DNA from: Stappia sp. TSB10P1A
Lineage (GTDB): Bacteria > Pseudomonadota > Alphaproteobacteria > Rhizobiales > Stappiaceae
Direction of reading: 5' to 3'
Assembly: GCF_900185725.1 (NCBI RefSeq)
Contig: NZ_FYAU01000029.1
Span: 62,001-126,000, forward strand
DNA length: 64,000 nucleotides
A program made the translations under genes and the position numbers. Within the stretch, counting starts at the first letter, position 1. The number at the start of each line of letters is the position of its first letter. The notes beneath the pieces were generated by a model. That model had not been told where the DNA came from and ran no database searches. It saw only the letters and a list, made by a program, of their open reading frames with translations. Shown here piece by piece: positions 1 to 64,000 of this stretch.

Positions 1-1
1 C

Positions 2-667
2 GATGAGGATCACCTCGGCGACATGGACTTCAAGGTGGCCGGCACCACCAACGGCATCACCTCGCTGCAGATGGACATCAAGATCGACGGCATCACCGAG
101 GAGATCATGCGTGTCGCACTCGGCCAGGCGCGCGACGGCCGCATCCACATCCTCGGCGAGATGTCGCAGGCCCTGTCCGAGGCCCGCGCCGAGCTCGGCG
201 AGCATGCCCCGCGCATCGAGGTGCTGAAGATCCCGGTCGACAAGATCCGTGAAGTCATCGGCTCCGGCGGCAAGGTCATCCGCGAGATCGTCGAGAAGAC
301 TGGCGCCAAGGTCAACATCGAGGACGACGGCACCGTCAAGGTCGCCTCGGCCGACGGCAAGGCGATCAAGGCGGCGATCAACTGGATCAACTCCATCGCC
401 GCCGAGCCGGAAGTCGGCATGATCTACGAGGGCCGCGTCGTCAAGACCGTCGACTTCGGCGCCTTCGTCAACTTCTTCGGCGCCAAGGACGGCCTCGTCC
501 ACATCTCCCAGCTTGCCCCGCAGAAGGTCGCCAAGACCACCGACGTGGTCAAGGAAGGCGACAAGGTCTGGGTCAAGCTGATGGGCTTCGACGAGCGCGG
601 CAAGGTCCGCCTGTCGATGAAGGTCGTCGACCAGGAGACCGGCAAGGAGCTCGCCGCGGAGGACTGA
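2..667 (+). CDS. pnp: Polyribonucleotide nucleotidyltransferase, C-terminal part (5' end outside window)
   Basis: This is the last 221 residues of PNPase, the phosphorolytic 3'-5' exoribonuclease of the degradosome. The frame is open from base 2, so the gene starts before the window. Visible first is the end of the second RNase PH domain ([15 protein letters not shown]). Next comes the KH domain, around residues 75-135 of the fragment, with the GxxG loop in [10 protein letters not shown]. The S1 RNA-binding domain follows from about residue 140 ([21 protein letters not shown]) to near the stop. These are diagnostic PNPase features and the C-terminus looks complete. A strong terminator follows. 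In relatives pnp usually follows rpsO; that gene would lie upstream and cannot be seen. Confidence 0.97.
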
Positions 668-674
668 GCCTTCG

Positions 675-734
675 CGGGCGGCTTTCGCCCGTCTCCACGA
701 CAAAGCGATACGGGCCGGACCTCGCGTCCGGCCC
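675..734 (+). other. Two hairpins in the pnp 3' untranslated region
   Basis: There are two perfect inverted repeats between the pnp stop and its terminator. CGGCGG-type arms at 675-680 and 686-691 enclose the loop GCTTT. GGGCCGGAC (712-720) pairs with GTCCGGCCC (726-734) around a 5-nt loop. Neither is followed by a T run, so they are more likely stabilising or processing structures than terminators. pnp mRNA is known to be controlled through RNA structure at its 5' end in enterobacteria; any role for these 3' hairpins is inference. Confidence 0.5.
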
Positions 735-771
735 ACCGCTCTCTGACAGATCACAGAAAGATCGCTGACAG

Positions 772-799
772 ACCCGCCGGTTTCGGCGGGTTTTGTTTT
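772..799 (+). terminator. Rho-independent terminator of pnp
   Basis: A perfect stem pairs ACCCGCCG (772-779) with CGGCGGGT (784-791) around the loop GTTT. It is followed directly by TTTGTTTTG. This is a textbook intrinsic terminator reading on the plus strand, 105 bp after the pnp stop and 10 bp before the stop of the convergent gene. The minus strand lacks a T tract, so it should act in one direction only. Confidence 0.85.
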
Positions 800-808
800 G
801 CTCGGGCC

Positions 809-2338
809 TCACGAGCCGGAGGGTGCCTCCTTGCCGGCCGCCAGGCGGGCGAGGATCCCGGCGACCGTCATCGCCACGTCGCCCCCGGCCGCGACCCGCA
901 GCCAGCCCGGATAGGCGATCTGCCGTTGGAGCTGCCGCGCCAGGATGTCGCCGGTCGCGTCGGAGGGGCCGCTGGTCCGGCGCTCGACCCGCTGCCGCAG
1001 GGTTTGCGGGTCGGCATCGAGCCACAGGCCGAGAAACGGCACGCCGGCCGCGGCTGCCGCCGCCGCGATCCCCGCCCGGTCGGCCGGCCGCTCGAACACC
1101 GCCTCGGCGATCGCCGCCCCGCCCTGGCGCAGGACCAGCGCGGCGCGCCGCTCCATCTCCCGGTAGACCCTGTCCGACACCTCCGCCCGATAGGCCTCGG
1201 CCGGCAGGCGCGTTTCGGCCGGCACCCCGTGCATCGCCTTGCGGATCCTGTCGCTCTCGATGATCCGCGCCCCCGGCGGCGCGCCGAGATGGGCGGCGAG
1301 CGCTTCCGTCACGGTGGTCTTGCCGGAGCCGCTGAGGCCGGCGATGGCGACACAGCGCGGCGGCTGCGGGTGCAGCAGCGCGCCCGCCAGCTCGAAATAG
1401 CCGCGCGCCGCCTCGGTGAGCCCTTCCGCCCCGCCGCCCTCCTCGATCTGGGTCGCGGTGACATGCGCCCGCACCGCCGCCCGCACCGCCATGAAGAAGG
1501 GCAGCAGGGCGAAGCCCTCGTCGTCGCCGGTCTCGTCGAGATACTGGTTCATGACGAGATTGGCGAGGTCGGCGAACCCGTGATGCCACAGGTCCATCAG
1601 CAGGAAGGCGAGGTCGTAGAGCACGTCGATGGTGGCGATGTCCTCGCTGAACTCGATACAGTCGAAGAGCTGCGGCGTGCCGTCGATCAGGCAGATGTTG
1701 CGCAGGTGCAGGTCGCCGTGGCAGCGCCGGACCCGGCCCTCCCGCGCGCGGGCGTCGAGCAGCTCGGCCTGGCCGGCCAGCGCCGCGCGGAAGGCTTGGG
1801 TGAGGGTCGCCGTCTCCGCCTCGCCGAAGACATGGCTGGTGGCGAAGCCCGCTTCGTTGATGTCGAGCACCCCGGCCATCAGGGCGGCGCCGCCGCGCCC
1901 CCGCGCCGCCGGCGTCTCGCGGTGGAAGCGGGCGATCATCCGCGCCGTCTCGCGCATCAGGGCCGGGGTCAGCCGGCCGGCGCGGGCCATCCGGTCCAGC
2001 AGGCAATCCTGGTCGAAGCGCGCCATCTCCACCACCGCGTCGACCAGCCGCCCGGCGCCGTCCAGCACCAGCCGGCCGTCGGCCTCCTCGGTGATCCGGC
2101 GACAGCCGAGGTAAAGTCCCGGCGCGGTCCTGGAATTCAGCTCCACTTCGGCGGCGCAGGCGGCGAGGCGCAACTCCGGCGTCGAGAAGTCGACATAGGG
2201 CAGCTTCACCGCCCGCTTCATCTTCCAGGCCCGCTCGCCGGCCAGCACCACATGCGAGATATGGGTCTCGATGACCTCGACCGGCCCCGGCATGTCGGCC
2301 AGCAGGGCCATCGCTGCGCTCTGGTCGTCGACGATCAT
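809..2338 (-). CDS. Two-domain APH-like kinase / P-loop ATPase
   Basis: This 509-residue protein has an N-terminal half resembling aminoglycoside phosphotransferase-type kinases: the Brenner-like motif CHGDLHLRNICL, then LFDCIEF, at about residues 210-235. The C-terminal half is a zeta-toxin/gluconate-kinase-like P-loop NTPase with Walker A GLSGSGKTT near residue 335. Such APH + AAA fusions (COG2187 + COG0645) are widespread in proteobacteria and their substrate is not known to me. The start at 2338 (MIVDDQSAAM) was chosen because the further open frame to 2566 has shadow-like composition and would overlap the divergent LysE gene. It converges on the pnp terminator. A phosphotransferase is likely; antibiotic resistance should not be assumed. 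Confidence 0.85.
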   Translation of the reverse strand: MIVDDQSAAMALLADMPGPVEVIETHISHVVLAGERAWKMKRAVKLPYVDFSTPELRLAACAAEVELNSRTAPGLYLGCRRITEEADGRLVLDGAGRLVDAVVEMARFDQDCLLDRMARAGRLTPALMRETARMIARFHRETPAARGRGGAALMAGVLDINEAGFATSHVFGEAETATLTQAFRAALAGQAELLDARAREGRVRRCHGDLHLRNICLIDGTPQLFDCIEFSEDIATIDVLYDLAFLLMDLWHHGFADLANLVMNQYLDETGDDEGFALLPFFMAVRAAVRAHVTATQIEEGGGAEGLTEAARGYFELAGALLHPQPPRCVAIAGLSGSGKTTVTEALAAHLGAPPGARIIESDRIRKAMHGVPAETRLPAEAYRAEVSDRVYREMERRAALVLRQGGAAIAEAVFERPADRAGIAAAAAAAGVPFLGLWLDADPQTLRQRVERRTSGPSDATGDILARQLQRQIAYPGWLRVAAGGDVAMTVAGILARLAAGKEAPSGS

Positions 2339-2534
2339 CCGTTCCGCCTTTCGCCGTTGCCCGGCATCGCGATGCCAGAGGACCGCTGGGGCCCCCGCGC
2401 TCGCCCGCGCGTCCGGCACGATGGAGCAAAGCTCAGCCCGGCGTGATGAAAACTCAGCAGAACGGATCGGGCTTCTGTGGTCAAGTGTCCCGGCGGTCGC
2501 ACCACGCGGGCGGACCGGAAGCACGAGCGAGGCA

Positions 2535-3128
2535 ATGGAACCCACGACACTGGCGGCGCTCGCCATCTATGCCTTCGTGATGTCGATCACGCCGGGCCCC
2601 AACAACCTGATGCTGACGACCTCCGGCCTGATCTTCGGCATGGCGCGGACCTGGCCGCATATTCTCGGCATTCCCTTCGGCGTCGCGGTGCAGCTTTCCG
2701 CCGTCGGCGCCGGCCTTGGCGCGGTCTTCGCGCTCGAGCCGCGGCTGCAGGTCGCCTTGAAGCTGGTCGGCACCCTGTATCTGCTCTGGCTGGCGGCCAA
2801 GCTCTGGCGCGCGGCCGAACTCAGCGATGCCTCGATGGCCGCGCCCATCAGCTTCTTCCAGGCCGCCGCCTTTCAGTTCGTCAATCCCAAGGCCTGGCTG
2901 ATCGCCGTCACCGTCATCGCCGCCTTCGTCGCGCCGGGCGAGGGCTATGTCGGGCGGCTGGCGCTGGTGTGTCTTGTCTTCGCGGTGGTCGGCATTCCCT
3001 GCATGTCGGTCTGGGCGGCGTTCGGGGCGGGCCTGCGCAAGGTGCTGCGCGATCCCCGCAAGCTGCTCATGGTCAACCGGACGATGGCCGGCCTCGCCGC
3101 GCTGACCGCCGGCCTGTTCTGGCTGTGA
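2535..3128 (+). CDS. LysE/RhtB-family amino-acid exporter
   Basis: This 197-residue inner-membrane protein carries the LysE-family N-terminal signature ITPGPNNLML around residues 17-26 and about six hydrophobic segments, the usual size for LysE/RhtB translocators. Family members export amino acids or their derivatives by proton antiport; the substrate cannot be read from sequence. The start ATG at 2535 has a weak GAGCGAGG ribosome site 5-11 bp upstream. The gene is followed at once by two cupin genes with GTGA/ATGA-type junctions, forming a three-gene operon divergent from the kinase-like gene. Confidence 0.88.
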   Translation: MEPTTLAALAIYAFVMSITPGPNNLMLTTSGLIFGMARTWPHILGIPFGVAVQLSAVGAGLGAVFALEPRLQVALKLVGTLYLLWLAAKLWRAAELSDASMAAPISFFQAAAFQFVNPKAWLIAVTVIAAFVAPGEGYVGRLALVCLVFAVVGIPCMSVWAAFGAGLRKVLRDPRKLLMVNRTMAGLAALTAGLFWL

Positions 3129-3136
3129 GCGCTGTC

Positions 3137-3544
3137 ATGGAGGTGGTCGAAGCGGACGCGGACACGGTCTATACTTGGGGCGACGCCTGCCTCGGCTGGC
3201 GCCTGCTGGAGCTGGACGGGCTGCAATTGCGTCAGGAACGGATGCCGCCGGGAGCGCGGGAAGAGCCGCATGAGCATCGCCGCGCCCGCCAGGTGTTCTA
3301 TGTGCTGGAGGGAGAAATGACCCTGGTCACGCCGCAGGCGGTGCTGCGCGCCGGCCCGCGCCAGGGGCTGCATGTGCCGCCCGGACAGCCGCACTGGGTC
3401 CGCAACGACGGCGCGGCCGACCTGGTTTTCCTCCTCGTCTCGGCGCCCTCGACCGCCGGCGACCGGCTGCCGGTCGACCCTGCCGGCTGGCCGGTGCCCA
3501 CGCTCCCCTCGCATCCGCAAACGGCAGAAGGTGACAGCCGATGA
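3137..3544 (+). CDS. Small cupin-domain protein
   Basis: This 135-residue single-domain cupin has cupin motif 1 EEPHEHRRARQVFYVLEGEM (about residues 42-61) with the metal-binding histidines and glutamine. Motif 2 is LHVPPGQPHWVRND (about 78-91), carrying the second metal histidine. Function beyond a metal-binding beta-barrel is not determined. A GTG at 3125, overlapping the upstream stop as GTGA, is an alternative start that would add four residues. The stop overlaps the start of the next cupin by ATGA, so the two are probably translated together. Confidence 0.8.
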   Translation: MEVVEADADTVYTWGDACLGWRLLELDGLQLRQERMPPGAREEPHEHRRARQVFYVLEGEMTLVTPQAVLRAGPRQGLHVPPGQPHWVRNDGAADLVFLLVSAPSTAGDRLPVDPAGWPVPTLPSHPQTAEGDSR

Positions 3545-4083
3545 CCCCGATCGTTCGACCCGAAAACCTGTCGCTGCAGACCCAGCGCCATGGCGAGAGC
3601 TTCGAGGCGCGCATGGCCTCGATCGCCGCCCCGTTCGGCGCCCGCCGGCTCGGCGCCCGCTATGTGGAAGTGCCGGCCGGCAAGCGGGCCTGGCCGTACC
3701 ATTGCCACCACGCCAATGACGAGATGTTCGTGATTCTCTCCGGCACCGGCCGGCTGCGCTATGGCGGGGGGGGGCATGCGCTGCGCGCCGGCGATGTCGT
3801 CGTCTGCCCGGCCGGCGGGCCGGCCACCGCGCATCAGTTGATCGCCGATGACGACGGACCGCTGCGCTATCTCGCCGTCAGCAGCATGCATGAGCCGGAC
3901 GTGATGGAATATCCCGACAGCGGCAAGCTGGTCGCCTTCGCCGGGGCGGCGCCGGGCGGCGACAAGGCGGCCCGGCGGCTGGAGGTCGTGCTGCGCCGGG
4001 ACGCCGTCGTCGACTACTGGGCCGGAGAAGGGGAGGCAGAAGGAGAGGCGGAGGCAGAGGCGGAAAGAGGCGAGGGTGGCTGA
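3541..4083 (+). CDS. Cupin-domain protein with an acidic low-complexity tail
   Basis: This 180-residue cupin resembles COG3837-type proteins. Motif 1 is WPYHCHHANDEMFVILSG (about residues 51-68) and the second half is LRAGDVVVCPAG, without an obvious third histidine. After a normal cupin end near residue 158, the last 20 residues are a Glu/Ala/Gly repeat (EGEAEGEAEAEAE). The 3' end overlaps the convergent LysR gene by 70 bp exactly in this repeat. The tail may be a recent extension by purine-repeat expansion. Function unknown; the operon suggests a role tied to the LysE exporter. Confidence 0.78.
   Translation: MTPIVRPENLSLQTQRHGESFEARMASIAAPFGARRLGARYVEVPAGKRAWPYHCHHANDEMFVILSGTGRLRYGGGGHALRAGDVVVCPAGGPATAHQLIADDDGPLRYLAVSSMHEPDVMEYPDSGKLVAFAGAAPGGDKAARRLEVVLRRDAVVDYWAGEGEAEGEAEAEAERGEGG
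4014..4083. repeat. Purine-rich low-complexity repeat shared by two convergent gene ends
   Basis: The plus strand is an almost pure purine run with degenerate GAGGCGGAGGCAGA units. It encodes the Glu/Ala tail of the cupin on one strand and the Ser/Ala/Pro tail of the LysR protein on the other. Both reading frames terminate inside or just outside it. Repeat-length change would alter both proteins at once. Confidence 0.7.
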
Positions 4084-4961
4084 CCGGCAGCCTCGGCCAG
4101 CAGCCAGCTCCGCAGGTTGCGGATGCGCCGGTCGCGCTGCAGCGCCGGCGGATAGCACAGATGGTAGCCGGCATCGGCGGCGAGCGTGTGGTCGAACAGC
4201 CGGGCGAGGCGTCCGGCGGCCATGTCCTGGCCGGCGATCTCCAGGCCCGCCAGCGTCACGCCGGCCCCGTCGATCGCCGCCTTCAGCCCGAGCCCGGACG
4301 AATCGACCAGCGTCACCGCCGCCGGGCGCAGCGGCCCGCCCGGCAGTCCGGCGTTCCAGCGCTCGAACGCCTCGCGCCGGTTCTGCGACAGGAACAGGAT
4401 GCTGCGGCCGATCTGCCGCCGGGCGCTCTCCTCGTCCGGCCGGACAAGGCCGGGGGCGCCGAGCAGGCCGAGGCTCTCCTCGAACAGCAGGTCCGAGATC
4501 ACCCCCGGCCAGGAGCCGCGCCCGTGGCGGACGGCGGCGTCGGCGGCGCCCGCCGGCAGGTCGACGCTGGCCTGGCCGGTCGAAATCAGCAGCTCGAAGC
4601 CGGCCCGCGCGAAGGGATAGCGCGTCAGGCGCGGCGACAGCCAGTGCGCCGCGAAGGTCGGCAGCATCGACAGCCGCAGCGGCCCGAGCTTGCGCTCGCT
4701 CTTCAGCAGCCCCACCGCCTCGGCGATGCGGCCGAAGCCGGCGGTGAGTTCGGGCGACAGCGCCTGGCCGGTCTCGGTCAGTTCCAGCCGCGGCCCGACC
4801 CGGCGCATCAGCTCGACCCCCAGCACCGTTTCCAGCGCCCGCAACTGATGGCTGATGGCGGAGGGCGTCACGCCGATCTCCCCCGCCGCCGCCTTGATCG
4901 ACAGATGCCGTGCCGCCGCCTCGAAGGCGCGCAGCGCCGTGAGCGGCGCGGCAAGCCGCAT
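4014..4961 (-). CDS. LysR-family transcriptional regulator (GcvA-like)
   Basis: A 315-residue LysR regulator: an N-terminal winged HTH at about residues 8-65 (LRAFEAAARHLS, VTPSAISHQLRALE), then the periplasmic-binding-like effector domain. The start MRLAAPLTALRAF matches the normal GcvA-like N-terminus. Further in-frame starts up to 5129 would add an unstructured extension and were not used. The C-terminus ends in a Ser/Ala/Pro repeat that is the antisense reading of the cupin tail repeat. It lies tail-to-tail with the LysE-cupin operon and head-to-head with the MocR gene, so its targets may be either. Confidence 0.88.
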   Translation of the reverse strand: MRLAAPLTALRAFEAAARHLSIKAAAGEIGVTPSAISHQLRALETVLGVELMRRVGPRLELTETGQALSPELTAGFGRIAEAVGLLKSERKLGPLRLSMLPTFAAHWLSPRLTRYPFARAGFELLISTGQASVDLPAGAADAAVRHGRGSWPGVISDLLFEESLGLLGAPGLVRPDEESARRQIGRSILFLSQNRREAFERWNAGLPGGPLRPAAVTLVDSSGLGLKAAIDGAGVTLAGLEIAGQDMAAGRLARLFDHTLAADAGYHLCYPPALQRDRRIRNLRSWLLAEAAGQPPSPLSASASASPSASPSPAQ

Positions 4962-5122
4962 CGCCCTCTCTGTCGCTGTCCTGTCTGCTGTTGTCCTGTC
5001 CACCGGGCGCGGCGGGACCAGGGTCGGGGCGGCAAAGGCGGAGTGCGCGTCCTGGCGCATGGCGGTGGTCCGGTCGGCTGCGGGGGAAAGCGGGACTTTC
5101 ATGACGGGCCATGCTATGGGCT

Positions 5123-5160
5123 GTGACACTTCGTTAAAACAGCAAAAGTGTCACGTTACA
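5123..5160. promoter_or_regulatory. Probable MocR operator
   Basis: A perfect 9-bp inverted repeat is formed by GTGACACTT (5123-5131) and AAGTGTCAC (5146-5154), whose starts lie 23 bp apart, about two helical turns. The right arm runs into a near-palindrome TGTcACGTtACA (5149-5160). The block ends 14 bp before the start codon of the MocR gene. MocR regulators commonly bind paired sites at their own promoter, so autoregulation is the likely role (inference). Confidence 0.5.
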
Positions 5161-5174
5161 CTCCGGGAGTTCGC

Positions 5175-6590
5175 ATGCGCCTGCAATCGCCCTGGCACCC
5201 GCGTCTGGCCGAGATCGACGGCTCGCCCGCCGAACGGCTCGATGCCGCCCTGTCGCAGGACATCCTGTCCGGGGCTCTGCCGGTCGGCGCCCGCCTGCCG
5301 GCGCAGCGCGATCTCGCCTGGCGCCTCGGCATCGGTCTCGGCACGGTGACCAAGGCCTATGCCATGCTGGAGCGGCGCGGGCTGCTGCGCTCCGAGCGCG
5401 GCGCCGGAACCTTCGTCGCCGCGACGGCGGCGCGGCATGGCGACTTCATCGACCTGTCGCGCAACGTGCCGCCGTCGGCCGTCGGCGAGAGGCTGCCGGG
5501 GCGCACCCTTGCGGCGCTGGCAAGGCGCATCGATGCCGAGATGCTCAGCACCTATCCGCCGGTCGCCGGCCATCCCCGCTTCCGCAACGAGCTGGCCCGC
5601 TGGTTCCGCCGCCTCGGCATGGAGGCCGATCCCGCCTGCCTGCTTCTGACCGGCGGCGCCCAGCATGCGCTGGCCGTCGCCCTCACCACCGTCTGCGGTC
5701 CCGGCGGCACGCTGGTGGTGGAGGCGCAGACCTATCCCGGCGTGCTGGCGCTCGCCAGGCATCTCGGCCTGCGCGTCGTCGGCGTCGCCATGGACGGGCA
5801 GGGCATGCGGCCAGAGGCTCTCGATGAGGCTCTCGACGAGGCGCTGGGGCGGGCTCTGAAGGACGCGGGGGGAGGCGGCACCGCCGTCTATCTGACGCCG
5901 ACCATGCAGAACCCGACCACCGGCTCGATGGACCGGGGCCGCCGCGACGCGATCGTCGCGCTGTGCCGCGCCCGCGACGTCATGCTGATCGAGGACGATG
6001 TCTACCGGCTGGTGCCGGAGCCGGACTTTCCCCCGCTCGCCAGCCTCGCCCCCGAGCGGGTCTTCTATGTCAACAGCCTGTCGAAGACGCTCAACCCGGC
6101 GCTGCGCATCGGCGGGCTGGTGGTGCCGCCGGCCTGGTTCGAGCGGGCGGAGGCGGCGCTCCATGCCAGCGGCCTGATGATCTCGCCGCTCGGCTGCGCG
6201 GTGATGGAGCAATGGGTGCTGGACGGCACGGCGGAGGCGATCGGCGCGGCAATCCGCGAGGAGGCGCGGCGCCGCCGGGCGCTGGCTTCCGCGATCCTCG
6301 GCCCGGCCCTGCGCGAGGCCCGCCATGTCGGCTATCATGTCTGGCTGCCGCTCGCCCCGCCGCTGGCGGCGGCGCTGGAGGTGGCGGCGCGGGCGCTCGG
6401 GGTTCTGGTCACCCCGCCCGAGTCCACTCGGGCCGCCTCAACCCTCATCGCGCCGGATCCGGCCGCCTCCGGCGTGCGCCTGTGCATCGGCGGTCCGGCG
6501 CCGGACGATCTGGAGGCGGCCCTGCGCGCCATTGCCGGCCTTCTCGGCAATCTCGGCGCACCCGCGCCCGCCCGCCCCGTCCTTGCCTGA
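5175..6590 (+). CDS. MocR-family regulator (GntR HTH fused to an aminotransferase fold)
   Basis: This 471-residue protein has an N-terminal GntR-type winged helix (LPAQRDLAWRLGIGLGTVTKAY, about residues 41-62). A linker leads to a full fold-I aminotransferase-like domain with the PLP-binding lysine in VNSLSKTLNP near residue 303. This is the PdxR/GabR/TauR architecture, in which PLP or a PLP-amino acid adduct is the effector. The ATG at 5175 was chosen over a GTG at 5148 because the GTG lies inside the operator palindrome. The gene converges on an aminotransferase with an 8-bp gap. Candidate targets are itself and the nearby aminotransferase/M81 island. Confidence 0.9.
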   Translation: MRLQSPWHPRLAEIDGSPAERLDAALSQDILSGALPVGARLPAQRDLAWRLGIGLGTVTKAYAMLERRGLLRSERGAGTFVAATAARHGDFIDLSRNVPPSAVGERLPGRTLAALARRIDAEMLSTYPPVAGHPRFRNELARWFRRLGMEADPACLLLTGGAQHALAVALTTVCGPGGTLVVEAQTYPGVLALARHLGLRVVGVAMDGQGMRPEALDEALDEALGRALKDAGGGGTAVYLTPTMQNPTTGSMDRGRRDAIVALCRARDVMLIEDDVYRLVPEPDFPPLASLAPERVFYVNSLSKTLNPALRIGGLVVPPAWFERAEAALHASGLMISPLGCAVMEQWVLDGTAEAIGAAIREEARRRRALASAILGPALREARHVGYHVWLPLAPPLAAALEVAARALGVLVTPPESTRAASTLIAPDPAASGVRLCIGGPAPDDLEAALRAIAGLLGNLGAPAPARPVLA

Positions 6591-6598
6591 GCGCCTTG

Positions 6599-7921
6599 TC
6601 AGCCGAGCAGCGCGTCGAGCGTCTCGCCGAGCAGGCGCACCATCTCGGCCAGTTCCGCGCCCGTTGCCGTATAGGGCGGGGCGAGCAGCACATGGTCGCC
6701 CGCCTCCCCGTCCACCGTGCCGGCGCCGGGATAGCACAACAGCCCGCGCGCCTGCGCCTCGCGCTTGATTGTAGCGGCAAGCTGCCGCTCGGGCGCGAAG
6801 GGGGCCTTGCTGTCGCGGTCGGCGACCAGTTCCAGCGCGAAGAAGAAGCCGCGCCCGCGAATGTCGCCGACATGCGGATGCTGGCCGAAGCGCGCCTCCA
6901 GCAGCGCCCGCACTAGCCGCTCCTCGGCCTGGACCTTCTCCACCAGCTTCTCGCGGCGGATGATCTTCTGCGTCGCCAGCGCCCCGGCACAGGCGACCGG
7001 GTGGCCGACGAACGTATGCCCGTGCTGGAACGCGCCCGACCCGTCCGCGAAAGCGGCATGGACATGCCCGCCGACCAGCACCGCGCCGAGCGGCAGGAAG
7101 CCCGCCCCCAGCCCCTTGGCGACCGTCATCAGGTCCGGGGCGATGCCTTCGGCAAGACAGGCATGCAAGGAGCCGGTGCGGCCCATGCCGCACATCACCT
7201 CGTCGAGGATCAGCAACACCCCGTGCCGGTCGCAGATCTCGCGGATCCGGCGGAAATAGCCGGGCGCCGGCGGCACCGCGCCGAGCGTTGCCCCCGACAC
7301 GGTCTCGGCGATGAAGGCGGAGACGGTGCCCGGCCCCAGCTCCAGGATCTTCGCCTCCAGCTCGTCGGCGGCGCGCAACCCATAGTCTTCCGCGCTCTCG
7401 CCCTCCTGCCGGCCGCGATAGGCATGGCAGGGCGAGATGTGATGCATGTCGATGAGGAGGTCGGCATAGGCGGCGCGGCGCGCCCGGTTGCCCCCCGCCG
7501 ACAGGGCGCCGAGCGTGTTGCCGTGATAGCTCTGCCAGCGGCTGATCACATGCCGGCGCGCCGGCTCGCCGCGCTCGCGGTGATACTGATGCGCCATCTT
7601 CAGCGCGCATTCCACCGCCTCCGAGCCGCTCAGCACGAAATAGACCTTGTCGAGCCCGCGCGGCGCCCCCTCGACCAGCAGGTCGGCCAGCTCTTCCGCC
7701 GGTTCGCTGGTGAAGAAGCCGCTATGGGCATAGGCGAGGCGCCCGGCCTGCGCGGCGATGGCCTCCGCCACTTCCTGCTGGCTGTGGCCGAGGCAGGAGA
7801 CGGCAGCGCCGCCGCAGGCGTCGAGATAGCGCCGCCCGTCGCTCCCCAGGATGTAGCTGCCCTCGCCGGCGACGGCGAGCGGCGGGGTGGCGCGGGCGGA
7901 TCGGTGGAAGACGTGGCTCAT
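6599..7921 (-). CDS. Class III PLP-dependent aminotransferase
   Basis: This 440-residue protein covers the whole class III (omega) aminotransferase fold. Visible are SGSEAVECALKMA (cofactor phosphate site), WQSYHGNT, ILDEVMCGMGRTG (aspartate that pairs with the PLP pyridine nitrogen) and TVAKGLGAGF with the Schiff-base lysine. The acceptor and donor are not decided by sequence; gamma- or omega-amino compounds with pyruvate or 2-oxoglutarate are typical. It is transcribed away from the M81/oxidoreductase operon across a 215-bp intergenic region that carries the IclR-type motif, so it may belong to the same regulon. A second paralogue lies at 18631. Confidence 0.9.
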   Translation of the reverse strand: MSHVFHRSARATPPLAVAGEGSYILGSDGRRYLDACGGAAVSCLGHSQQEVAEAIAAQAGRLAYAHSGFFTSEPAEELADLLVEGAPRGLDKVYFVLSGSEAVECALKMAHQYHRERGEPARRHVISRWQSYHGNTLGALSAGGNRARRAAYADLLIDMHHISPCHAYRGRQEGESAEDYGLRAADELEAKILELGPGTVSAFIAETVSGATLGAVPPAPGYFRRIREICDRHGVLLILDEVMCGMGRTGSLHACLAEGIAPDLMTVAKGLGAGFLPLGAVLVGGHVHAAFADGSGAFQHGHTFVGHPVACAGALATQKIIRREKLVEKVQAEERLVRALLEARFGQHPHVGDIRGRGFFFALELVADRDSKAPFAPERQLAATIKREAQARGLLCYPGAGTVDGEAGDHVLLAPPYTATGAELAEMVRLLGETLDALLG

Positions 7922-7933
7922 CGCGGGACCTTT

Positions 7934-7980
7934 GCGGAAAGCGGCAGGCGGGCAGGCGGCAGGCGGAAAGCGGCAGGCGG
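7934..7980. repeat. Short direct repeat upstream of the aminotransferase
   Basis: The 18-bp unit GCGGAAAGCGGCAGGCGG occurs at 7934-7951 and again at 7963-7980, with a partial GGCAGGCGG copy between them. It lies in the leader of the minus-strand aminotransferase gene. No protein-binding family is suggested; slippage is a possible origin. Confidence 0.7.
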
Positions 7981-8006
7981 ATCGGCCGGGGCGATGCGGC
8001 CGTCGA

Positions 8007-8036
8007 TTGACAGCGGTCCGGATTCGCCCCTAGGAT
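8007..8036 (+). promoter_or_regulatory. Candidate promoter of the first M81 operon
   Basis: TTGACA (8007-8012) is followed after 18 bp by TAGGAT (8031-8036). The predicted transcription start, near 8043, coincides with the IclR-type motif. The arrangement matches that of the candidate promoter at 12319, which supports both. Confidence 0.55.
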
Positions 8037-8045
8037 CATCCGCAT

Positions 8046-8074
8046 AGTGAACACAAATCCGCTAAACGGACAAG
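8046..8074 (+). promoter_or_regulatory. IclR-type operator, copy A
   Basis: The sequence is A-GTGAACAC-N11-ACGGACAA-G: two half-sites 19 bp apart. The same layout recurs at 11287 and 12356. Position just downstream of the -10 suggests repression by roadblock. Assignment to the IclR protein encoded at 11349 is inference from proximity. Confidence 0.55.
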
Positions 8075-8136
8075 CCTGTGGCGCGACAGCCCCGATTTTC
8101 TCCCGATCCCCTCCACCCGACCAGAAAGAGAGCGTG

Positions 8137-9687
8137 ATGCGGCGTCTGGCGATTGCGCGGCTGTGGCATGAGGCCAATGCCTTTTCCCCCGTTCCCACCG
8201 GCCTTGAGAGCTTTCGCCGGCGCGAGTGGCAGGCGGGGCCGCAAGCGCGCGCGGCCTATCGCGGCACGGCGACGGAGATGGGCGGGACGGTCGCCTTTCT
8301 CGACGCCCGGCCGGACTGGCAGGGCGTGTTCCTGCGCTGCACCTCGGCCCCGCCCGGCGGCTTTGTCGAGCAGGCAGCGCTCGATGCCATCCATGACGAG
8401 ATCGTCGCGGGCCTTGCCCGCGAGATGGCGCAGGCGCCGCTCGATGCGGTCTATGTCTCGCTGCACGGCGCCCTTGCCGGCACGCGCGACCCTGGCCCCG
8501 ACCGCACGCTGCTTGCCCGCATCCGCGCCGCGATCGGCCCCCTTGTGCCGCTCGCCGTCAGTTTCGACCTGCATGCCTGCCTCGATCCGCGCAGCGCCGA
8601 AAGCGCCGACATCGTCGTCGGCTACAAGACCTATCCCCATGTCGACATGGTTGAGACGGCGGAAAAGGCCCTCGGCCTCCTTGAGCGGATGGTGCAGGGC
8701 GAGCGCTTCCGCTCGCTGATCCTGCCGGTGCCGATGCTGCCGCCCAGCCATTCCATGCGCACCGACGGCGAGCCGATGGGCGGGCTCGTCCGCCTGGCGG
8801 CCGAGCGCGAGGCGGAGGCCGGCCTTGCCGATGTCACCGTCTTCGGCGGCTTCGCCTATGCCGACACGCCCTGGACCTCGGCCGCCATCACCGTCTGCCA
8901 CCGCGACGAGGACGATGGCGAGGGCGAGGGGGCCGGGGAGGGCGCCCGCGCCAGCGCCCGTGCCGTGGCGCAAGGGATGGCGGACGCGCTGCTGCGCTGC
9001 CATGGCGCCTTCCTGCCCGATCTGCCGGGAGCCGCCGAAGGCCTGGCGCGCGCCACTCGCCTGCTGGAGACCGGCACCCGCTGGCCGGTCGCGGTCTTGG
9101 AAAATTCCGACAATCCGCTGTCGGGCGGCGCCGGCGACACGCCGGGCCTGTTCCGCGCCCTTGTCGAGGCGGCGCCGCCCTGGCCGGCGCTGTTCGCCAG
9201 CTTCTGCGATCCCGATCTCGTCGCCCGCGCCCATGAGCTGGGCGCCGGTGCCCGGCTGGAGGCCGCTCTCGGCGGGCGGCTCGGCACGGCCTTCGGCCCG
9301 CCGGTGCCGTTTTCGGGCGAGATCGTCCGCCTCACCGACGGGCGCTTCGTCAACACCGGGCCGATGGAGCGCGGCCGGCCGGAGGCGGTCGGCCGCACCG
9401 TGCTGCTGCGCGCCGGCAATGTGTCGGTGGTGGTCGCCGAGACCGCCCAGAGCGTCAACGATCCGGCCTGGGCCGCCCTGCACGGCATCGACCTTGGAGA
9501 GGTCGCCCTGTTCTGCACCAAGGCCAAGAACCATTTCCGCGCCGCCTTCGGCACGTTTTGCGGCGCCATCATCGATGTCGACACGCCCGGCCCGGCCCCG
9601 GCGGATCTGACCAGCCTGCCCTATCGCCATGTGCCGGCGAGCTTCCTCCGCCCCGACGCCCCACCTGAGTGCTGGATCCTGTCATGA
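8137..9687 (+). CDS. M81-family (MlrC-like) metallopeptidase, copy 1
   Basis: A 516-residue protein of the microcystinase C/MlrC family (DUF1485 plus MlrC C-terminal domain). Key residues visible are His11-Glu12 in RLWHEANAF, Asp144 and His146 in FDLHACLD, and His168 in TYPHVDMVE, the candidate zinc ligands of the family. The C-terminal part holds ENSDNPLSGGAGDTPG and TKAKNHFRAAFG. The original MlrC degrades a linear tetrapeptide, but most family members have unknown amide substrates. The start ATG at 8137 follows AAAGAGAG; upstream in-frame codons lie inside the promoter/operator. It overlaps the oxidoreductase gene by ATGA. A paralogue is encoded at 17088. Confidence 0.88.
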   Translation: MRRLAIARLWHEANAFSPVPTGLESFRRREWQAGPQARAAYRGTATEMGGTVAFLDARPDWQGVFLRCTSAPPGGFVEQAALDAIHDEIVAGLAREMAQAPLDAVYVSLHGALAGTRDPGPDRTLLARIRAAIGPLVPLAVSFDLHACLDPRSAESADIVVGYKTYPHVDMVETAEKALGLLERMVQGERFRSLILPVPMLPPSHSMRTDGEPMGGLVRLAAEREAEAGLADVTVFGGFAYADTPWTSAAITVCHRDEDDGEGEGAGEGARASARAVAQGMADALLRCHGAFLPDLPGAAEGLARATRLLETGTRWPVAVLENSDNPLSGGAGDTPGLFRALVEAAPPWPALFASFCDPDLVARAHELGAGARLEAALGGRLGTAFGPPVPFSGEIVRLTDGRFVNTGPMERGRPEAVGRTVLLRAGNVSVVVAETAQSVNDPAWAALHGIDLGEVALFCTKAKNHFRAAFGTFCGAIIDVDTPGPAPADLTSLPYRHVPASFLRPDAPPECWILS

Positions 9688-11288
9688 GTGCTTCGTCTTC
9701 CTTCGACGCCGTCATCATCGGCGGCGGCCATAACGGTCTCACCTGCGCCGGCTATCTTGCCCGCGCCGGCCTGCGGGTCGCGGTGGTCGAGCGCCGCGCC
9801 ATCGTCGGCGGCGCCTGCGTCACCGAGGAGTTCCATCCCGGTTTCCGCAATTCCTCCTGCGCCTATCTGGTCGGCCTGCTGGCGCCGGAGGTGATCGCCG
9901 ATCTGGAGCTGCACCGGCACGGGCTGGAGATCCTGGAGCGCGAGGGCGGCACCTTGAGCGTGCTGCCCGACGGGCGGTCCATCGAGCTGCTCGGCGACAA
10001 GGCGGCGGTGATGCAGCAACTGGCTGCCGAAAGTCCGTCCGACGCCAAGGCCTATGCGGAGCTTTCCGCCCTGCTCGACGTCTCGGCGACGGTGATGCGG
10101 GCGATCGCCCGCGAGCGGCCGCCGGAACTGACCGGCGGCTGGGGCGAACTGCTGCAGAGCGGCCGGGTCGGCTGGCACCTGCGGCACTTCAGCCGCGAGC
10201 AGCGCGCCGGCTTTGCCGACCTGATGCTGAAGAGCCTTGCCGATTTCCTGAACGAGCGGTTCGACAGCGAGGCGTTCAAGGGCATCTACGGCTTCAAGGG
10301 GCTGGTCGGCAACATGGTCAGCCCCTCGGCACTCGGCTCGGCCTATGTGCTGCTCCACCACGTCTTCGGCGAGGTCAACGGCAAGCGCGGCAAGTGGGGC
10401 CAGCCGCGCGGCGGCATGGGCGGCATCACACAGGCGATGCAGAAGTCGCTGGAAGCGCGCGGCGGCGTCGTCCATCTGGGGCGCGGCGTGCGCGAGGTGA
10501 TCGTCGAGAAGGGCCGCGCCGCCGGCGTCGCGCTGGACGACGGCACCGTGCTGCGCGCGCGCATCCTTGCCTCCAGCGTCAATCCGCGCCTGCTGTTCCT
10601 GAAGATGCTGGACAGCAGCCTGCTCGACAGCGCCTTCCTGCGCCGGCTGCGCAACTGGCGCTGCCGCTCGGGCACCTTCCGCATGAATGTCGCGCTCTCC
10701 GAACTGCCGGACTTCATCGCCCGCCCGGGGCGCGAGATGCAGCGCCACCATGCCGGCACCATCGCCATCGCCCCCTCGCTCGGCTATCTGGAGACCGCCT
10801 ATGACGAGGCCCGCCATCGCGGCTGGTCGCGCCGGCCGGTCGTCTCCATGTGCATCCCGACCGCCGTCGAGCCGGAACTGGCGCCGAAGGGGCAGCACAT
10901 TGCCGGCCTGTTCTGCCAGCATTTCAACCCGGACCTGCCCGAGGGCGCCTCCTGGGACGATCACCGCGACGAGGTGGCGAAGCTGGTGATCGATACGATC
11001 GGCGACTATGCACCGAATTTCCCCGCCTCGGTGCTCGGCTACAGCGCGCTGACACCGCTCGATCTGGAGACCGAATACGGCCTTGTCGGCGGCGACATCT
11101 TCCATGGCGAGATGCATCTCGACCAGTTGTTCAGCCTGCGCCCGGCCGCCGGCCATGCCGCCTATACCAGCCCGGTCAAGGGCCTGTTCCAATGCGGCTC
11201 CGGCACCCATCCCGGCGGCGGCGTCACCGGCCTGCCGGGGCGCAACGCGGCGCGGGAGATCCTCAAGCGGCGCCGGGAGTTCGTCTAG
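9684..11288 (+). CDS. Phytoene-desaturase-like FAD oxidoreductase
   Basis: This 534-residue flavoprotein starts with a dinucleotide-binding fold (IIGGGHNGLTCAGYLARAG, then VVERRAIVGGACVT). It ends with the typical GVTGLPGRNAAREI motif of the phytoene desaturase/PYROXD2 group. There are no carotenoid genes nearby, so carotenoid synthesis is unlikely. In this operon oxidation of an amine or amino-acid intermediate is more plausible (inference). The start codon overlaps the stop of the M81 gene (ATGA). The alternative ATG at 9669 would lengthen the overlap. Confidence 0.85.
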   Translation: MSASSSFDAVIIGGGHNGLTCAGYLARAGLRVAVVERRAIVGGACVTEEFHPGFRNSSCAYLVGLLAPEVIADLELHRHGLEILEREGGTLSVLPDGRSIELLGDKAAVMQQLAAESPSDAKAYAELSALLDVSATVMRAIARERPPELTGGWGELLQSGRVGWHLRHFSREQRAGFADLMLKSLADFLNERFDSEAFKGIYGFKGLVGNMVSPSALGSAYVLLHHVFGEVNGKRGKWGQPRGGMGGITQAMQKSLEARGGVVHLGRGVREVIVEKGRAAGVALDDGTVLRARILASSVNPRLLFLKMLDSSLLDSAFLRRLRNWRCRSGTFRMNVALSELPDFIARPGREMQRHHAGTIAIAPSLGYLETAYDEARHRGWSRRPVVSMCIPTAVEPELAPKGQHIAGLFCQHFNPDLPEGASWDDHRDEVAKLVIDTIGDYAPNFPASVLGYSALTPLDLETEYGLVGGDIFHGEMHLDQLFSLRPAAGHAAYTSPVKGLFQCGSGTHPGGGVTGLPGRNAAREILKRRREFV

Positions 11289-11315
11289 CGAACACTCGTG
11301 CGTCATGCTAACGAG
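11287..11315 (+). promoter_or_regulatory. IclR-type operator, copy B
   Basis: A-GCGAACAC-N11-GCTAACGA-G has the same half-site spacing (19 bp) as copies A and C. It occupies the 60-bp gap between the oxidoreductase stop and the IclR gene, ending 33 bp before its ATG. It would fit autoregulation of the IclR gene. Confidence 0.5.
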
Positions 11316-11348
11316 GGTCGCACGGGATGATTCTTGGAAAGGGCCGCC

Positions 11349-12155
11349 ATGGCGCAGGACGATGTCGAGGACCTTGCGGACGCGCAGGCGGACACCAGCT
11401 CCGATTTCGTGCGCTCGCTGGCCCGCGGCCTTGCCGTCATCAAGGCGTTCGACCGCTTCACCCCGGCGATGACCCTGAGCGAGGTGGCGCGCAAGACCGG
11501 CCTGCCGCGCGCTGCCGCCGGCCGCTTCCTGAAGACGCTGGTGACGCTCGAATATGCCAGCTTCGACGGGCGCGACTATCGCCTGCGGCCGCGGGTGCTG
11601 GAGCTGGGCATGGCCTATTTCAGCTCCTTCTCCTTCATCGAGATCGCCAATCCGATCCTCGAGGCGGCGGCCAAGCAGGCCGAGGAGCCGTGCTCCATGG
11701 GCGTGCTCGACGGCGCCGAGGTGGTCTATGTCGCCCGCCACACCGCCAACCGGATGATGTCGATCAGCATCGCGCTGGGCAACCGCTACCCGGCCACCTC
11801 CACCTCGCTCGGCCGGGTGCTGCTTGGCGGCCTGCCCGATGCCGAGCTCGACGCGCTGCTTGCCCGCTCTGAGATCCGCCAGGTCACGCCGCTCACCGTC
11901 ACCGACCGCCATGCGCTGCGCGAAATGATCCTCAAGGGCCGCTCCGACGGCTACTGCACCGCCGAGGGCCAGCTCGAGGTCGGTATCCGCTCCATCGCCG
12001 TGCCGGTGCGCGGGCGCGACGGACGCGTCATCGCGGCGATCAACATGGGCGTGCCGGCGACCCGCCACACCATGGAAAGCCTTGTCTCGCAGCTCCTGCC
12101 GGTGCTGCGCTCGGCCGCTTCCGAGATCGAATTCGCGATCCGCTCGCGGCCCTGA
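11349..12155 (+). CDS. IclR-family transcriptional regulator (PcaR/PobR-like)
   Basis: A 268-residue IclR regulator: an N-terminal winged HTH at about residues 20-75 (FVRSLARGLAVIKAFD, LSEVARKTGLPRAAAGRFLKTL), then an IclR effector-binding GAF-like domain (GVLDGAEVVYVARH, TSLGRVLLGGL, VAVPVRGRDGRV-like). Its closest family types are the aromatic-acid regulators PcaR/PobR/PcaU, which bind repeated half-sites. The ATG at 11349 follows GGAAAGGG. It sits between the two M81 operons, and repeated GYGAACRC half-sites flank it on both sides, so it is the prime candidate regulator of the island. Confidence 0.9.
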   Translation: MAQDDVEDLADAQADTSSDFVRSLARGLAVIKAFDRFTPAMTLSEVARKTGLPRAAAGRFLKTLVTLEYASFDGRDYRLRPRVLELGMAYFSSFSFIEIANPILEAAAKQAEEPCSMGVLDGAEVVYVARHTANRMMSISIALGNRYPATSTSLGRVLLGGLPDAELDALLARSEIRQVTPLTVTDRHALREMILKGRSDGYCTAEGQLEVGIRSIAVPVRGRDGRVIAAINMGVPATRHTMESLVSQLLPVLRSAASEIEFAIRSRP

Positions 12156-12273
12156 GCCGCGCGTCCCCCATCTTTCCCCGTCCTGTCGTTTCCCGCTAGC
12201 CCGCGCCGTCGGCGCGCGCGCCTGCCTTTGCGCATCTGCCTGCCCGCCTCTGCCCGCCCCTGCGCGCCTGCCC

Positions 12274-12298
12274 GTGTTCGCCTGTCTGTGTTCGCCTG
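12274..12298 (-). promoter_or_regulatory. Two inverted-orientation IclR-type half-sites
   Basis: GTGTTCGCCTG occurs twice, at 12274-12284 and 12288-12298, 14 bp apart. On the minus strand each reads GCGAACAC, the half-site seen in copies A-C. They lie 21-45 bp upstream of the candidate -35 at 12319, a usual position for an activator. The surrounding 263-bp region (12156-12418) is otherwise C/T-rich non-coding DNA. Confidence 0.45.
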
Positions 12299-12318
12299 CC
12301 GCCCGTTTGTTCGGGCGC

Positions 12319-12347
12319 TTGACAGCCTCGCTATTCCTTCCTAACGT
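12319..12347 (+). promoter_or_regulatory. Candidate promoter of the ABC/ALDH/M81 operon
   Basis: A perfect TTGACA (12319-12324) is followed after 17 bp by TAACGT (12342-12347). Predicted transcription starts near 12354, at the left end of operator copy C. The next gene starts at 12419. Confidence 0.55.
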
Positions 12348-12355
12348 GTGCGCAC

Positions 12356-12384
12356 AGTGAACGCATGACCGCCAAGCGAACAAA
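12356..12384 (+). promoter_or_regulatory. IclR-type operator, copy C
   Basis: A-GTGAACGC-N11-GCGAACAA-A. Over the 33-bp block 12352-12384 it matches the block 8042-8074 at 24 positions. It is placed at the predicted transcription start, as copy A is. Confidence 0.55.
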
Positions 12385-12418
12385 ACGGATCGCAAGGCGG
12401 TCGCACCGGGAGGGCTGC

Positions 12419-13183
12419 ATGACCGACGGGACGCCGATCGTCGTTGACGACCTGCACAAGCGCTTCAACCAGTTGGAGGTGCTGAAGGGCATTTCGCTGC
12501 GGGCGGAAAAGGGCGACGTCATCTCGATCATCGGCGCGAGCGGCTCGGGCAAGAGCACCTTCCTGCGCTGCATCAACCTTTTGGAGCGCTATGACAGCGG
12601 CTCGATCCGCGTCTTCGGCGAGGAGCTGAAGGTCGGGCCGAAGGGTCGCGTCGACAACCGCCAGGCGGACCGGGTCCGCCGCCGCGTCGGCATGGTGTTC
12701 CAGGACTTCAACCTGTGGAGCCACCGCACCATCCTGGAAAACCTCATCGAGGGCCCGGTGCATGTGCTCGGCCGGCCGCGCGCCGAGGCGGTGGAGCAGG
12801 CGGAAGCCCTGCTCGACAAGGTCGGCATCCACGACAAGCGCGGCCATTACCCTGCGCATCTGTCCGGCGGCCAGCAGCAGCGCGCGGCCATCGCCCGCGC
12901 CCTTGCCATGGACCCGGACGTGCTGCTGTTCGACGAGCCCACCTCGGCGCTCGATCCCGAACTCGTCGGCGAGGTGCTGCGCGTCATGCGCGCGCTCGCC
13001 GAGGAGCACCGGACGATGATCATCGTCACCCATGAGATGCGCTTCGCGCGCGACGTCTCCTCGAAGGTCGTGTTCCTGCACCAGGGCCGCGTCGAGGAGG
13101 AGGGAACCCCGGCACAGGTCTTCGGCGATCCCGCCTCCGACCGCTGCCGGCAATTCGTCCGGCAGTCCTTCGAGGCCGCCTGA
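12419..13183 (+). CDS. Polar amino-acid ABC transporter, ATP-binding subunit
   Basis: This 254-residue HisP/GlnQ-type ATPase has Walker A GASGSGKST, the signature LSGGQQQRAAIARALAMD, Walker B VLLFDEPTSALD and the switch histidine in VTHEMRFARD. It powers the importer formed with the two permeases and binding protein that follow. The start at 12419 has a strong GGGAGG site. The in-frame ATG at 12365 lies only about 11 bp after the predicted transcription start and inside operator C, so it was rejected. It is the first gene of an operon that runs to 20019. Confidence 0.93.
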   Translation: MTDGTPIVVDDLHKRFNQLEVLKGISLRAEKGDVISIIGASGSGKSTFLRCINLLERYDSGSIRVFGEELKVGPKGRVDNRQADRVRRRVGMVFQDFNLWSHRTILENLIEGPVHVLGRPRAEAVEQAEALLDKVGIHDKRGHYPAHLSGGQQQRAAIARALAMDPDVLLFDEPTSALDPELVGEVLRVMRALAEEHRTMIIVTHEMRFARDVSSKVVFLHQGRVEEEGTPAQVFGDPASDRCRQFVRQSFEAA

Positions 13184-13235
13184 CCCGCATCCACGGCCGC
13201 CCCATCGACCGACCAACCAGAGGAAGAACAAGACA

Positions 13236-14027
13236 ATGACAACGCTGCGCATGAAATTCGCCACGCTGCTCGCCGCCTGCGGCCTCGGCCTTGCCGCTTC
13301 GGCGGCGCAGGCCCAAACCCAGACCCAGACGCTGCGCATCGCCACCGAGGGCGCCTATCCCCCGTTCAACTTCGTCGACGCCAAGGGCGAGCTGCAGGGC
13401 TTCGATGTGGAGATCGCCAAGGCGCTCTGCACTGAGATGAAGGTCGAATGCACCATCTCGGCCCAGGCCTGGGACGGCATCATTCCCGGCCTCAATGCCG
13501 GCCAGTACGACGCCATCGTCGCCAGCATGTCGATCACCCCGGCGCGGCTCGAGGCGGTGAACTTCACCAAGCCCTATTACCAGGCCGGCGCCGTGCTGGT
13601 CGCCCCCAAGGCTTCCGACCTTGCCCCGACCGCCGAGAGCCTTGCCGGCAAGTCGCTCGGCGTGCAGCGCGCCAGCACCTATGCCGCGCTGATCGACGCC
13701 CGCTTCCCGAAAGCCGACGTGCGCCTCTACGACAAGGTCGAGAACCACAATCTCGACCTCGTCACCGGGCGCATCGACGGGGTCGTCGCGCAGCGCATCG
13801 CCATGTCGAAGTGGCTGGAGTCCGACGACGGCGCCGCCTTCGAGATCAAGGGCGAGGCGATGCTCGACCCTGAGATCCTCGGCCTCGGCGCCGGCATCGC
13901 CGTGCGCAAGGACGACACCGACCTGCTCGCCCGGCTCGACGCGGCGCTCGCCACCATCAAGGCGAACGGCGTCTATGACGAGATCAACGACCGCTTCTTC
14001 CCCTTCAGCATGAAGCCGGCCGACTGA
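13236..14027 (+). CDS. Polar amino-acid ABC transporter, periplasmic binding protein
   Basis: This 263-residue family-3 solute-binding protein has a signal peptide at residues 1-25 or so, ending ASAAQAQ. The mature domain starts LRIATEGAYPPFNFVD, the usual opening of HisJ/ArgT-like proteins, and holds GFDVEIAKALC and YQAGAVLVAP. HisJ/ArgT relatives take basic or polar amino acids or opines; specificity cannot be assigned. AGGAAGA lies upstream of the start. A strong hairpin after the stop probably favours its expression over the membrane subunits. Confidence 0.92.
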   Translation: MTTLRMKFATLLAACGLGLAASAAQAQTQTQTLRIATEGAYPPFNFVDAKGELQGFDVEIAKALCTEMKVECTISAQAWDGIIPGLNAGQYDAIVASMSITPARLEAVNFTKPYYQAGAVLVAPKASDLAPTAESLAGKSLGVQRASTYAALIDARFPKADVRLYDKVENHNLDLVTGRIDGVVAQRIAMSKWLESDDGAAFEIKGEAMLDPEILGLGAGIAVRKDDTDLLARLDAALATIKANGVYDEINDRFFPFSMKPAD

Positions 14028-14047
14028 TCGCAGTCGCGACGTCGCGG

Positions 14048-14074
14048 CGCGGCCGGGCCCGGACCCCGGCCGCG
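14048..14074 (+). other. Intercistronic hairpin after the binding-protein gene
   Basis: CGCGGCCGGG (14048-14057) pairs perfectly with CCCGGCCGCG (14065-14074) around a 7-nt loop, in the 84-bp gap before the first permease. The sequence after it (TCTTCCGCTTTT) is only a weak T tract. A stabilising or partially terminating structure is likely, as known for other binding-protein operons. Confidence 0.6.
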
Positions 14075-14111
14075 TCTTCCGCTTTTCCAGCCAATCGCAG
14101 GACCCCGCCCG

Positions 14112-14810
14112 ATGCCCGACTTGCAAGGCTTCGGCCCGATGCTGGCCGTCGGCACGCTGATGACCGTCCAGGTCGCCCTTCTCAGCACGCTCTTCGGCAT
14201 TCTCATCGGCATCGCCGTCGCCATGATGAAACTGTCGTCGAGCCGCACGGCCCGCATCGCCGGCGATGTCTACACCACCATCGTGCGCGGCGTGCCGGCC
14301 CTGGTGCTGATCCTGCTGATCTATTTCGGCGGCGTGCGCGCGGTGAACGGCCTTGCCCGCTGGCTCGGCCATAGCGAGCATGTCGACATCAACGCCTTCG
14401 TCGCCGGCGTCTTCGCCCTGTCGCTGGCCTTCGGCGCCTATGCGACCGAGGTCTTTCGCGGCGCCTTCCAGGCGATCCCCAAGGGCCAGATCGAGGCGGC
14501 GCGCGCGCTCGGCATGGGCCGCTGGCTGACCTTCCGCCGGGTGTCGCTGCCGCAGGTCTGGCGCATCGCGCTGCCTGGTCTCGGCAACATCTTCCTCGTC
14601 ATCCTCAAGGAGACGGCGCTCGTCTCCGTCATCGGCCTGGAGGAGCTGATGCGCAAGACCGAATACGCGGTCGGCTTCACCCGCCAGCCCTTCACCTTCT
14701 TCCTCGCGGCGGCCTTCATCTATCTCGCGCTGACCATCGTCAGCATGCTCGCCATCCAGGTGCTGGAGCGCCGGGCCTCGCGCGGCCTCGAACCGGCGGG
14801 TGCGGCATGA
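14112..14810 (+). CDS. Polar amino-acid ABC transporter, permease 1
   Basis: This 232-residue HisQ/M-family permease has about five transmembrane segments and the EAA loop YATEVFRGAFQAIPKGQIEA plus ALGM, which contacts the ATPase. It is paired with the permease encoded immediately downstream, whose start overlaps its stop by ATGA. Together they form the heteromeric channel of the importer. Confidence 0.92.
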   Translation: MPDLQGFGPMLAVGTLMTVQVALLSTLFGILIGIAVAMMKLSSSRTARIAGDVYTTIVRGVPALVLILLIYFGGVRAVNGLARWLGHSEHVDINAFVAGVFALSLAFGAYATEVFRGAFQAIPKGQIEAARALGMGRWLTFRRVSLPQVWRIALPGLGNIFLVILKETALVSVIGLEELMRKTEYAVGFTRQPFTFFLAAAFIYLALTIVSMLAIQVLERRASRGLEPAGAA

Positions 14811-15553
14811 ACCTCCAGGTGATGATCGACGCTCTGCCCGCGCTGCTTGGCGGCGCCGGCCTGACGCTGCGGCTGGTCGGCCTTGCGCTTGTCGCCGGCT
14901 TCGTCATGGCGCTTGGCGTGGCGCTCGCCCGCCTTGCGCGCAGCCCGTTCGCGTGGATGCCGGCCTATGGCTTCGTCTTCTTCTTCCGCGGCACGCCGCT
15001 CCTGGTGCAGATCTTCCTCGTCTATTACGGCCTGTCGCAATTCGCCGCCGTGCGCGCCAGCCCGTTCTGGGTGGTCCTGCGCGAGCCGTTCTGGTGCGCG
15101 CTGATCGCCTTCTCGCTGAACACCGCCGCCTATACGGCGGAGATCGTCCGCGGCGCCGTCCAGGCGGTGCCGCGCGGCCAGGTCGAGGCGGCGAAGGCCA
15201 TCGGCATGTCGCGGCTGACCCGGATGCGCCGCATCGTCCTGCCGCAGGCGCTGCGCATCGGCCTGCCGGCCTATGGCAACGAGGTGATCCTCCTGATCAA
15301 GGCGAGTTCGCTCGCCAGCACCGTCACCCTGCTCGACCTCACCGGCGTCGCCCGCACCATCAGTTCGGTCAACTACATGCCGGTCGAGCTGCTCTCCATG
15401 GCCGCGCTGATCTACCTGACGATGACCTTCATCGTCACCCGCGCCTTCAAGCTGGCCGAGCATCTTCTGTCCGGCGACCGCCGCCAGCCGCCCTCCCTTG
15501 CGGCCCGCCCCGGTCCCGGTTCCGGCGCCGTCTCCCCTGGTGAAGCGAAATGA
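14807..15553 (+). CDS. Polar amino-acid ABC transporter, permease 2
   Basis: This 248-residue HisM-type permease has the same topology as permease 1; its EAA motif is YTAEIVRGAVQAVPRGQVEA with KAIGMS. The N-terminus starts MNLQVMIDALPALLGG. Its end overlaps the aldehyde dehydrogenase start by four bases, so transport and degradation genes are translationally linked. Confidence 0.92.
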   Translation: MNLQVMIDALPALLGGAGLTLRLVGLALVAGFVMALGVALARLARSPFAWMPAYGFVFFFRGTPLLVQIFLVYYGLSQFAAVRASPFWVVLREPFWCALIAFSLNTAAYTAEIVRGAVQAVPRGQVEAAKAIGMSRLTRMRRIVLPQALRIGLPAYGNEVILLIKASSLASTVTLLDLTGVARTISSVNYMPVELLSMAALIYLTMTFIVTRAFKLAEHLLSGDRRQPPSLAARPGPGSGAVSPGEAK

Positions 15554-17082
15554 CCCTGTCCCCCACGCCCGTCGCTGCCCCCACTCACGTCAAAGACTGG
15601 CACGCCGCCGCCCGCGACCTGTCGCCGGAGGCTGAGGCCTTCATCGACGGCCGCTACCGCCCGGCGCGCTCCGGCGCCACCTTCGCCACCCTCAACCCGG
15701 CGACGGGCCGCATCCTCGCCGATGTCGCCGCCTGCGGCGAAGCCGATGCGGACGCGGCGGTCGCGGCCGCCATCCGCGCCTTCGAGACGGGAAGCTGGTC
15801 GCGGGCCGCCCCGGCGGCGCGCAAGGCGGTGCTGCTGCGCCTTGCCGACCTCATCGAGGCGGATGCGGACGCCTTCGCGCTCCTTGAAACGCTCGACATG
15901 GGCAAGCCGATCCGCGACAGCCTGGCGATCGACGTGCCGGCGGCGGTGCGCTGCCTGCGCTGGTTCGCGGAAGCGGCCGACAAGCTCTATGACGAGATCG
16001 CTCCGACCCGGGGCGACGTGCTCGCCATGATCCGCCGCGTGCCGGTCGGGGTGGTCGCCGCCATCGTCCCCTGGAACTTCCCGCTGGTCACGGCGATGAC
16101 CAAGATCGCCCCGGCGCTCGCCGCCGGCAACAGCGTGGTGTTGAAGCCGTCCGAACTGTCGCCGCTCTCGGCCCTGCGGCTCGGCCGCCTCGCCGCCGAG
16201 GCCGGCCTTCCCGACGGCGTCTTCAACGTGCTGCCGGGCATCGGCGCGGAGGCCGGCCGCGCGCTTGCCCTGCATGACGGCGTCGCCTCGCTCGCCTTCA
16301 CCGGCTCCACCGCCGTCGGCAAGCTGCTGATGACCTATGCCGGCCGGTCCAACATGAAGAAGGTGGGCCTCGAATGCGGCGGCAAGTCCGCCAATATCGT
16401 GCTTGCCGACTGCCCGGACCTCGACCGGGCGGTGCAGGCTGCCGCCATGGGCGTCTTCCAGAACCAGGGCCAGATCTGCAATGCCGGCACCCGGCTGATC
16501 CTCGAGCGCCCCATCCGCGACGAATTCCTGGAAAAGCTGGTGGCGCTGGTGCGGACCTTCGAGCCGGGCGATCCCCTGCTGCCGGAGACCCGCTTCGGCG
16601 CGCTGGTGTCTGCGGCCCATGCCGAGCGGGTGCGCGGCTATATCGCCAAGGGGCTTGCGGACGGCGCGACCCGCCTCACCGGCGAGGGGCCGCCCGCCGC
16701 CGGCCTTGTGCCGGAAACCTGCGTCCGCCCCACCGTCTTTGCCGATGTCGACAACAGCATGGCCATCGCCCGCGAGGAGATCTTCGGTCCCGTCCTCTCG
16801 GTTTTCGATGCCGGCAGCCTCGACGAGGCCGTCGCCATCGCCAATGACAGTCCTTACGGGCTGGCGGCGGCGGTGTGGACCGGCAGCCTTGCCCGGGCGC
16901 TGGAGGCCGAGCGCCGCTTGGACACCGGCTTCGTCTGGATCAACACCCTGCGCGTCGGCGACATCACCGTCCCCTTCGGCGGGGTGAAGGCCTCGGGCAG
17001 CGGCCGCGACAAGTCCTTCCACGCCTTCGACAGCGTCACCCATCGCAAGAGCGTCTGGGTCGACCTCTCGGCAAGTTCGTGA
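15550..17082 (+). CDS. NAD(P)-dependent aldehyde dehydrogenase (PuuC-like)
   Basis: This 510-residue class I/II ALDH has the cofactor-binding PWNFPL and SVVLKPSELSPL, the general-base glutamate in GLECGGKSAN and the catalytic cysteine in QGQICNAGTR. The C-terminal oligomerisation region is VPFGGVKASGSGRDKS. The composition resembles gamma-glutamyl-gamma-aminobutyraldehyde or gamma-aminobutyraldehyde dehydrogenases. Position between an amino-acid importer and an aminotransferase fits oxidation of an amino-aldehyde made by transamination. The exact substrate is not known. Confidence 0.9.
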   Translation: MTLSPTPVAAPTHVKDWHAAARDLSPEAEAFIDGRYRPARSGATFATLNPATGRILADVAACGEADADAAVAAAIRAFETGSWSRAAPAARKAVLLRLADLIEADADAFALLETLDMGKPIRDSLAIDVPAAVRCLRWFAEAADKLYDEIAPTRGDVLAMIRRVPVGVVAAIVPWNFPLVTAMTKIAPALAAGNSVVLKPSELSPLSALRLGRLAAEAGLPDGVFNVLPGIGAEAGRALALHDGVASLAFTGSTAVGKLLMTYAGRSNMKKVGLECGGKSANIVLADCPDLDRAVQAAAMGVFQNQGQICNAGTRLILERPIRDEFLEKLVALVRTFEPGDPLLPETRFGALVSAAHAERVRGYIAKGLADGATRLTGEGPPAAGLVPETCVRPTVFADVDNSMAIAREEIFGPVLSVFDAGSLDEAVAIANDSPYGLAAAVWTGSLARALEAERRLDTGFVWINTLRVGDITVPFGGVKASGSGRDKSFHAFDSVTHRKSVWVDLSASS

Positions 17083-17087
17083 GCGCC

Positions 17088-18701
17088 ATGGCAAAGCGCG
17101 TCCTCGTCGGTGCGATCCTGCACGAGACCAACACGTTCAACGTGGTGCCGACCCGGCTCGCCGATTTCGCCGGCCGCTATCTCGTCTTCGGCGAGGCGGA
17201 GGCCCGCGCCCGGCTCGCCGGCACCGGCACGGAGGTCGGCGGCTTCCTGGAGGCCGCCGCCGCCCATGGCTGGGAGATCGTGCTGCCCGTTGCCGCCGCC
17301 TGCGGTCCCTCCGGCCCGCTCGCCGCCGCCGACTGGGCCGCCCTAAAGGACGCGATGCTCTCGGCAAGAGGGAGCTTCGACGGGGTGCTGCTCGCCCTGC
17401 ACGGGGCGATGGTCAGCGAAGACTGCCTCGACCCGGAGGGCGAGCTGCTTGCCGCCCTGCGCGCCCGCCATGGCGAGCGGGTGCCCATCGTCGCGACGCT
17501 CGACATGCACGCCAATGTCTCGCCCCGCATGGTCGCCGCCGCCGATGCCTTATTCCCTTATCGCACCTATCCCCATGTCGATCATTTCGACTGCGCGGTG
17601 GAGGCCGCCGACGCGCTGGCGCGGCTGATGCAAGCGGCCGACAGGGATGAAGCCGACAGGGGCGGAGCCGGCAGCGGCCGGCTCACCCGCGCCGTGCTCG
17701 CCCGCCCGCCGATGATCGATGCCGCCGACCATGGCCGCACCGGCCCGCCGGGGCCGATGAACGCGCTGCTCGCCCATGCCGCCGCCCTTGCCGCGCGGCC
17801 AGGCGTCGTCTCGGCCGGGCTCACCATCGGCTTTCCCTGGGCCGATGTGCCCGATGCCGGGCCGGCCGCGATGGTGTCGGTGATGGCGGACGCGGCGGTC
17901 GACCCGCGCGCGCTGGCGCTCGACCTCGGCGAAAGGCTCTGGGACAGCCGCACGGAAACGCAGCTCGACTTTGCCGGCACCGAGACCGCGATCGCCGCCG
18001 CGCGCGCGCCGGGCGGCGACCCCCGGCCGCTGGTGCTGGCCGATTTCGCCGACAATCCGGCCGGCGGGGCCTATGGCGATTCGCCCAACCTGCTGCGCGC
18101 CATGCTGGAGGCGGGGCTGGACAACGCCGCTTTCGCGACGATCTGCGATCCCGCCGCCGTCACCCTTGCCGGCGAGGCGGGGGAGGGCGCCATGCTCGAC
18201 CTGGCGCTGGGCGGCCGCCTTGCGCCGCACATCCCCCCGCCGCTGGCGCTCAGGGCCCGCGTCCTGCGGCTGCATCCCGGCACCTTCCGCTGCGAAGGTC
18301 CGGTGCTGCGCGGGCTCTCCGTCGACATGGGGCCGATGGCCTTGCTGGAGGCGGCGGGCCTTCGTATCGTCGTCGCCAGCCGGGCGCTCTCCGTCACCGA
18401 TCTCAACCTGTTCCGCGCGCTCGGCATCGAGCCCGCCACGCTCTCCGTCATCGGCCTGAAGAGCCGCAACCATCTGCGCGCCGCCTTCGGGCCGATTGCC
18501 CGCGACATTCTGCTGGTCGATGCCGGCGGCATCGCCACCATGCGCTTGTCGCAGATCCCCTATAGTCGGATCAGACGGCCGCTCTGGCCGCTCGATCCCG
18601 TCGAGCACTTCTCCAACCTGGACGCTATCCATGTCTTCGACACCCAATCCGGACCTGAGGAACGATCCCTCCCCGTCGACGGCCACGCTCAAGGCCGCTG
18701 A
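17088..18701 (+). CDS. M81-family (MlrC-like) metallopeptidase, copy 2
   Basis: This 537-residue protein is paralogous to the one at 8137 but clearly diverged. Conserved are His12-Glu13 in GAILHETNTF, Asp139 and His141 in TLDMHANVSP, and His163 in YPHVDHFD. The C-terminal domain has ADFADNPAGGAYGDSPN and LKSRNHLRAAFG. Copy 2 carries the more classical DMHAN version of the metal motif. Its last 71 bp overlap the aminotransferase start in another frame. A GTG at 17079, overlapping the ALDH stop, is an alternative start. Confidence 0.88.
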   Translation: MAKRVLVGAILHETNTFNVVPTRLADFAGRYLVFGEAEARARLAGTGTEVGGFLEAAAAHGWEIVLPVAAACGPSGPLAAADWAALKDAMLSARGSFDGVLLALHGAMVSEDCLDPEGELLAALRARHGERVPIVATLDMHANVSPRMVAAADALFPYRTYPHVDHFDCAVEAADALARLMQAADRDEADRGGAGSGRLTRAVLARPPMIDAADHGRTGPPGPMNALLAHAAALAARPGVVSAGLTIGFPWADVPDAGPAAMVSVMADAAVDPRALALDLGERLWDSRTETQLDFAGTETAIAAARAPGGDPRPLVLADFADNPAGGAYGDSPNLLRAMLEAGLDNAAFATICDPAAVTLAGEAGEGAMLDLALGGRLAPHIPPPLALRARVLRLHPGTFRCEGPVLRGLSVDMGPMALLEAAGLRIVVASRALSVTDLNLFRALGIEPATLSVIGLKSRNHLRAAFGPIARDILLVDAGGIATMRLSQIPYSRIRRPLWPLDPVEHFSNLDAIHVFDTQSGPEERSLPVDGHAQGR

Positions 18702-20019
18702 CCTTGCCCATCACCTGCATCCCTTCACCGACCATGGCGAACTGGCCGGCGAGGGCGGCGCGCGGGTCATCGTCTCGGCCAAGGGCTGCTACCTGACCGA
18801 CAGCGACGGCGACCGCCTGCTCGACGGCATGGGCGGGCTGTGGTGCGTCAATATCGGCTATGGCCGCTCGGAACTGGCCGAGGCGGCGGCGCGGCAGATG
18901 CGCGAGCTGCCCTATTACAACACCTTCTTCAAGACGACGATGCCGGTCACCACCCTGCTCGCCGAGGAGCTGGCCGAACTCGCGCCCGAGGGGCTCAACC
19001 GCGTCTTCTTCGCCGCCTCCGGCTCGGAGGCGAACGACACCAACATCCGCATCGTCCGCAGCTACTGGCAGAAGCGCGGCGAGCCGCAGCGCACCGTCAT
19101 CGTCTCGCGCAAGCTCGCCTATCACGGCAGCACCATCGCGGCGGCAAGCCTCACCGGCCTTGCCAGCATGCACGATATCCCCGGTATCCCGATCCCCGAC
19201 ATCCATCATGCGCCGGCCCCCAACTGGTGGGGCGAGGGCGGCGACATGAGCCCGGACGAGTTCGGCCTGAAGGCCGCGCGAGGGGTGGAGGAGACGATCC
19301 TTGCCGTCGGGCCGGAGCGCGTTGCCGCCTTCATCGGCGAGCCGGTGCAGGGCGCCGGCGGCGTCCTCGTGCCGCCCTCCAGCTACTGGCCGGAAGTCCA
19401 GCGGATCTGCCGCAAATACGGCATCCTGCTGATCGCCGACGAGGTGATCTGCGGCTTCGGGCGCACCGGCGAATGGTTCGGCAGCCAGACCTTCGGCATC
19501 GCCCCGGACATCATGACGGTCGCCAAGGGCCTGTCCTCCGGCTACCAGCCGATCTCGGCCAGCATCGTCCATGACCGGGTCGCCGAGGTGGTGTTCGACA
19601 CGCCGGGCCGCTTCCCGCACGGCTACACCTATTCCGGCCATCCGGTCGCCGCCGCCGTTGCCCGCGAGAACCTTGCGATCCTGCGCCGGGAAGGCATCGT
19701 CGAGCGGGTCGGCGCCGATATCGGTCCCTATTTCCAGCAGCAACTCGCCACCCTGCTCGACCATCCGCTGGTCGGCGAGGTGCGCGGCGTCGGCCTGATG
19801 GCGGCGGTGGAGCTGACCCGCGACAAGGCCGGCCGGTCGGAGGTCCAGCCGGTCGGGTCGATGTCGACGCCGGTGCGCAATGCCTGTTTCGCCAATGGCC
19901 TTGCCACCCGCGCGGTGCGCGATTGCCTGGTCTTCTCCCCGCCGCTGGTGATCTCGCATGCCGAGGTCGACGAGCTGGTGTCGATCCTGCGCCGCAGCAT
20001 CGACGAGGCGCTCGGCTGA
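18631..20019 (+). CDS. Class III omega-aminotransferase
   Basis: This 462-residue omega-amino acid:pyruvate-type aminotransferase shows GGLWCVNIGYGR, ASGSEANDTNIR, YHGST, LIADEVICGFGRTG and the Schiff-base lysine in MTVAKGLSSGYQP. This set is typical of putrescine/beta-alanine/taurine:pyruvate aminotransferases. It is the last gene of the operon and a strong terminator follows. The start at 18631 lies inside the upstream M81 gene; later ATGs would remove the conserved N-terminal helix. Confidence 0.9.
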   Translation: MSSTPNPDLRNDPSPSTATLKAADLAHHLHPFTDHGELAGEGGARVIVSAKGCYLTDSDGDRLLDGMGGLWCVNIGYGRSELAEAAARQMRELPYYNTFFKTTMPVTTLLAEELAELAPEGLNRVFFAASGSEANDTNIRIVRSYWQKRGEPQRTVIVSRKLAYHGSTIAAASLTGLASMHDIPGIPIPDIHHAPAPNWWGEGGDMSPDEFGLKAARGVEETILAVGPERVAAFIGEPVQGAGGVLVPPSSYWPEVQRICRKYGILLIADEVICGFGRTGEWFGSQTFGIAPDIMTVAKGLSSGYQPISASIVHDRVAEVVFDTPGRFPHGYTYSGHPVAAAVARENLAILRREGIVERVGADIGPYFQQQLATLLDHPLVGEVRGVGLMAAVELTRDKAGRSEVQPVGSMSTPVRNACFANGLATRAVRDCLVFSPPLVISHAEVDELVSILRRSIDEALG

Positions 20020-20046
20020 GGCGCCTGATTGGCAAACTCCACATGA

Positions 20047-20080
20047 AAAACCCGCCGGGACGGTCGTCCCGGCGGGTTTT
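20047..20080. terminator. Bidirectional rho-independent terminator
   Basis: A 15-bp perfect stem pairs AAAACCCGCCGGGAC (20047-20061) with GTCCCGGCGGGTTTT (20066-20080) around the loop GGTC. The A and T runs on both flanks allow termination in both directions. It serves the aminotransferase operon and the convergent azoreductase gene. Confidence 0.9.
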
Positions 20081-20104
20081 GCGTTTCGTCGCGCGGGCTT
20101 TGCG

Positions 20105-20725
20105 TCAGGCCGCGACCAGCTCTTCCAGCTTGCCCTTGGCCTCGTCGATCGAGGCCTCGCGCGCTTCCGGCCCGAAGGCCAGCTTCTCGGCGTAGACGAA
20201 GGTGATGTCGGTGATGCCGATGAAGCTCAGCATGGTCCGCAGATGCGGCTCCTGCGAATCCATCGCCTTGGCCGGGCCTTCGCTGTAGAGGCCGCCGCGG
20301 GTCGCAACAACGATGGCGCGCTTGCCGGTCATCAGGCCTTCCGGCCCGGCCTCGGTGTAGCGGAACGTCACGCCGGCGCGCAGCACGTAGTCGAACCAGG
20401 CCTTCAGCGTCGAGGGAATGCCGAAATTGTACATCGGCGCGCCGATCACCAGCACGTCGGCGGCCTTGACCTCGGCGATCAGCTCGTCGGAAAGCTTCTG
20501 GGCGGCGGCCTGCGCCGCGTTCGCCGGCTCGCCGCCGCGAATGGCGGTGGCGCCGTCGAGGTCGAGATGCGGCACCTGGCCGTTGCCGAGGTCGCGGCTG
20601 ACGAGCTGCAGGCCCGGATTGCGGGCGGTGAGCTGGGCGATCGTGTCGTTCACCAGCTTGTTGGAAGCGGACGCATCGCCCAGCGCGCTGCTGGTGACGG
20701 CGAGAACCTGCAAAGTCGAGGGCAT
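20105..20725 (-). CDS. azoR: FMN-dependent NADH:quinone/azo reductase
   Basis: This 206-residue flavodoxin-like protein is of the AzoR family and normal length. Visible are the FMN phosphate loop SSALGDASASNKL, GAPMYNFGIPSTLKAWFDYV and VATRGGLYSEGP, both diagnostic for AzoR. It reduces quinones and azo compounds by two-electron transfer using NADH. It is divergent from a LysR gene 104 bp away, the usual arrangement when the regulator controls the reductase in response to electrophiles or quinones. Confidence 0.93.
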   Translation of the reverse strand: MPSTLQVLAVTSSALGDASASNKLVNDTIAQLTARNPGLQLVSRDLGNGQVPHLDLDGATAIRGGEPANAAQAAAQKLSDELIAEVKAADVLVIGAPMYNFGIPSTLKAWFDYVLRAGVTFRYTEAGPEGLMTGKRAIVVATRGGLYSEGPAKAMDSQEPHLRTMLSFIGITDITFVYAEKLAFGPEAREASIDEAKGKLEELVAA

Positions 20726-20738
20726 GCCCTGATCCTTT

Positions 20739-20754
20739 CGATAATGTGGTATCG
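20739..20754. promoter_or_regulatory. Possible LysR operator between azoR and its regulator
   Basis: CGATA-N6-TATCG is a 5-bp perfect inverted repeat in the divergent intergenic region. It is compatible with the T-N11-A layout of LysR sites. Only one such element was seen in this 104-bp gap. Confidence 0.4.
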
Positions 20755-20829
20755 CAGAGGTAGTCGCCCTTGCCCGGCATCAGAATTGCCGAAATCCGCA
20801 CCACACTGTTGCGCCAGCAGGAACGCCGG

Positions 20830-21798
20830 ATGATCGAACTGGAAGACATGCGCTATTTCGTCGAGATCGCCGACAGCGGCGGCTTCAGCCGTGCCGCCGC
20901 CCGCCTCGGCGTCTCCAAGTCCATCGTCAGCCGGCGAATCGCCCGCATCGAGGAGCATCTCGGCGCCCGCCTGCTCAACCGCACGACCCGCGGCGTCACC
21001 GCCACCGATGCCGGGCTGGAGTTCAAGGCGCGGGCCGAGCGGCTGCTTGCCGACTATGACGAGGCGCTCGACGCGGTCGCCGTCCATGGCGGCGAGGTGG
21101 TCGGCCGGCTGCGCATCTCCGCGCCGCTCTCCTTCGGCATCCACCATCTGGCGCCGGTGCTGGCCGAGCTTGCCGCCGCCCATCCGCGCCTGGAGCTCGA
21201 CGTCTCGCTCACCGACCGGCTGGTCGATCTGATCGGCGAGCGGATCGACGCGGCGATTCGCATCGGCAAGCTGGAAGATTCCAGCCATGTCGCCCGCCGC
21301 ATCGCGCCGATCCGCTCCCTCGTCGTCGCCAGCCCCGCCTATCTCGCCCGCAAGGGCCGGCCGGCCCGGCCGGAAGACCTTGCCGGCGACCATGACTGCC
21401 TGATCTATACCGGCAGCCGCTCGCCCGACTGGGTCTTCACCCGCGGCGAGGGGGTCGTCGCCGTGCGCCCGCGCGGCCGGCTGCGCAGCGACAGCGGCGA
21501 GACGCTGGTCGCCTGGGCGGTCGCCGGCCTCGGCATCGCCCAGCTCCCGTCCTTCCTGCTTGGCGACACGGTCGACACCGGCGCTCTCGTGCCCCTGCTG
21601 CTCGACCATCCGACCCCCGAATTCGGCATGTATGTCGTCCGCCCGCCCGGCCCCCATGCTCCCGGCAAGGTCAGGGCGCTGACCGAGGCCCTGCTGCGCC
21701 ATTTCGGCGGCACCCCGGCCTGGGACCGCTGCGTCCGCCAGATGGCGCAGGAGGAGGCCGCCCGCCGCCCGGCCGGCGAAGCCGGCGCGCGGGGATAA
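20830..21798 (+). CDS. LysR-family transcriptional regulator
   Basis: A 322-residue LysR protein. The HTH at residues 1-60 (MRYFVEIADSGGFSRAAARLGVSKSIVSRRIARIE) is followed by the co-inducer domain with GRLRISAPLSFG and VAGLGIAQLPSFLL. It belongs to the group of LysR proteins often found next to quinone reductases. The ATG at 20830 follows CAGGAACGCCGG. An upstream in-frame ATG at 20770 would add 20 residues and invade the operator region. Confidence 0.9.
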   Translation: MIELEDMRYFVEIADSGGFSRAAARLGVSKSIVSRRIARIEEHLGARLLNRTTRGVTATDAGLEFKARAERLLADYDEALDAVAVHGGEVVGRLRISAPLSFGIHHLAPVLAELAAAHPRLELDVSLTDRLVDLIGERIDAAIRIGKLEDSSHVARRIAPIRSLVVASPAYLARKGRPARPEDLAGDHDCLIYTGSRSPDWVFTRGEGVVAVRPRGRLRSDSGETLVAWAVAGLGIAQLPSFLLGDTVDTGALVPLLLDHPTPEFGMYVVRPPGPHAPGKVRALTEALLRHFGGTPAWDRCVRQMAQEEAARRPAGEAGARG

Positions 21799-21881
21799 GG
21801 CGCGCGCCGGGCGGGGATAACCGGGTTTTTCGGGCCATCGGCCGCCGTTTTTCGCCGTCGACGGCCCAATGTGCCGGTTTT

Positions 21882-21944
21882 GAGAACGCCGTCTCGAAAT
21901 TCGCCGATATTGAGACGGAATTTTGCAAAATCCGTCTCGAAATT
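21882..21944. repeat. Interlocking inverted repeats built on CCGTCTC/GAGACGG
   Basis: In the 284-bp gap before the beta-CASP gene there are four arms in order: GAGA (21882), CCGTCTC (21889-21895), GAGACGG (21912-21918) and CCGTCTC (21932-21938). The third and fourth arms form a long hairpin with inner TTTT-GC-AAAA. The second and third arms can instead form a competing perfect 7-bp hairpin. The 11-mer GTCTCGAAATT occurs at 21891 and 21934. It could be a mutually exclusive RNA switch, a double operator, or a member of a repeat family. Confidence 0.6.
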
Positions 21945-22082
21945 TTCCAAGCGTCCGGCGGCGGTCTTGTCCCCGTCTGTCCCCGCCCGTCGTCATGCTC
22001 CTTGCCGGCGGCAATTTCGTGCTAACCTGCCGGTCTTGTTGCGATTTGCGCCGCCTGCCGCGGTCGCGCGAAGGAGGCTGCG

Positions 22083-23678
22083 ATGACCCTTGTACCCAGG
22101 CTGACATTTCACGGGGCGGCGGGGTGCGTCACCGGGTCGTGCTACCGGCTGGAAACGGCGGGCGGCACGCTGCTGCTCGATTGCGGCCTGTTCCAGGGCT
22201 CCAAGACCGAGAAGGAACTGAACTACCGGCCCTTCCCGTTTTCCGTCGGCGACATCGACGCGGTCATCCTCAGCCACGCCCATATCGACCATTCCGGCCT
22301 GCTGCCGAAGCTCGTCCGCGACGGCTATTCCGGGCCGATTTTCGCCACTGGCGCCACCTTCGAACTGTGCAGCGTGATGCTTCCCGACAGCGCCCACATC
22401 CAGGAGATCGAGGTCGAGCAGCTCAACCGCCGCAACCGTCGGCGGTCGCGCCGCGATGCCGTCGAGCCGATCTATACCGGCGCGGACGCCCAGGCGACGC
22501 TGGCGCTTTTCCACCCCTTTGCCTACGGCCACTGGTTCCAGGTCCTGCCCGGCCTGCGCGCCCGGTTCTGGAACGCCGGCCACCTGCTTGGCTCCGCCTC
22601 GGTCGAGCTGGAGATCGCCGAACCGCCAATGAAACTGCTGTTTTCCGGCGATATCGGCCCCGACTACAAGCTGATGCATCCGGAGCCGGAAGGCCCGAGC
22701 GGCATCGACTATCTCGTCTGCGAGAGCACCTATGGCGACACCGACCGGGAGGACGCTACCCCCGCCCACCGGCGCGGCCAGTTGCGCGCCGAGGTGAAGG
22801 CGGCGATGCATCCGGACGGCGTCCTCCTGATCCCCTCCTTCGCGGTCGAGCGGGCCCAGGAACTGATCAGCGACCTTGCCCGGCTGATGGCCGAGGGCGC
22901 CCTGCCGCAGATCCCGATCTATGTCGATTCGCCGCTCGCCGCCGCCGCGACCCGCGTCTTCGCCCGCCACGCCCGCGAGCTGGAAGGCGGCGAGGTTCTG
23001 CTCAAGGGCCTCGCCGCCCGCAACCTGCACATGACCGAGACGGTCGAACAGAGCAAGGCGCTCGACCGCGTCCGCGGCTTCCACATCGTCATCGCCGCCA
23101 GCGGCATGTGCGAGGCCGGCCGCATCCGCCACCGGCTGAAAAACTGGCTCTGGCGCGACGAGGCGACGGTCCTCTTGGTCGGCTACCAGGCGACCGGCAC
23201 GCTCGGCCGCATCCTCCAGGACGGCGCGCCTTCGGTCCGTATCCAGGGCGAGGAGTTCAGCGTTCGCGCCAGAATCCGCTCCATCGACCTCTATTCCGGC
23301 CATGCCGACGGCCCGGAACTGGTGAGCTGGATCGCCGAACGCCTGCCGCTTGCCCACGACATTTTCCTGGTCCATGGCGAGCCCGAGGCGATCGACGGAC
23401 TGGCCGCCCGCCTGCCCGGCCTCGTTGAGGCGGAGCACGTTCTCAAGCCCGGTCTCGACGAGACCTTCGAGCTGACGCCGACCGGCGCGGTTCGCCTTGC
23501 CGGCACGGCGCCGCCGCGGCTGCCGCGCGAGGAGGTGGCTCATCTCGATTGGCACAACGACGTCACCCGCCTGCTGCTCGACATCAGCGACCAGCTCGCC
23601 ACCGAGCCCGACGAGAAGAGCCGCAACGTGGTGATCCGCCGGCTGCGCCGTGCGCTGTCCGAAGAGGCGGCGCAATAG
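22083..23678 (+). CDS. Metallo-beta-lactamase / beta-CASP RNase-type hydrolase
   Basis: A 531-residue protein of the COG1236 (YSH1/CPSF-type) family. The metallo-beta-lactamase motif SHAHIDHSG is at about residues 64-72, followed by further metal ligands in WNAGHLLGSASVE and LFSGDIG. The beta-CASP domain shows IPSFAVERAQE, SGMCEAGRIRHRL and DLYSGHADGPEL. Family members are RNA endo/exonucleases in eukaryotes and archaea; bacterial members are less studied. It is monocistronic, next to a tiny membrane protein gene, and preceded by unusual interlocking palindromes. RNA is the likely substrate (inference). Confidence 0.88.
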   Translation: MTLVPRLTFHGAAGCVTGSCYRLETAGGTLLLDCGLFQGSKTEKELNYRPFPFSVGDIDAVILSHAHIDHSGLLPKLVRDGYSGPIFATGATFELCSVMLPDSAHIQEIEVEQLNRRNRRRSRRDAVEPIYTGADAQATLALFHPFAYGHWFQVLPGLRARFWNAGHLLGSASVELEIAEPPMKLLFSGDIGPDYKLMHPEPEGPSGIDYLVCESTYGDTDREDATPAHRRGQLRAEVKAAMHPDGVLLIPSFAVERAQELISDLARLMAEGALPQIPIYVDSPLAAAATRVFARHARELEGGEVLLKGLAARNLHMTETVEQSKALDRVRGFHIVIAASGMCEAGRIRHRLKNWLWRDEATVLLVGYQATGTLGRILQDGAPSVRIQGEEFSVRARIRSIDLYSGHADGPELVSWIAERLPLAHDIFLVHGEPEAIDGLAARLPGLVEAEHVLKPGLDETFELTPTGAVRLAGTAPPRLPREEVAHLDWHNDVTRLLLDISDQLATEPDEKSRNVVIRRLRRALSEEAAQ

Positions 23679-23742
23679 GGCATCGCCCGGCCCTGTCGAC
23701 CGCTCGCGCGTCACACCTGTCCGGCGCTCATCCCGCCTCCGG

Positions 23743-23829
23743 TCAGAAGATCAGCATCAGGATGCCGATCACCACCACCAGGCCGACGAGAAAGATGAAA
23801 CCGACGGTTCCGCCGATGAACTTGAGCAT
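23743..23829 (-). CDS. 28-residue single-pass membrane protein
   Basis: This very short gene has an excellent ribosome site (GGAGGG, 5 bp before ATG). It encodes a protein that is basic at residue 3, glycine-rich near the start and hydrophobic from about residue 5 to the end (VGFIFLVGLVVVIGILMLIF). The layout suggests a single transmembrane helix with almost no loops. I do not recognise a named family. The ideal Shine-Dalgarno spacing and clean hydrophobic helix support it as a real gene rather than chance. It lies between, and on the opposite strand to, the beta-CASP gene and the SOS operon. Confidence 0.6.
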   Translation of the reverse strand: MLKFIGGTVGFIFLVGLVVVIGILMLIF

Positions 23830-23984
23830 GTGTCCCTCCATCGTGTCGGAAGGGCAACGCGTCAGCGGCCGGATCGTTGCACGGCGCCTGCAAGAGAGGG
23901 CGTCGATGCCGTCGAAGGATTCAGCTTTCTGAATCAACGCCGTGGCTGAAAGCTGCCGGCGGCCCGCAGACTCCTGTTGCGTTT

Positions 23985-23999
23985 GTTCTCATTTTGTTC
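23985..23999 (+). promoter_or_regulatory. LexA box (alphaproteobacterial type)
   Basis: GTTC-TCATTTT-GTTC is an exact match to the GTTC-N7-GTTC direct-repeat LexA site of Alphaproteobacteria. It ends 12 bp before the first gene of the mutagenesis operon. LexA should therefore repress the whole 24012-30226 unit until DNA damage. I could not identify convincing -35/-10 hexamers around it. Confidence 0.85.
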
Positions 24000-24011
24000 T
24001 TTCATTCGGGC

Positions 24012-24710
24012 ATGCAATACACGTTGCCGCTCGTTGCCGACACCCGCCTTGCGCGGGTTCACGGACTGCTGCTTGCCCGGTTCGGTCCGGTGCCGGAGTG
24101 CTACCGGCTCGACCCGGTGAGCCAGCTCGTCTTCGCGATGCTGAGCGGCCGGACACGGGATGCGGTCGCCATGGAGGTCTTTGCAGCGCTGGCCCGCCGG
24201 ATGGGTGCCTGGGAGCGGCTGGCGGAAACGGCGGCGAGCGAGCTGGAGGGCATGATCGCCGGGGTGACCTTCGCCGAGCGCAAGGCGCGGCAGATCCCGG
24301 CCGCCCTGCGCGAGATCGCGGCCCGGCGCGGGCGGCTCGACCTGGAGTTCCTTGCCGGCTGGCCGGTGGAGGAGGGCCGGGTCTGGCTGGAGAGCCTGAC
24401 CGGGGTCGGCCCCAAGACCAGCATGGCGGTGCTCGGGCTCAGCACGCTGCGCCGCCGGGCGCTGATGGTCGACACGGCCCATAACCGGGTCGCCGGCCGG
24501 CTGGGCCTCGTGCCGGTGCGCGCCGACATTGCCCACGCCACGCGGCTGCTCAATCGGCAGCTACCCGCAGCCTGGACCGCCGACGATACGGAAACCCACC
24601 ATTTTCTGATGCAGGGGCTGGGCCGCAGCCATTGCCGTCACCGCCGGCCGGTCTGCGCGGACTGCCCGTTGTGCCGCCTCTGCCAGGCGGTGCCGGAGGG
24701 GCGGGCATGA
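24012..24710 (+). CDS. Endonuclease III-like DNA glycosylase (HhH-GPD with Fe-S cluster)
   Basis: This 232-residue HhH-GPD protein has the helix-hairpin-helix LTGVGPKTSMAVL with Lys135 in the place of the catalytic lysine of Nth. VDTAHNRV supplies the catalytic aspartate (Asp154). C208-X6-C215-X2-C218-X5-C224 is the exact [4Fe-4S] spacing of endonuclease III; an extra Cys221 lies inside it. It should excise damaged pyrimidines and nick the abasic site, but could prefer other lesions. The start at 24012 follows the LexA box, and its stop overlaps imuA by ATGA, so it is the leading gene of an SOS mutagenesis operon. Confidence 0.88.
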   Translation: MQYTLPLVADTRLARVHGLLLARFGPVPECYRLDPVSQLVFAMLSGRTRDAVAMEVFAALARRMGAWERLAETAASELEGMIAGVTFAERKARQIPAALREIAARRGRLDLEFLAGWPVEEGRVWLESLTGVGPKTSMAVLGLSTLRRRALMVDTAHNRVAGRLGLVPVRADIAHATRLLNRQLPAAWTADDTETHHFLMQGLGRSHCRHRRPVCADCPLCRLCQAVPEGRA

Positions 24711-25504
24711 GGGACGGGAAGATACTGGCGGCGCTGCGCGCCCGCATGGCCGCGGGCGGGCTGGACGAGGGGGCGGCCTGGCCGGCGGTCGGGCTGGATG
24801 CAGGGGCGGACGCGCAAGGGGCAGTGCTGCCCGGCGGGCTGGCGAGCGGGGCCCTGCACGAGCTGCAGCCGGCGACGCCGGCCGATATCGGCGCGGCGAC
24901 CGGGTTTGCCCTGGGCCTTGCCGCGCGGCTGCTGGCGCGCCGTCCCGGCCCTCTTCTGTGGGGGCTGCCGTCGACGCGGGGCTGGCGCGAGGGTCGGCTT
25001 TATCCGGTCGGCCTTGCCGCCTTTGGTATCGATCCGGACCGGCTGATCCAGGTCGAGGTGAAGAAGACCGCCGACCTCCTGTGGAGCCTGGAGGAGGCGC
25101 TGGACCACCCCTCGCTCGCCGTCGTCGTCGGCCTGCTGCCCGAAGGCGACCGGCTCTACGACTTCACCGCGAGCCGCCGCCTGGCGATGCGCGCCGCCCG
25201 CCACGGGGCGACGGTGCTGCTGCTGGGAGCGGCGCCTGTCTTCGACATGGCAACGGCCGCCTCGACCCGCTGGTCGATTGCCGCTTCGGCAAGCCGGCCC
25301 GTGCCCCATGCCGGCCAGGCGGTGCCGGGGCTCGGCCCGCCGCGCTGGCAGGCCCGGCTGGTGAAATCGCGCAAGGGTCTTCTGGACGCCTGGGATCTCG
25401 AGTGGAACCATGACACGCTGTCTTTCCGTCTGGCTGCCCCGCTGGCCGACCGAGCGCCGCTGCGCCGGGCCGGCCCGCTCGCGCCGCGATCGACTGCCGC
25501 CTGA
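24707..25504 (+). CDS. imuA: ImuA, RecA-like mutasome protein
   Basis: This 265-residue protein matches ImuA (SulA-like/RecA-like) of the ImuA-ImuB-DnaE2 mutasome. The core GPLLWGLPSTRGWREGRLYPVGL and the segment QVEVKKTADLLWSLEEAL correspond to the degenerate RecA fold without a clear Walker A. The end KSRKGLLDAWDLEWNHDTLSF is typical of the family. In other bacteria it is needed for damage-induced mutagenesis together with ImuB and DnaE2. Its last 95 bp overlap imuB in another frame. Confidence 0.9.
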   Translation: MRDGKILAALRARMAAGGLDEGAAWPAVGLDAGADAQGAVLPGGLASGALHELQPATPADIGAATGFALGLAARLLARRPGPLLWGLPSTRGWREGRLYPVGLAAFGIDPDRLIQVEVKKTADLLWSLEEALDHPSLAVVVGLLPEGDRLYDFTASRRLAMRAARHGATVLLLGAAPVFDMATAASTRWSIAASASRPVPHAGQAVPGLGPPRWQARLVKSRKGLLDAWDLEWNHDTLSFRLAAPLADRAPLRRAGPLAPRSTAA

Positions 25505-26984
25505 CGAGGCGGGCCCGCTCGTGCTCTCCGTGCTGGAGCGGAATGGAGCACGGGTCAGCGCGGTCAACGCGCCCGCCGCCGCGCTCGGCCTTGCGCCGGG
25601 CATGCCGCTGGCCGATGCGCGGGCGATCCATCCCGCTCTCGCTGTTGCGTCGGCGGACCCGGACGGCGATGCGCAAGGCCTGCGCCGGCTCGCCCTGTGG
25701 TGCCAACGCTACAGCCCGCTGACCCGCATCGACGCGCCGGACGGCGTCTCCATCGACATTGCCGGCTGCGCCCATCTGTTCGGCGGCGAAGAGGCGCTGA
25801 TGGCGGATCTCGCCGACCGGCTGCATGGCTTCGGCCTCACCGCCCGGCTTGCGCTGGCGCCGACGCTCGGCGCCGCTTGGGCGCTTGCCCGCTATGGCGA
25901 GACGGAGATGACGCGAGCCGCCCCCGGCGAGACGGGCGAGCGACTGGCGCCGCTTCCCGTCGCCGCCCTGCGCATCGAGGCGGAGACGGCGCGCGCCCTG
26001 GCCCGGCTTGGCCTCGACCGGATCGGACTATTAGCCGGCAAACCACGGGCGCCGCTCGCCGGCCGCTTCGGCCCGCTCCTGGTGCTGCGGCTCGACCAGG
26101 CCTTGGGGCGCGAGGGCGAGCGCTTCGATCCGGTCGAGGCGGCGCCGGTCCACCGCATCGCGCGCAATTTCGCCGAGCCGGTCGTCACGCTGGAGGCGAT
26201 CGCCGAGGTGGCGGCGCGGCTTGTCGGCGAGCTTGCCGAGATGCTGCAGGGCCTCGGCAAGGCGGCGCGGCGGCTGGAACTGGCGCTCTATCGCGTCGAC
26301 GGCTGGCGCGAGGCGCTGGAACTGCGCATCACCCGGCCGAGCAACGATGCCGCGCATCTTTTGCGCCTGCTCGGCGAGCGGCTCGACCGGCTGCGCGACC
26401 ATGCCGGCTTCGGCTTCGAGGCGGCGGTGCTCTCCGCCTTCGAGGTGGAGCGCGCCGAGGCGGTGCAGGCGGCACTGTCGGGGCGCGAGCGTGTCGTCCC
26501 CCCGCCGGGCGATCTCGACCGCTTGCTCGACCGGCTGGTCAATCGCTTCGGGCCCGAGCGCGTCTGCCGCTTCGCGCCGCGCGAAAGCCATGTGCCGGAG
26601 CGCGCCTGCCATCCGGTCTCGGCGCTTGCTCAGGCGGTGCGCCACGACTGGGCGGCGCATTGCCGGGCCCTGCATGGCGGTGCCGCGCTTGCCCGCCCGC
26701 CGCTGCTGTTCGAACGTCCCGAGCCGGTGGAGGTGCTGGTGGAGATGCCGGACAAGCCGCCGGCGCGCTTCGAGTGGCGGCGCACCGCGCACCGCATCGT
26801 GCGCGCGGAAGGGCCGGAGCGGATCGCGCCGGAATGGTGGGCGGGCGGCGAGGCCAACCGCCTGACCCGCGACTATTACCGTGTCGAGGACACGGACGGG
26901 CGGCGCTTCTGGCTGTTCCGCGAAGGCCTTTACGACCGGCCCGGCGACACGGTGCGCTGGTTCGTCCATGGGCTGTTCGCATGA
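25410..26984 (+). CDS. imuB: ImuB, Y-family polymerase-like mutasome subunit
   Basis: This 524-residue protein has the palm/finger region of Y-family polymerases (SVWLPRWPTER at the start; YSPLTRIDAPDGVSIDIAGCAHLFGG around residues 100-120; GLTARLALAPTLGAAWALARYG). The acidic residues needed for catalysis in active Y polymerases are not all present, as is normal for ImuB, which acts as an adaptor between the beta clamp and DnaE2. The C-terminal part ends RFWLFREGLYDRPGDTVRWF, a conserved ImuB ending. The stop overlaps the dnaE2 start (ATGATG). Confidence 0.92.
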   Translation: MTRCLSVWLPRWPTERRCAGPARSRRDRLPPDEAGPLVLSVLERNGARVSAVNAPAAALGLAPGMPLADARAIHPALAVASADPDGDAQGLRRLALWCQRYSPLTRIDAPDGVSIDIAGCAHLFGGEEALMADLADRLHGFGLTARLALAPTLGAAWALARYGETEMTRAAPGETGERLAPLPVAALRIEAETARALARLGLDRIGLLAGKPRAPLAGRFGPLLVLRLDQALGREGERFDPVEAAPVHRIARNFAEPVVTLEAIAEVAARLVGELAEMLQGLGKAARRLELALYRVDGWREALELRITRPSNDAAHLLRLLGERLDRLRDHAGFGFEAAVLSAFEVERAEAVQAALSGRERVVPPPGDLDRLLDRLVNRFGPERVCRFAPRESHVPERACHPVSALAQAVRHDWAAHCRALHGGAALARPPLLFERPEPVEVLVEMPDKPPARFEWRRTAHRIVRAEGPERIAPEWWAGGEANRLTRDYYRVEDTDGRRFWLFREGLYDRPGDTVRWFVHGLFA

Positions 26985-29900
26985 TGGCGGCCTTCGCGGA
27001 ACTGGTGGCGACCAGCAATTTCAGCTTCCTGCGCGGCGCCTCGCATGCGGCGGAGTTGGTGGCGACGGCGGCCCGGCTCGGCCTTGCTGCCATCGGCATC
27101 GCCGACCGCAACACGCTGGCCGGCGTCGTGCGGGCGCATGTGGCGGCGCGCGAGCATCCCATTCGTCTGATCGTCGGCGCGCGGCTGGTGCTGCGCGACG
27201 GGTTCGAACTGGTCATCCATCCGCAGGACCGGGAGGCCTATGGCCGGCTGAGCCGGCTGCTCACCCTCGGCAACCGGCGGGCGCCGAAAGGGGAATGCCA
27301 TCTCGACTTTTCCGATCTCGGCGGGCTCGGGGAGGGGCAGCAGCTCATCGTCATCCCGCCGCGCAGCCTTGATGCCGCCTTCGCCGCGCGCCTTGCCGAG
27401 TTGGGGCAGGGCTATGCCGGCGCCGTCTCGCTGGCCCTGTCGCCCGCCCATCGCAGCGACGACAGGGCCCGTTTCGACCGCCTGGCGGAGCTTGCCGGGG
27501 CCTGCCGCACACCGCTGGTCGCGACCAACGACGTGCTCTACCACGCGCCCGAGCGGCGTCCCTTGCAGGATGTGCTCACCTGCATCCGCGCGCATGTGAC
27601 CATCGACGCGGCCGGCTTCCTGCTGGAGCCGAATGCGGAGCGACACCTGAAGCCGCCGCGGGAAATGGCGCGGCTGCTGTCCGGCCATGAGCGCGCGCTG
27701 GAGCGCAGCCTGGAGATCGCCGAGCGTTGCCGGTTCAGCCTCGACGAGCTGTCACCGCATTATCCGGACGAGCCGGCCGGCGAGAGCGCGACGCCGCAGC
27801 AGGAGTTGGAGCGGCTGACCTGGCTGGGGGCCGAAAACCGGTTTCCGCAAGGCATCCCACCGGATGTGCAGGCGAACATCGCGCGCGAACTGCGGCTGAT
27901 CGGCGAACTCGGCTTCGCCTCCTATTTCCTCACCGTGCAGGACATCGTCCGCTTCGCCCGCAGCCAGGATCCGCCGATCCTGTGCCAGGGGCGCGGCTCC
28001 TCGGCCAATTCCGTCGTCTGCTATTGCCTCGGCATCACTTCGGTCAATCCGACCGAGATCGACCTCTTGTTCGAGCGCTTCGTGTCGGCGGCGCGCGGCG
28101 AGCCGCCGGATATCGACGTCGATTTCGAGCATGAGCGGCGCGAGGAGGTGATTCAGTACATCTATCGGCGCTATGGCCGCGAACGCGCCGGCCTTGCCGC
28201 CACGGTGATCCGCTACCGCGCCCGCAGCGCCGTCAATGACGTCGGCAAGGCGATGGGCCTGTCGACCGACGTGGTCGGCGCCATGTCCGGCCTGATCTGG
28301 GGCTGGTCGGGCAGCGCGCCGGCGGAAGGCGAGATCCGCCAGGCCGGGCTCGATGCCCGCGATCCCCGCCTGACGCAGACCGTCCGGTTGGTGCGCCAGT
28401 TGATCGACTTCCCCCGCCACCTGTCGCAGCATGTCGGCGGTTTCGTCATCACCCGCGAACGTCTCGACGAGGTGGTCCCGATCGCCAATGCGGCGATGGA
28501 GGACCGCACCGTGGTGGAATGGGACAAGGACGACCTCGACGCGCTCGGCATCCTCAAGGTCGATGTGCTGGCGCTCGGCATGCTGACCTGCCTGCGCAAG
28601 AGCTTCGACCTGCTGCGCGGCCATTACGGCCGCGACATGGGGCTGGCGAGCGTGCCGCGTGACGATCCGGCGACCTATGCGATGATCCAAAAGGCCGATA
28701 CGGTCGGCGTCTTCCAGATCGAGAGCCGGGCGCAGATGTCGATGCTGCCGCGCCTTAGACCTGAAAACTTCTACGATCTCGTCATCCAGATCGCCATCGT
28801 CCGCCCCGGACCGATCCAGGGCGACATGGTCAATCCCTATCTGCGCCGGCGCAAGGGGCTGGAGCAGGTCGACTATCCCTCGCCCGAGCTTGCGGCGGTG
28901 CTGAAGAAGACCCTGGGCGTGCCGCTGTTCCAGGAACAGGCGATGAAGATCGCCATCGTCGGGGCCGGCTTTTCGCCGGATGAGGCGGACCGGCTGCGCC
29001 GGGCGATGGCCTCCTTCCGCAACATCGGCACGATCGAACAGTTCCGCGAGAAATTCGTCGCCGGCATGATCGCGAAGGGCTATCAGCCCGACTTCGCCGC
29101 CCGCTGCTTCGAGCAGATCAAGGGCTTCAGCGATTACGGCTTTCCCGAAAGCCATTCGGCAAGCTTCGCCCTGCTCGCCTATGCCTCCTCCTGGCTCAAG
29201 TGCCACTATCCGGAGGTTTTCGCCTGCGCTCTGCTCAACTCGCAGCCGATGGGTTTTTATTCCTCCGCCTCCATCGTGCGGGACCTGCGTGCCCATGGCG
29301 GCCGCGTGCTGCCGGTCGATGTCAATCACAGCGGCTGGGACCACACGCTGGAGGCGGCGGAGCGATCCGGAGCGCAGACGGGCGAGGGCGGCAATGCCTT
29401 CGCCCTGCGGCTCGGCCTGCGCCAGGTCGACGGATTGGGCGAGGAAGCGGGAGAGGCGCTGGCGGCGGCCCGCGGCATGGGCTTTGCGGATCTCGCCGAC
29501 CTGCATGGCCGGGCCGGCCTCGACAGCCGGGCGCTGGTGGCGCTGGCCAATGCCGATGCCTTCCGCTCGCTCGGCCTCGACCGGCGCCAGGCCTTGTGGG
29601 AGATCAAGGGGCTGGCCGGCCGGCTCGGGCGCGCGGGCGGCCAGGACGACCTGCCGCTGTTCGGCGGGCGGCAGGGACTGGCCTTGCTTGCCGCGCGGGA
29701 AGAGCAGGTGGAACTGCCGTCCATGCGCCCCGGCGAGCATGTGGTGGAAGACTACGCTAGCCTGCACCTGTCGTTGAAGGCGCATCCCTTCGCCTTCCTG
29801 CGCGCCCGCCTCGAGGCCTGCCGCAGCTTGCGCGCGGCCGATCTCGCGTCGCAGGGCAATGGCCGGTTCGTCCGCGTTGCCGGCCTCGTGCTGGTGCGCC

Positions 29901-30226
29901 AGCGTCCGCAAACCGCCAAGAACGTCACCTTCCTGACGCTGGAGGACGAGACGGGCATCGCCAATATCGTGGTCTGGAGCCGGCTCTTCGAGCGCAGCCG
30001 GCGGATCGTCATGGGCGCGCGCGCCATCCTGGTGGACGGCGCCATCCAGAAGGAGGACGGCGTCATCCATCTGGTGGCGCGGCAGCTCACCGACATCACG
30101 CCGGAGCTGATGGCCGCGCTGTCGAAGGAGCCGCCGCCGCAGGAGGGGCCGAAGCTTTCGGGGGCGAGCCTGTGGCGCCATCCGCGCGACACCCGCGTCC
30201 TGCCGAAGGGGCGGAATTTCCACTGA
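26981..30226 (+). CDS. dnaE2: Error-prone DNA polymerase DnaE2
   Basis: This 1081-residue C-family polymerase has the usual length for DnaE2. Order: a PHP domain at the N-terminus in its degenerate DnaE2 form (LVATSNFSFLRGASHAAEL); the palm with the catalytic aspartates in PPDIDVDFEH (about 374-383) and VEWDKDDLDALGILKVDVL; a helix-hairpin-helix region (LGLRQVDGLGEEAG); and an OB domain (VRVAGLVLVRQRPQTAKNVTFLTLED). A DLPLF motif near residue 890 resembles a clamp-binding peptide. It carries out translesion synthesis and mutagenesis under SOS control with ImuA/B. Of two adjacent ATGs, the first overlaps the imuB stop. Confidence 0.95.
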   Translation: MMAAFAELVATSNFSFLRGASHAAELVATAARLGLAAIGIADRNTLAGVVRAHVAAREHPIRLIVGARLVLRDGFELVIHPQDREAYGRLSRLLTLGNRRAPKGECHLDFSDLGGLGEGQQLIVIPPRSLDAAFAARLAELGQGYAGAVSLALSPAHRSDDRARFDRLAELAGACRTPLVATNDVLYHAPERRPLQDVLTCIRAHVTIDAAGFLLEPNAERHLKPPREMARLLSGHERALERSLEIAERCRFSLDELSPHYPDEPAGESATPQQELERLTWLGAENRFPQGIPPDVQANIARELRLIGELGFASYFLTVQDIVRFARSQDPPILCQGRGSSANSVVCYCLGITSVNPTEIDLLFERFVSAARGEPPDIDVDFEHERREEVIQYIYRRYGRERAGLAATVIRYRARSAVNDVGKAMGLSTDVVGAMSGLIWGWSGSAPAEGEIRQAGLDARDPRLTQTVRLVRQLIDFPRHLSQHVGGFVITRERLDEVVPIANAAMEDRTVVEWDKDDLDALGILKVDVLALGMLTCLRKSFDLLRGHYGRDMGLASVPRDDPATYAMIQKADTVGVFQIESRAQMSMLPRLRPENFYDLVIQIAIVRPGPIQGDMVNPYLRRRKGLEQVDYPSPELAAVLKKTLGVPLFQEQAMKIAIVGAGFSPDEADRLRRAMASFRNIGTIEQFREKFVAGMIAKGYQPDFAARCFEQIKGFSDYGFPESHSASFALLAYASSWLKCHYPEVFACALLNSQPMGFYSSASIVRDLRAHGGRVLPVDVNHSGWDHTLEAAERSGAQTGEGGNAFALRLGLRQVDGLGEEAGEALAAARGMGFADLADLHGRAGLDSRALVALANADAFRSLGLDRRQALWEIKGLAGRLGRAGGQDDLPLFGGRQGLALLAAREEQVELPSMRPGEHVVEDYASLHLSLKAHPFAFLRARLEACRSLRAADLASQGNGRFVRVAGLVLVRQRPQTAKNVTFLTLEDETGIANIVVWSRLFERSRRIVMGARAILVDGAIQKEDGVIHLVARQLTDITPELMAALSKEPPPQEGPKLSGASLWRHPRDTRVLPKGRNFH

Positions 30227-30252
30227 GGGCAGGTGCGCTGCGGCCCACCGGC

Positions 30253-30909
30253 TCAGGCGGCGGAGCGCTGGAGCATGTAATGCACGATGCCGTGTTCGCC
30301 GGCGGTAACAGTCACGCTGCCGAGCCCGCAGGCCGGCAGGTCCAGCCCCTGCAGCAGGTTTTCGCCCTTGCCGAACACCGCGGGCACGACCGCAAGATGC
30401 ATCTCGTCGATGAGGCCGGCCTCAAGATACTGGCGCAAGGTCGAGACGCCGCCGCCGACCCGCACGTCGCGGTCGCCGGCCGCGGCCCTTGCGCGCTCCA
30501 GCGCCGCATGAATGCCGTCGGTGACGAAATGAAACACCGTACCGCCCGGCATCTCGAAGCTGGCACGAGGATGGTGGGTCAGGACGAAAACGTCACAGTG
30601 AAAAGGCGGAGTATCGCCCCACCACCCCTTCCAGCCGTCGTCCGGCCAGGGACCGCGCACGGGACCGAACATGTTCCGCCCCATGATCCAGGCGCCGACA
30701 TTCTCGAAGCTGCGGGCGATGAACTTCTCGTTGATGCCGGGAGTGCCGCCGTCTTCGCCCAGCACGCGGCGGCGGAAGCTCGGCGTGTCGAACACCCACT
30801 CGCGCAGGGCCTCGCTGCCGACGCCCATCGGCTCCGTCTCGCTCTGGTCGGGGCCGGCGCCATAGCCGTCGAGCGACAGGCTGAAGCAGTGAACGCGGAG
30901 CTTGGGCAT
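30253..30909 (-). CDS. RibD C-terminal / dihydrofolate-reductase-like protein
   Basis: This 218-residue protein is of the RibD-C/DHFR-like family (YwjB/YyaP type). Visible are CFSLSLDGYGAGP at the N-terminus, GAWIMGRNMFGP, FVLTHHPRASFEM and the NADPH-binding DVRVGGGVSTLRQYLEAGLIDEMHL. These proteins are predicted NADPH reductases of unknown substrate. The start at 30909 follows GGAGGA. It is divergent from an HxlR regulator with 87 bp between them, so that regulator probably controls it. Confidence 0.88.
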   Translation of the reverse strand: MPKLRVHCFSLSLDGYGAGPDQSETEPMGVGSEALREWVFDTPSFRRRVLGEDGGTPGINEKFIARSFENVGAWIMGRNMFGPVRGPWPDDGWKGWWGDTPPFHCDVFVLTHHPRASFEMPGGTVFHFVTDGIHAALERARAAAGDRDVRVGGGVSTLRQYLEAGLIDEMHLAVVPAVFGKGENLLQGLDLPACGLGSVTVTAGEHGIVHYMLQRSAA

Positions 30910-30924
30910 GGGTTCCTCCAAACC

Positions 30925-30980
30925 GATTGCAAACCGAAAGCAGTTGTCTTGTGTCACGACTGCTCCTAGATTGCAACCGG
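30925..30980. promoter_or_regulatory. HxlR operator/promoter region
   Basis: The divergent gap carries a near-perfect inverted repeat AGCAGTTGT (30939-30947)/ACGACTGCT (30956-30964). GATTGCAA occurs as a direct repeat at 30925-30932 and 30969-30976. A rightward promoter TTGTCT (30944)-N17-TAGATT (30967) overlaps the inverted repeat. This layout fits autoregulation and control of the reductase by the HxlR protein. Confidence 0.5.
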
Positions 30981-30996
30981 TTTTGACGGAGGCGGC

Positions 30997-31518
30997 ATGC
31001 AGGACATCGAGCGCCGGTCGGGATGCCCGATCAATCTGGCGATGGAAGTGCTGGGGGATCGCTGGAGCCTCGTCGTCATCCGCGACATGATGTTCGGCAA
31101 CCGCCGGCATTTCCGCGAGTTGCTGACCCGTTCGGAGGAAGGCATCGCCTCCAACATCCTGGCGGCCCGGCTGAAGCGTTTGGTCGCGCTCGGCCTCGTC
31201 ACGAGGCGGGACGATCCGAGCCACAGCCAGAAGGCGATCTACAGCTTGGCCGAACCGGCGATCCAACTGGTGCCGGTGCTGGCGATGCTCGGCGCCTGGG
31301 GGCGCCGGCACCTGCCGGTCAGCGAGGAACTGTCGATCCGCGCGCAGCTTCTGGAAGAGGGCGGCGAGCCGATGTGGACCGCCTTCATGGATGACCTGCG
31401 CCGCCTGCATCTGGAGAACCCCGTCGCCGGCGCCAGCGGAGCCATTGTCTCGCCGGTTCTCGCGGACCTCACCAGGGCCTTTGAGGCCGTGCGGGCGCGG
31501 TCGGCACCTGCCGGATAG
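30997..31518 (+). CDS. HxlR-family winged-helix regulator
   Basis: This 173-residue protein has a full HxlR domain in the first 100 residues: CPINLAMEVLGDRWSLVVIRDMMFG, RHFRELL, GIASNILAARLKRLVALGLV. An unusual C-terminal extension of about 70 residues contains no recognised motif. The conserved N-terminal cysteine (Cys10), often a redox or electrophile sensor in HxlR proteins such as HypR and QorR, is present. It is divergent from the RibD/DHFR-like reductase, its likely target. Confidence 0.9.
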   Translation: MQDIERRSGCPINLAMEVLGDRWSLVVIRDMMFGNRRHFRELLTRSEEGIASNILAARLKRLVALGLVTRRDDPSHSQKAIYSLAEPAIQLVPVLAMLGAWGRRHLPVSEELSIRAQLLEEGGEPMWTAFMDDLRRLHLENPVAGASGAIVSPVLADLTRAFEAVRARSAPAG

Positions 31519-31708
31519 GAGATCCTCCCTGGGCGCTGTCCTTGGGCGCCTCGCCGGGGCCTCCTGCCCTCTGGCTGCGATTCCCTCAAGATGTCGGCTG
31601 TGCCGATAGCGAGGCGCGAGGCCTTGCAGGAAGGCTGTCCTTTCCGCCGTCCTTCTGCTGCGGGCGGAGGGCCGAACATTTAGCCGGATCTCCTGCTCTT
31701 GGTGTTCT

Positions 31709-31722
31709 TGACAACGTTGTCA
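31709..31722. promoter_or_regulatory. LacI-family operator O1
   Basis: TGACAACGTTGTCA is a perfect 14-bp palindrome with the central CG typical of LacI/GalR-family sites. It overlaps the candidate -35 (TTGACA) of the downstream operon. Confidence 0.8.
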
Positions 31723-31740
31723 TTCGAATGTTAGTGGCAA

Positions 31741-31754
31741 TGACAACGTTGTCA
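31741..31754. promoter_or_regulatory. LacI-family operator O2
   Basis: This is an identical copy of O1 (TGACAACGTTGTCA), extended to 16 bp as ATGACAACGTTGTCAT. Its centre is 32 bp from that of O1, three helical turns, so two repressor dimers would sit on the same DNA face. The cognate regulator is probably the LacI protein encoded at 37522. Confidence 0.8.
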
Positions 31755-31886
31755 TGCGGTGATTGACGAGCCGATGGAACGGATCGGTTCGGTGTTTCGG
31801 AGACGACGAAAAGGCCAGCCGACCGGAGGCTCGGCAGCGAAATCCAGGCGGGAGGGCGTGGCGGGAGCCGCGCGAGGGACGGAACG

Positions 31887-33137
31887 ATGCGGGAAGACGG
31901 GATCCTCAAGGCAAGTGCTGCACAAGGCGCCGGCGGTCCGGACCTCGGCCTGTCGCCGGAGCGCGGAGAGCTCGCCCTGCCGGTCCTGACCCTGGACGAG
32001 GCAGCCTTCGACGCGAATGTCGAGGCGATGTTCGACTATGTCGCCAAGGCCGGCGTCTCCATCGCCCCGCATGCCAAGACGCCGATGTCCCCCGAACTGT
32101 CGCAGCGCCTGCTGGATCGCGGTGCCTGGGGGCTTTCCGTCGCCAACCTGCAGCAGGCACGCGTGTTCCTCGAGAGTGGCGCCCGCCGTCTGCTCGTCGC
32201 CAACCAGATCGGCGGCCTTCGCTCGGCCGAACGGTTCGCCGCGCTCCTGCAGCGCTTTCCCGACGCGACGCTCGTCTTCTTCGCTGACGCGCCCGAGAGC
32301 CTGGAGGCGGTCGATCATGTCGGCCGCACCGCCGGACGCACCGTGCCGGTGCTGGTGGAGGTCGGGGCGGGCCGTGCCGGTGCGCGCAGCCTCGACGCCG
32401 CCTGCGCCGTGATCGACGCCGCGTCCCGCCTGTCCCATGTCGAGCTTGCCGGCGTCGCCGCCTATGAGGGGGCTGCTGCAACCGCCGATCCGCAGGAAAC
32501 GATGAGGGCGATTTCCGCGCTTGATGCGCTGGTCGGCGAGGTGCATGCCCTGCTGCGCGCTGCCGCGCCGGGCCGTCCGCTGATCCTCAGCGCCGGCGGG
32601 TCCTCCTTCTTTGATCTCGTCGTCGGCGATCTCAAGCCGCTGGCGCGCCGGGACGGCAACACCGAACTGGTGCTGCGCAGCGGCGCGATCTTCTTTCACG
32701 ACCACGGGGTCTATGAGCGGGCGCTCGCCGCGATGGATGCGCGGGCCGGCTTTGCCGCGGTGACGGGCGTTGCTGCGCTCGACGCCTTCCGCCCGGCGCT
32801 GACCGTCTGGGCCGAGGTGCTGTCGCGGCCCGAGCCGGGGCTTGCGATCTGCGGCATGGGCATGCGCGACGTCTCCTATGACCAGGATCTGCCGGTACCG
32901 CTTGCGGCCTGGCGCGAGGGAGTGCAAACAGCAAGCCGCGATGCCCTGGGCAAGGTGGTGAAGCTCAACGACCAGCACGCCTTCCTGCGGCTGCCGGAAG
33001 GCAGCGATCTTGGCGTCGGCGACATCGTCGCCTTCGGCATCTCCCATCCCTGCACCTGCCTGGACCGCTGGCGGGTGATCCTCGGGCGCGGCACCGATGG
33101 CCGGATCGCCGCCGCCTATCCCACCCATTTCAGCTAG
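31887..33137 (+). CDS. Fold-III PLP enzyme (D-threonine aldolase / D-serine dehydratase family)
   Basis: This 416-residue protein has an alanine-racemase-like TIM barrel with the PLP lysine in SIAPHAKTPMSP near residue 58. The C-terminal D-serine-dehydratase-like domain has the metal-binding pair in NDQHAFLRL and SHPCTCLDRW. Relatives are D-threonine aldolase, eukaryotic-type D-serine dehydratase and D-threo-3-hydroxyaspartate dehydratase. The RidA gene in the same operon favours a dehydratase, because beta-elimination yields an enamine that RidA would hydrolyse (inference). It is the first gene of the LacI-controlled operon. Confidence 0.85.
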   Translation: MREDGILKASAAQGAGGPDLGLSPERGELALPVLTLDEAAFDANVEAMFDYVAKAGVSIAPHAKTPMSPELSQRLLDRGAWGLSVANLQQARVFLESGARRLLVANQIGGLRSAERFAALLQRFPDATLVFFADAPESLEAVDHVGRTAGRTVPVLVEVGAGRAGARSLDAACAVIDAASRLSHVELAGVAAYEGAAATADPQETMRAISALDALVGEVHALLRAAAPGRPLILSAGGSSFFDLVVGDLKPLARRDGNTELVLRSGAIFFHDHGVYERALAAMDARAGFAAVTGVAALDAFRPALTVWAEVLSRPEPGLAICGMGMRDVSYDQDLPVPLAAWREGVQTASRDALGKVVKLNDQHAFLRLPEGSDLGVGDIVAFGISHPCTCLDRWRVILGRGTDGRIAAAYPTHFS

Positions 33138-33152
33138 GACGCCGGAAGGCAC

Positions 33153-33821
33153 ATGCTCCAGCTCAATTTCAACCAGCTCTGGCGCTATCAGGACGAGTTC
33201 CTGCACGGCATGTCGCTGACCCTGCTGCTCACCCTCGTGGCGACGCTGGCGGGTCTGGCGATCGGTCTTGCCGGCGCCGCCGCCGCCGGCAGCCGCTTCG
33301 CCGCGCTGCGGCTGTTCGTGCGCAGCTATGTCGAGGTGATCCGCAACACGCCGGCGCTGATCCAGCTCTTCCTGATCTTCTTCGTGCTGCCCTATGCCGG
33401 CTTGCGGCTGCCACCGGTCTATGCCGCCGCCGCCGCGCTCTCCATCTACATGGGCGCTTATGCGTCGGAGATCATTCGCGGCGGTCTCGCCTCGATCCCG
33501 CGCAGCCAGATCGAGGCCGGGCAATGCCTCGGGCTGACCCGCTGGCAGGTGTTCCGCCATGTGATCCTGCCGCCGGCCCTGCGCAACATCTATCCCTCGA
33601 TCACCAGCCAGATCGTGCTGCTGCTGCTCGGAACCTCGCTGGCCTCGCAGGTCTCGGCGCCGGAACTGTTCCATGCCGCCGCCTTTGTCGAGAGCCGCAC
33701 CTTCCGCAGCTTCGAGGTCTATGCGGTCGTCTGCGCGATCTACTTCACCCTGGTCCTGGCATTCCGGCTGGCTTTCGCGGGCATCGGCCGGATCGCCTTC
33801 CGCTGGCCGACCGGTCGATAG
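33153..33821 (+). CDS. Amino-acid ABC transporter permease 1
   Basis: This 222-residue HisQ/M-family permease has hydrophobic segments at about 20-45, 60-90, 95-110, 150-170 and 190-215. Its EAA loop is YASEIIRGGLASIPRSQIEA with QCLGLTRWQ. It lies 15 bp after the PLP enzyme and 11 bp before its partner permease, in one operon. Confidence 0.9.
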   Translation: MLQLNFNQLWRYQDEFLHGMSLTLLLTLVATLAGLAIGLAGAAAAGSRFAALRLFVRSYVEVIRNTPALIQLFLIFFVLPYAGLRLPPVYAAAAALSIYMGAYASEIIRGGLASIPRSQIEAGQCLGLTRWQVFRHVILPPALRNIYPSITSQIVLLLLGTSLASQVSAPELFHAAAFVESRTFRSFEVYAVVCAIYFTLVLAFRLAFAGIGRIAFRWPTGR

Positions 33822-33832
33822 GAGGCGGGACG

Positions 33833-34483
33833 ATGCGCGGTTTCACGATTTCCGACGTCCTCACCATGCTGGCCGCCGTGCAGTGGACGGCGACGCTGGT
33901 GGTCCTTGCGCTGGCCTTCGGCGCGCCGCTGGCCCTGCTGCTCGCCCGCATGTGCACCGGGCGCAGCCGCCTCGCGCGGCTCCTCGCCACCGGCATCCTG
34001 CAACTCGTGCAGGGCGTGCCAGTGCTCGGCCTGCTGATGTTCTTCTATTTCGGCATGCCGGTCTTCCTCGGCATCAAGGTTCCGGCGCTGGTCTCGGTCG
34101 GCGCGGCCTTCACCATCTTCACCGCCGCCTTTCTCGGCGAGATCTGGCGCGGCGGCATTCAGGCGGTGCATGTCGCACAAGGCGAGGCGGCGGCCTGTCT
34201 CGGCCTGACCCGCTGGCAGACCTTCCGCCATGTGATCGCGCCGCAGGCGTTCCGCATCGCGCTGCCGGCGACGGTCGGCTTCCTGGTGCAGCTCATCAAG
34301 AACACGTCGCTCGCCTCGGTGGTCGGCTTCGTCGAGCTGGCCCGTGCCGGGCAGCTCGCCAGCGCGGCGACGTTCCAGCCGCTTCTTTCCTATGCCTGCG
34401 TGGCGGCGATCTATTTCGCCCTGTGCTTCCCGCTCACGCTCTGGTCCCGTTCCCTGGAGGACAAGCTCAATGGCGCTCGTTGA
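33833..34483 (+). CDS. Amino-acid ABC transporter permease 2
   Basis: This 216-residue permease partners the preceding gene. The EAA loop is FLGEIWRGGIQAVHVAQGEA with ACLGLTRWQ. The start at 33833 follows a consensus GGAGG. Its stop overlaps the start of the ATPase gene by 14 bp. Confidence 0.9.
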   Translation: MRGFTISDVLTMLAAVQWTATLVVLALAFGAPLALLLARMCTGRSRLARLLATGILQLVQGVPVLGLLMFFYFGMPVFLGIKVPALVSVGAAFTIFTAAFLGEIWRGGIQAVHVAQGEAAACLGLTRWQTFRHVIAPQAFRIALPATVGFLVQLIKNTSLASVVGFVELARAGQLASAATFQPLLSYACVAAIYFALCFPLTLWSRSLEDKLNGAR

Positions 34484-35201
34484 GATCCGCAACGTCCACA
34501 AGTCCTTCGGCGAGGTGGAGGTCCTGCGCGGCATCGATCTTGCCGTCGAGAAGGGCGAGATCGTCACCATCATCGGCCGCAGCGGCTCCGGCAAGTCGAC
34601 GCTGCTGCGTTGCATCAACGGCCTGGAGCAGATCAACGGTGGCGAGATCCTCGTCGCCGGCGAGCGCGTCCATTCCCGCTCCACCGACCTGCGCAAGCTG
34701 CGCGAGCATGTCGGCATCGTCTTCCAGCAGTTCAACCTGTTTCCGCACATGACGGTGGCGCGCAACATCACCCTGGCACCGGTGCTGACCGGCAGGGTCG
34801 CCAAGGGCGATGCGGCGCGCGAGCTGGCGCTCAAGGTTCTCGCCCAGGTCGGGCTGGAGGAGAAGATCGACGCCTATCCCGGCCAGCTTTCCGGCGGCCA
34901 GCAGCAGCGCGTGGCGATCGCCCGGTGCCTGGCCATGTCGCCCTACCTGATGCTGTTCGACGAGGTCACCTCGGCGCTCGACCCGGAATTGGTCGGCGAA
35001 GTGCTGAAGGTCATGGAGGACCTCGCCACCCAGGGCATGACGATGATCCTCGTCACCCACGAGATGAACTTCGCGCGCAACGTCGCCTCGAAGCTCGTCT
35101 TCATGCATGCGGGCATGGTCCATGAAGAAGGCCGGCCCGCCGATCTTTTCGCCAATCCCGCAACGCCGGAGTTGGCGAATTTCATAAGCTCGGTCCGCTG
35201 A
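34470..35201 (+). CDS. Amino-acid ABC transporter ATP-binding subunit
   Basis: This 243-residue GlnQ-type ATPase has Walker A GRSGSGKST, the signature LSGGQQQRVAIARCLA, Walker B LMLFDEVTSALD and switch VTHEMNFARN. The D-loop proline usual in DEPTSALD is valine here, a known variant. It begins within the end of permease 2, which indicates translational coupling. Confidence 0.93.
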   Translation: MALVEIRNVHKSFGEVEVLRGIDLAVEKGEIVTIIGRSGSGKSTLLRCINGLEQINGGEILVAGERVHSRSTDLRKLREHVGIVFQQFNLFPHMTVARNITLAPVLTGRVAKGDAARELALKVLAQVGLEEKIDAYPGQLSGGQQQRVAIARCLAMSPYLMLFDEVTSALDPELVGEVLKVMEDLATQGMTMILVTHEMNFARNVASKLVFMHAGMVHEEGRPADLFANPATPELANFISSVR

Positions 35202-35235
35202 CGGCCGGCTTCTTCCAAAGGAAAGGGGAACCCCC

Positions 35236-36015
35236 ATGAACTTCTTCAGGACGGCTCTCGCGGCAGCAGCCATCGCTGCCGTCTCGCTCACCTCCGGCTC
35301 GGCCTTCGCCGACAAGCTGCAGGACATTCTCAATGCCGGCAAGGTGCGCATCGGCGTGCTTGCGGATTCCGCCCCCTGGGGCTTCCGTGACGGCGAGGGC
35401 AAGCTCACTGGCTTCGACGTGGAACTCGCCGCCCTCGTTGCCGCCGATCTCGGCGTCAATCTGGAGATCGTCGAGGTGACCGGCGCGGCCCGCCTGCCGA
35501 GCCTGCTCTCCGACCAGATCGACGTGCTCGTCGCGGCCGCTGGCGCCACCCCTGAGCGCGCGCAGCAGGTCATGTTCACCTCGCCCTATGTCGCGGTCCA
35601 GCTTGGCGTCTACGGCAAGGCCGGCACGCCCGCCTATTCCAGCCCGGAAGAGCTTGCCGGCAAGTCGATTGCCGTTGCCCGCGGCACCACGCTCGACGTC
35701 TGGCTGACTGACAACGCGACGGGCGCCAATCTCGTGCGTTTCGAGGATGCGGCCAGCGCGCTCGCCGCCTTCTTCGCCGGCCAGACCGAATACTTCGCCG
35801 AGAACAGCGCCATCGCGCTCAACGCCTCCGGCTCTGCCGACGTGGAGCTGAAGTTCCTGATCCGCCAGTCGCCGGCCCACGCCGCCGTTCGCCACGGCGA
35901 GCACAACCTGCTGCAGTGGCTGAACACGGACCTGTTCTTCAACCGCATGAACGGCAAGCTCGAGGCGCTGCAGGTCAAGTGGTTCAAGGAAGCGACGCCG
36001 CTTCCCAACATGTGA
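35236..36015 (+). CDS. Amino-acid ABC transporter, periplasmic binding protein
   Basis: This 259-residue family-3 binding protein has a signal peptide of about 25 residues ending SGSAFA. The mature part starts DKLQDILNAGKVRIGV and continues GFDVELAALVAADLG and LPSLLSDQIDVLVAA. It probably delivers the amino-acid-like substrate degraded by the PLP enzyme, RidA and deacylase of the same operon. A consensus-like AAAGGGGA precedes the start. Confidence 0.92.
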   Translation: MNFFRTALAAAAIAAVSLTSGSAFADKLQDILNAGKVRIGVLADSAPWGFRDGEGKLTGFDVELAALVAADLGVNLEIVEVTGAARLPSLLSDQIDVLVAAAGATPERAQQVMFTSPYVAVQLGVYGKAGTPAYSSPEELAGKSIAVARGTTLDVWLTDNATGANLVRFEDAASALAAFFAGQTEYFAENSAIALNASGSADVELKFLIRQSPAHAAVRHGEHNLLQWLNTDLFFNRMNGKLEALQVKWFKEATPLPNM

Positions 36016-36021
36016 GTTCCT

Positions 36022-36071
36022 CCCGGACGGGCGGGATCGCGTTCCCTGTGGCGTGGTCTCGTCCGTCCGGG
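36022..36071 (+). other. Intercistronic stem-loop after the binding-protein gene
   Basis: CCCGGACGG (36022-36030) and CCGTCCGGG (36063-36071) are perfectly complementary with a 32-nt loop, filling the gap between the binding-protein stop and the RidA gene. There is no T run. It is probably an mRNA-stabilising or processing structure. Confidence 0.5.
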
Positions 36072-36106
36072 CGTTCCAGTATTTCGACAGTCACGGAGTA
36101 AAGTCG

Positions 36107-36451
36107 ATGATCACGCGTTTCCAGGTCGGCCCGCGCATGTCCCAGGCCGTCGTCTCGGGCGGCCATGTCCACATTGCCGGCCAGGTGGCCGACAACCGCA
36201 AGGGCAGCCTTCAGGAGCAGACCCGCGAGGTCCTGGCCAAGATCGATGCGCTTTTGGCTGAGGCCGGCAGCGACCGCTCGCGCCTCGTCGCGGTGACCGT
36301 CCTGCTGCCGCATATCATCGACTTCGACGCGATGAACGCCGTATACGACGCCTGGATCGATCCGGCCAACCCGCCGGCGCGGGCCTGCTACGAGGCGCGC
36401 CTCGCCGATCCGGACCTGCGCGTCGAGATGACCGCGATCGCCGCCCTCTGA
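36107..36451 (+). CDS. RidA-family (YjgF) protein
   Basis: This 114-residue RidA/Rid family protein shows SGGHVHIAGQVADN near the N-terminus, LLAEAGSDRSRLVAVTVLLP, and PARACYEARLADPDLRVEM, which carries the arginine expected for the substrate carboxylate. It lies in the RutC/Rid superfamily and may be one of the non-archetypal Rid groups. RidA proteins hydrolyse reactive enamines/imines made by PLP enzymes, which fits the PLP gene at the head of this operon. The ATG at 36107 follows GGAGTAAAG. Confidence 0.88.
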   Translation: MITRFQVGPRMSQAVVSGGHVHIAGQVADNRKGSLQEQTREVLAKIDALLAEAGSDRSRLVAVTVLLPHIIDFDAMNAVYDAWIDPANPPARACYEARLADPDLRVEMTAIAAL

Positions 36452-36476
36452 TCCTCCCCTCCCAGGCCGGGCGACC

Positions 36477-37499
36477 ATGCACACTGGCGTTTTCCACGAT
36501 CTCGACCTGACGGCACAGGGCCGGCGGCTTGCCCGCCTGTCCGTGCCGTTCTCGATCGACCGCTCGCCCTATTTCCAGGCGAAGATCCCCGTCGTTCGCC
36601 TGCGCAACGGCGAGGGACCGCGCATCCTGCTGATGGCCGGCAACCACGGCGACGAATACGAGGGCGAGATCCTGCTGGCGCGGCTGGCGCGCGAACTGAC
36701 GCCCGAGCGGATGCGCGGCGAGGTCACCATCATCCCCTTCGCCAATGCGCCTGCTGTCATGGCGGCGCGGCGGCGCTCGCCGCTCGACGAGGGCAATCTC
36801 AACCGCGCCTTCCCCGGCGATCCGCTCGGCACACCGACGGCCCGCATCGCGCATTTTCTCGAGCACGAACTGTTCCCCGTCCATGACGTGGTCTTCGATC
36901 TGCACTCAGGCGGCACCTCGATGGAGCACCTGCATTGCGCGCTGATCGAGCGCCAGGGCCCGCCGGAGCGCTTCGCCGCCGCCCTGCGGCTGATGCGGGC
37001 GACCGGGCTCCCCTACGGCTTCGTCGCGGAGAACGGTGCGGCGGCACCGACTTCCATGGCGGCGGCCGCGCGGGCCGGGGCCATCGGCCTCAGCGGCGAG
37101 TTCGGCGGCGGCGGCACGGTGACGGCCGAGTCCATGCAGGCGACGGCCTGCGCCATCGACAACGTCTTGATCGAGCTGGGCGTCATCGATGCTCCCCTGC
37201 TGTCCCGTAAGCCCTTGTCGCGCAAGGAAATGACCGTGCTGGCCCTTGAAAGCCACGCACAGGCGATCTATGCGGTTCGGCGGGGCTGGTTCGAGCCGGC
37301 GGTGGCGCTGGGCGACAGGGTCGAGGCCGGCGATCTCGCCGGCTGGTATCACGATTTCGAACGGCTCGACCTGCCGGAGGAGGAGCTGCGCTTCGCTCGG
37401 GCGGGCATCGTGCTGTCGCGGCGGTTGCATTGCGACAGCCAGGCCGGCGATTGTCTCATGCAGGCGGCGCGTCCCCTGCGGGAGGACGAAATGGCCTGA
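36477..37499 (+). CDS. Succinylglutamate desuccinylase / aspartoacylase-family deacylase
   Basis: A 340-residue M14-like zinc enzyme. Zinc ligands are visible in AGNHGDEYEGE (His, Glu) and FDLHSGG (His). NLNRAFPG is the substrate-binding arginine motif. Relatives remove acyl groups from amino acids, for example succinylglutamate, N-acetylaspartate and N-acetyl-diaminobutyrate (DoeB type). In this operon it suggests that the imported compound is an N-acylated amino acid, or that acylated intermediates occur. It starts 25 bp after the RidA gene. Confidence 0.85.
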   Translation: MHTGVFHDLDLTAQGRRLARLSVPFSIDRSPYFQAKIPVVRLRNGEGPRILLMAGNHGDEYEGEILLARLARELTPERMRGEVTIIPFANAPAVMAARRRSPLDEGNLNRAFPGDPLGTPTARIAHFLEHELFPVHDVVFDLHSGGTSMEHLHCALIERQGPPERFAAALRLMRATGLPYGFVAENGAAAPTSMAAAARAGAIGLSGEFGGGGTVTAESMQATACAIDNVLIELGVIDAPLLSRKPLSRKEMTVLALESHAQAIYAVRRGWFEPAVALGDRVEAGDLAGWYHDFERLDLPEEELRFARAGIVLSRRLHCDSQAGDCLMQAARPLREDEMA

Positions 37500-37521
37500 C
37501 GGCGCGGGAGAACGGGGCAGC

Positions 37522-38607
37522 ATGGCGAAAGCGACCGATCTGACGGCACATACCCATGATGCCGTGCTGCGCCTTGCACCCGACAGGCCGGAGGGAGCTG
37601 CCGCCCGCCCGGCCCGCCCGCCGCGCATCGAGGATGTCGCCCGGCAGGCCGGCGTCTCGCCGATCACCGTGTCCCGCGCCCTGCGCACGCCCGATATGGT
37701 CTCGCCGAAGACCCGCGACCGCATCCTGCAGGTGGTGGAGGCGACCGGCTACTGGTCCAATCCGCATGCCTCGGCCCTGCGCTCGGGCCGCTCCAGCATC
37801 GTCGCGGCCTTCGTGTCCAACCTGCTCAGCCAGCAATACAGCCAAGCAGTGCGCGCCTGCGCCCGGGTGGTGGAGCAGCACGGCTACCAGTTGATGGTCG
37901 GCCAGACCTCCTATTCCTATTCGCGCGAACTGAGCGCCATCCAGTCGCTGCGCTCGCTGCGGCCTGCCGCGGTCTTCTTCACCGGTGTTATCGAGCTGGA
38001 GGAAAACCGCGGCCTGCTGCGCGAACTCGACATTCCGATCGTCGAGAGCTGGGCCTACCCGCCCGATCCGCTCGACATGCTGGTCGGTTTCTCCAACACC
38101 GATGCCGGCCGGCTGGCGGCAAGCCACCTGGTCGAACGCGGCTATCGGCGGCTTGCCTTCATGGGCCGCAGCGGCGGCCGCGGCGCCCTGCGCCTTTCCG
38201 GCTTTGCCGAGCGGGCGGCGGAGCTGGGGGCGGAGATCGTCGAGACGATCCGGGTGGAACAGGTCGACAGCGTCATTGACGGGCGCCAGGCCTACCGCAG
38301 CCTGGTGGAGGGCGGGCGTGGCTTCGATGCGATCTTCTGCGCCAACGACCTGCTCGGCCTCGGCACGCTGTTGGAGGCGCGCCAGCAGGGACGGCGCATC
38401 CCCGACGATCTCGCTCTGCTGACCTTCGGCGACAACGACCTGGCCGGTGAGCTGTCGCCGCGCCTGTCGACCATCTCCTTCGACAGCCATGCCATGGGCA
38501 CCCATGCGGGCGAGATGATCGTCGACCGGCTGGACCCGCGCAGCGAGGGGAGGCTGCCGTCCAGCCTGTGCCTCGATCTGGAGCTGATCCCCGGCGAGAC
38601 GACCTGA
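37522..38607 (+). CDS. LacI-family transcriptional regulator
   Basis: This 361-residue LacI/GalR protein has a helix-turn-helix and hinge after an unusual 37-residue N-terminal extension: RIEDVARQAGVSPITVSRAL at about residues 37-56, then RDRILQVVEATGY and the SALRSGRSS hinge. The sugar-binding-protein-like core follows, with GFSNTDAGRLAASHL and FDAIFCANDLLGLG. It resembles the gluconate-type GntR(LacI) subgroup. It is the last gene of the operon and the clear candidate to bind the twin TGACAACGTTGTCA sites upstream of the first gene. Confidence 0.92.
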   Translation: MAKATDLTAHTHDAVLRLAPDRPEGAAARPARPPRIEDVARQAGVSPITVSRALRTPDMVSPKTRDRILQVVEATGYWSNPHASALRSGRSSIVAAFVSNLLSQQYSQAVRACARVVEQHGYQLMVGQTSYSYSRELSAIQSLRSLRPAAVFFTGVIELEENRGLLRELDIPIVESWAYPPDPLDMLVGFSNTDAGRLAASHLVERGYRRLAFMGRSGGRGALRLSGFAERAAELGAEIVETIRVEQVDSVIDGRQAYRSLVEGGRGFDAIFCANDLLGLGTLLEARQQGRRIPDDLALLTFGDNDLAGELSPRLSTISFDSHAMGTHAGEMIVDRLDPRSEGRLPSSLCLDLELIPGETT

Positions 38608-38610
38608 GGT

Positions 38611-39924
38611 TCAGCCGATCAGAGTGCCGTCGCGCAGGCGTACGAAATAGTCGTCCTTGCCGATCTGGCCGCCCTTGAGGATCAGCTCGACACCCGGCTC
38701 CCCGTCGGCGCCATGGGCGTTGCAGACCGGCGAACCGGGGCTGTCGGGAATCGGATGGCGCAGGGTCAGGGCGTGAATGTCGAGCGCGCCGAGCGCGTGG
38801 CTCGACGTGTCGCCGCCGGCCACCGCCACGCGGGCAAGCCCGTGACGCACGAGCAGCGCGGCGAGCAGCCGGCCGAGCGCCTCGCCCACCGCATCGTCGC
38901 CTCCCTGGTCGTGACCGGCCGCCACCACGCTGGTCTGGCCGAGGGCGGTATAGACAAGCGGACTGCCGCCGGAGGAGAGCACGCCCTCAGCGCGGGCCAG
39001 CACCGTCTCGAACGCCGCCTCTCGACCCTCACCGGAGGCGAGCGCCGCATAGTCGATCTCGATGCCGGTAAAACCGGCATCGAGCGCGGTACGGATCTGC
39101 CGTTCGGTCGTCGGCGAGCAACTGCCCGAGACGATCGCCATCCGCTCCTGCCGCGTCAGCGGCTCGAACCGCGCAGGACGTACCCCCGTCTCGCTCTGCC
39201 GCCATGCCTCGAGCAAGGCATACTCGATGCCCGACGAGCCGAAGACCAGCGGGCCGTTCTGCCGGCCGGCGTCCTCGAGATAGGCGCCGGCGGCCACCTG
39301 GGAGGCCTTGTCGAAGACATCAAGGAGGACGATGCGGGCCTCGTCCGGCGGCACCTGTCCCAGCGCCGGATCGGTCGGGCCGACCAGGGTGGAGGGCAGG
39401 GAGGTCTGGGCGGCGAGATGCAGCAACAGGTCGGCCTCGCCCATCGGCGTAGCCGGATGGTGCGCCATCACCGGGTGCCGGTCGATGCGGTGCAGCGTGT
39501 CGCGCCAGGCGGCGAAGAGATGGCCGGAGAACGTGTAGCGCCGCAATTGCGGCGCGCCGACGACGAGCGCCAGCCGGTGCTGGCCGAAGGCGGCAAGGCC
39601 GATCTCCATCGCCCGGCCGATGGAGCCGCGATGAGGGGCGCTGTCGAAGGTCGAGCAGACTTTGTAATGGCAAAAGCGTGCGCCGAGCGACTTCAGCCAG
39701 GCAAACACCTGCGGCAGTTCCGCGTCCATCCAGTCGGGCGATCGGCTGCGGCTGGTGCCGGCAAGCCCCACTGCCCGGCAGCCGGCAAAGCGCGCCAGCA
39801 GGGCATCGTCCGGCCTGCGGGTGAACAGCACCGTTTCGATCCCGTTGGAGGTCAGCGCCTCCATCACGTCGGTCGAGCCGGTAAAGTCGTCGCCGTAATA
39901 GGAGAGCAGCAGGTCGCCGGCCAT
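38611..39924 (-). CDS. oiaK: DUF1537 four-carbon/acid-sugar kinase, probable 3-oxo-isoapionate kinase
   Basis: This 437-residue DUF1537 kinase has the N-terminal domain motif YYGDDFTGSTDVMEAL and KVCSTFDSAPHRGSIG, and the C-terminal nucleotide-binding motif VAGGDTSSHAL. DUF1537 enzymes phosphorylate oxo-tetronates, erythronate/threonate and 3-oxo-isoapionate. The partner here is a RuBisCO-like protein and the divergent gene is an ApnO homologue, the context known for OiaK of D-apionate degradation. The start at 39924 overlaps the RuBisCO-like stop (TGATG), so the two are translationally coupled. The role is assigned from context, with a second DUF1537 gene at 52439 taking the tetronate role. 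Confidence 0.78.
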   Translation of the reverse strand: MAGDLLLSYYGDDFTGSTDVMEALTSNGIETVLFTRRPDDALLARFAGCRAVGLAGTSRSRSPDWMDAELPQVFAWLKSLGARFCHYKVCSTFDSAPHRGSIGRAMEIGLAAFGQHRLALVVGAPQLRRYTFSGHLFAAWRDTLHRIDRHPVMAHHPATPMGEADLLLHLAAQTSLPSTLVGPTDPALGQVPPDEARIVLLDVFDKASQVAAGAYLEDAGRQNGPLVFGSSGIEYALLEAWRQSETGVRPARFEPLTRQERMAIVSGSCSPTTERQIRTALDAGFTGIEIDYAALASGEGREAAFETVLARAEGVLSSGGSPLVYTALGQTSVVAAGHDQGGDDAVGEALGRLLAALLVRHGLARVAVAGGDTSSHALGALDIHALTLRHPIPDSPGSPVCNAHGADGEPGVELILKGGQIGKDDYFVRLRDGTLIG

Positions 39925-41180
39925 CAGCGCTTGTCCTTGAACAGGGACAGGGCGGCGGCAAGCTCGGGATGGGTCAGGGCGTGGGTGTCGATATCGTTGC
40001 CGGCCATCGCCGCATCCGCCGCCTGGCGCAGGCTCGCCACGCCGCCGGCAATGCCGTGCGGATGGCCCATGATGCCGCCGCCGGCGCAATAGAGGAAGTC
40101 GGGCGAACCGACCGCCGCATGGGTGCCGGCGACCTGCGCCGCCGTCTGCCCGGAGGAGAAGACCGGCAGCGCCTCGAAACCGGGCAGCCCGTTCCCGAAC
40201 AGCGGCGCGCCGACGGCTCTCGCCGAGGCGATCACGGAGGCATCGCTCTCGGAGAACTTGTTGGCCAGCCCGTTGACATGCAGGTGGTCGGCGCCGGCGA
40301 TGCGCCAGAACTTCTGCCAGGCTTCATATGAGATGCCGATGTCGGGCGAGCGGGAAAACAGGCCCCAGCCGTTGCGGTGGCAGTGCAGCGGCAGGCTGGC
40401 ATGGCGACGAATGGCGCCAAGGCCGGCCAGCCCGATCGAGTGCAGGCTGACCATGATGCAGGTGCCGCCGCGCGCCACAACATGATCGGCGCGACGCTTC
40501 ATCTCGTCGATCTCGCCGGTGATGTTGAAGGCGACCATCGCCTTGCGGCCGTTGCGCTGCGCATGATCCTCGACCACCCGCATCACCGCATCGACGCGCG
40601 CCTCGAACGGGCAGTGCGAGCCGTCGGCCTGCAGTTCGTCGTCCTTGATGAAGTCGATGCCGCCGGCAACCAGTTGCTCGACCATCGCCGCCGTCTCGTC
40701 GGGCGCAAGGCCGACGCTCGGCTTGATGATCGTGCCGATCATCGGCCGACCCTCGACACCGGCAAGGCGCCGCGTGCCCTGAACGCCGAAGGCCGGGCCC
40801 GGATAGGCGCCGGCAAAGCTCGGCGGGAAGGTGATGTCGAGAAGGCGTAGCGCCGAGACCTCCGCCAGCTCGAACAGGTTGCCCGCGACCGTCGCCAGCA
40901 CGTTGGTCAGCGAGGGGCCGAAATTCTCCAGCGGCCAGGACAGCACCATCTCGCCGCGCCGGTAGCGGTCCGAGCGGATCCGGCAGGGCAGGGCCGGGGT
41001 CGGCGAGCTTCCCGTCTCCACAATGCTCTCGACCCTCGCGCCGGAGCGCTCGCGCAGCTCGTCGGTCTCTCCCGGCAGGCGCAGGAAGGTGCCGCAGGAC
41101 TGCTCGCCGGCGATCACCCCCGCGGCATCTTCCAGCGGCAGCGGGCTTTCCAGTTCGTAGCGTGCGTAAAGCCGTTCCAT
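39924..41180 (-). CDS. RuBisCO-like protein (OiaX/OiaC type)
   Basis: This 418-residue form IV RuBisCO large-subunit homologue retains the active-site pieces GTIIKPSVGL (equivalent of Lys175) and GGIDFIKDDE (carbamylated Lys201, Asp203, Glu204). Further conserved segments are PLHCHRNGWG and HLHVNGLANKF. RuBisCO-like proteins next to DUF1537 kinases act on 3-oxo-isoapionate 4-phosphate, either as transcarboxylase/hydrolase (OiaX) or decarboxylase (OiaC). I cannot choose between the two from sequence. Carbon fixation is not expected: no small subunit or phosphoribulokinase is seen. The start MERLYARYEL at 41180 was preferred to 41201. Confidence 0.85.
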   Translation of the reverse strand: MERLYARYELESPLPLEDAAGVIAGEQSCGTFLRLPGETDELRERSGARVESIVETGSSPTPALPCRIRSDRYRRGEMVLSWPLENFGPSLTNVLATVAGNLFELAEVSALRLLDITFPPSFAGAYPGPAFGVQGTRRLAGVEGRPMIGTIIKPSVGLAPDETAAMVEQLVAGGIDFIKDDELQADGSHCPFEARVDAVMRVVEDHAQRNGRKAMVAFNITGEIDEMKRRADHVVARGGTCIMVSLHSIGLAGLGAIRRHASLPLHCHRNGWGLFSRSPDIGISYEAWQKFWRIAGADHLHVNGLANKFSESDASVIASARAVGAPLFGNGLPGFEALPVFSSGQTAAQVAGTHAAVGSPDFLYCAGGGIMGHPHGIAGGVASLRQAADAAMAGNDIDTHALTHPELAAALSLFKDKR

Positions 41181-41244
41181 CTGCCACGTTCCCTCTCGCA
41201 TCCCTGCCGCGTGCCGGCATCCGTTGGCAGGTTCGATATCATCT

Positions 41245-41295
41245 CATCATACCAGTTGACAACATGATGTTTGACGGGTTTCATCGCCGCCAAAC
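41245..41295. promoter_or_regulatory. Acid-sugar regulon control element, site 1
   Basis: The divergent gap between the RuBisCO-like gene and the apnO-like gene contains CATCATACCAGTT (41245-41257) and ATCGCCGCCAAAC (41283-41295). Both 13-mers recur exactly at site 2 (46592, 46641). Between them lie the palindrome GTTGACAAC (41255-41263) and the flanking CATCAT/ATGATG arms. Binding by one of the two GntR-family regulators of this region is inferred. Confidence 0.6.
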
Positions 41296-41308
41296 AGGAG
41301 GTCGACTG

Positions 41309-42133
41309 ATGAAGATTGCTTTGCTTGGCGCCGGCGGAAAGATGGGCGTGCGTCTTGCCACCAACCTCAAGGGCTCGCGCTATGAGGTCGCGCATGTGGA
41401 AATCGGCGAGGCGGGGCGCGCCCGCCTGCGCGAGGTCCTCGGCGTCGAATGCGTCGACATGGACGCCGCTCTGTCCGGGGCCGGCGCCGTCATCCTCGCC
41501 GTGCCGGATACGGCGATCCAGGCGGTCGCGGCAACCGTCGTGCCGAAGCTCGATCCCGGCACGCTGGTGATGGCGCTCGATGCCGCCGCGCCCTTTGCCG
41601 GCCACTTCCCGGAGCGCGCGGACGTCACCTATTTCGTCTCGCATCCCTGCCATCCGCCGATCTTCAACGACGAGACCGAGATGGCGGCCAAGCGCGACTA
41701 TTTCGGCGGCGTTGCCGCCAAGCAGGCCATCGTCAGCGCCCTGATGCAGGGACCGGAGGAGCACTACGCGGTCGGCGAGGAGATCGCCCGCACCATCTAC
41801 GGCCCGATCCTGCGCTCGCACCGGGTCACGGTGGAGCAGATGGCGCTGCTCGAGCCGGGCCTGTCGGAGACGGTCTGCGCCACCCTGCTCGTCGTCATGA
41901 AGGAAGCGATGGACGAGGTCGTTGCGCGCGGCGTCGATCCGGTCGCGGCCCGCGACTTCCTGCTGGGCCATCTCAACATCCTCGGTGCCGTCGTCATGGG
42001 CGAGGTGCAGGGCGCGTTCTCCGATGCCTGCAACAAGGCCATCGCCAACGGCAAGCCGCGGCTGATGCGCGACGACTGGCGCGGCGTCTTCGAGCCGCAG
42101 GAGATCGCGGCGAGCATCCGCGCCATCACCTGA
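41309..42133 (+). CDS. apnO: NAD-binding oxidoreductase, probable D-apionate oxidoisomerase
   Basis: This 274-residue protein has an N-terminal Rossmann fold (MKIALLGAGGKMGVRLA) and an all-helical C-terminal domain of the kind called the phosphogluconate dehydrogenase (decarboxylating) C-terminal family (LEPGLSETVCATLL, HLNILGAVVMGE, MRDDWRGVF). HPCHPPIF in the middle is characteristic. This domain arrangement, together with neighbouring DUF1537 kinase and RuBisCO-like genes, matches ApnO, which oxidises and rearranges D-apionate to 3-oxo-isoapionate with NAD+. The start has a strong CAGGAGG site. Confidence 0.78.
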   Translation: MKIALLGAGGKMGVRLATNLKGSRYEVAHVEIGEAGRARLREVLGVECVDMDAALSGAGAVILAVPDTAIQAVAATVVPKLDPGTLVMALDAAAPFAGHFPERADVTYFVSHPCHPPIFNDETEMAAKRDYFGGVAAKQAIVSALMQGPEEHYAVGEEIARTIYGPILRSHRVTVEQMALLEPGLSETVCATLLVVMKEAMDEVVARGVDPVAARDFLLGHLNILGAVVMGEVQGAFSDACNKAIANGKPRLMRDDWRGVFEPQEIAASIRAIT

Positions 42134-42153
42134 CGGCGTTCGGGACGACGTTT

Positions 42154-42176
42154 GCGGCTGCCATATAGGCAGCCGC
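42154..42176 (+). other. Intercistronic hairpin between apnO and a GntR gene
   Basis: GCGGCTGCC (42154-42162) pairs perfectly with GGCAGCCGC (42168-42176) around the loop ATATA. No T run follows. It may stabilise the apnO message or reduce read-through into the regulator gene. Confidence 0.6.
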
Positions 42177-42224
42177 ACTCCAGCATTGCTATAGGAGGTG
42201 GATGGCCTGGGCGAGGGAGCTGGA

Positions 42225-42959
42225 ATGCGCAAGCGCGGCACGAAAACGGACGAGGGCGACAAGATCGTCAGGCGGAAGCTGTCGGACCAGGTGCTGGAAC
42301 GGCTGCTGGAGATGATCACCCGCCGCGAGGTGCTGCCCGGCGAGCTGATGCCGTCCGAACGCGATCTGATGGAGCGCTTCGGCGTCGGCCGGCCGGCGGT
42401 GCGCGAGGCGCTGCAATCGCTCGACACGATGGGCCTGATCAGCATCTCCCACGGCGAGCGGGCCCGGGTCAGCGCGCTCACCGCCGACACGGTGATCCGG
42501 CAGATCGACGGGGTGGCCCGCCTGATGCTGTCGGCCTCGCCGGACAATCTGGAGCACCTCAAGCAGGCGCGCCGCTTCTTCGAGATGGGCATGGTGCGGC
42601 TCGCCGCCGCCAATGCCACCGCCACCGACATCGCCGAACTGCGCCGGCTCGTCGACCGCCAGCGCGAGGCGCTGGGCGATGCCGAGGCCTTCATCGCCGC
42701 CGATATCGCCTTCCACCGCAAGATCGCCTCGCTGTCGGGCAATCCGATCTTCGCCGCCGTCGGCGATGCCATGCTCAGTTGGCTGTTCAACTATCATTCG
42801 GAGCTGCTGCTGTGGTCCGGCGGCGAGACCAAGACCCTGGCCGAGCACGCGGTGATTGTCGACCGGCTCGCCACCGGCGACCAGGAGGGCGCCGCCGCCG
42901 CCATGGGCATCCATCTCGACCGCAGCGATCTTCTCTATCAGCACCGCGAGGATGCCTGA
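42225..42959 (+). CDS. GntR-family regulator, FCD type (NanR-like)
   Basis: This 244-residue protein has an N-terminal winged helix (LMPSERDLMERFGVGRPAVREALQSLDTMGLI) and a C-terminal FCD ligand-binding domain (EHLKQARRFFEMGMVRLAA, DIAFHRKIASLSGNPIFAAV) with the usual metal-binding Asp/His residues. NanR-like members respond to sugar acids. The start at 42225 follows AGGGAGC; a GTG at 42198 is an alternative. Its place between apnO and the dehydrogenase genes makes it a strong candidate to read an apionate- or tetronate-derived acid. Confidence 0.88.
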   Translation: MRKRGTKTDEGDKIVRRKLSDQVLERLLEMITRREVLPGELMPSERDLMERFGVGRPAVREALQSLDTMGLISISHGERARVSALTADTVIRQIDGVARLMLSASPDNLEHLKQARRFFEMGMVRLAAANATATDIAELRRLVDRQREALGDAEAFIAADIAFHRKIASLSGNPIFAAVGDAMLSWLFNYHSELLLWSGGETKTLAEHAVIVDRLATGDQEGAAAAMGIHLDRSDLLYQHREDA

Positions 42960-42971
42960 GACGTTTTGTAT

Positions 42972-42991
42972 AGTTGTAAACTCAATTGACT
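42972..42991 (+). promoter_or_regulatory. Acid-sugar regulon control element, site 3
   Basis: AGTTGTAAA-CTCAA-TTGACT is repeated at 46612-46631 with only the five central bases changed. It lies 60 bp before the dehydrogenase gene at 43051. TTGACT may be a -35, with the AGTTGTAAA half forming an operator. Confidence 0.55.
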
Positions 42992-43050
42992 CATCTGGCG
43001 CTTTGCCGCATGGTCGCCGCCGGAATTAAAGACGTCTCGGGAGGTGCTCC

Positions 43051-44112
43051 ATGGGCAGGAATTACGATATCGCGGTGATTGCGGGCGACGGCATCGGCAA
43101 GGAGGTCGTGCCCGAGGGCCAGCGGGTGGTGGAGGCGGCCGCGCGGCGCTTCGGGTTCACGGTCGACTGGAAAGACTACGACTGGAACTGCGACTACTAT
43201 GCCCGCCATGGGCGGATGATGCCGGAAGACGGCGTCGACCAGGTGCGCGGCGCCGATGCGATCTTCCTCGGAGCGGTCGGCTGGCCCACCGTGCCGGACC
43301 ACATCTCCACCTGGGACCTGATCCTGCGCCTGCGCCGCGAGCTCAACCTCTATGTCGCGCTGCGGCCGGCCCGCCTGCTCAAGGGCATCACCTCGCCGCT
43401 CGCCGGCCGCGATGCCAAGGATATCGACTTCGTCATCGTCCGCGAGAATTCGGAAGGCGAGTATTCCTCCGCCGGCGGTATTCTCTATCAGGGCACGCCG
43501 GAAGAGCTGGTGATTCAGGAATCGGTGTTCTCCCGCCGCGCCACCGACCGGATCCTGCGCTATGCGTTCGAACTGGCGCGCACCCGCCGCAACAAGGTCT
43601 CGCTGGCCACCAAGTCGAACGGCATCAAGATCGCCATGCCCTATTGGGACGAGCGCTTCGCGGCGATTTCGGCCGAGTATCCCGACGTCGCGGCGAACAA
43701 GTTCCACATCGACATCCTGACCGCGCATTTCGTCAACCATCCGGACTGGTTCGACGTGGTCGTCGGCTCCAACCTGTTTGGCGACATCCTCTCCGATCTC
43801 GGTCCCGCGGTCGCCGGCAGCATCGGCATCGCACCGTCCGGCAATATCGACCCGACCCGCGCCAATCCCTCGATGTTCGAGCCGGTGCACGGGTCTGCCC
43901 CCGACATTGCCGGCCAGGGCATTGCCAATCCCATCGGCCAGATCTGGGCCGGCGCCATGATGCTGGAGCATCTCGGCGAGCTGGAGGCCGCCCGCGCCAT
44001 CGAGACCGCGATCGAGACGGTGCTGTCGCAGGGCGGTCCGCGCACCCGCGATCTCGGCGGCAGCGCCGGCACGATCGAGGCCGGCAAGGCCATCGCCGAG
44101 GCGCTCGCCTGA
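43051..44112 (+). CDS. Tartrate / D-malate dehydrogenase (decarboxylating) family enzyme
   Basis: This 353-residue beta-decarboxylating dehydrogenase is of the isopropylmalate/isocitrate superfamily. Visible are AGDGIGKEVVPEG, NLYVALRPARLLKG, IVRENSEGEYSSAGG, the catalytic lysine region NKVSLATKSNG, the metal aspartates in GSNLFGDILSDLG and the NAD-binding EPVHGSAPDIAGQGIANPIG. The ENSEGEYS variant points to tartrate dehydrogenase/D-malate dehydrogenase (TtuC/DmlA) rather than LeuB. It probably oxidises a hydroxy diacid related to the acid sugars degraded here. It is followed by an ALDH gene after a hairpin. Confidence 0.88.
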   Translation: MGRNYDIAVIAGDGIGKEVVPEGQRVVEAAARRFGFTVDWKDYDWNCDYYARHGRMMPEDGVDQVRGADAIFLGAVGWPTVPDHISTWDLILRLRRELNLYVALRPARLLKGITSPLAGRDAKDIDFVIVRENSEGEYSSAGGILYQGTPEELVIQESVFSRRATDRILRYAFELARTRRNKVSLATKSNGIKIAMPYWDERFAAISAEYPDVAANKFHIDILTAHFVNHPDWFDVVVGSNLFGDILSDLGPAVAGSIGIAPSGNIDPTRANPSMFEPVHGSAPDIAGQGIANPIGQIWAGAMMLEHLGELEAARAIETAIETVLSQGGPRTRDLGGSAGTIEAGKAIAEALA

Positions 44113-44124
44113 TCCTTTGGCAGA

Positions 44125-44151
44125 ACCAGCCGGTGCGTGTTGTCGGCTGGT
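44125..44151 (+). other. Intercistronic hairpin before the aldehyde dehydrogenase
   Basis: ACCAGCCG (44125-44132) and CGGCTGGT (44144-44151) form a perfect 8-bp stem with an 11-nt loop, starting 13 bp after the dehydrogenase stop. CCTTTCCCC follows, not a T run, so full termination is unlikely. Confidence 0.5.
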
Positions 44152-44189
44152 CCTTTCCCCGGTTTCAGCCACTTTCAGGAGCAAGTACG

Positions 44190-45647
44190 ATGCTCGACAG
44201 GACATCCATCACGGCCTTCGGCCACATCATCGACGGCAAGGTCGTCGACCGCGCGGACAAGGGCGGCATCGACGTCGTCGACCCGGCCGACGGCCGGGTG
44301 TTCGCCCGCCTGCCGCGCGGCGGCGCGGCCGAGGTTGACCGGGCCGTGGAAGCGGCGCGCGCTGCTTTCGAGGGCGAATGGGGCGCCAAGAGCGCTCTGG
44401 AGCGCGGCCGCATCCTGATGCGCTTTTCCGCGCTGATCCTCGATCATGCCGAGGAGCTCGCCGAGCTGGAATGCCTCGACACCGGCAAGCCGCTGACCCA
44501 GGCGCGCAACGATATCGCCGCGACCGCCCGCTATTTCGAATATTACGGCTCGGCCGCCGACAAGCACCATGGTGAGACGATCCCCTATTCCAAGGGCATG
44601 ACCGTTCTGGCGCTGCGGGTGCCCCATGGCGTCACCGGCCACATCATCCCGTGGAACTATCCCTCGCAGATCTTCGGCCGCTCGGTCGGCGGCGCCCTGG
44701 CGGCCGGCAATGCCTGCGTCGTCAAGCCGGCAGAGGATGCCTGCCTGACGCCGCTGCGGCTTGGCGAACTGGCGCTTCAGGCGGGCCTTCCGGCCGGGGC
44801 GCTCAACATCGTCTGCGGCTTCGGCATGGAGGCGGGTGCAGCGCTCGCCGGTCATCCGGGGATCAACCACATCTCCTTCACCGGCTCGCCCCAGACGGGC
44901 ACCGCCGTTGCGAAGGCGGCGGCGGAAAACCACGTGCCGGTAACGCTGGAGCTCGGCGGAAAGTCGCCGCAGATCCTCTTTGCCGATGCGGATCTCGACG
45001 CGGCGCTGCCGGTCGTCGTCAACGCCATCGTGCAGAATGCCGGCCAGACTTGCGCGGCCGGCAGCCGCGTGCTCATCGAGCGCTCGATCTATCCGGAGGT
45101 GATGGCGCGGCTCGCCGAGCGCTTTGCCGCGCTGAAGGTCGGTCCCGGCATCGACGATCCAGACTGCGGTCCCATCGTCAGCGCCCGCCAGTTGCGCCGG
45201 GTCACCGAACTGGTCGAGGCGGCGCTCGCCGACGGCGCACAGGTCGTTGCCAAGGGGCAGGTGAAACCCGACGCGCCCGAAAGCGGTTACTACTTCCCGC
45301 CGATGCTGCTGGACGGTGCGGCGCCCGACAGCCGCCTCGCCTGCGACGAGATCTTCGGTCCCGTGCTGGCGGCCTTTCCCTTCGATGACGAGGCCGAGGC
45401 GATCCGCCTCGCCAACGGCACGCCCTACGGGCTCACCGCCTCGGTCTGGACCCAGGATGGCGGCCGGCAGATGCGCTGCGCCCATGCCATCGAGGCGGGC
45501 CAGGTCTTCGTCAACAATTACGGCGCCGGCGGCGGCATCGAACTGCCCTTCGGCGGCATGAAGCGCTCCGGCTACGGCCGCGAGAAGGCCTTCGAGGGCA
45601 TGATCAGCTTCACCACGATCAAGACCGTGGTGTTGAAGCACGGTTGA
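44190..45647 (+). CDS. NAD(P)-dependent aldehyde dehydrogenase
   Basis: This 485-residue ALDH has the cofactor region IIPWNYPSQIFG and ACVVKPAEDACLTPL, the glutamate in LELGGKSPQ, the catalytic cysteine in NAGQTCAAGSRV and the C-terminal LPFGGMKRSGYGRE. The nearest recognisable groups are betaine-aldehyde/glycolaldehyde/lactaldehyde-type enzymes. In this setting glycolaldehyde or an acid-sugar aldehyde is plausible, since apionate and tetronate degradation release small hydroxy-aldehydes or glycolate (inference). CAGGAGC precedes the ATG. Confidence 0.88.
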   Translation: MLDRTSITAFGHIIDGKVVDRADKGGIDVVDPADGRVFARLPRGGAAEVDRAVEAARAAFEGEWGAKSALERGRILMRFSALILDHAEELAELECLDTGKPLTQARNDIAATARYFEYYGSAADKHHGETIPYSKGMTVLALRVPHGVTGHIIPWNYPSQIFGRSVGGALAAGNACVVKPAEDACLTPLRLGELALQAGLPAGALNIVCGFGMEAGAALAGHPGINHISFTGSPQTGTAVAKAAAENHVPVTLELGGKSPQILFADADLDAALPVVVNAIVQNAGQTCAAGSRVLIERSIYPEVMARLAERFAALKVGPGIDDPDCGPIVSARQLRRVTELVEAALADGAQVVAKGQVKPDAPESGYYFPPMLLDGAAPDSRLACDEIFGPVLAAFPFDDEAEAIRLANGTPYGLTASVWTQDGGRQMRCAHAIEAGQVFVNNYGAGGGIELPFGGMKRSGYGREKAFEGMISFTTIKTVVLKHG

Positions 45648-45675
45648 GCCGCGGATATCGCAACAAGATCGGACA

Positions 45676-45705
45676 GGCGGGGCCTTCGGGTTCCGCCCGT
45701 TTCGT
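45676..45705 (+). terminator. Probable terminator after the aldehyde dehydrogenase
   Basis: GGCGGGGCC (45676-45684) pairs with GGTTCCGCC (45689-45697), including two G-T pairs, around a TTCG tetraloop; CGTTTCGT follows. The T run is weak. It lies between the convergent ALDH and GntR genes, where a terminator is expected. Confidence 0.55.
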
Positions 45706-45726
45706 GTGGCCGGGAGCGATGAGGGG

Positions 45727-46497
45727 TCAGAAGCCGGGGCGGCTGTTCATCATTCGCGTGCGGGCGTGTTCGATATGATTGCGCATCGCGCGCTTGGCCT
45801 TGGTCGCCGCGCCCGCCTCGATATGGCGGAAGATGTCCTCGTGCTCCGCCTGCACCGCCTCGGCGCGCACCAGCGGCTGGAACTTCACCAGGAAGCGCAT
45901 CAGGGTCACCGAGCGGGTGACGTCATATTCTAGCGATTTCAGCGTCTTGACGATGCGCGGATTGCAGGTGGCGATGGCCACCGCCTCGTGGAACGCATAG
46001 TCGTGATAGTGCATGATCGCGTTGGTGTGCATTGCCTCGGAGAAGCGATCGAGCGCCTCGCGCAGCCGCTCGATATCCGCCGGCCCGCGCCGCTTGGCGG
46101 CGAGATAGGCCGCCTGCGGCTCGACGATCAGGCGCAGTTCGATGCCGTTCAGCATATCGCCGATACGCTCCAGCGCGTCGCGGTCGTCGTCGCCGGTGGC
46201 GCGCTCGGGGCTGGCGCCGAGGGCGTTCTGCACATAGTTGCCCGAGCCGCGCACCGAGGAGATCAGCCCGTCCTCGCGCAGCTTGTCCAGCGCCTCGCGC
46301 AGGACGGGGCGCGACACGTCGAACTCTCCGGCAAGCACGTTTTCCGGCGGCAGCTTGGTGCCTGCCGCGATCATGCCGGTGACGATGGCATGGAACAGGT
46401 TCTCATAGACCCGGTCGGCCAGCCGATCGGCCTTGCTCTGCTGGAGGTCGGCGAAGGTGAACTCCCCCGACCGCGATGTCGGTGCGGCCTTGTCCAT
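45727..46497 (-). CDS. GntR-family regulator, FCD type
   Basis: This 256-residue protein has an N-terminal winged helix (LPPENVLAGEFDVSRPVLREALDKLREDGLI) and an FCD domain (ELRLIVEPQAAYLAA, DYAFHEAVAIATCNP, AEHEDIFRHIEAG, MRNHIEHAR) with metal-binding residues. It resembles regulators of galactonate/uronate-type operons. It is transcribed away from the TRAP-tetronate operon across a 195-bp gap with the shared control element, so that operon is the likely target. It may also act at sites 1 and 3. Confidence 0.9.
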   Translation of the reverse strand: MDKAAPTSRSGEFTFADLQQSKADRLADRVYENLFHAIVTGMIAAGTKLPPENVLAGEFDVSRPVLREALDKLREDGLISSVRGSGNYVQNALGASPERATGDDDRDALERIGDMLNGIELRLIVEPQAAYLAAKRRGPADIERLREALDRFSEAMHTNAIMHYHDYAFHEAVAIATCNPRIVKTLKSLEYDVTRSVTLMRFLVKFQPLVRAEAVQAEHEDIFRHIEAGAATKAKRAMRNHIEHARTRMMNSRPGF

Positions 46498-46507
46498 GTC
46501 TCGACTT

Positions 46508-46534
46508 ATTGGTCAATCCTGCCGTTCGGTCAAT
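46508..46534. promoter_or_regulatory. Possible autoregulatory site of the second GntR gene
   Basis: ATTGGTCAAT (46508-46517) is a short palindrome, and GGTCAAT is repeated 17 bp away at 46528-46534. It lies 11 bp upstream of the GntR start codon, on the strand facing the TRAP operon. FCD-type GntR proteins often bind such TGGTC/GACCA-like palindromes. Confidence 0.35.
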
Positions 46535-46591
46535 ATCGCCGGGCGCCGACGCTCTATTGCGGCAATTGCCAGGCCCCAGCTTGCGGGTGAT

Positions 46592-46653
46592 CATCATACC
46601 AGTTAGAGTTAAGTTGTAAAACGTGTTGACTGGATGATCGATCGCCGCCAAAC
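46592..46653. promoter_or_regulatory. Acid-sugar regulon control element, site 2
   Basis: This region contains CATCATACCAGTT (46592-46604) and ATCGCCGCCAAAC (46641-46653), each identical to site 1. It also has AGTTGTAAA-N5-TTGACT (46612-46631), shared with site 3. It therefore bridges the two promoters of the apionate-type island and the TRAP-tetronate operon. It ends 39 bp before the TRAP binding-protein start. Confidence 0.65.
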
Positions 46654-46692
46654 TTCGCGATCGGTGCAGGAGACACCAGGGAGGATATCGCT

Positions 46693-47676
46693 ATGTTTCG
46701 TTTCCGCAGCTTGACTGTCGTGTCCACGCTCGCCCTTTCGATGGCGATGGGGGGTGCCGCCACGGCGCAGACCGTTCTGAACTTCGCGCATTCCACGGCG
46801 CAGAATTCCCACTACAGCATGGGCGTCCAGGCGTTCGGCAAGAAGCTGTCCGAGCTCAGCGGCGGCAAGTACGAGATCCGCGAGCAGGCCGCCGGCGCGC
46901 TCGGCGGCGAGCGTGACGTGATCGAGGGCCTGCAGATCGGCTCGGTCGAACTGACCATTTCCTCGACCGGCCCGCTCGGCAATTTCGTGCCGGAAGCGCT
47001 GGTGCTCGACCTGCCCTTCCTCTTCAAGGACTATGCCTCGGCACGCGGCGTGCTCGACGGCGAGATCGGTCAGGAACTGCTCGACAAGGTCAGCGAGAAC
47101 AACCTCGTCGCCCTTGCCTGGTCGGAGAACGGCTTCCGCCACGTGACCAACTCCAGCCGCCCGATCAACACGCCCGCCGACCTGCAGGGCCTGAAGATCC
47201 GCACCATGGAGAACCCGGTGCATATGGAAGCCTTCCGCGCAGCCGGTGCCTCGCCGACGCCGATGGCCTTCCCGGAGGTCTTCGCCGCCCTGCAGCAGAA
47301 CGTCATCGACGGCCAGGAGAACCCGATCCCGGTGATCACCGCCTCGAAGTTCTGGGAGGTGCAGAGCAACCTGACCCTGACCGGCCACGTCTATTCGCCG
47401 GCCATCATCCTCGCCTCGCCGAGCCTGTGGGACGGATTGTCCGACGAGGAAAAGGGCTGGTTCGAGGAGGCCGCCAAGGTGGCCGTCGAGGCGACCCGCG
47501 CCAAGGTCGAGGCCGATGAGGCCAACGGCGTCGCCCTGCTGCGCCAGAACGGCATGAACGTGGTGGAGACGGTCGATCAGGCTGCCTTCCAGCAGGCCGT
47601 CGCCCCAGCCTATGACAGCTTCAAGGCGAAGTATGGCGACGAGATGCTGAAGCGCATCCAGGCCGCGCAGCAGTAA
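46693..47676 (+). CDS. TRAP transporter binding protein (DctP family)
   Basis: This 327-residue DctP-type solute receptor has a signal peptide of about 25 residues (LSMAMGGAATAQ). LNFAHSTAQNSHY follows, then the carboxylate-binding region LKIRTMENPVHMEAFRAAGASPTPMAF with the conserved arginine. ALQQNVIDGQENPIPVI is the hallmark of the family. It binds an organic or sugar acid in the periplasm. The downstream enzymes point to erythronate/threonate-like acids. It is the first gene of the operon to 55143. Confidence 0.93.
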   Translation: MFRFRSLTVVSTLALSMAMGGAATAQTVLNFAHSTAQNSHYSMGVQAFGKKLSELSGGKYEIREQAAGALGGERDVIEGLQIGSVELTISSTGPLGNFVPEALVLDLPFLFKDYASARGVLDGEIGQELLDKVSENNLVALAWSENGFRHVTNSSRPINTPADLQGLKIRTMENPVHMEAFRAAGASPTPMAFPEVFAALQQNVIDGQENPIPVITASKFWEVQSNLTLTGHVYSPAIILASPSLWDGLSDEEKGWFEEAAKVAVEATRAKVEADEANGVALLRQNGMNVVETVDQAAFQQAVAPAYDSFKAKYGDEMLKRIQAAQQ

Positions 47677-47706
47677 GGCCCTCCCAAGGCCCCGCCCGCC
47701 GGGCAC

Positions 47707-47772
47707 CGCGAGGCGACTGGTCACGGTCGTCTCGCGACCGGCGTCCCTGGGGCGGCCGCGAGCGGTCGCCCC
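47707..47772 (+). other. Tandem intercistronic hairpins after the TRAP binding-protein gene
   Basis: Two strong stems lie in the 171-bp gap. CGCGAGGCGAC (47707-47717) pairs with GTCGTCTCGCG (47726-47736), one G-T pair. GGGGCG plus CCGC (47749-47759) pairs with GCGG plus CGCCCC (47762-47772). No T run follows. Such structures commonly raise the amount of the receptor relative to membrane subunits. Confidence 0.6.
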
Positions 47773-47847
47773 TGATGGCGTTCCCCGGTCGGCCGCAGGT
47801 GGCGCCGCCGTCGCGGTCGCCAGCGGTTCTCCGGCAGGAGTTCGATC

Positions 47848-48366
47848 ATGCAATGGTTCTTCGCCGCCGAGCGCCGGGTGACCCGCGTCGCTCTCGAACT
47901 GTCGGTCCTCGCCCTGGCGGCGATCGTCGCTCTCACCTTCTACCAGGTGGTGACGCGCTTCGTCTTCGGGCATCCTTCCGCGTGGTCGGAAGTGGCGGCC
48001 CGCTCGGCGATGATGTGGATGGTGTTTCTCGGCCTTGCCGCAGCGTTCCGCCAGGGCGCGATGATCGCCGTCGATTTTCTGATGGATGTCGGGCCGAAGC
48101 CGCTTCGCCAGGTGCTCACCATCGTGATTGCCGCCGCGTCGCTGATCTTCCTCGCCCTGCTGATCTGGTACGGCACGGCCATGGCGTTCAGGGTGCAGCG
48201 GCAGAACCTTGCCGGCCTTGATGTCAGCATCGCCTGGGTTTATGCGGCGCTGCCGGTCGGCGCAGCACTCGCCGTCCCCGGTGTCATCGCGCGCACCATC
48301 GTCAGCTTCACCGGTCAGGATGATGCCCGCTCCGGCGAGCTCAAGGACGTGGAGGGCCAGGTATGA
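47848..48366 (+). CDS. TRAP transporter small permease (DctQ family)
   Basis: This 172-residue four-helix membrane protein is of the DctQ type. It has WSEVAARSAMMWMVFLGLAAAFRQGAMI, the most conserved DctQ segment, at about residues 48-75. It forms the membrane complex with DctM. Its stop overlaps the DctM start by ATGA. Confidence 0.92.
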   Translation: MQWFFAAERRVTRVALELSVLALAAIVALTFYQVVTRFVFGHPSAWSEVAARSAMMWMVFLGLAAAFRQGAMIAVDFLMDVGPKPLRQVLTIVIAAASLIFLALLIWYGTAMAFRVQRQNLAGLDVSIAWVYAALPVGAALAVPGVIARTIVSFTGQDDARSGELKDVEGQV

Positions 48367-49640
48367 ACGCGGCCCTTGCCTTCTCGCTGCTGATCCTCTT
48401 TGCCGTCGCCGTTCCGATCGGCGTGTCGCTGGTCCTTGCCAGCGCCTTCGGCATCCAGTTCTTCTCGACTGTGCCGCTGCTGCTCGCCGTGCAGCGGATC
48501 TTCGCCAGCCTCGACTCGTTTCCGCTGCTCGCCGTGCCGCTGTTCATCCTGTCCGGCAATCTGATGGCGGCGGCCGGCATCTCCGAGCGACTGGTGGAAC
48601 TGGCGAAATCGATGGTCGGCGGCATCCAGGGCGGGCTGGCCTGCACCTGCGTCGTCACCTGCATGATCTTCGCCTCGGTTTCCGGCTCCTCGGTCGCCAC
48701 GACCTTCGCGATCGGCGTGATTCTGATTCCAGCCATGGTCCGGCACGGCTATCCGGTCGGCACTGCCGCCGCGATCCAGGCCTCCTCGGCCGAGCTCGGC
48801 GTGCTGATCCCGCCGTCGATCCCGCTCATCCTCTATGGCGTTGCCACCGAAACCTCGATCGGCCAGCTCTTCCTGGCCGGCATCGGCCCCGGCATCCTGG
48901 TGGCCAGCGCGCTCTTCGTCTACCTGATCATCCTGTGCCGGGTGAAGGGCTACGGAAAGATGGACGGCGACGGGCGCAAGCCGTTTTTTGGCGCTTTGGT
49001 CCATGCGCTCTGGGCCCTGCTGATGCCGGTGATTGTGCTCGGCGGCATCTATGGCGGCATCTTCACGCCGACCGAGGCCTCCTCCATCGCCGTGGTCTAT
49101 GCGCTGTTCGTCGGCCTCTTCGTCTATCGCTCGCTGACCCTTGCCAAGATCCACGCGGCGCTGCGCACCTCGGTGATCTCCAGCGCGGTGATCATGGTGA
49201 TCATCGCCGGCGCCGGCCTCTTCTCCTTCCTCGTCACCCGCTCCGGCCTTCCGGCGATCATCGCCGAGTGGGTCCAGCAGGTGTTCACCGACCGCGTCAG
49301 CTTCCTGATCGCCGTCAATGTCTTCCTGTTCATCGTCGGCATGTTCGTCGAGACGTCCGCGGCCATCCTGGTGCTGGCGCCGCTGCTCGCGCCGATTGCC
49401 ATCGCCTATGGCGTCGATCCAGTGCATTTCGGCCTGATCATCGTGGTCAATCTGGCGCTCGGCATGTTCACGCCGCCGGTCGGCGTCAATCTCTTCGCCG
49501 CCTGCGCGGTGGCGAAGATCTCCATCCAGAAGATCATTCCGGCCCTGGTGCCGATGGTGCTGGTGGTGATGGGCTGCGTGCTGCTGGTGACCTACGTGCC
49601 GTTCATTTCGCTCGGCCTTGTCGAGCTGTTCTACAGGTAG
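48363..49640 (+). CDS. TRAP transporter large permease (DctM family)
   Basis: This 425-residue, roughly 12-helix permease belongs to the ion-transporter superfamily. Typical DctM segments are FVLSGNLM-like (PLFILSGNLMAAAGI), ASVSGSSVATTFAIG, AELGVLIPPSIPLILYG, GGIYGGIFTPTEAS and GMFTPPVGVNLFAA. It uses a sodium or proton gradient to import the acid delivered by the binding protein. Confidence 0.94.
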   Translation: MNAALAFSLLILFAVAVPIGVSLVLASAFGIQFFSTVPLLLAVQRIFASLDSFPLLAVPLFILSGNLMAAAGISERLVELAKSMVGGIQGGLACTCVVTCMIFASVSGSSVATTFAIGVILIPAMVRHGYPVGTAAAIQASSAELGVLIPPSIPLILYGVATETSIGQLFLAGIGPGILVASALFVYLIILCRVKGYGKMDGDGRKPFFGALVHALWALLMPVIVLGGIYGGIFTPTEASSIAVVYALFVGLFVYRSLTLAKIHAALRTSVISSAVIMVIIAGAGLFSFLVTRSGLPAIIAEWVQQVFTDRVSFLIAVNVFLFIVGMFVETSAAILVLAPLLAPIAIAYGVDPVHFGLIIVVNLALGMFTPPVGVNLFAACAVAKISIQKIIPALVPMVLVVMGCVLLVTYVPFISLGLVELFYR

Positions 49641-49671
49641 CGATGGCGCTGCCTCTTTTCGGGAGACTGCA

Positions 49672-50421
49672 ATGAAACTGAAGGACAAGGTGGCCATCGT
49701 CACCGGCGCCGGCGGCGGCTATGGCGAGGGCATTGCCCATTACTTCGCCGAGCAGGGCGCCAAGGTCGTCGTCGCCGACATCCGCGGCGACGCGGCGCAG
49801 AAGGTCGCAAGCGACATCGGCGCCGCCGCCGTTGCCTGCACCGCCGACGTCACCAGCGGCGAGTCCACCAAGGCGATGGTGCAGACGGCGCTCGACGCTT
49901 TCGGCAAGCTCGATATCCTCGTCAATAATGCCGGCACCACCCACAAGAACCAGTCGATGCTGCTCGTCGATGAGGCGACCTTCGACAAGGTCTACGCGGT
50001 CAACGTCAAGTCACTCTACCACGCGGCGATCCACGCGGTGCCGGTGCTGGAGAAGAACGGCGGCGGCGTCATCATCAACATCGCCTCGACCGCCGGCGTG
50101 CGTCCGCGTCCCGGCCTGACCTGGTACAACGGCACCAAGGGCGCGGCGATCGCCATCACGCGCTCCATGGCCGTGGAACTCGCCGACCGCAAGATCCGCG
50201 TCTGCGGCATCAACCCGGTGATGGGCGAGACCGGCCTGACCGATCAGTTCCTGCCGGGCGACGACACGCCGGAGACGCGGGCCAAGATCATCGCCGGCAT
50301 TCCGCTCGGCCGCCTGTCTCGCCCGCTCGACATTGCCAAGGCCTGTGGCTTCCTCGCCTCCGACGAGGCGGAGTTCATCACCGGCGTGCTGCTGGAAGTC
50401 GACGGCGGCCGCTGCATCTGA
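49672..50421 (+). CDS. Short-chain dehydrogenase/reductase
   Basis: This 249-residue classical SDR has TGAGGGYGEG (cofactor loop), NNAG (LVNNAGTT), the catalytic serine in NIASTAG and the Tyr-X3-Lys in WYNGTKGA. The C-terminus EFITGVLLEVDGGRCI is normal. GGGAGA precedes the start. It lies between the TRAP genes and denD, so it probably oxidises an isomeric tetronate or another sugar acid taken up by the same transporter. No more exact substrate can be given. Confidence 0.88.
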   Translation: MKLKDKVAIVTGAGGGYGEGIAHYFAEQGAKVVVADIRGDAAQKVASDIGAAAVACTADVTSGESTKAMVQTALDAFGKLDILVNNAGTTHKNQSMLLVDEATFDKVYAVNVKSLYHAAIHAVPVLEKNGGGVIINIASTAGVRPRPGLTWYNGTKGAAIAITRSMAVELADRKIRVCGINPVMGETGLTDQFLPGDDTPETRAKIIAGIPLGRLSRPLDIAKACGFLASDEAEFITGVLLEVDGGRCI

Positions 50422-50434
50422 TGCACCCATGAAA

Positions 50435-50475
50435 GACATCCGGCGCGGCCCGCATCGGGTGCGGCGCCGGATGTC
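50435..50475 (+). other. Intercistronic hairpin before denD
   Basis: GACATCCGGCGC (50435-50446) pairs perfectly with GCGCCGGATGTC (50464-50475). An inner CCCG-CAT-CGGG stem lies within the loop. The 12-bp stem fills the 90-bp gap after the SDR gene and lacks a T run. Confidence 0.6.
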
Positions 50476-50511
50476 GCGTCCGGCCCTGCCGCCCGCAAGG
50501 AGAGAGTGACA

Positions 50512-51495
50512 ATGACGACCTGCCTCATCATCGGTGGTGGCGGCATGCTCGGCCAGGGGCTGGCCGGGGCGCTGGCCGCGCGGGGAACCCTCGCCGGCGG
50601 CGCCCTCTCGCACCTGACGCTTTTCGATGTCGTCCCGGCCCGCGCGCCGGAGGGCGGCATCCCGGTTGCGATCGAAACCGGCGACCTCAGCGCGCCCGGT
50701 GAGGCCGAGCGTCTCGTCGCCTCCCGTCCCGACGTCATCTACCATCTCGCCGCGATCGTCTCCGGTGAGGCCGAGCGCGATTTCGAGAAGGGCTACCGGA
50801 TCAATCTCGACGGCACCCGCCATCTGTTCGAGGCGATCCGCGCCGAGAACGCGCGTTCGGGCTATTGCCCCCGCGTCGTCTTCACCTCGTCGCTGGCGGT
50901 GTTCGGCAGTCCCCTGCCCGATGTCATCGGCGACGATTACGTCGTTACCCCGCTGTCGAGCTACGGCACGCAGAAAGCCATCGGCGAATTGCTGCTTGCC
51001 GACTACAGCCGCCGCGGCTTCTTCGACGGCATCGGCCTGCGCCTGCCGACCATCGTGATCCGGCCGGGCAAGCCCAATGCGGCGGCCTCCGGCTTCTTCT
51101 CCTCCATCCTGCGCGAGCCGCTTGCCGGCAAGGAAGCCGTGCTGCCGGTCGGCACCGACGTGCGCCACTGGCTGGCCAGCCCGCGCGCGGCCGTCGGCTA
51201 TCTCGTCCATGCCGGCGATCTCGACAGTGCCGCCATGGGCGGGCGTCGCAACATCACGCTGCCCGGCGTCTCGGTGACCGTCGGCGAGCAGATCGAGGCG
51301 CTGCGCAAGGTGGCGGGCGATGCGGCGGTCGCCCTGATCCGTCACCAGCCCGATCCCGCCGTGGAGGCGATCATCTCCACCTGGCCGAAGGCCTTCGACA
51401 CGCGCCGCGCGCTCGATCTCGGCTTTGCCGGCGATGCCTCTATCGAGGCGATCATCACCGCCTATCTTGAGGATCACGCGGGAGCGGCGTCATGA
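50512..51495 (+). CDS. denD: D-erythronate dehydrogenase
   Basis: This 327-residue extended SDR has LIIGGGGMLGQGLAGALA at the N-terminus and the Tyr-X3-Lys in SSYGTQKAIGELLL. The DenD-like stretch RLPTIVIRPGKPNAAASGFFSSILREPL is almost a signature. DenD oxidises D-erythronate to 2-oxo-D-erythronate in the tetronate pathway. Followed by ltnD, otnK, otnC and otnI with ATGA overlaps, the assignment is strong. AAGGAGAGAG precedes the ATG at 50512; a GTG at 50506 is possible. Confidence 0.88.
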   Translation: MTTCLIIGGGGMLGQGLAGALAARGTLAGGALSHLTLFDVVPARAPEGGIPVAIETGDLSAPGEAERLVASRPDVIYHLAAIVSGEAERDFEKGYRINLDGTRHLFEAIRAENARSGYCPRVVFTSSLAVFGSPLPDVIGDDYVVTPLSSYGTQKAIGELLLADYSRRGFFDGIGLRLPTIVIRPGKPNAAASGFFSSILREPLAGKEAVLPVGTDVRHWLASPRAAVGYLVHAGDLDSAAMGGRRNITLPGVSVTVGEQIEALRKVAGDAAVALIRHQPDPAVEAIISTWPKAFDTRRALDLGFAGDASIEAIITAYLEDHAGAAS

Positions 51496-52436
51496 GCAAA
51501 ACCGGTCCCATCGTCGTCATCGGCCTCGGCGCCATGGGGCTCGGCATGGCGCGCTCGCTGCTGCGCGCCGGCCTTGCCGTCACCGGCATCGACCGGGAGC
51601 CGGCTGCCATGGCCGCCTTCGAGGCGGATGGCGGGCGCAGTGCCGCCGATCGCGCGGCTCGCGACGCAGCGCTACGCAACGCCTCGGCGGTCGTGCTGGT
51701 CGTCGTCAACGCGGCCCAGACCGAGGCCGTGCTCTTCGGCGAGGACGGCATCGCGCCGCATCTTCGCCCCGGCACCGTCGTCGTCTCCTGCGCAACCTTC
51801 GCGCCTGAATACGCCGTGCGTTTCGAGGCGAAGCTGGCCGAAACCGGCCTGCTCTATCTCGACGCGCCGATCTCCGGCGGTGCGGTCCGCGCCGCCGAGG
51901 GGCGCCTGTCGATCATGGCCTCCGGCACGGCGGAGGCCTTCGTGGCGGCCCGGCCGGCGCTCAATGCGATGGCCGAGACGGTGTTCGAGCTCGGCGACCG
52001 CGCCGGCCCCGGTTCGGCGATGAAGGTGGTCAACCAGTTGCTTGCCGGCGTCCACATCGCCGCCACCGCCGAGGCGCTCACCTTCGGCGTCGGCCAGGGC
52101 ATTGAGGTGGCGCGCATGGTGGAGGTGATCTCGCGCTGCGCCGGCTCGTCCTGGATGTTCGAGAACCGCGGGCCGTTCATCGCGGGCGGCGACTATCGCC
52201 CGCATTCGGCAGTCGATATCTTCGTCAAGGATCTCGGCATCGTCGCCGAGGCGGCCTCCGCCGGCGGGCTCTCCGTGCCGTTGACGGAGACAGCGCTCGC
52301 CCGCTTCCGGGCCGCGCACGATGCCGGTCTCGGCCGCGAGGGCGACGTGGCGGTCGCCAAGATCTATGCCCGCGAGGGCAACATCGCCCTGCCGGGCGTT
52401 CCGGCATCGGGTGGAGCCTCCAGGGACAAGGATTGA
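51492..52436 (+). CDS. ltnD: L-threonate dehydrogenase
   Basis: This 314-residue beta-hydroxyacid dehydrogenase has VIGLGAMGLGMARSL (NAD-binding), DAPISGGAVRAAEG (substrate loop) and the catalytic lysine in GSAMKVVNQLLAGVH. In the tetronate pathway LtnD oxidises L-threonate to 2-oxo-tetronate, which feeds OtnI, OtnK and OtnC. It overlaps denD by ATGA. Confidence 0.88.
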   Translation: MSKTGPIVVIGLGAMGLGMARSLLRAGLAVTGIDREPAAMAAFEADGGRSAADRAARDAALRNASAVVLVVVNAAQTEAVLFGEDGIAPHLRPGTVVVSCATFAPEYAVRFEAKLAETGLLYLDAPISGGAVRAAEGRLSIMASGTAEAFVAARPALNAMAETVFELGDRAGPGSAMKVVNQLLAGVHIAATAEALTFGVGQGIEVARMVEVISRCAGSSWMFENRGPFIAGGDYRPHSAVDIFVKDLGIVAEAASAGGLSVPLTETALARFRAAHDAGLGREGDVAVAKIYAREGNIALPGVPASGGASRDKD

Positions 52437-52438
52437 CC

Positions 52439-53701
52439 ATGCTGCTCGGCTGCATCGGCGACGATTTCACCGGCTCCTCGGATCTTGCCAACACGCTGGT
52501 CAAGGGCGGCATGGCGGTCACGCAATATTGCGGCCTGCCGGAAGGTCCGGCCGCGCCCGGCGTCGAGGCTGGCGTCGTCGCGCTCAAGACCCGCAGCGTG
52601 CCGGTTGCCGAGGCGGTCGAACAGTCGCTGGCGGCGCTCGACTGGCTGCTGGCGCAGGGCTGCCGACAGATCTTCTTCAAATACTGCTCGACCTTCGATT
52701 CCACGCCGCAAGGCAATATCGGCCCGGTCATCGATGCGCTGATGGACCGGCTCGGGGCGAAGACCGCCATCGTCTGCCCGGCCTTTCCCGGTACGGGCCG
52801 CACGCTCTACCAGGGGCATCTTTTCGTCGGCGACCGGTTGCTCAGCGAGTCCGGCATGCAGGATCACCCGCTGACGCCGATGACCGATCCGGACATCCGC
52901 CGCTGGCTCGCCCTGCAGACGCCGCGCAAGGTCGGCCATGTCGCCCATGCTGATGTCGCCAAGGGTGCCGAAGCCATCGCCGCCGGCCTTGCCCGCGAGC
53001 TTGCCGCCGGTGCCGGCCCGGTGGTCGTCGATGCGATCGCGGATGCGGATCTTCACGCCATCGGCGCGGCCGCCGAAGAGCTGGTGCTGATCACCGGCGG
53101 CTCCGGCGTTGCGCTCGGCCTGCCGCAGAACTTCCGCCGTGCGGGAGAGCTTGCCGGCGGCAGCGACAGCTTTGCCGGGGCCGACGGGCCGGGCGTCGTG
53201 CTGTCGGGCTCCTGCTCGCGCGCGACCCGCGCCCAGGTGGCGCGCTACAAGGCGAACCACCCTTCGCTGGAAGTCACCGCCGTTGATGCCATGTCCGGCA
53301 AGACCACCGTCGCGACCCTGCGCGCGTTCGTGTTGGAGAACCGGGACGCCGCGCCGCTGGTCTATTCCTCGGCCGATCCTGACGAGGTGCGGCGCGCCCA
53401 AGGCGTCTACGGAACGGAGAAACTGGCAGGTACCATCGAAACCCTGTTCGCCGATCTTGCTGGCGAGCTCGCGCGCTCCGGCATCCGCCGCATCGTGTCT
53501 GCCGGCGGCGAGACTTCGGGTGCCGTGGTGCGCGGCCTTGGCTGCGAGGCGCTGCGCATCGGCCCGGAGATCGATCCCGGTGTGCCGGCGCTGCGCGTCG
53601 AAGGGGCCGAGTTGGCGCTGGCGCTGAAATCCGGCAATTTCGGCGGCGAGGACTTCTTCGAGCGCGCGCTGGCGATCCTGTCCGAAAAGGGCGCGGCATG
53701 A
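52439..53701 (+). CDS. otnK: 3-oxo-tetronate kinase
   Basis: This 420-residue DUF1537 kinase shows LGCIGDDFTGSSDLANTL at the N-terminus, KYCSTFDSTPQGNIGPV, SGSCSRATRAQVA and the C-terminal AGGETSGAVV. OtnK phosphorylates 3-oxo-tetronate at C4. This is a canonical otnK-otnC-otnI arrangement. The ATG at 52439 follows AAGGA by 6 bp; the in-frame TTG at 52433 is less likely. It is diverged from the DUF1537 protein at 38611, consistent with different substrates. Confidence 0.9.
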   Translation: MLLGCIGDDFTGSSDLANTLVKGGMAVTQYCGLPEGPAAPGVEAGVVALKTRSVPVAEAVEQSLAALDWLLAQGCRQIFFKYCSTFDSTPQGNIGPVIDALMDRLGAKTAIVCPAFPGTGRTLYQGHLFVGDRLLSESGMQDHPLTPMTDPDIRRWLALQTPRKVGHVAHADVAKGAEAIAAGLARELAAGAGPVVVDAIADADLHAIGAAAEELVLITGGSGVALGLPQNFRRAGELAGGSDSFAGADGPGVVLSGSCSRATRAQVARYKANHPSLEVTAVDAMSGKTTVATLRAFVLENRDAAPLVYSSADPDEVRRAQGVYGTEKLAGTIETLFADLAGELARSGIRRIVSAGGETSGAVVRGLGCEALRIGPEIDPGVPALRVEGAELALALKSGNFGGEDFFERALAILSEKGAA

Positions 53702-54348
53702 GCGAGGAAGCACGGCAACGCGAGCTTCTGTGCACGCTCGCGCGCTCCCTGTTCGACCGCGGCCTGACGGGCGGCGCCTCGGGAAACATATCGCTGCGCC
53801 TCTCCGACGGCGGCTTGCTGGTCACGCCCACCGGCACCTCGCTCGGCCGTCTCGACCCCGGCCGCCTGTCGCGTTTCGATGCGCAGGGACGTCATGTCGA
53901 CGGCGACGCTCCGACCAAGGAAATGCCGTTGCACGCGGCGTTCTACGAGACGCGCGGTGCCAGGGCCGGTGCCATCGTCCACCTGCATTCCAGCCATTCC
54001 GTCGCCCTGTCGATGCTGCCGGAGGTCGATCCGGACAATGTGCTGCCGCCGCTCACGCCCTATTCGATCATGCGGCTCGGCAAGGTGAAGCTGCTGCCGT
54101 TCTTCCGTCCGGGCGATGCCGCCATGGGCGAGGCGATCCGTGGGCTTGCCGGCCGCCGCAGCGCGGTGCTGCTGGCCAATCACGGCCCGGTGGTGGCGGC
54201 CAAGGACCTGGAGGCGGCGGTCTACGCCATGGAGGAGCTGGAGGAGACCGCCCGTCTCGCCCTGCTGCTGCGCGGGATGAACCCGCGTCTCCTGAGCGAG
54301 GGCGAGGTCCGCTCGATTGTCGATCACTTCGATGTGGAATGGGACTGA
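53698..54348 (+). CDS. otnC: 3-oxo-tetronate 4-phosphate decarboxylase
   Basis: This 216-residue class II aldolase/adducin-family protein has GASGNISLRL (phosphate binding), the zinc histidines in VHLHSSHSVALS and LLANHGPVVAAKDLEAA. OtnC decarboxylates 3-oxo-tetronate 4-phosphate to dihydroxyacetone phosphate, which enters central metabolism. The start overlaps the otnK stop by ATGA. Confidence 0.9.
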   Translation: MSEEARQRELLCTLARSLFDRGLTGGASGNISLRLSDGGLLVTPTGTSLGRLDPGRLSRFDAQGRHVDGDAPTKEMPLHAAFYETRGARAGAIVHLHSSHSVALSMLPEVDPDNVLPPLTPYSIMRLGKVKLLPFFRPGDAAMGEAIRGLAGRRSAVLLANHGPVVAAKDLEAAVYAMEELEETARLALLLRGMNPRLLSEGEVRSIVDHFDVEWD

Positions 54349-54354
54349 GGCGCG

Positions 54355-55143
54355 ATGACCGTGAACAAGACCTCCCTGCCGCTTTCGGCCAATCTCGGCT
54401 TCCTCTGGACCGATCTCGCGTTGCCCCAGGCGGTGCATGCGGCCGCTGCTGCCGGCTTCGGCGCGGTCGAGCTGCACTGGCCTTACGACGTGCCGGCGGC
54501 CGAGCTTGCCGCCGCCCTCAAAGAGACCGGCCTGCCGGTGCTCGGGCTCAACACGGTGCGCGGCGATGTGGCGAAGGGCGAGTTCGGGCTCGCTGCCCTT
54601 GCCGGACGCGAGGACGAGGCGCGCGCCGCCTTCACGCAGGCGCTCGACTATGCGGCGGCCATCGGCGCCGGCAACATCCACGTGATGGCCGGAAAGGCGG
54701 ACGGGGAGGCTGCGCGCCGCACCTTCGTCGCCAACCTTTGCCGCTTCCGCGATCTCGCCGCGCCCAAGGGGGTTGGCCTGCTGCTGGAGCCGATCAACAC
54801 CCGCGACGTGCCGGGCTACTTCCTGTCGGACTGCGAGAGCGCCGCGTCGATCATTTCCGACTGCGGCGGCGAGGGCATCCGCATCATGTATGACTGCTAC
54901 CACATGCAGATCATGCGCGGCGACCTGCTGCGCCAGGCCGAGCGCTGGATGGACCTGATCGGCCATATCCAGTTCGCCGCAGTCCCCGACCGGGCCGAAC
55001 CGGACCATGGCGAGGTCGACTATGGCTGGTTGCTGCCGGCCTTGCGCGATGCCGGCTATCGGGGCCATTTCGGCGCGGAATACCGGCCGCGCGGTACGAC
55101 CAGTGAGGGTCTCGGCTGGATGAAGGCTTTCGCGGGCGTCTGA
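54355..55143 (+). CDS. otnI: 2-oxo-tetronate isomerase
   Basis: This 262-residue hydroxypyruvate-isomerase-type TIM barrel shows SANLGFLWTDL, HVMAGKADGE, LEPINTRDVPGYFL with the metal glutamate, MYDCYHMQIMRGD with metal His/Asp, and the C-terminal GAEYRPRG. OtnI converts 2-oxo-tetronate to 3-oxo-tetronate. It is the last gene of the tetronate operon, converging on a GNAT gene with a 15-bp gap and no visible terminator. Confidence 0.9.
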   Translation: MTVNKTSLPLSANLGFLWTDLALPQAVHAAAAAGFGAVELHWPYDVPAAELAAALKETGLPVLGLNTVRGDVAKGEFGLAALAGREDEARAAFTQALDYAAAIGAGNIHVMAGKADGEAARRTFVANLCRFRDLAAPKGVGLLLEPINTRDVPGYFLSDCESAASIISDCGGEGIRIMYDCYHMQIMRGDLLRQAERWMDLIGHIQFAAVPDRAEPDHGEVDYGWLLPALRDAGYRGHFGAEYRPRGTTSEGLGWMKAFAGV

Positions 55144-55158
55144 CCGGCCCCGCGCCGC

Positions 55159-55989
55159 TCAGCCGAGCTCCAGCGTCGTCGTTGCTAGTACGCGAGCCGG
55201 GTCGCCCCCCGGTACACCGTTGCGGTACATGCGCGCGGTGGCGAACCCTTGCGCGAAGCCGGCCTGCTCCAGCCAGGTCCCGAAGCCGTGCCCCGTGTCG
55301 GGTACGTCGAGATGCAGCTCCTCTCCGCCCGTCGCCTCACCGAGGGCGGCAAGGAGGGCTGCCCCGTCCGCCGGCGTGTCGGCGAAGAGCGGCCCGATCT
55401 TCCACCCCTGAAGGCATTTTCGCGCGACGCCGTAGCCCACGACGCGCCCGTCCCGCAGGGCCATGCGCGCGATGCGCGGAGACGAGATCCAGGCAGACAG
55501 GAAGGCCTCTCGCGGCGCCGGGAAGATGGTGGCATCATAGGCGGCAACACCGGGATCGGCCGGGACGATGCGGGTGCCGGCCGGCGGAGCCGCCTCCGGC
55601 GCGTGCCCCGAAAAGCGCAAGGTGCGATAGGCAACGGCAAAGCCCATGCGGCGGTAATTGTCTTCCTGCGCCGGCACGCCGTCGAGGCCGATGCAGCGCT
55701 CGCCGAGCCGTGCCATTCCGGCGTCCCAGACCTGGCGCCCGAGCCCCTTGCCGCGCAGGTCCGGCCGGCAGATGTAGAGGCCGATGAAGCCGAAGCCCGG
55801 CCCATAGGCGACAGCGGAAATCGCTGCCGCCATTTCGGTGCCAAGGAAGAGCCCGAGAAAGCCGCCGGGATCGGCGGCATGGAAGGCCGGGGCATCGTCG
55901 AGGCCGGGGTTCCAGCCTTCGCCGGCGGCCCAGTCGATCAGGAGCGGAAGTTCATCAAGGGCAAGTGCGCGCAGTGTCGGTTCGGTCAT
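55159..55989 (-). CDS. GNAT-family N-acetyltransferase with C-terminal second domain
   Basis: This 276-residue protein has an N-terminal GNAT domain whose acetyl-CoA loop is RPDLRGKGLGRQVWDAG near residue 80. A C-terminal domain (RIARMALRDGRVVGYGVARKC, KIGPLFADTPADGAALL) resembles the extra acetyltransferase-like domain of the PF18014 type. The substrate is unknown. Its start overlaps the stop of the racemase-like gene by ATGA, so it is the last gene of the ABC/racemase operon and probably modifies or detoxifies a related amine or amino acid. Confidence 0.85.
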   Translation of the reverse strand: MTEPTLRALALDELPLLIDWAAGEGWNPGLDDAPAFHAADPGGFLGLFLGTEMAAAISAVAYGPGFGFIGLYICRPDLRGKGLGRQVWDAGMARLGERCIGLDGVPAQEDNYRRMGFAVAYRTLRFSGHAPEAAPPAGTRIVPADPGVAAYDATIFPAPREAFLSAWISSPRIARMALRDGRVVGYGVARKCLQGWKIGPLFADTPADGAALLAALGEATGGEELHLDVPDTGHGFGTWLEQAGFAQGFATARMYRNGVPGGDPARVLATTTLELG

Positions 55990-56732
55990 TCGGTCCCTGC
56001 CGGCATCGGAGCGAAAGAGGCCATGGCGCCGCTGTAGCGCTTGGGCGAGGGGGCAGCATAGGCGCCGCGCTTGGAGGTGAACAGGTCGAGCGCGGCAAGC
56101 GCCTCTGCCTGTTTCACCGCGGCGCTCACGCCGTCGATCACCGGCACGCCGAATTCGTCCGAGAGCCGCCGGGCAAGATCGGCCATGCCGGCGCAGCCGA
56201 GCACGATCGCCTCCGCGTGGTCGCAGGCGAGTGCCGCCCGGATCTCAGCTCGCAGCAGCTCGCCGGATCCGGACGTCGGATCCTCCAGCGACAGCACCGA
56301 CATGCCGGCAGCGCGCACCCTCGCCCGGCCTGTCATGCCGTAGCGCGCAACGAGATCCTCGACCGGGACGCGCGCGGCCTCCGCCGTCGTTACCACGGTG
56401 AACCGGCGGGCAACGAAAGCGGCGAGCGACAGCGCCGCCTCGCAGATGCCGAGCACGGGAATGCGGGCCATCGCCCGCGCCGCGTCGAGGCCGGTATCGT
56501 CGAAACAGGCGATCACCGCCGCCCTCGCGCCGGCCCGTTCGCCCTCGCGGATTTCGGCGAGCAACCCCGGCACGGACAGCGCCTCGTCGTAATAGCCCTC
56601 GATGGAGGCGGGGCCTCCTTGCGAGGTCGTGGCGATGATGCGCGTGCCGGGCGCCGCGACGGCCTTGGCTGCGGCCTCGATGGTACGGGTCATCGAGGCG
56701 GTGCTGTTCGGATTGACGATCAGGAGGTCCAT
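55986..56732 (-). CDS. Asp/Glu/hydantoin racemase-family protein
   Basis: This 248-residue protein of the aspartate/glutamate/hydantoin racemase superfamily begins LIVNPNSTASMT, as hydantoin racemases do. The two catalytic-cysteine regions are ACFDDTG (near residue 77) and LGCAGM (near 190). It may racemise an amino acid or hydantoin, or be a maleate isomerase-type enzyme. It is encoded directly after the permeases of a polyamine-type importer, so the imported compound or its product is the likely substrate. Confidence 0.87.
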   Translation of the reverse strand: MDLLIVNPNSTASMTRTIEAAAKAVAAPGTRIIATTSQGGPASIEGYYDEALSVPGLLAEIREGERAGARAAVIACFDDTGLDAARAMARIPVLGICEAALSLAAFVARRFTVVTTAEAARVPVEDLVARYGMTGRARVRAAGMSVLSLEDPTSGSGELLRAEIRAALACDHAEAIVLGCAGMADLARRLSDEFGVPVIDGVSAAVKQAEALAALDLFTSKRGAYAAPSPKRYSGAMASFAPMPAGTE

Positions 56733-56745
56733 TGTCCGCCGCCCG

Positions 56746-57573
56746 TCACGCGGTGCCCTGGCCGCGGGCGCGGCGGCGGCCGAGCCAGACGATGGCGCCG
56801 AGCGTCGCCACGATGACGAGGAAGGAGAACAGCGTCGTCACGGTGCCGAGTGCGTAGAGCACCGGCGTCGTGACGTTGGTGGTCATGCCGTAGATCTCCA
56901 GCGGCAGGGTGTTGTAGGTGCCCGAGGTCATCAGCGAGCGCGCGAACTCGTCATAGGACAGGGTGAAGCCGAACAGGCCGACGCCGATCAGCATCGGCGC
57001 GATCATCGGCAGCAGCACGTGCAGGAAGGTCTGCCAGGCGCTGGCGCCAAGGTCGCGGGCGGCCTCCTCGTAGGCAGGCGAGAAGCGGTTGAACACGGCG
57101 AACATGATCAGCACGCCGAAGGGCAGCGTCCAGGTCAGGTGGGCGCCGAAGGCGGAGCTGTACCAGGCCGGGCGCAGGCCCACCTGCTGGAACATCACGC
57201 CGATGCCGAGCGAGACGATGATCGAGGGCACCACGAGGCTCGCGACCGACAGGTAGAACAGCGGCGTCGCGCCGAGGAAGCGGCGGCGGAAGGCGAGGCC
57301 CGCCAGCAGCGACACCACGACGGTGACCAGCATGACGCCGATGCCCAGCGTCAGCGAGCGGCGGAAGCTGCCGCCGAAATCGCCGACCGCCTGGCGCTCC
57401 GTCAGGTTGCGGAACCAGTGCAGCGAGGTGCCGTTGAGCGGGAAGGTCAGCCCGCCATCCGGTCCCTGGAAGGACAGGATGACGATGGCCGACAGCGGTC
57501 CGTAAAGGAACACCACGAACAGCGCGAAGAACAGCGCCAGGATCCAGAATTCGAGGCCGCGAGTCTCGCTCAT
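56746..57573 (-). CDS. ABC transporter permease (PotC-like)
   Basis: This 275-residue permease has six predicted membrane helices and the EAA loop YEEAARDLGASAWQTFLHVLLP typical of PotC/PotI. The start at 57573 lies one base from the stop of the preceding permease gene. It is part of an importer for polyamine-like or other cationic solutes. Confidence 0.9.
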   Translation of the reverse strand: MSETRGLEFWILALFFALFVVFLYGPLSAIVILSFQGPDGGLTFPLNGTSLHWFRNLTERQAVGDFGGSFRRSLTLGIGVMLVTVVVSLLAGLAFRRRFLGATPLFYLSVASLVVPSIIVSLGIGVMFQQVGLRPAWYSSAFGAHLTWTLPFGVLIMFAVFNRFSPAYEEAARDLGASAWQTFLHVLLPMIAPMLIGVGLFGFTLSYDEFARSLMTSGTYNTLPLEIYGMTTNVTTPVLYALGTVTTLFSFLVIVATLGAIVWLGRRRARGQGTA

Positions 57574-57574
57574 C

Positions 57575-58501
57575 TCACAGCTCCTTGCGGATGTCGACGA
57601 CGCGCAGGATCGCGGCGACGAGCAGCAGGACGATGGCCAGCAGCACCACCGCATTGGCGGCGGCGGCCGGATATTGCAGCAAGGACATCTGGTTGCGCAT
57701 CATCAGGGCGACCGAGGCGCTCTGCCCGCCCGACATCACCTGGACGGTGATGAAGTCGGCCATCACCAGCGTCACCACGAAGATCGTGCCGATCGCCATG
57801 CCCGGCTTGGCCAGCGGCAGGATCACGTTGGTCAGCACCTGCAGGCTGGAGGCGCCGGCATCGCGCGCCGCCTCCACCAGCGCGCGGTCGATGCGCATCA
57901 ACGTGTTGAAGATCGGCGTCACCATGAACAGCGTGTAGAGATGCACCATCGCCAGCACCACGGCGAAATCGGAATAGAGCAGCCATTCCACCGGGGCCGG
58001 CACGATGCCGAGGTCGACGAGCGCCGTGTTGACCAGCCCGTTGCGTCCGAGCACCGGGATCCACGAGATCATGCGGATGATGTTGGAGGTCAGGAACGGC
58101 ACGGTGCAGACCAGGAACAGCACCATCTGCATGGTCTGGCTGCGCACGTGGAAGGCGAGGAAATAGGCGACCCAGAAGCCGATGACGAGGGTCAGCACCC
58201 AGACGATCACCGCATATTTGAACGTGTTGAGATAGGTCCGCCAGGTCACCGCCGAACCCAGCGTCTCGATATAGTTGGTCAGCACGAAATCGGGATAGAG
58301 CCGGGCGAAGTCGTAGTCCCAGAAGCTCACCGCGACGATCATCGCCAGTGGCGCCAGCAGGAAGGCGCCGAGGATGAGCGCCAGCGGCGCTGCCTGCAGA
58401 TAGGCGGCGGCGGACCTGCCGAAGCGGGCGAGACGGCGGGCGGGCAGCGTCCCGTCCGGTTCGCTCATCGGGAGGGCAGGCGGATTGGCGGCGGCGGTCA
58501 T
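57575..58501 (-). CDS. ABC transporter permease (PotB-like)
   Basis: This 308-residue permease has a cytoplasmic N-terminal stretch of about 35 residues and six helices. Its EAA loop is LVEAARDAGASSLQVLTNVILP. It partners the PotC-like protein. LTNYIETLGSAVTWRTYLNTF is a typical segment of PotB/YdcU proteins. Confidence 0.9.
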   Translation of the reverse strand: MTAAANPPALPMSEPDGTLPARRLARFGRSAAAYLQAAPLALILGAFLLAPLAMIVAVSFWDYDFARLYPDFVLTNYIETLGSAVTWRTYLNTFKYAVIVWVLTLVIGFWVAYFLAFHVRSQTMQMVLFLVCTVPFLTSNIIRMISWIPVLGRNGLVNTALVDLGIVPAPVEWLLYSDFAVVLAMVHLYTLFMVTPIFNTLMRIDRALVEAARDAGASSLQVLTNVILPLAKPGMAIGTIFVVTLVMADFITVQVMSGGQSASVALMMRNQMSLLQYPAAAANAVVLLAIVLLLVAAILRVVDIRKEL

Positions 58502-58585
58502 GCCTCGGCTCCGTGCGGGGTTTCAGGATGCGGGAAGCCGCTCTCCCGGGACGGTGGTCGCCCCGGGAGAGCGGTGAGATCATCC

Positions 58586-59890
58586 TCAGGCGGCGATGAA
58601 CTCGTTCCAGCGGCGGACCATGTAGCGGTCCTCGTCCATGACCGAGTTCCAGCAGGCGACCTTGCCCATGCGCTCGTTGAAGGAGCCGCCGTCGCGCACG
58701 GCACCGGCCTTTTCCATCACCCTGCCGTCCGGCGACAGGATGTCGCCCGCCGCCGGCTTGCCCTCGACCCAGAAGCCCCACTCGTCCTCGGACATGTATT
58801 CCTTCGCCGTCTCCATGGCGGCGGAGTAGTAGCCCTGGCGGTTGAGGTAGGCGCCGACCCAGCCGGACAGGTACCAGTCGATATACTCGTACGCCGCATC
58901 GAGCTTGGCGCCCGACAGGTGCTTGGCGAGGCCGATGCCGCCGCCCCAGGCGCGGTAGCCTTCCTTCAGCGGCTGGTAGACGCAGGGAATGCCACGCGAG
59001 CGCACGGCGGCCACCGCCGGCGACCACATTGACTGGATCACCACCTCGCCCGAGGCCATCAGGTTGACGCTCTCGTCGAAGGACTTCCAGAAGGCGCGGA
59101 ACTGGCCGTCCTTCTTGGCCTTGATCAGGAACTCGATGGTCTTGTCGATCTCCTCCTTGGTCATGTTGCCCTTGTCGGCATACTGGACCTCGCCCAGTGC
59201 CTCCATGATCATGGCCGCGTCCATGATGCCGATGGAGGGGATGTTGAGGATCGAGGTCTTGCCCTTGAAGGCCGGGTCCATGATGTCGGCCCAGGTGGTG
59301 ATCTCGCGACCGACGAGGTCCGGACGGATGCCCAGCGTGTCGGCGTTGTAGATCGTCGGCACCATGGTCAGCCAGTCGGTCGGGGCGCTGGCGAAGGTGG
59401 TGGAGTCCTTGCCCTCGACGAAGCCGACCGTGTGCGGCGCCGTTCCTTGCGCGATGACGCTGTCCGGCGTCAGCTTGCCGTCGATGAACAGCGGCACGAT
59501 CTTGTCGTAGTATTTCAGCCGGGAGACCTCCATCGGCTGCATCACACCGGCCGGGAACACCTTCTTGGCGATCCAGTATTCGATATCGGCGATGTCGTAG
59601 CTGTCCGGCTGGGTGACGGCGCGCTGGGCGGCAGCGTCGGAATCGGTTGCCGTCATTTCCAGCGTGATGCCGAGGTCTTCCTTGCACTTCTCGGCGATGG
59701 CGTTGAGGTTCGACACGCCGGTGCCGAACTGGCGCAGGGTGATCGGGTTCTGCGCCCAGATGGTCGGGAAGCCGGTGATGGCGCCGCTGCCCGCGACAAG
59801 GCCGGCGGCAGCCGCACCGGTCTTCAGCAGTGAGCGGCGGGACAGGCCGCTCGCGCCGGTGGCGGTCTTGGTGGTCGGTGTCGTCGTCAT
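58586..59890 (-). CDS. ABC transporter periplasmic binding protein (spermidine/putrescine type)
   Basis: This 434-residue binding protein has a twin-arginine signal (SRRSLLKTGAAAAGLVAGSG, about residues 17-36), so it is probably exported folded by Tat. The mature part is of the PotD/extracellular family 1 group (WADIMDPAFKGKTSILN, LMASGEVVIQSMWSPAV, YIDWYLSGWVGAYLNRQGYYS). Ligands of relatives include polyamines, opines and other amines. GAGGGGAA precedes the ATG at 59890. Tat export may indicate a bound cofactor or simply lineage habit. Confidence 0.9.
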   Translation of the reverse strand: MTTTPTTKTATGASGLSRRSLLKTGAAAAGLVAGSGAITGFPTIWAQNPITLRQFGTGVSNLNAIAEKCKEDLGITLEMTATDSDAAAQRAVTQPDSYDIADIEYWIAKKVFPAGVMQPMEVSRLKYYDKIVPLFIDGKLTPDSVIAQGTAPHTVGFVEGKDSTTFASAPTDWLTMVPTIYNADTLGIRPDLVGREITTWADIMDPAFKGKTSILNIPSIGIMDAAMIMEALGEVQYADKGNMTKEEIDKTIEFLIKAKKDGQFRAFWKSFDESVNLMASGEVVIQSMWSPAVAAVRSRGIPCVYQPLKEGYRAWGGGIGLAKHLSGAKLDAAYEYIDWYLSGWVGAYLNRQGYYSAAMETAKEYMSEDEWGFWVEGKPAAGDILSPDGRVMEKAGAVRDGGSFNERMGKVACWNSVMDEDRYMVRRWNEFIAA

Positions 59891-59928
59891 TTCAGTTCCC
59901 CTCTCTTTTGATGGTCGGCCTTGGATTT

Positions 59929-61017
59929 TCAGGAAGCGAGGCGGCCGAGGACGATGGCGTCCTCCCGGTTCCACGCGAGCGGCGCCGCATCGCCGACCTT
60001 GACGGGTGCGGCGAAGAAATCGGCGTCGCTGACGATTGCTGTGAAGTCGTCCACTCCGGCTCCGGCGACGGTGAGCTTCACCGACGAGCCGCGATATTCG
60101 ATGTTCTGCACCACACCGGTGAAGCCGAGGCCCGGCGCGCTAGCCGGGCCGATCCGCACCCGGTCGGTTCGCACGGCAATGTCGATGGCCTCATCTGCGT
60201 CCGGCGGCGTGCCGTCGGCGGAAAACAGCCTGCCACCGGCCGGGGCGATGGTCACGCCGCGCTCGTCGCGGCTCGAAAGGCGGCCGGTGATGACGTTGTG
60301 ATCGCCCATGAAGCGGGCGACGAAGGCATTGGCGGGCTGCTCGAACACTCTGCGCGGCGCCGCCGCCTGTTCGATCCGCCCGGCATTCATCACCACGATC
60401 AGGTCGGCGAGCGCCATCGCCTCCTCCTGGGAGTGGGTGACATGCACGAAGGTGATGCCGAGCGAGGCCTGCAGCCGCTTCAACTCGGCCCGCATCTTGA
60501 CCTTCAGGAAGGGATCGAGCGCCGACAGCGGTTCGTCGAGCAGCAGGGCCTGCGGATCGGTGATCAAGGCGCGGGCGAGCGCCACGCGCTGCTGCTGGCC
60601 ACCCGAAAGCTGCGCCGGCCGGCGCGCGGCATAGGGCTCCATATGCACCAGTTCGAGCATGTCCAGCGCCCGCCGCCGCCGCTCCTGCTTGCCGACGCCC
60701 TTCATCTTCAGGCTGAAGGCGACATTGTCGGTGACATCGAGATGCGGGAACAGCGCATAGGACTGGAACATCATCGAGGTGCCGCGGCGCGCCGGCGGCA
60801 GGTCGGTGACCACCTGGTTGCCGAGCCGCACGTCGCCGTCCGAAATGCTCTCGTGGCCGGCGATCATCCGCAGCGTCGTGCTCTTGCCGCAGCCCGAGGG
60901 ACCGAGCAGGCAGCAATAGCTGCCGGCCGGGATCTTCAGGCTGATCGCATGCACGGCCGTGGTCGATCCGTAGACCTTGGTGACGGAGGCAATGTCGATG
61001 GCGGCGGCCTTGCTCAT
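59929..61017 (-). CDS. ABC transporter ATP-binding subunit (PotA-like)
   Basis: This 362-residue ATPase has Walker A GPSGCGKST, the signature LSGGQQQRVALARALI, Walker B ALLLDEPLSALD and switch THSQEEAM. A C-terminal TOBE regulatory domain starts at about residue 270 (IDIAVRTDRVRIG, VQNIEYRGSSVKL). It is the first gene of the minus-strand operon. The start at 61017 follows AGAGGGG. Confidence 0.92.
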   Translation of the reverse strand: MSKAAAIDIASVTKVYGSTTAVHAISLKIPAGSYCCLLGPSGCGKSTTLRMIAGHESISDGDVRLGNQVVTDLPPARRGTSMMFQSYALFPHLDVTDNVAFSLKMKGVGKQERRRRALDMLELVHMEPYAARRPAQLSGGQQQRVALARALITDPQALLLDEPLSALDPFLKVKMRAELKRLQASLGITFVHVTHSQEEAMALADLIVVMNAGRIEQAAAPRRVFEQPANAFVARFMGDHNVITGRLSSRDERGVTIAPAGGRLFSADGTPPDADEAIDIAVRTDRVRIGPASAPGLGFTGVVQNIEYRGSSVKLTVAGAGVDDFTAIVSDADFFAAPVKVGDAAPLAWNREDAIVLGRLAS

Positions 61018-61148
61018 ATGCGGTCCCCTCTGGCGTGGCTGCTGCAATGCATCATGCGTGCCAGTCGCGGAACTCCGGGCTTTTCAACGATTTTTCAAAT
61101 GGTTCTGCAAGGCTGGCTGTGAGGTGCGGAGCGCCATCTTGCCGCACT

Positions 61149-61163
61149 GCACAGATTCTGTGC
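61149..61163. promoter_or_regulatory. Palindrome in the GntR/ABC divergent promoter region
   Basis: GCACAG-ATT-CTGTGC is a perfect inverted repeat in the 256-bp gap between the ABC operon and the GntR gene. It is an operator candidate alongside the second palindrome at 61184. Confidence 0.5.
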
Positions 61164-61183
61164 GATTGTCGGCAAAACATGAA

Positions 61184-61201
61184 AAGATTGTATGCAATCT
61201 T
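61184..61201. promoter_or_regulatory. GntR-type operator
   Basis: AAGATTG-TATG-CAATCTT is a perfect 7-bp inverted repeat containing the TTGTATGCAA core, which is typical of FCD-type GntR sites. It lies 73 bp before the GntR start and 167 bp before the ABC operon start. Confidence 0.65.
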
Positions 61202-61273
61202 GGTGAGGGTCGTATGCGCTCCCTGTGCGAGGCGGCGGAAACGCGCTAAAAGGGTTGCGGGGAATCAGATGAG

Positions 61274-61987
61274 ATGACTGTTCACGACCACGCCGCCCCC
61301 GGCGGCCAGCTTTCCGACGACCGTGCCGGCGCCATCCGCGACCGGCTGCGGCTGGCCATTGTCGGCCGCAAGCTGGCGCCCGGTACCAAGCTGTCGGAGG
61401 CCGAGGTCGGCGCTCTGTTCGATGTCAGCCGCACCGTCGTGCGCGCGGCGTTGCAGATGCTCGCTTTCGAGGGGCTCGTGCGCAGCGAGCGCAACCGCGG
61501 CGCCTTCGTCGCCAATCCCTCGCCCGACGAGGCGCGCCAGATCTTTGCCTCCCGCCGGCTGATCGAACCGGGCATTGCCCGCGAGGCTTGCGCGCGCATC
61601 GATGCCGCCGCGCTCGAGCGCTTTGCCGCACTGATTGCCGAGGAGGCGAGCCAGATCGCCGCTCCCGGCCCGGCGGCCCGCCAGGCGGAGATCAAGGCGT
61701 CGGGAGACTTCCACCTGTTGCTGGCCGAAGTCGCGGGGAACGCCATCCTCCACCGCTTCATGGAGGAACTGGTCGCGCGCTCCTCGCTGGTCATCGCACT
61801 CTATGGTCGCTCGGATGCCTCCAGTTGCGCCCATGCGGAGCATCGCGGCATTCTGGAGGCGCTGGCTGCCGGTGAAGCGGAGCGGCTCGTACGGCTGGTT
61901 GGCGAGCATATCGACCATATCGAGGCCGATCTCGACCTTGCGCCGCAGGGCCGCGCTCCGGCGCTCAAGGATGCGCTCGGCTTCTAA
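61274..61987 (+). CDS. GntR-family regulator, FCD type
   Basis: This 237-residue protein has a winged helix (KLSEAEVGALFDVSRTVVRAALQMLAFEGLV) and an FCD domain (ASRRLIEPGIAREACARI, DFHLLLAEVAGNAILHRFM, CAHAEHRGILEALAAGE). It is divergent from the PotA-like ABC operon and most likely controls it through the palindromes between them. Its last four bases overlap the end of the convergent methyltransferase gene. An in-frame upstream ATG at 61268 is also possible. Confidence 0.9.
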   Translation: MTVHDHAAPGGQLSDDRAGAIRDRLRLAIVGRKLAPGTKLSEAEVGALFDVSRTVVRAALQMLAFEGLVRSERNRGAFVANPSPDEARQIFASRRLIEPGIAREACARIDAAALERFAALIAEEASQIAAPGPAARQAEIKASGDFHLLLAEVAGNAILHRFMEELVARSSLVIALYGRSDASSCAHAEHRGILEALAAGEAERLVRLVGEHIDHIEADLDLAPQGRAPALKDALGF

Positions 61988-63219
61988 CGTTTCGCCTCGC
62001 GCGCCTCGGCCGCGCGCTCCGCCTCGGCCATGTAGTCGCGGGTGATCGGCACCGTGTCGATCCGCTTTGTCAGTTGCAACTGGAACACCATGTTGGTGCG
62101 CTGCCGGAAGCCGACCTCGCACAGCGCCAGATAGAACTCCCACATCCGCAGGAAGCGCGCGTCGTAGATCTTCAGCACCTCCTCGCGGTGGGCGAGGAAG
62201 CGTTCGCGCCAGTGGCGCAGCGTCTCGGCATAGTGCAGCCGCAGGATCTCGACATCGGTGGCAAAGAGCCCCGTCTTCTCCACCGCCGCGAACACTTCCG
62301 ACATCGAAGGCAGATCGGCGCCGGGGAAAATGTACTTGCGGATGAAGGGGTTGATCGGGGCGGGCACGTCCGAATAGCCGATCGCGTGGATCAGCGCGAC
62401 CCCGTCCGGGGCAAGCAACTCGCGCAGCTTGCCGAAATATTCCAGGTAGTGCCGCTTGCCGACATGCTCGAACATGCCGACCGAGACGATGCGGTCGAAC
62501 GGCCCCCGCTGCTCGCGGTAGTCCCTGAGGTGGAACGACACGCGTTCCCCTGCCGGCGACGCGGCGGCGCGCGCCTGGGAATGGGCGAACTGTTCCTCGC
62601 TCAACGTCACCCCGGTCACTTCGGCGCCATAGGCTTCGGCAAGATAAAGCGCCATGCCGCCCCACCCCGAGCCGATGTCCAGCACCTTGAGGCCAGGCCG
62701 GTCGAGCATCAGCTTCGCCGCGATATGTCGCTTCTTGTTGAGTTGCGCCTCCTCCAGCGTGTCCTCGGGCGAGCGGAAATAGGCGCAGGAATACTGCCGG
62801 TCGCTATCGAGGAAGAGGTCGTAGAGGGCGGGCGACAGATCGTAGTGATGGGCGACGTTGCGCTGGGCTCGGCCCATCGGGTTAGACTGCTTGAGCCGTG
62901 CGGTGGCCCGCTCCAGCAGCGACATCCAGGGATGGCCGGCCTCGGTACCGTAGTTGCGGGCAAGGAGGTCCAGAAACTCGTAGAGCCGTCCATCATCGAC
63001 CGTGAGGCTGCCATCCATATAAGCTTCGCCGAGGCCGAGCACCGGGTTGCGGACCAGCTTCCAGTCGGAGGCATCGGTCGACAGCCGGACGGTCGCGACC
63101 GGCGGCGAGCCGTCGCCCAGAAGATGGGAGCGGCCGGCCCTGTCGATGACCGTGAGACTGCCGCGGCGGACAATGGAGCGAAGGAGACGGAGGAAGATCA
63201 TGGACGGGCTGGCGCTCAT
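61984..63219 (-). CDS. Cyclopropane-fatty-acyl-phospholipid synthase family methyltransferase
   Basis: This 411-residue Cfa/MmaA-like SAM-dependent enzyme shows NVAHHYDLSPALYDLFLD (HYD motif), the SAM-binding VLDIGSGWGGMALYLAE, GVTLSEEQ, VSVGMFEHVGKRHY and FIRKYIFPGADLPS. All are conserved in cyclopropane fatty acid synthases. It would methylenate unsaturated phospholipid acyl chains at the inner membrane. It is convergent with the GntR gene, overlapping by four bases, and is probably an independent housekeeping or stress gene. Confidence 0.92.
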   Translation of the reverse strand: MSASPSMIFLRLLRSIVRRGSLTVIDRAGRSHLLGDGSPPVATVRLSTDASDWKLVRNPVLGLGEAYMDGSLTVDDGRLYEFLDLLARNYGTEAGHPWMSLLERATARLKQSNPMGRAQRNVAHHYDLSPALYDLFLDSDRQYSCAYFRSPEDTLEEAQLNKKRHIAAKLMLDRPGLKVLDIGSGWGGMALYLAEAYGAEVTGVTLSEEQFAHSQARAAASPAGERVSFHLRDYREQRGPFDRIVSVGMFEHVGKRHYLEYFGKLRELLAPDGVALIHAIGYSDVPAPINPFIRKYIFPGADLPSMSEVFAAVEKTGLFATDVEILRLHYAETLRHWRERFLAHREEVLKIYDARFLRMWEFYLALCEVGFRQRTNMVFQLQLTKRIDTVPITRDYMAEAERAAEAREAKR

Positions 63220-63392
63220 GTGAGGTCAGGCGGGCTGCCGGGGAGGCGGCTTGCATGCACAGGCGAGCGGCGGAACAAAGCCCGCCGACCGAGCACGATA
63301 CCACGGCTTTCCGTTTTGTCCGAACCGGTTGCGACGCGCGCGTCCGGCCTGTGCCGGTTGTGCAGGCGCTTCGGATCCCGATCTTCGCCCCG

Positions 63393-64000
63393 CTAGAACA
63401 GCCGCATGTCGCGGGCAAGCAGCTTCCACTGGTGGATTCGGGCGGCGCCGCCGTCGTCCTGCCGTTCGGCCACCGCGTCGACGATCAGGTTCAGCGCCGA
63501 GATGATGCCGACCGTCGATTCCAGGTAGAGGCCGCTGCGCGAGGGGGCATGGATCACGGCATCGGCGAGATCCTTGGCCCAGTGGCAGTATTCATCGGTG
63601 ACCACGGCGCAGCGCCGCCCCTGCGCACGGGCGATGCGCGCAAGATCCTGGGACTCCCTCGCATAGGGCACCACATCGACCAGCAGCAGGCAGGTGGCGC
63701 CCGGCACCCGGTCCGGCGCGGTACCGCTCTCCGGCAGCCATTCGGCCAGCATGCCGTCATGGGCGGAGAGGTAGCGCACTGCCGGGCGGGCGATGGCCAA
63801 GCGCCTTGCGAAATCCTCCGCGATGCCCCGCACCGACTGGAAGCCGGTGACATGGATGGCGGCCGAGCCCGCCAGCAGGTCGACCAGCGTGCGGAAGGCC
63901 GGGCCGCCGGCCTGCTGGAAGACGCTGTGCAATGCCTCGACCTCGGCCTTCAGCACCCGCTCGAGCCGGTCGTCGAGGGGCGGCGCGACGGCCCCCGCCT
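63393..64000 (-). CDS. RpiR/MurR-type SIS-domain regulator, C-terminal part (5' end outside window)
   Basis: The frame is open to the window edge, so only about the last 202 codons are present. A SIS domain is seen: IHVTGFQSVRGIAEDFARRLA (sugar-phosphate-binding start), LLLVDVVPYARESQDLARIARAQG and VVTDEYCHWAKDLADAVIH, then STVGIISALNLIVDAVAE. This is the effector half of RpiR-family regulators; the N-terminal HTH would lie beyond 64000. The 173 bp between it and the methyltransferase gene hold no evident gene or terminator. Confidence 0.85.
   Translation of the reverse strand, partial: AGAVAPPLDDRLERVLKAEVEALHSVFQQAGGPAFRTLVDLLAGSAAIHVTGFQSVRGIAEDFARRLAIARPAVRYLSAHDGMLAEWLPESGTAPDRVPGATCLLLVDVVPYARESQDLARIARAQGRRCAVVTDEYCHWAKDLADAVIHAPSRSGLYLESTVGIISALNLIVDAVAERQDDGGAARIHQWKLLARDMRLF

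Follow-up and report, generated by a model that had tools for sequence, protein, structure and literature searches.

A predicted SOS-controlled DNA glycosylase gene with a putative clamp-binding motif at the head of the imuABC operon of Stappia sp. TSB10P1A

In a 64,000-nucleotide stretch of the Stappia sp. TSB10P1A genome (contig NZ_FYAU01000029.1, positions 62,001 to 126,000; hereafter the window), the imuA-imuB-dnaE2 (imuABC) operon is preceded, directly behind its LexA box, by a gene for a predicted DNA glycosylase, here designated GLY. We favour, with reasonable rather than high confidence, the view that GLY is an SOS-induced, clamp-tethered glycosylase that operates next to the ImuB/DnaE2 mutasome at damaged forks or gaps. 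In many bacteria that lack DNA polymerase V, SOS mutagenesis is carried out by imuABC (PMC9578287; this and the other papers cited are drawn on for the parts of their text available to us). Little is known about which lesions imuABC serves or what feeds it.

The genes of the operon, which comes from a marine bacterium, all overlap and follow the order LexA box, GLY, imuA, imuB, dnaE2 (Table 1). An ATGA at positions 24707–24710 contains both the GLY stop and the imuA start, and imuB overlaps dnaE2 by 1 nt (ATG 26984) or 4 nt (ATG 26981). The coordinates bear out what an initial annotation, made from the sequence alone, had reported: an exact GTTC-N7-GTTC LexA box ahead of the glycosylase, the ATGA junction, the 95 bp imuA/imuB overlap and the imuB/dnaE2 overlap; Lys135, Asp154 and the C-X6-C-X2-C-X5-C pattern of the glycosylase are likewise in place. 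The window DnaE2 belongs to the error-prone DnaE2 subfamily (NF004225, 1407.9 bits against a cut-off of 939), and ImuB exceeds the cut-offs of the Y-family domain profiles PF00817 and PF11799. ImuA reaches 32.5 bits with NF033429, under the cut-off of 150, and its gene has the right position and size for ImuA.

Table 1. Features of the GLY-imuABC locus, in window coordinates
Feature	Position	Strand	Basis or remark
LexA (SOS) box GTTC-N7-GTTC, GTTCTCATTTTGTTC	23985..23999	+	Ends 12 nt ahead of the GLY start; conserved position
GLY, predicted EndoIII-1-like HhH-GPD [4Fe-4S] DNA glycosylase, 232 aa	24012..24710	+	Profile and PDB-sequence matches, tree
GLY residues 2–7, QYTLPL, putative beta-clamp-binding hexapeptide	24015..24032	+	Conservation in boxed GLYs; consensus from the available part of PMC11139829
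GLY Lys135, candidate Schiff-base lysine	24414..24416	+	K in 36/38 aligned GLYs
GLY Asp154, catalytic Asp of HhH-GPD	24471..24473	+	D in 37/38 aligned GLYs
GLY four-cysteine iron-sulfur loop C208/C215/C218/C224, C-X6-C-X2-C-X5-C	24633..24683	+	All four Cys in 38/38 aligned rows
imuA, 265 aa	24707..25504	+	ATGA overlap with GLY; NF033429 match below cut-off
imuB, 524 aa	25410..26984	+	95 bp overlap with imuA; PF00817 and PF11799 above cut-off
ImuB residues 353–358, QAALSG, weakened clamp motif	26466..26483	+	Column of QLDLSG-type clamp motifs in many other ImuBs
dnaE2 (imuC), 1080 aa	26984..30226	+	NF004225 match above cut-off; in-frame ATG also at 26981

A PF00730 score of 38 bits (cut-off 26.2), together with D154 and K135, places GLY in the HhH-GPD superfamily, and its four cysteines, spaced as in the [4Fe-4S] members, predict an iron-sulfur cluster. 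Glu replaces Lys135 in one GLY with an upstream LexA box (a boxed GLY; L081), and an imuABC-linked fragment of 177 aa (L183, genome G775), outside the 38-row alignment, is without the cysteine loop. The score with NF053634 (MonDNAglycDR2438), the best NCBIfam model, was 92.3 bits, under the curated cut-off of 400, and that with TIGR01084 (MutY) was 41.4 against 286.5. The HhH-GPD family, the Lys and Asp residues and the cysteine spacing are common to GLY and E. coli-type Nth; GLY differs in scoring only 52.6 bits with TIGR01083 (Nth; cut-off 211.7) and in forming its own clade outside the Nth-type rows (support 99/99). The closest PDB sequence is that of Deinococcus EndoIII-1 (8.8e-21). In this enzyme of D. 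radiodurans (DR2438; PDB 4UNF, 8A5C, 8A5F), as in GLY, Arg and an aromatic residue replace typical EndoIII residues: R47 and the aromatic residue at position 87 of GLY (R in 32/38 and F/W/Y in 34/38 aligned GLYs, respectively) are the counterparts of R61 and Y100. Where GLY has Arg47, Nth has Gln41. Unlike EndoIII-1, GLY stays under the NF053634 cut-off, and an SOS box and imuABC linkage were observed for GLY only. Of the earlier description as an endonuclease III-like Fe-S glycosylase, the HhH-GPD family and the Fe-S cysteines stand, but GLY is not an Nth equivalog and belongs to a distinct clade nearest to DrEndoIII-1. That it might be the sole Nth of the organism is ruled out by a housekeeping Nth at another genomic site (L149, TIGR01083 270.9 bits against 211.7). 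GLY probably has glycosylase activity and, as the initial annotation proposed, may also have AP-lyase activity. Database records label this subfamily 'endonuclease III' or mislabel it as 'Fe-S cluster assembly protein HesB'.

The bare LexA pattern was dropped as evidence, since it occurs at background level both in the window (0.94 expected by chance) and genome-wide (101 matches versus 95 for a reversed control pattern), and only a conserved position of the box counts. In all 10 loci where imuA follows GLY, an exact box starts 26–28 nt 5' of the GLY start, while the background is 0.0105 boxes per 330 nt on a single strand; the GLY locus thus has the GTTC-N7-GTTC operator of the LexA regulon at a conserved promoter position. 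In 4 further loci, GLY lies 3' of dnaE2, and the operon box is ahead of imuA. Each of the 14 GLY-imuABC operons examined has an exact box at its head and only one forward box, while the GLY-imuA interval of these 14 loci contains no LexA box in either orientation; two reverse-oriented matches inside the linked operons both fall within the imuA coding region (L087, L073). The single forward box at the head, with none between GLY and imuA, supports the earlier proposal that the glycosylase is co-induced and tightly coupled with imuABC, and we infer that GLY and imuA-imuB-dnaE2 would be carried on one transcript. Upstream of GLY, an exact box was present in 30/50 loci, and no reverse-oriented box was found within 300 nt in 107 rows checked. 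Reverse-oriented boxes were found ahead of imuA in other genomes of the genus, and in the genome that contains the window, recA and ssb are preceded, at 119 nt and 411 nt respectively, by boxes of this pattern and orientation. Many standalone relatives of GLY, not linked to imuABC, carry a LexA box of their own, which marks GLY as an SOS gene predicted to be under LexA control in its own right.

GLY is the first gene of the imuABC operon in 6/14 Stappia genomes, exactly those with the window-type ImuB. It has this position in three further families of the order as well, and in a fifth family it lies 3' of dnaE2. The linkage therefore extends over five families, on either side of imuABC, and requires 4 changes on the GLY tree. 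The initial annotation had left it possible that the glycosylase-imuABC order is unique to this strain; its recurrence in the genus and in other alphaproteobacterial families rules out such an accident. Among 21 genomes of the order with a match of GLY strength, 13 matches adjoin imuABC and 8 do not within the stretch read. GLY does not need the linkage, since 20 of the 30 boxed GLYs are apart from imuABC within the stretch read. In the order of genome G628, where GLY is standalone, ImuB is present in 14/14 genomes with GLY versus 30/47 without it (Fisher 0.0064, ignoring kinship). A GLY match was present in 84 sphingomonad-order genomes, 44 of which, G1035 among them, were read; G793 was read only up to 1.5 kb around GLY.

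An N-terminal clamp-like motif on SOS-linked GLYs, missed in the earlier description, is new in this analysis. The pattern Q-x-x-[L/F]-x-[L/F] opens nearly all of these proteins; in the 30 boxed GLYs, Q2 is invariant (30/30), residue 5 is L/F in 29 and residue 7 is L/F/I/Y in 28. In an 86-row table, the motif was present in 35/37 SOS-linked versus 1/49 other full-length GLYs. This table excludes two fragments (L099, 152 aa, with box and motif; L183, with a box and no motif), with which the first count becomes 36/39, as well as the fused frame L277 (neither box nor motif), Nth paralogs, five rows from the same genome or presumed to be near copies (L237, L239, L247, L268 and L279; no box, no motif) and the second of two tandem GLY copies in each of L272 and L273 (neither with box or motif). 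On the GLY tree, however, joint changes of box and motif amount to only about 3 independent pairs (sign test p 0.25). The motif is broken in two full-length boxed GLYs (L063, QYALLP; L064, QLDFWP) and in the boxed fragment L183 (QVISPF), and it is kept in the unboxed L274 (QVSFDF). In the dnaE2-GLY class, it lies deeper (QLGLDF, residues 9–14; QARFAF, residues 3–8), with no adjoining box, and many unboxed sphingomonad-order GLYs retain Q2 and L5 and have lost the last anchor. A stricter pattern, Q-[L/V/I/M/F/Y/A]-x-[LM]-x-[FL], matches only 19/30 boxed GLYs; at residues 2–7 of the longest frame it occurs in 8 of 630 genes (59 loci), all 8 being GLYs, and another gene shows it only when read from an alternative start.

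The clamp consensus is Q-phi-x-[L/M]-x-[F/L], with phi aliphatic, and the Hda motif is located at a disordered N-terminus (PMC11139829); QYTLPL agrees with it at the Q and at both L positions, but position 2 is Tyr instead of an aliphatic residue. Caulobacter HdaA has Phe at this position in the motif required for DnaN, QFKLPL (PMC3836487). Hda (QLSLPL), HdaA and GLY thus have N-terminal QxxLPL hexapeptides in common, and one GLY (L081) carries the exact Hda sequence; Hda, however, is an AAA+ regulator with shown clamp binding, whereas GLY is a glycosylase with predicted binding. It appears probable that GLY binds the clamp via this motif.

Clamp binding is known for ImuB of M. tuberculosis (PMC3901139). 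At the site of the ImuB clamp motif, Gln is kept in 12/14 GLY-linked ImuBs, the exceptions being L072 and L183, and GLY as a general replacement of this motif was rejected for that reason. On an ImuB tree built by a quick method, the window type and the f50 GLY-linked ImuBs group together (10 rows, support 95), whereas the joining of L063 and L068 has a support of only 49; on the DnaE2 tree, the window clade adjoins DnaE2s of the same genus without GLY (support 87). The two trees disagree, and the unlinked rows in both represent the window's own family only. The flanks of the window operon are not common to the other same-genus imuABC loci read; replacement of the resident imuABC by the window clade can only be inferred, since the ORFs in this comparison were mechanical ones and included several shadow ORFs.

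Caulobacter-type LexA-controlled imuABC has the same gene order, overlaps and GTTC-N7-GTTC head box, while the window differs by the glycosylase gene between box and imuA and by the weakened ImuB clamp motif. Caulobacter CC2272, which we take to belong to the LexA regulon of that organism, may be an SOS-controlled relative of GLY. This gene is described as a second nth-like gene (PMC1839093), and ccna_02355 as an SOS gene with its product not stated in the available text (PMC12700426). The available parts of the literature on imuABC variants name lexA, SRAP and ImuB-C as partners, and a glycosylase gene beside imuABC is not among these. Mycobacterial Nei2 and XthA, and human UNG2, NTH1 and MUTYH with PCNA, are clamp-using base-excision enzymes of other families or motifs, and none under SOS control beside imuABC is described in the accessible text (PMC9690074). 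In some C-family polymerase variants, a DnaE-type polymerase carries a fused uracil-DNA glycosylase domain, but, unlike GLY, this glycosylase is of another family, forms a single protein with the polymerase and does not involve the imuABC DnaE2 (PMC3919608).

GLY could also be an ordinary SOS base-excision enzyme, having a promoter in common with imuABC merely because both are LexA targets and making no contact with the clamp or mutasome. Its own LexA box, standalone position in 20/30 boxed loci and conserved catalytic residues fit such an enzyme, and genes of one regulon may cluster in operons without physical contact; however, linkage in five families on both sides of imuABC with 4 changes on the tree, the N-terminal motif following SOS control and the presence of ImuB in 14/14 GLY genomes of one order leave this possible but doubtful. 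That GLY is simply a duplicated Nth, without a role of its own, is very improbable: the fold family and cysteine spacing are those of Nth, but GLY is outside the Nth-type rows (99/99) and far under the Nth cut-off, and a true Nth is present. As for the motif, MQxxLxL could be a translation-start feature, if the mRNA were nearly leaderless and codon 2 (CAR) selected for initiation. The invariant Q2 of boxed GLYs and a box about 27 nt from the ATG agree with this, but conservation of L/F at residues 5 and 7 as well, the more internal motif of the dnaE2-GLY class without an adjoining box, and Q2 and L5 without the last anchor in many unboxed sphingomonad-order GLYs make it quite unlikely.

Two further readings concern what GLY would do beside DnaE2. 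It might promote mutation by creating abasic sites, perhaps in ssDNA at gaps, which DnaE2 would bypass with errors; the LexA-headed operon shared with an error-prone polymerase is consistent with this, as is the relative DrEndoIII-1, mostly monofunctional and ssDNA-capable (PMC9268735), with which GLY has two atypical residues in common. Nevertheless, Lys135 in 36/38 GLYs is equally compatible with a bifunctional enzyme, and damage-directed base removal would instead reduce mutation, so that we consider this role unlikely. More tentatively than the favoured reading, and somewhat improbably, GLY could join ImuA, ImuB and DnaE2 in the inducible mutasome as its fourth subunit, its own clamp contact offsetting the weak ImuB motif (QAALSG) and the site being passed straight to DnaE2; if so, base excision and error-prone gap filling would be one clamp-bound reaction.

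In the favoured model of a clamp-tethered glycosylase, inactivation of LexA would allow a single transcript to yield GLY and the ImuA-ImuB-DnaE2 mutasome. GLY, as a member of this alphaproteobacterial subfamily, would dock on the beta sliding clamp via its first seven residues and, held at stalled forks or single-strand gaps, excise damaged bases, probably oxidised or ring-altered ones; ImuB would recruit DnaE2 to the same clamp, and DnaE2 would bypass or refill the site left by GLY. That GLY acts in one pathway with ImuABC seems to us fairly plausible. GLY represents a defined alphaproteobacterial glycosylase subfamily, separate from Nth. If the model is true, a LexA-controlled, clamp-tethered glycosylase in the imuABC operon would couple base excision with error-prone synthesis, base removal and error-prone copying may share one platform, and the question of which lesions imuABC serves would become testable through one small gene.

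Four genes, each overlapping the next, follow a LexA box in the window, in the order HhH-GPD Fe-S glycosylase, imuA, imuB and dnaE2. The reading of the window and of related loci bore out the initial annotation, which had described these genes as an operon under LexA control, and the arrangement is conserved.

Features of the glycosylase-imuABC operon and its flanks
Feature	Position	Strand	Support
Upstream flank gene: metallo-beta-lactamase, beta-CASP and RMMBL domains	22083-23678	+	
LexA box GTTC-N7-GTTC	23985-23999	+	exact pattern match
Glycosylase, 232-aa HhH-GPD	24012-24710	+	Pfam and NCBIfam
imuA	24707-25504	+	weak match to ImuA model
imuB	25410-26984	+	Pfam and NCBIfam
dnaE2	26984-30226	+	Pfam and NCBIfam
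Downstream flank: RibD_C-domain ORF	30253-31410	-	
Downstream flank: HxlR regulator, opposite	30997-31518	+	

The GTTC-N7-GTTC pattern alone occurs at background level in the window and the genome, so the evidential weight of the box comes from its conserved place. A single exact forward box heads each of the 14 glycosylase-imuABC loci examined, located before the glycosylase at -26 to -28 in 10 loci and before imuA at -41 to -155 in the four where the glycosylase comes last. No box in either orientation was found between the glycosylase and imuA in these 14 loci, and two matches in reverse orientation fall within imuA (L087 and L073); in the six Stappia loci the glycosylase and imuA overlap by ATGA. 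Standalone glycosylases have an exact box just upstream in 20 of 36 unlinked loci, with five more among sphingomonad-order loci, and none of 107 rows has a reverse-oriented box in the 300 nt upstream. Since boxes head the linked loci and often precede standalone genes, the glycosylase is, on sequence grounds, itself an SOS gene, with imuABC as a frequent partner in the order Rhizobiales. A Caulobacter relative under LexA may already be included in the Caulobacter SOS regulon paper. In the window's genome, recA has a reverse-oriented box 119 nt upstream and ssb has one 411 nt upstream. The same genome has a gene 35 nt behind the LexA-like box GTTCCTGTTATGTTC (L224; G000:C40, box at 161574), whose first 200 aa score 285.7 bits against the PA0069-family radical SAM model (cut-off 360).

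The gene order, which might have been unique to this strain, recurs across the window's order: the glycosylase is located before imuA in families f1, f5, f2 and f23, and after dnaE2 in f50. Matches at E below 1e-40 were found in 21 of 397 genomes of this order, 13 of them beside imuABC and 8 not so in the stretch read, which for one of the latter (G793) covered only 1.5 kb either side of the gene. Of 14 Stappia genomes, 6 have the glycosylase at the head of imuABC, exactly those with the window-type ImuB; the remaining eight gave no glycosylase match, and their ImuB is 43-44% identical to the window type. A different imuABC, at other sites and lacking the glycosylase, was observed in eight same-genus genomes (L088-L096), and among those checked the box upstream of imuA runs in reverse orientation, GAAC-N7-GAAC, in L089, L090, L092 and L093.

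Linkage to imuABC requires four changes on the glycosylase tree. The partner trees give mixed signals on joint movement of the glycosylase and imuABC: the ImuB tree groups the window type with glycosylase-linked ImuBs of f50 (support 95), and the DnaE2 tree places it beside same-genus DnaE2s lacking the glycosylase (support 87). The clamp motif of window-clade ImuB is weakened (QAALSG), and its Gln is gone in 2 of 14 glycosylase-linked ImuBs. In another order, that of G628, where the glycosylase is unlinked in the stretches read, ImuB is present in all 14 genomes with the glycosylase versus 30 of 47 without it (Fisher 0.0064, uncorrected for kinship; both are missing from nine genomes belonging to one genus). 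In the sphingomonad order, most glycosylases read have no LexA box. Of 49 stretches from that order, 34 have guaA, encoding GMP synthase, upstream of the glycosylase and on its strand, from 4 nt to about 4 kb away (e.g., L191 4428-6708; also L080, L244 and L260), with 1 nt between the annotated genes in a Qipengyuania plasmid. The pairing is possibly another operon context.

The window glycosylase begins with the residues QYTLPL. Among 30 boxed glycosylases, Gln2 is present in all, residue 5 is L or F in 29 and residue 7 is L, F, I or Y in 28; a stricter pattern is met by 19. The clamp-binding consensus, as given in passages of PMC11139829, is Q-phi-x-[L/M]-[F/L] or Q-phi-x-[L/M]-x-[F/L], with phi aliphatic, and the Hda motif sits in a disordered N-terminus; the Caulobacter HdaA sequence QFKLPL, residues 4-9, is required for DnaN interaction (passages of PMC3836487). 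Scored as Q-x-x-[LMIF]-x-[FLIY] within the first 16 residues of 86 full-length glycosylases, the motif was found in 35 of the 37 that are boxed or linked to imuABC versus 1 of the other 49, the exceptions being L063, L064 and L274; with two fragments added, it occurs in 36 of 39 SOS-linked glycosylases. Those encoded behind dnaE2 also carry it, slightly further in (QLGLDF, QARFAF).

Boxless groups are mostly motif-free. They comprise the Methylobacterium and Azospirillum-plasmid type, one paralog in G1156, whose sister copy has both box and motif, and the main sphingomonad-order type, with QLPLGP-like starts. The 13 Nth paralogs read alike in the sphingomonad order have neither box nor strict motif. 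When 630 genes in 59 loci were read from the start of their longest frame, eight had the strict motif at residues 2-7, all of them glycosylases of this clade. The association of box and motif involves only three independent transitions on the tree, resulting in p 0.25 in a formal test, and the boxless, motif-free groups may represent either losses or gains.

The glycosylase has Lys135, Asp154 and the four Cys of the iron-sulfur loop. The possibility that it is the sole Nth of the organism can be dismissed, since the window's genome contains four HhH-GPD genes and the true Nth, L149, scores 270.9 bits (cut-off 211.7). On the same Nth model the glycosylase reaches 52.6 bits and on the MutY model 41.4; the Deinococcus DR2438 model gives 92.3 bits, with a cut-off of 400. 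By curated rules it is therefore a member of none of the three. On a maximum-likelihood tree all 48 glycosylase rows are separated from 8 Nth-type rows (support 99/99). Among solved structures, those of D. radiodurans EndoIII-1 (DrEndoIII-1) match it best. Passages of PMC9268735 give R61 and Y100 as the residues that set DrEndoIII-1 apart from typical EndoIII; at these two sites the glycosylase has Arg47 and Phe87. Among 38 aligned glycosylases, Lys135 is kept in 36, Asp154 in 37, Arg at the first of these sites in 32, and F, W or Y at the second in 34. DrEndoIII-1 is reportedly a mostly monofunctional glycosylase that is less active on common substrates and processes ssDNA (passages of PMC9268735); by analogy, the targets here may be damaged bases where the DNA is single-stranded or gapped.

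Several variants were observed. A boxed glycosylase in L081, 7347-8039 (-), begins exactly with the Hda motif QLSLPL and has Glu at the Lys135 position, so any lyase activity would differ. The imuABC-linked copy in L183, 111-668 (G775), has just 177 aa and no four-cysteine loop while retaining the ATGA overlap with imuA, and appears decaying or non-catalytic. Azospirillum-plasmid members of the clade (L188 and L189, both 5998-6717) are annotated as 'Fe-S cluster assembly protein HesB', and two sphingomonad-order genomes have second copies in tandem, without box or motif (L272 and L273).

From the observed layout, box, conservation and motif, a scheme of transcription, docking, activity and pathway can be proposed. 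Loss of LexA would switch on one message for the glycosylase and imuABC; the glycosylase, its N-terminus docked on the clamp, would find and remove damaged bases near a stalled fork or in gaps; and DnaE2, delivered by ImuB to the same clamp, would perform bypass or refilling. Because Caulobacter ImuC reportedly fills gaps left by nucleotide excision when cells are not dividing (cited in passages of PMC9578287), gap filling following base excision would be a plausible extension.

Among the matches listed for openly available papers on imuABC, clamp motifs, the LexA regulon and base excision or HhH-GPD enzymes, no description of the glycosylase-imuABC/dnaE2 arrangement was found, and no paper matched the combination of endonuclease III, dnaE2, LexA and Alphaproteobacteria. 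The glycosylase passages of two imuABC/DnaE surveys deal with other proteins, namely uracil-DNA glycosylases, Tdg and a DnaE-type fusion (PMC3765255, PMC3919608). The arrangement is real, conserved and more interesting than first stated, because the glycosylase, an SOS gene that probably has a clamp tether, repeatedly adjoins mutasome genes on either side.
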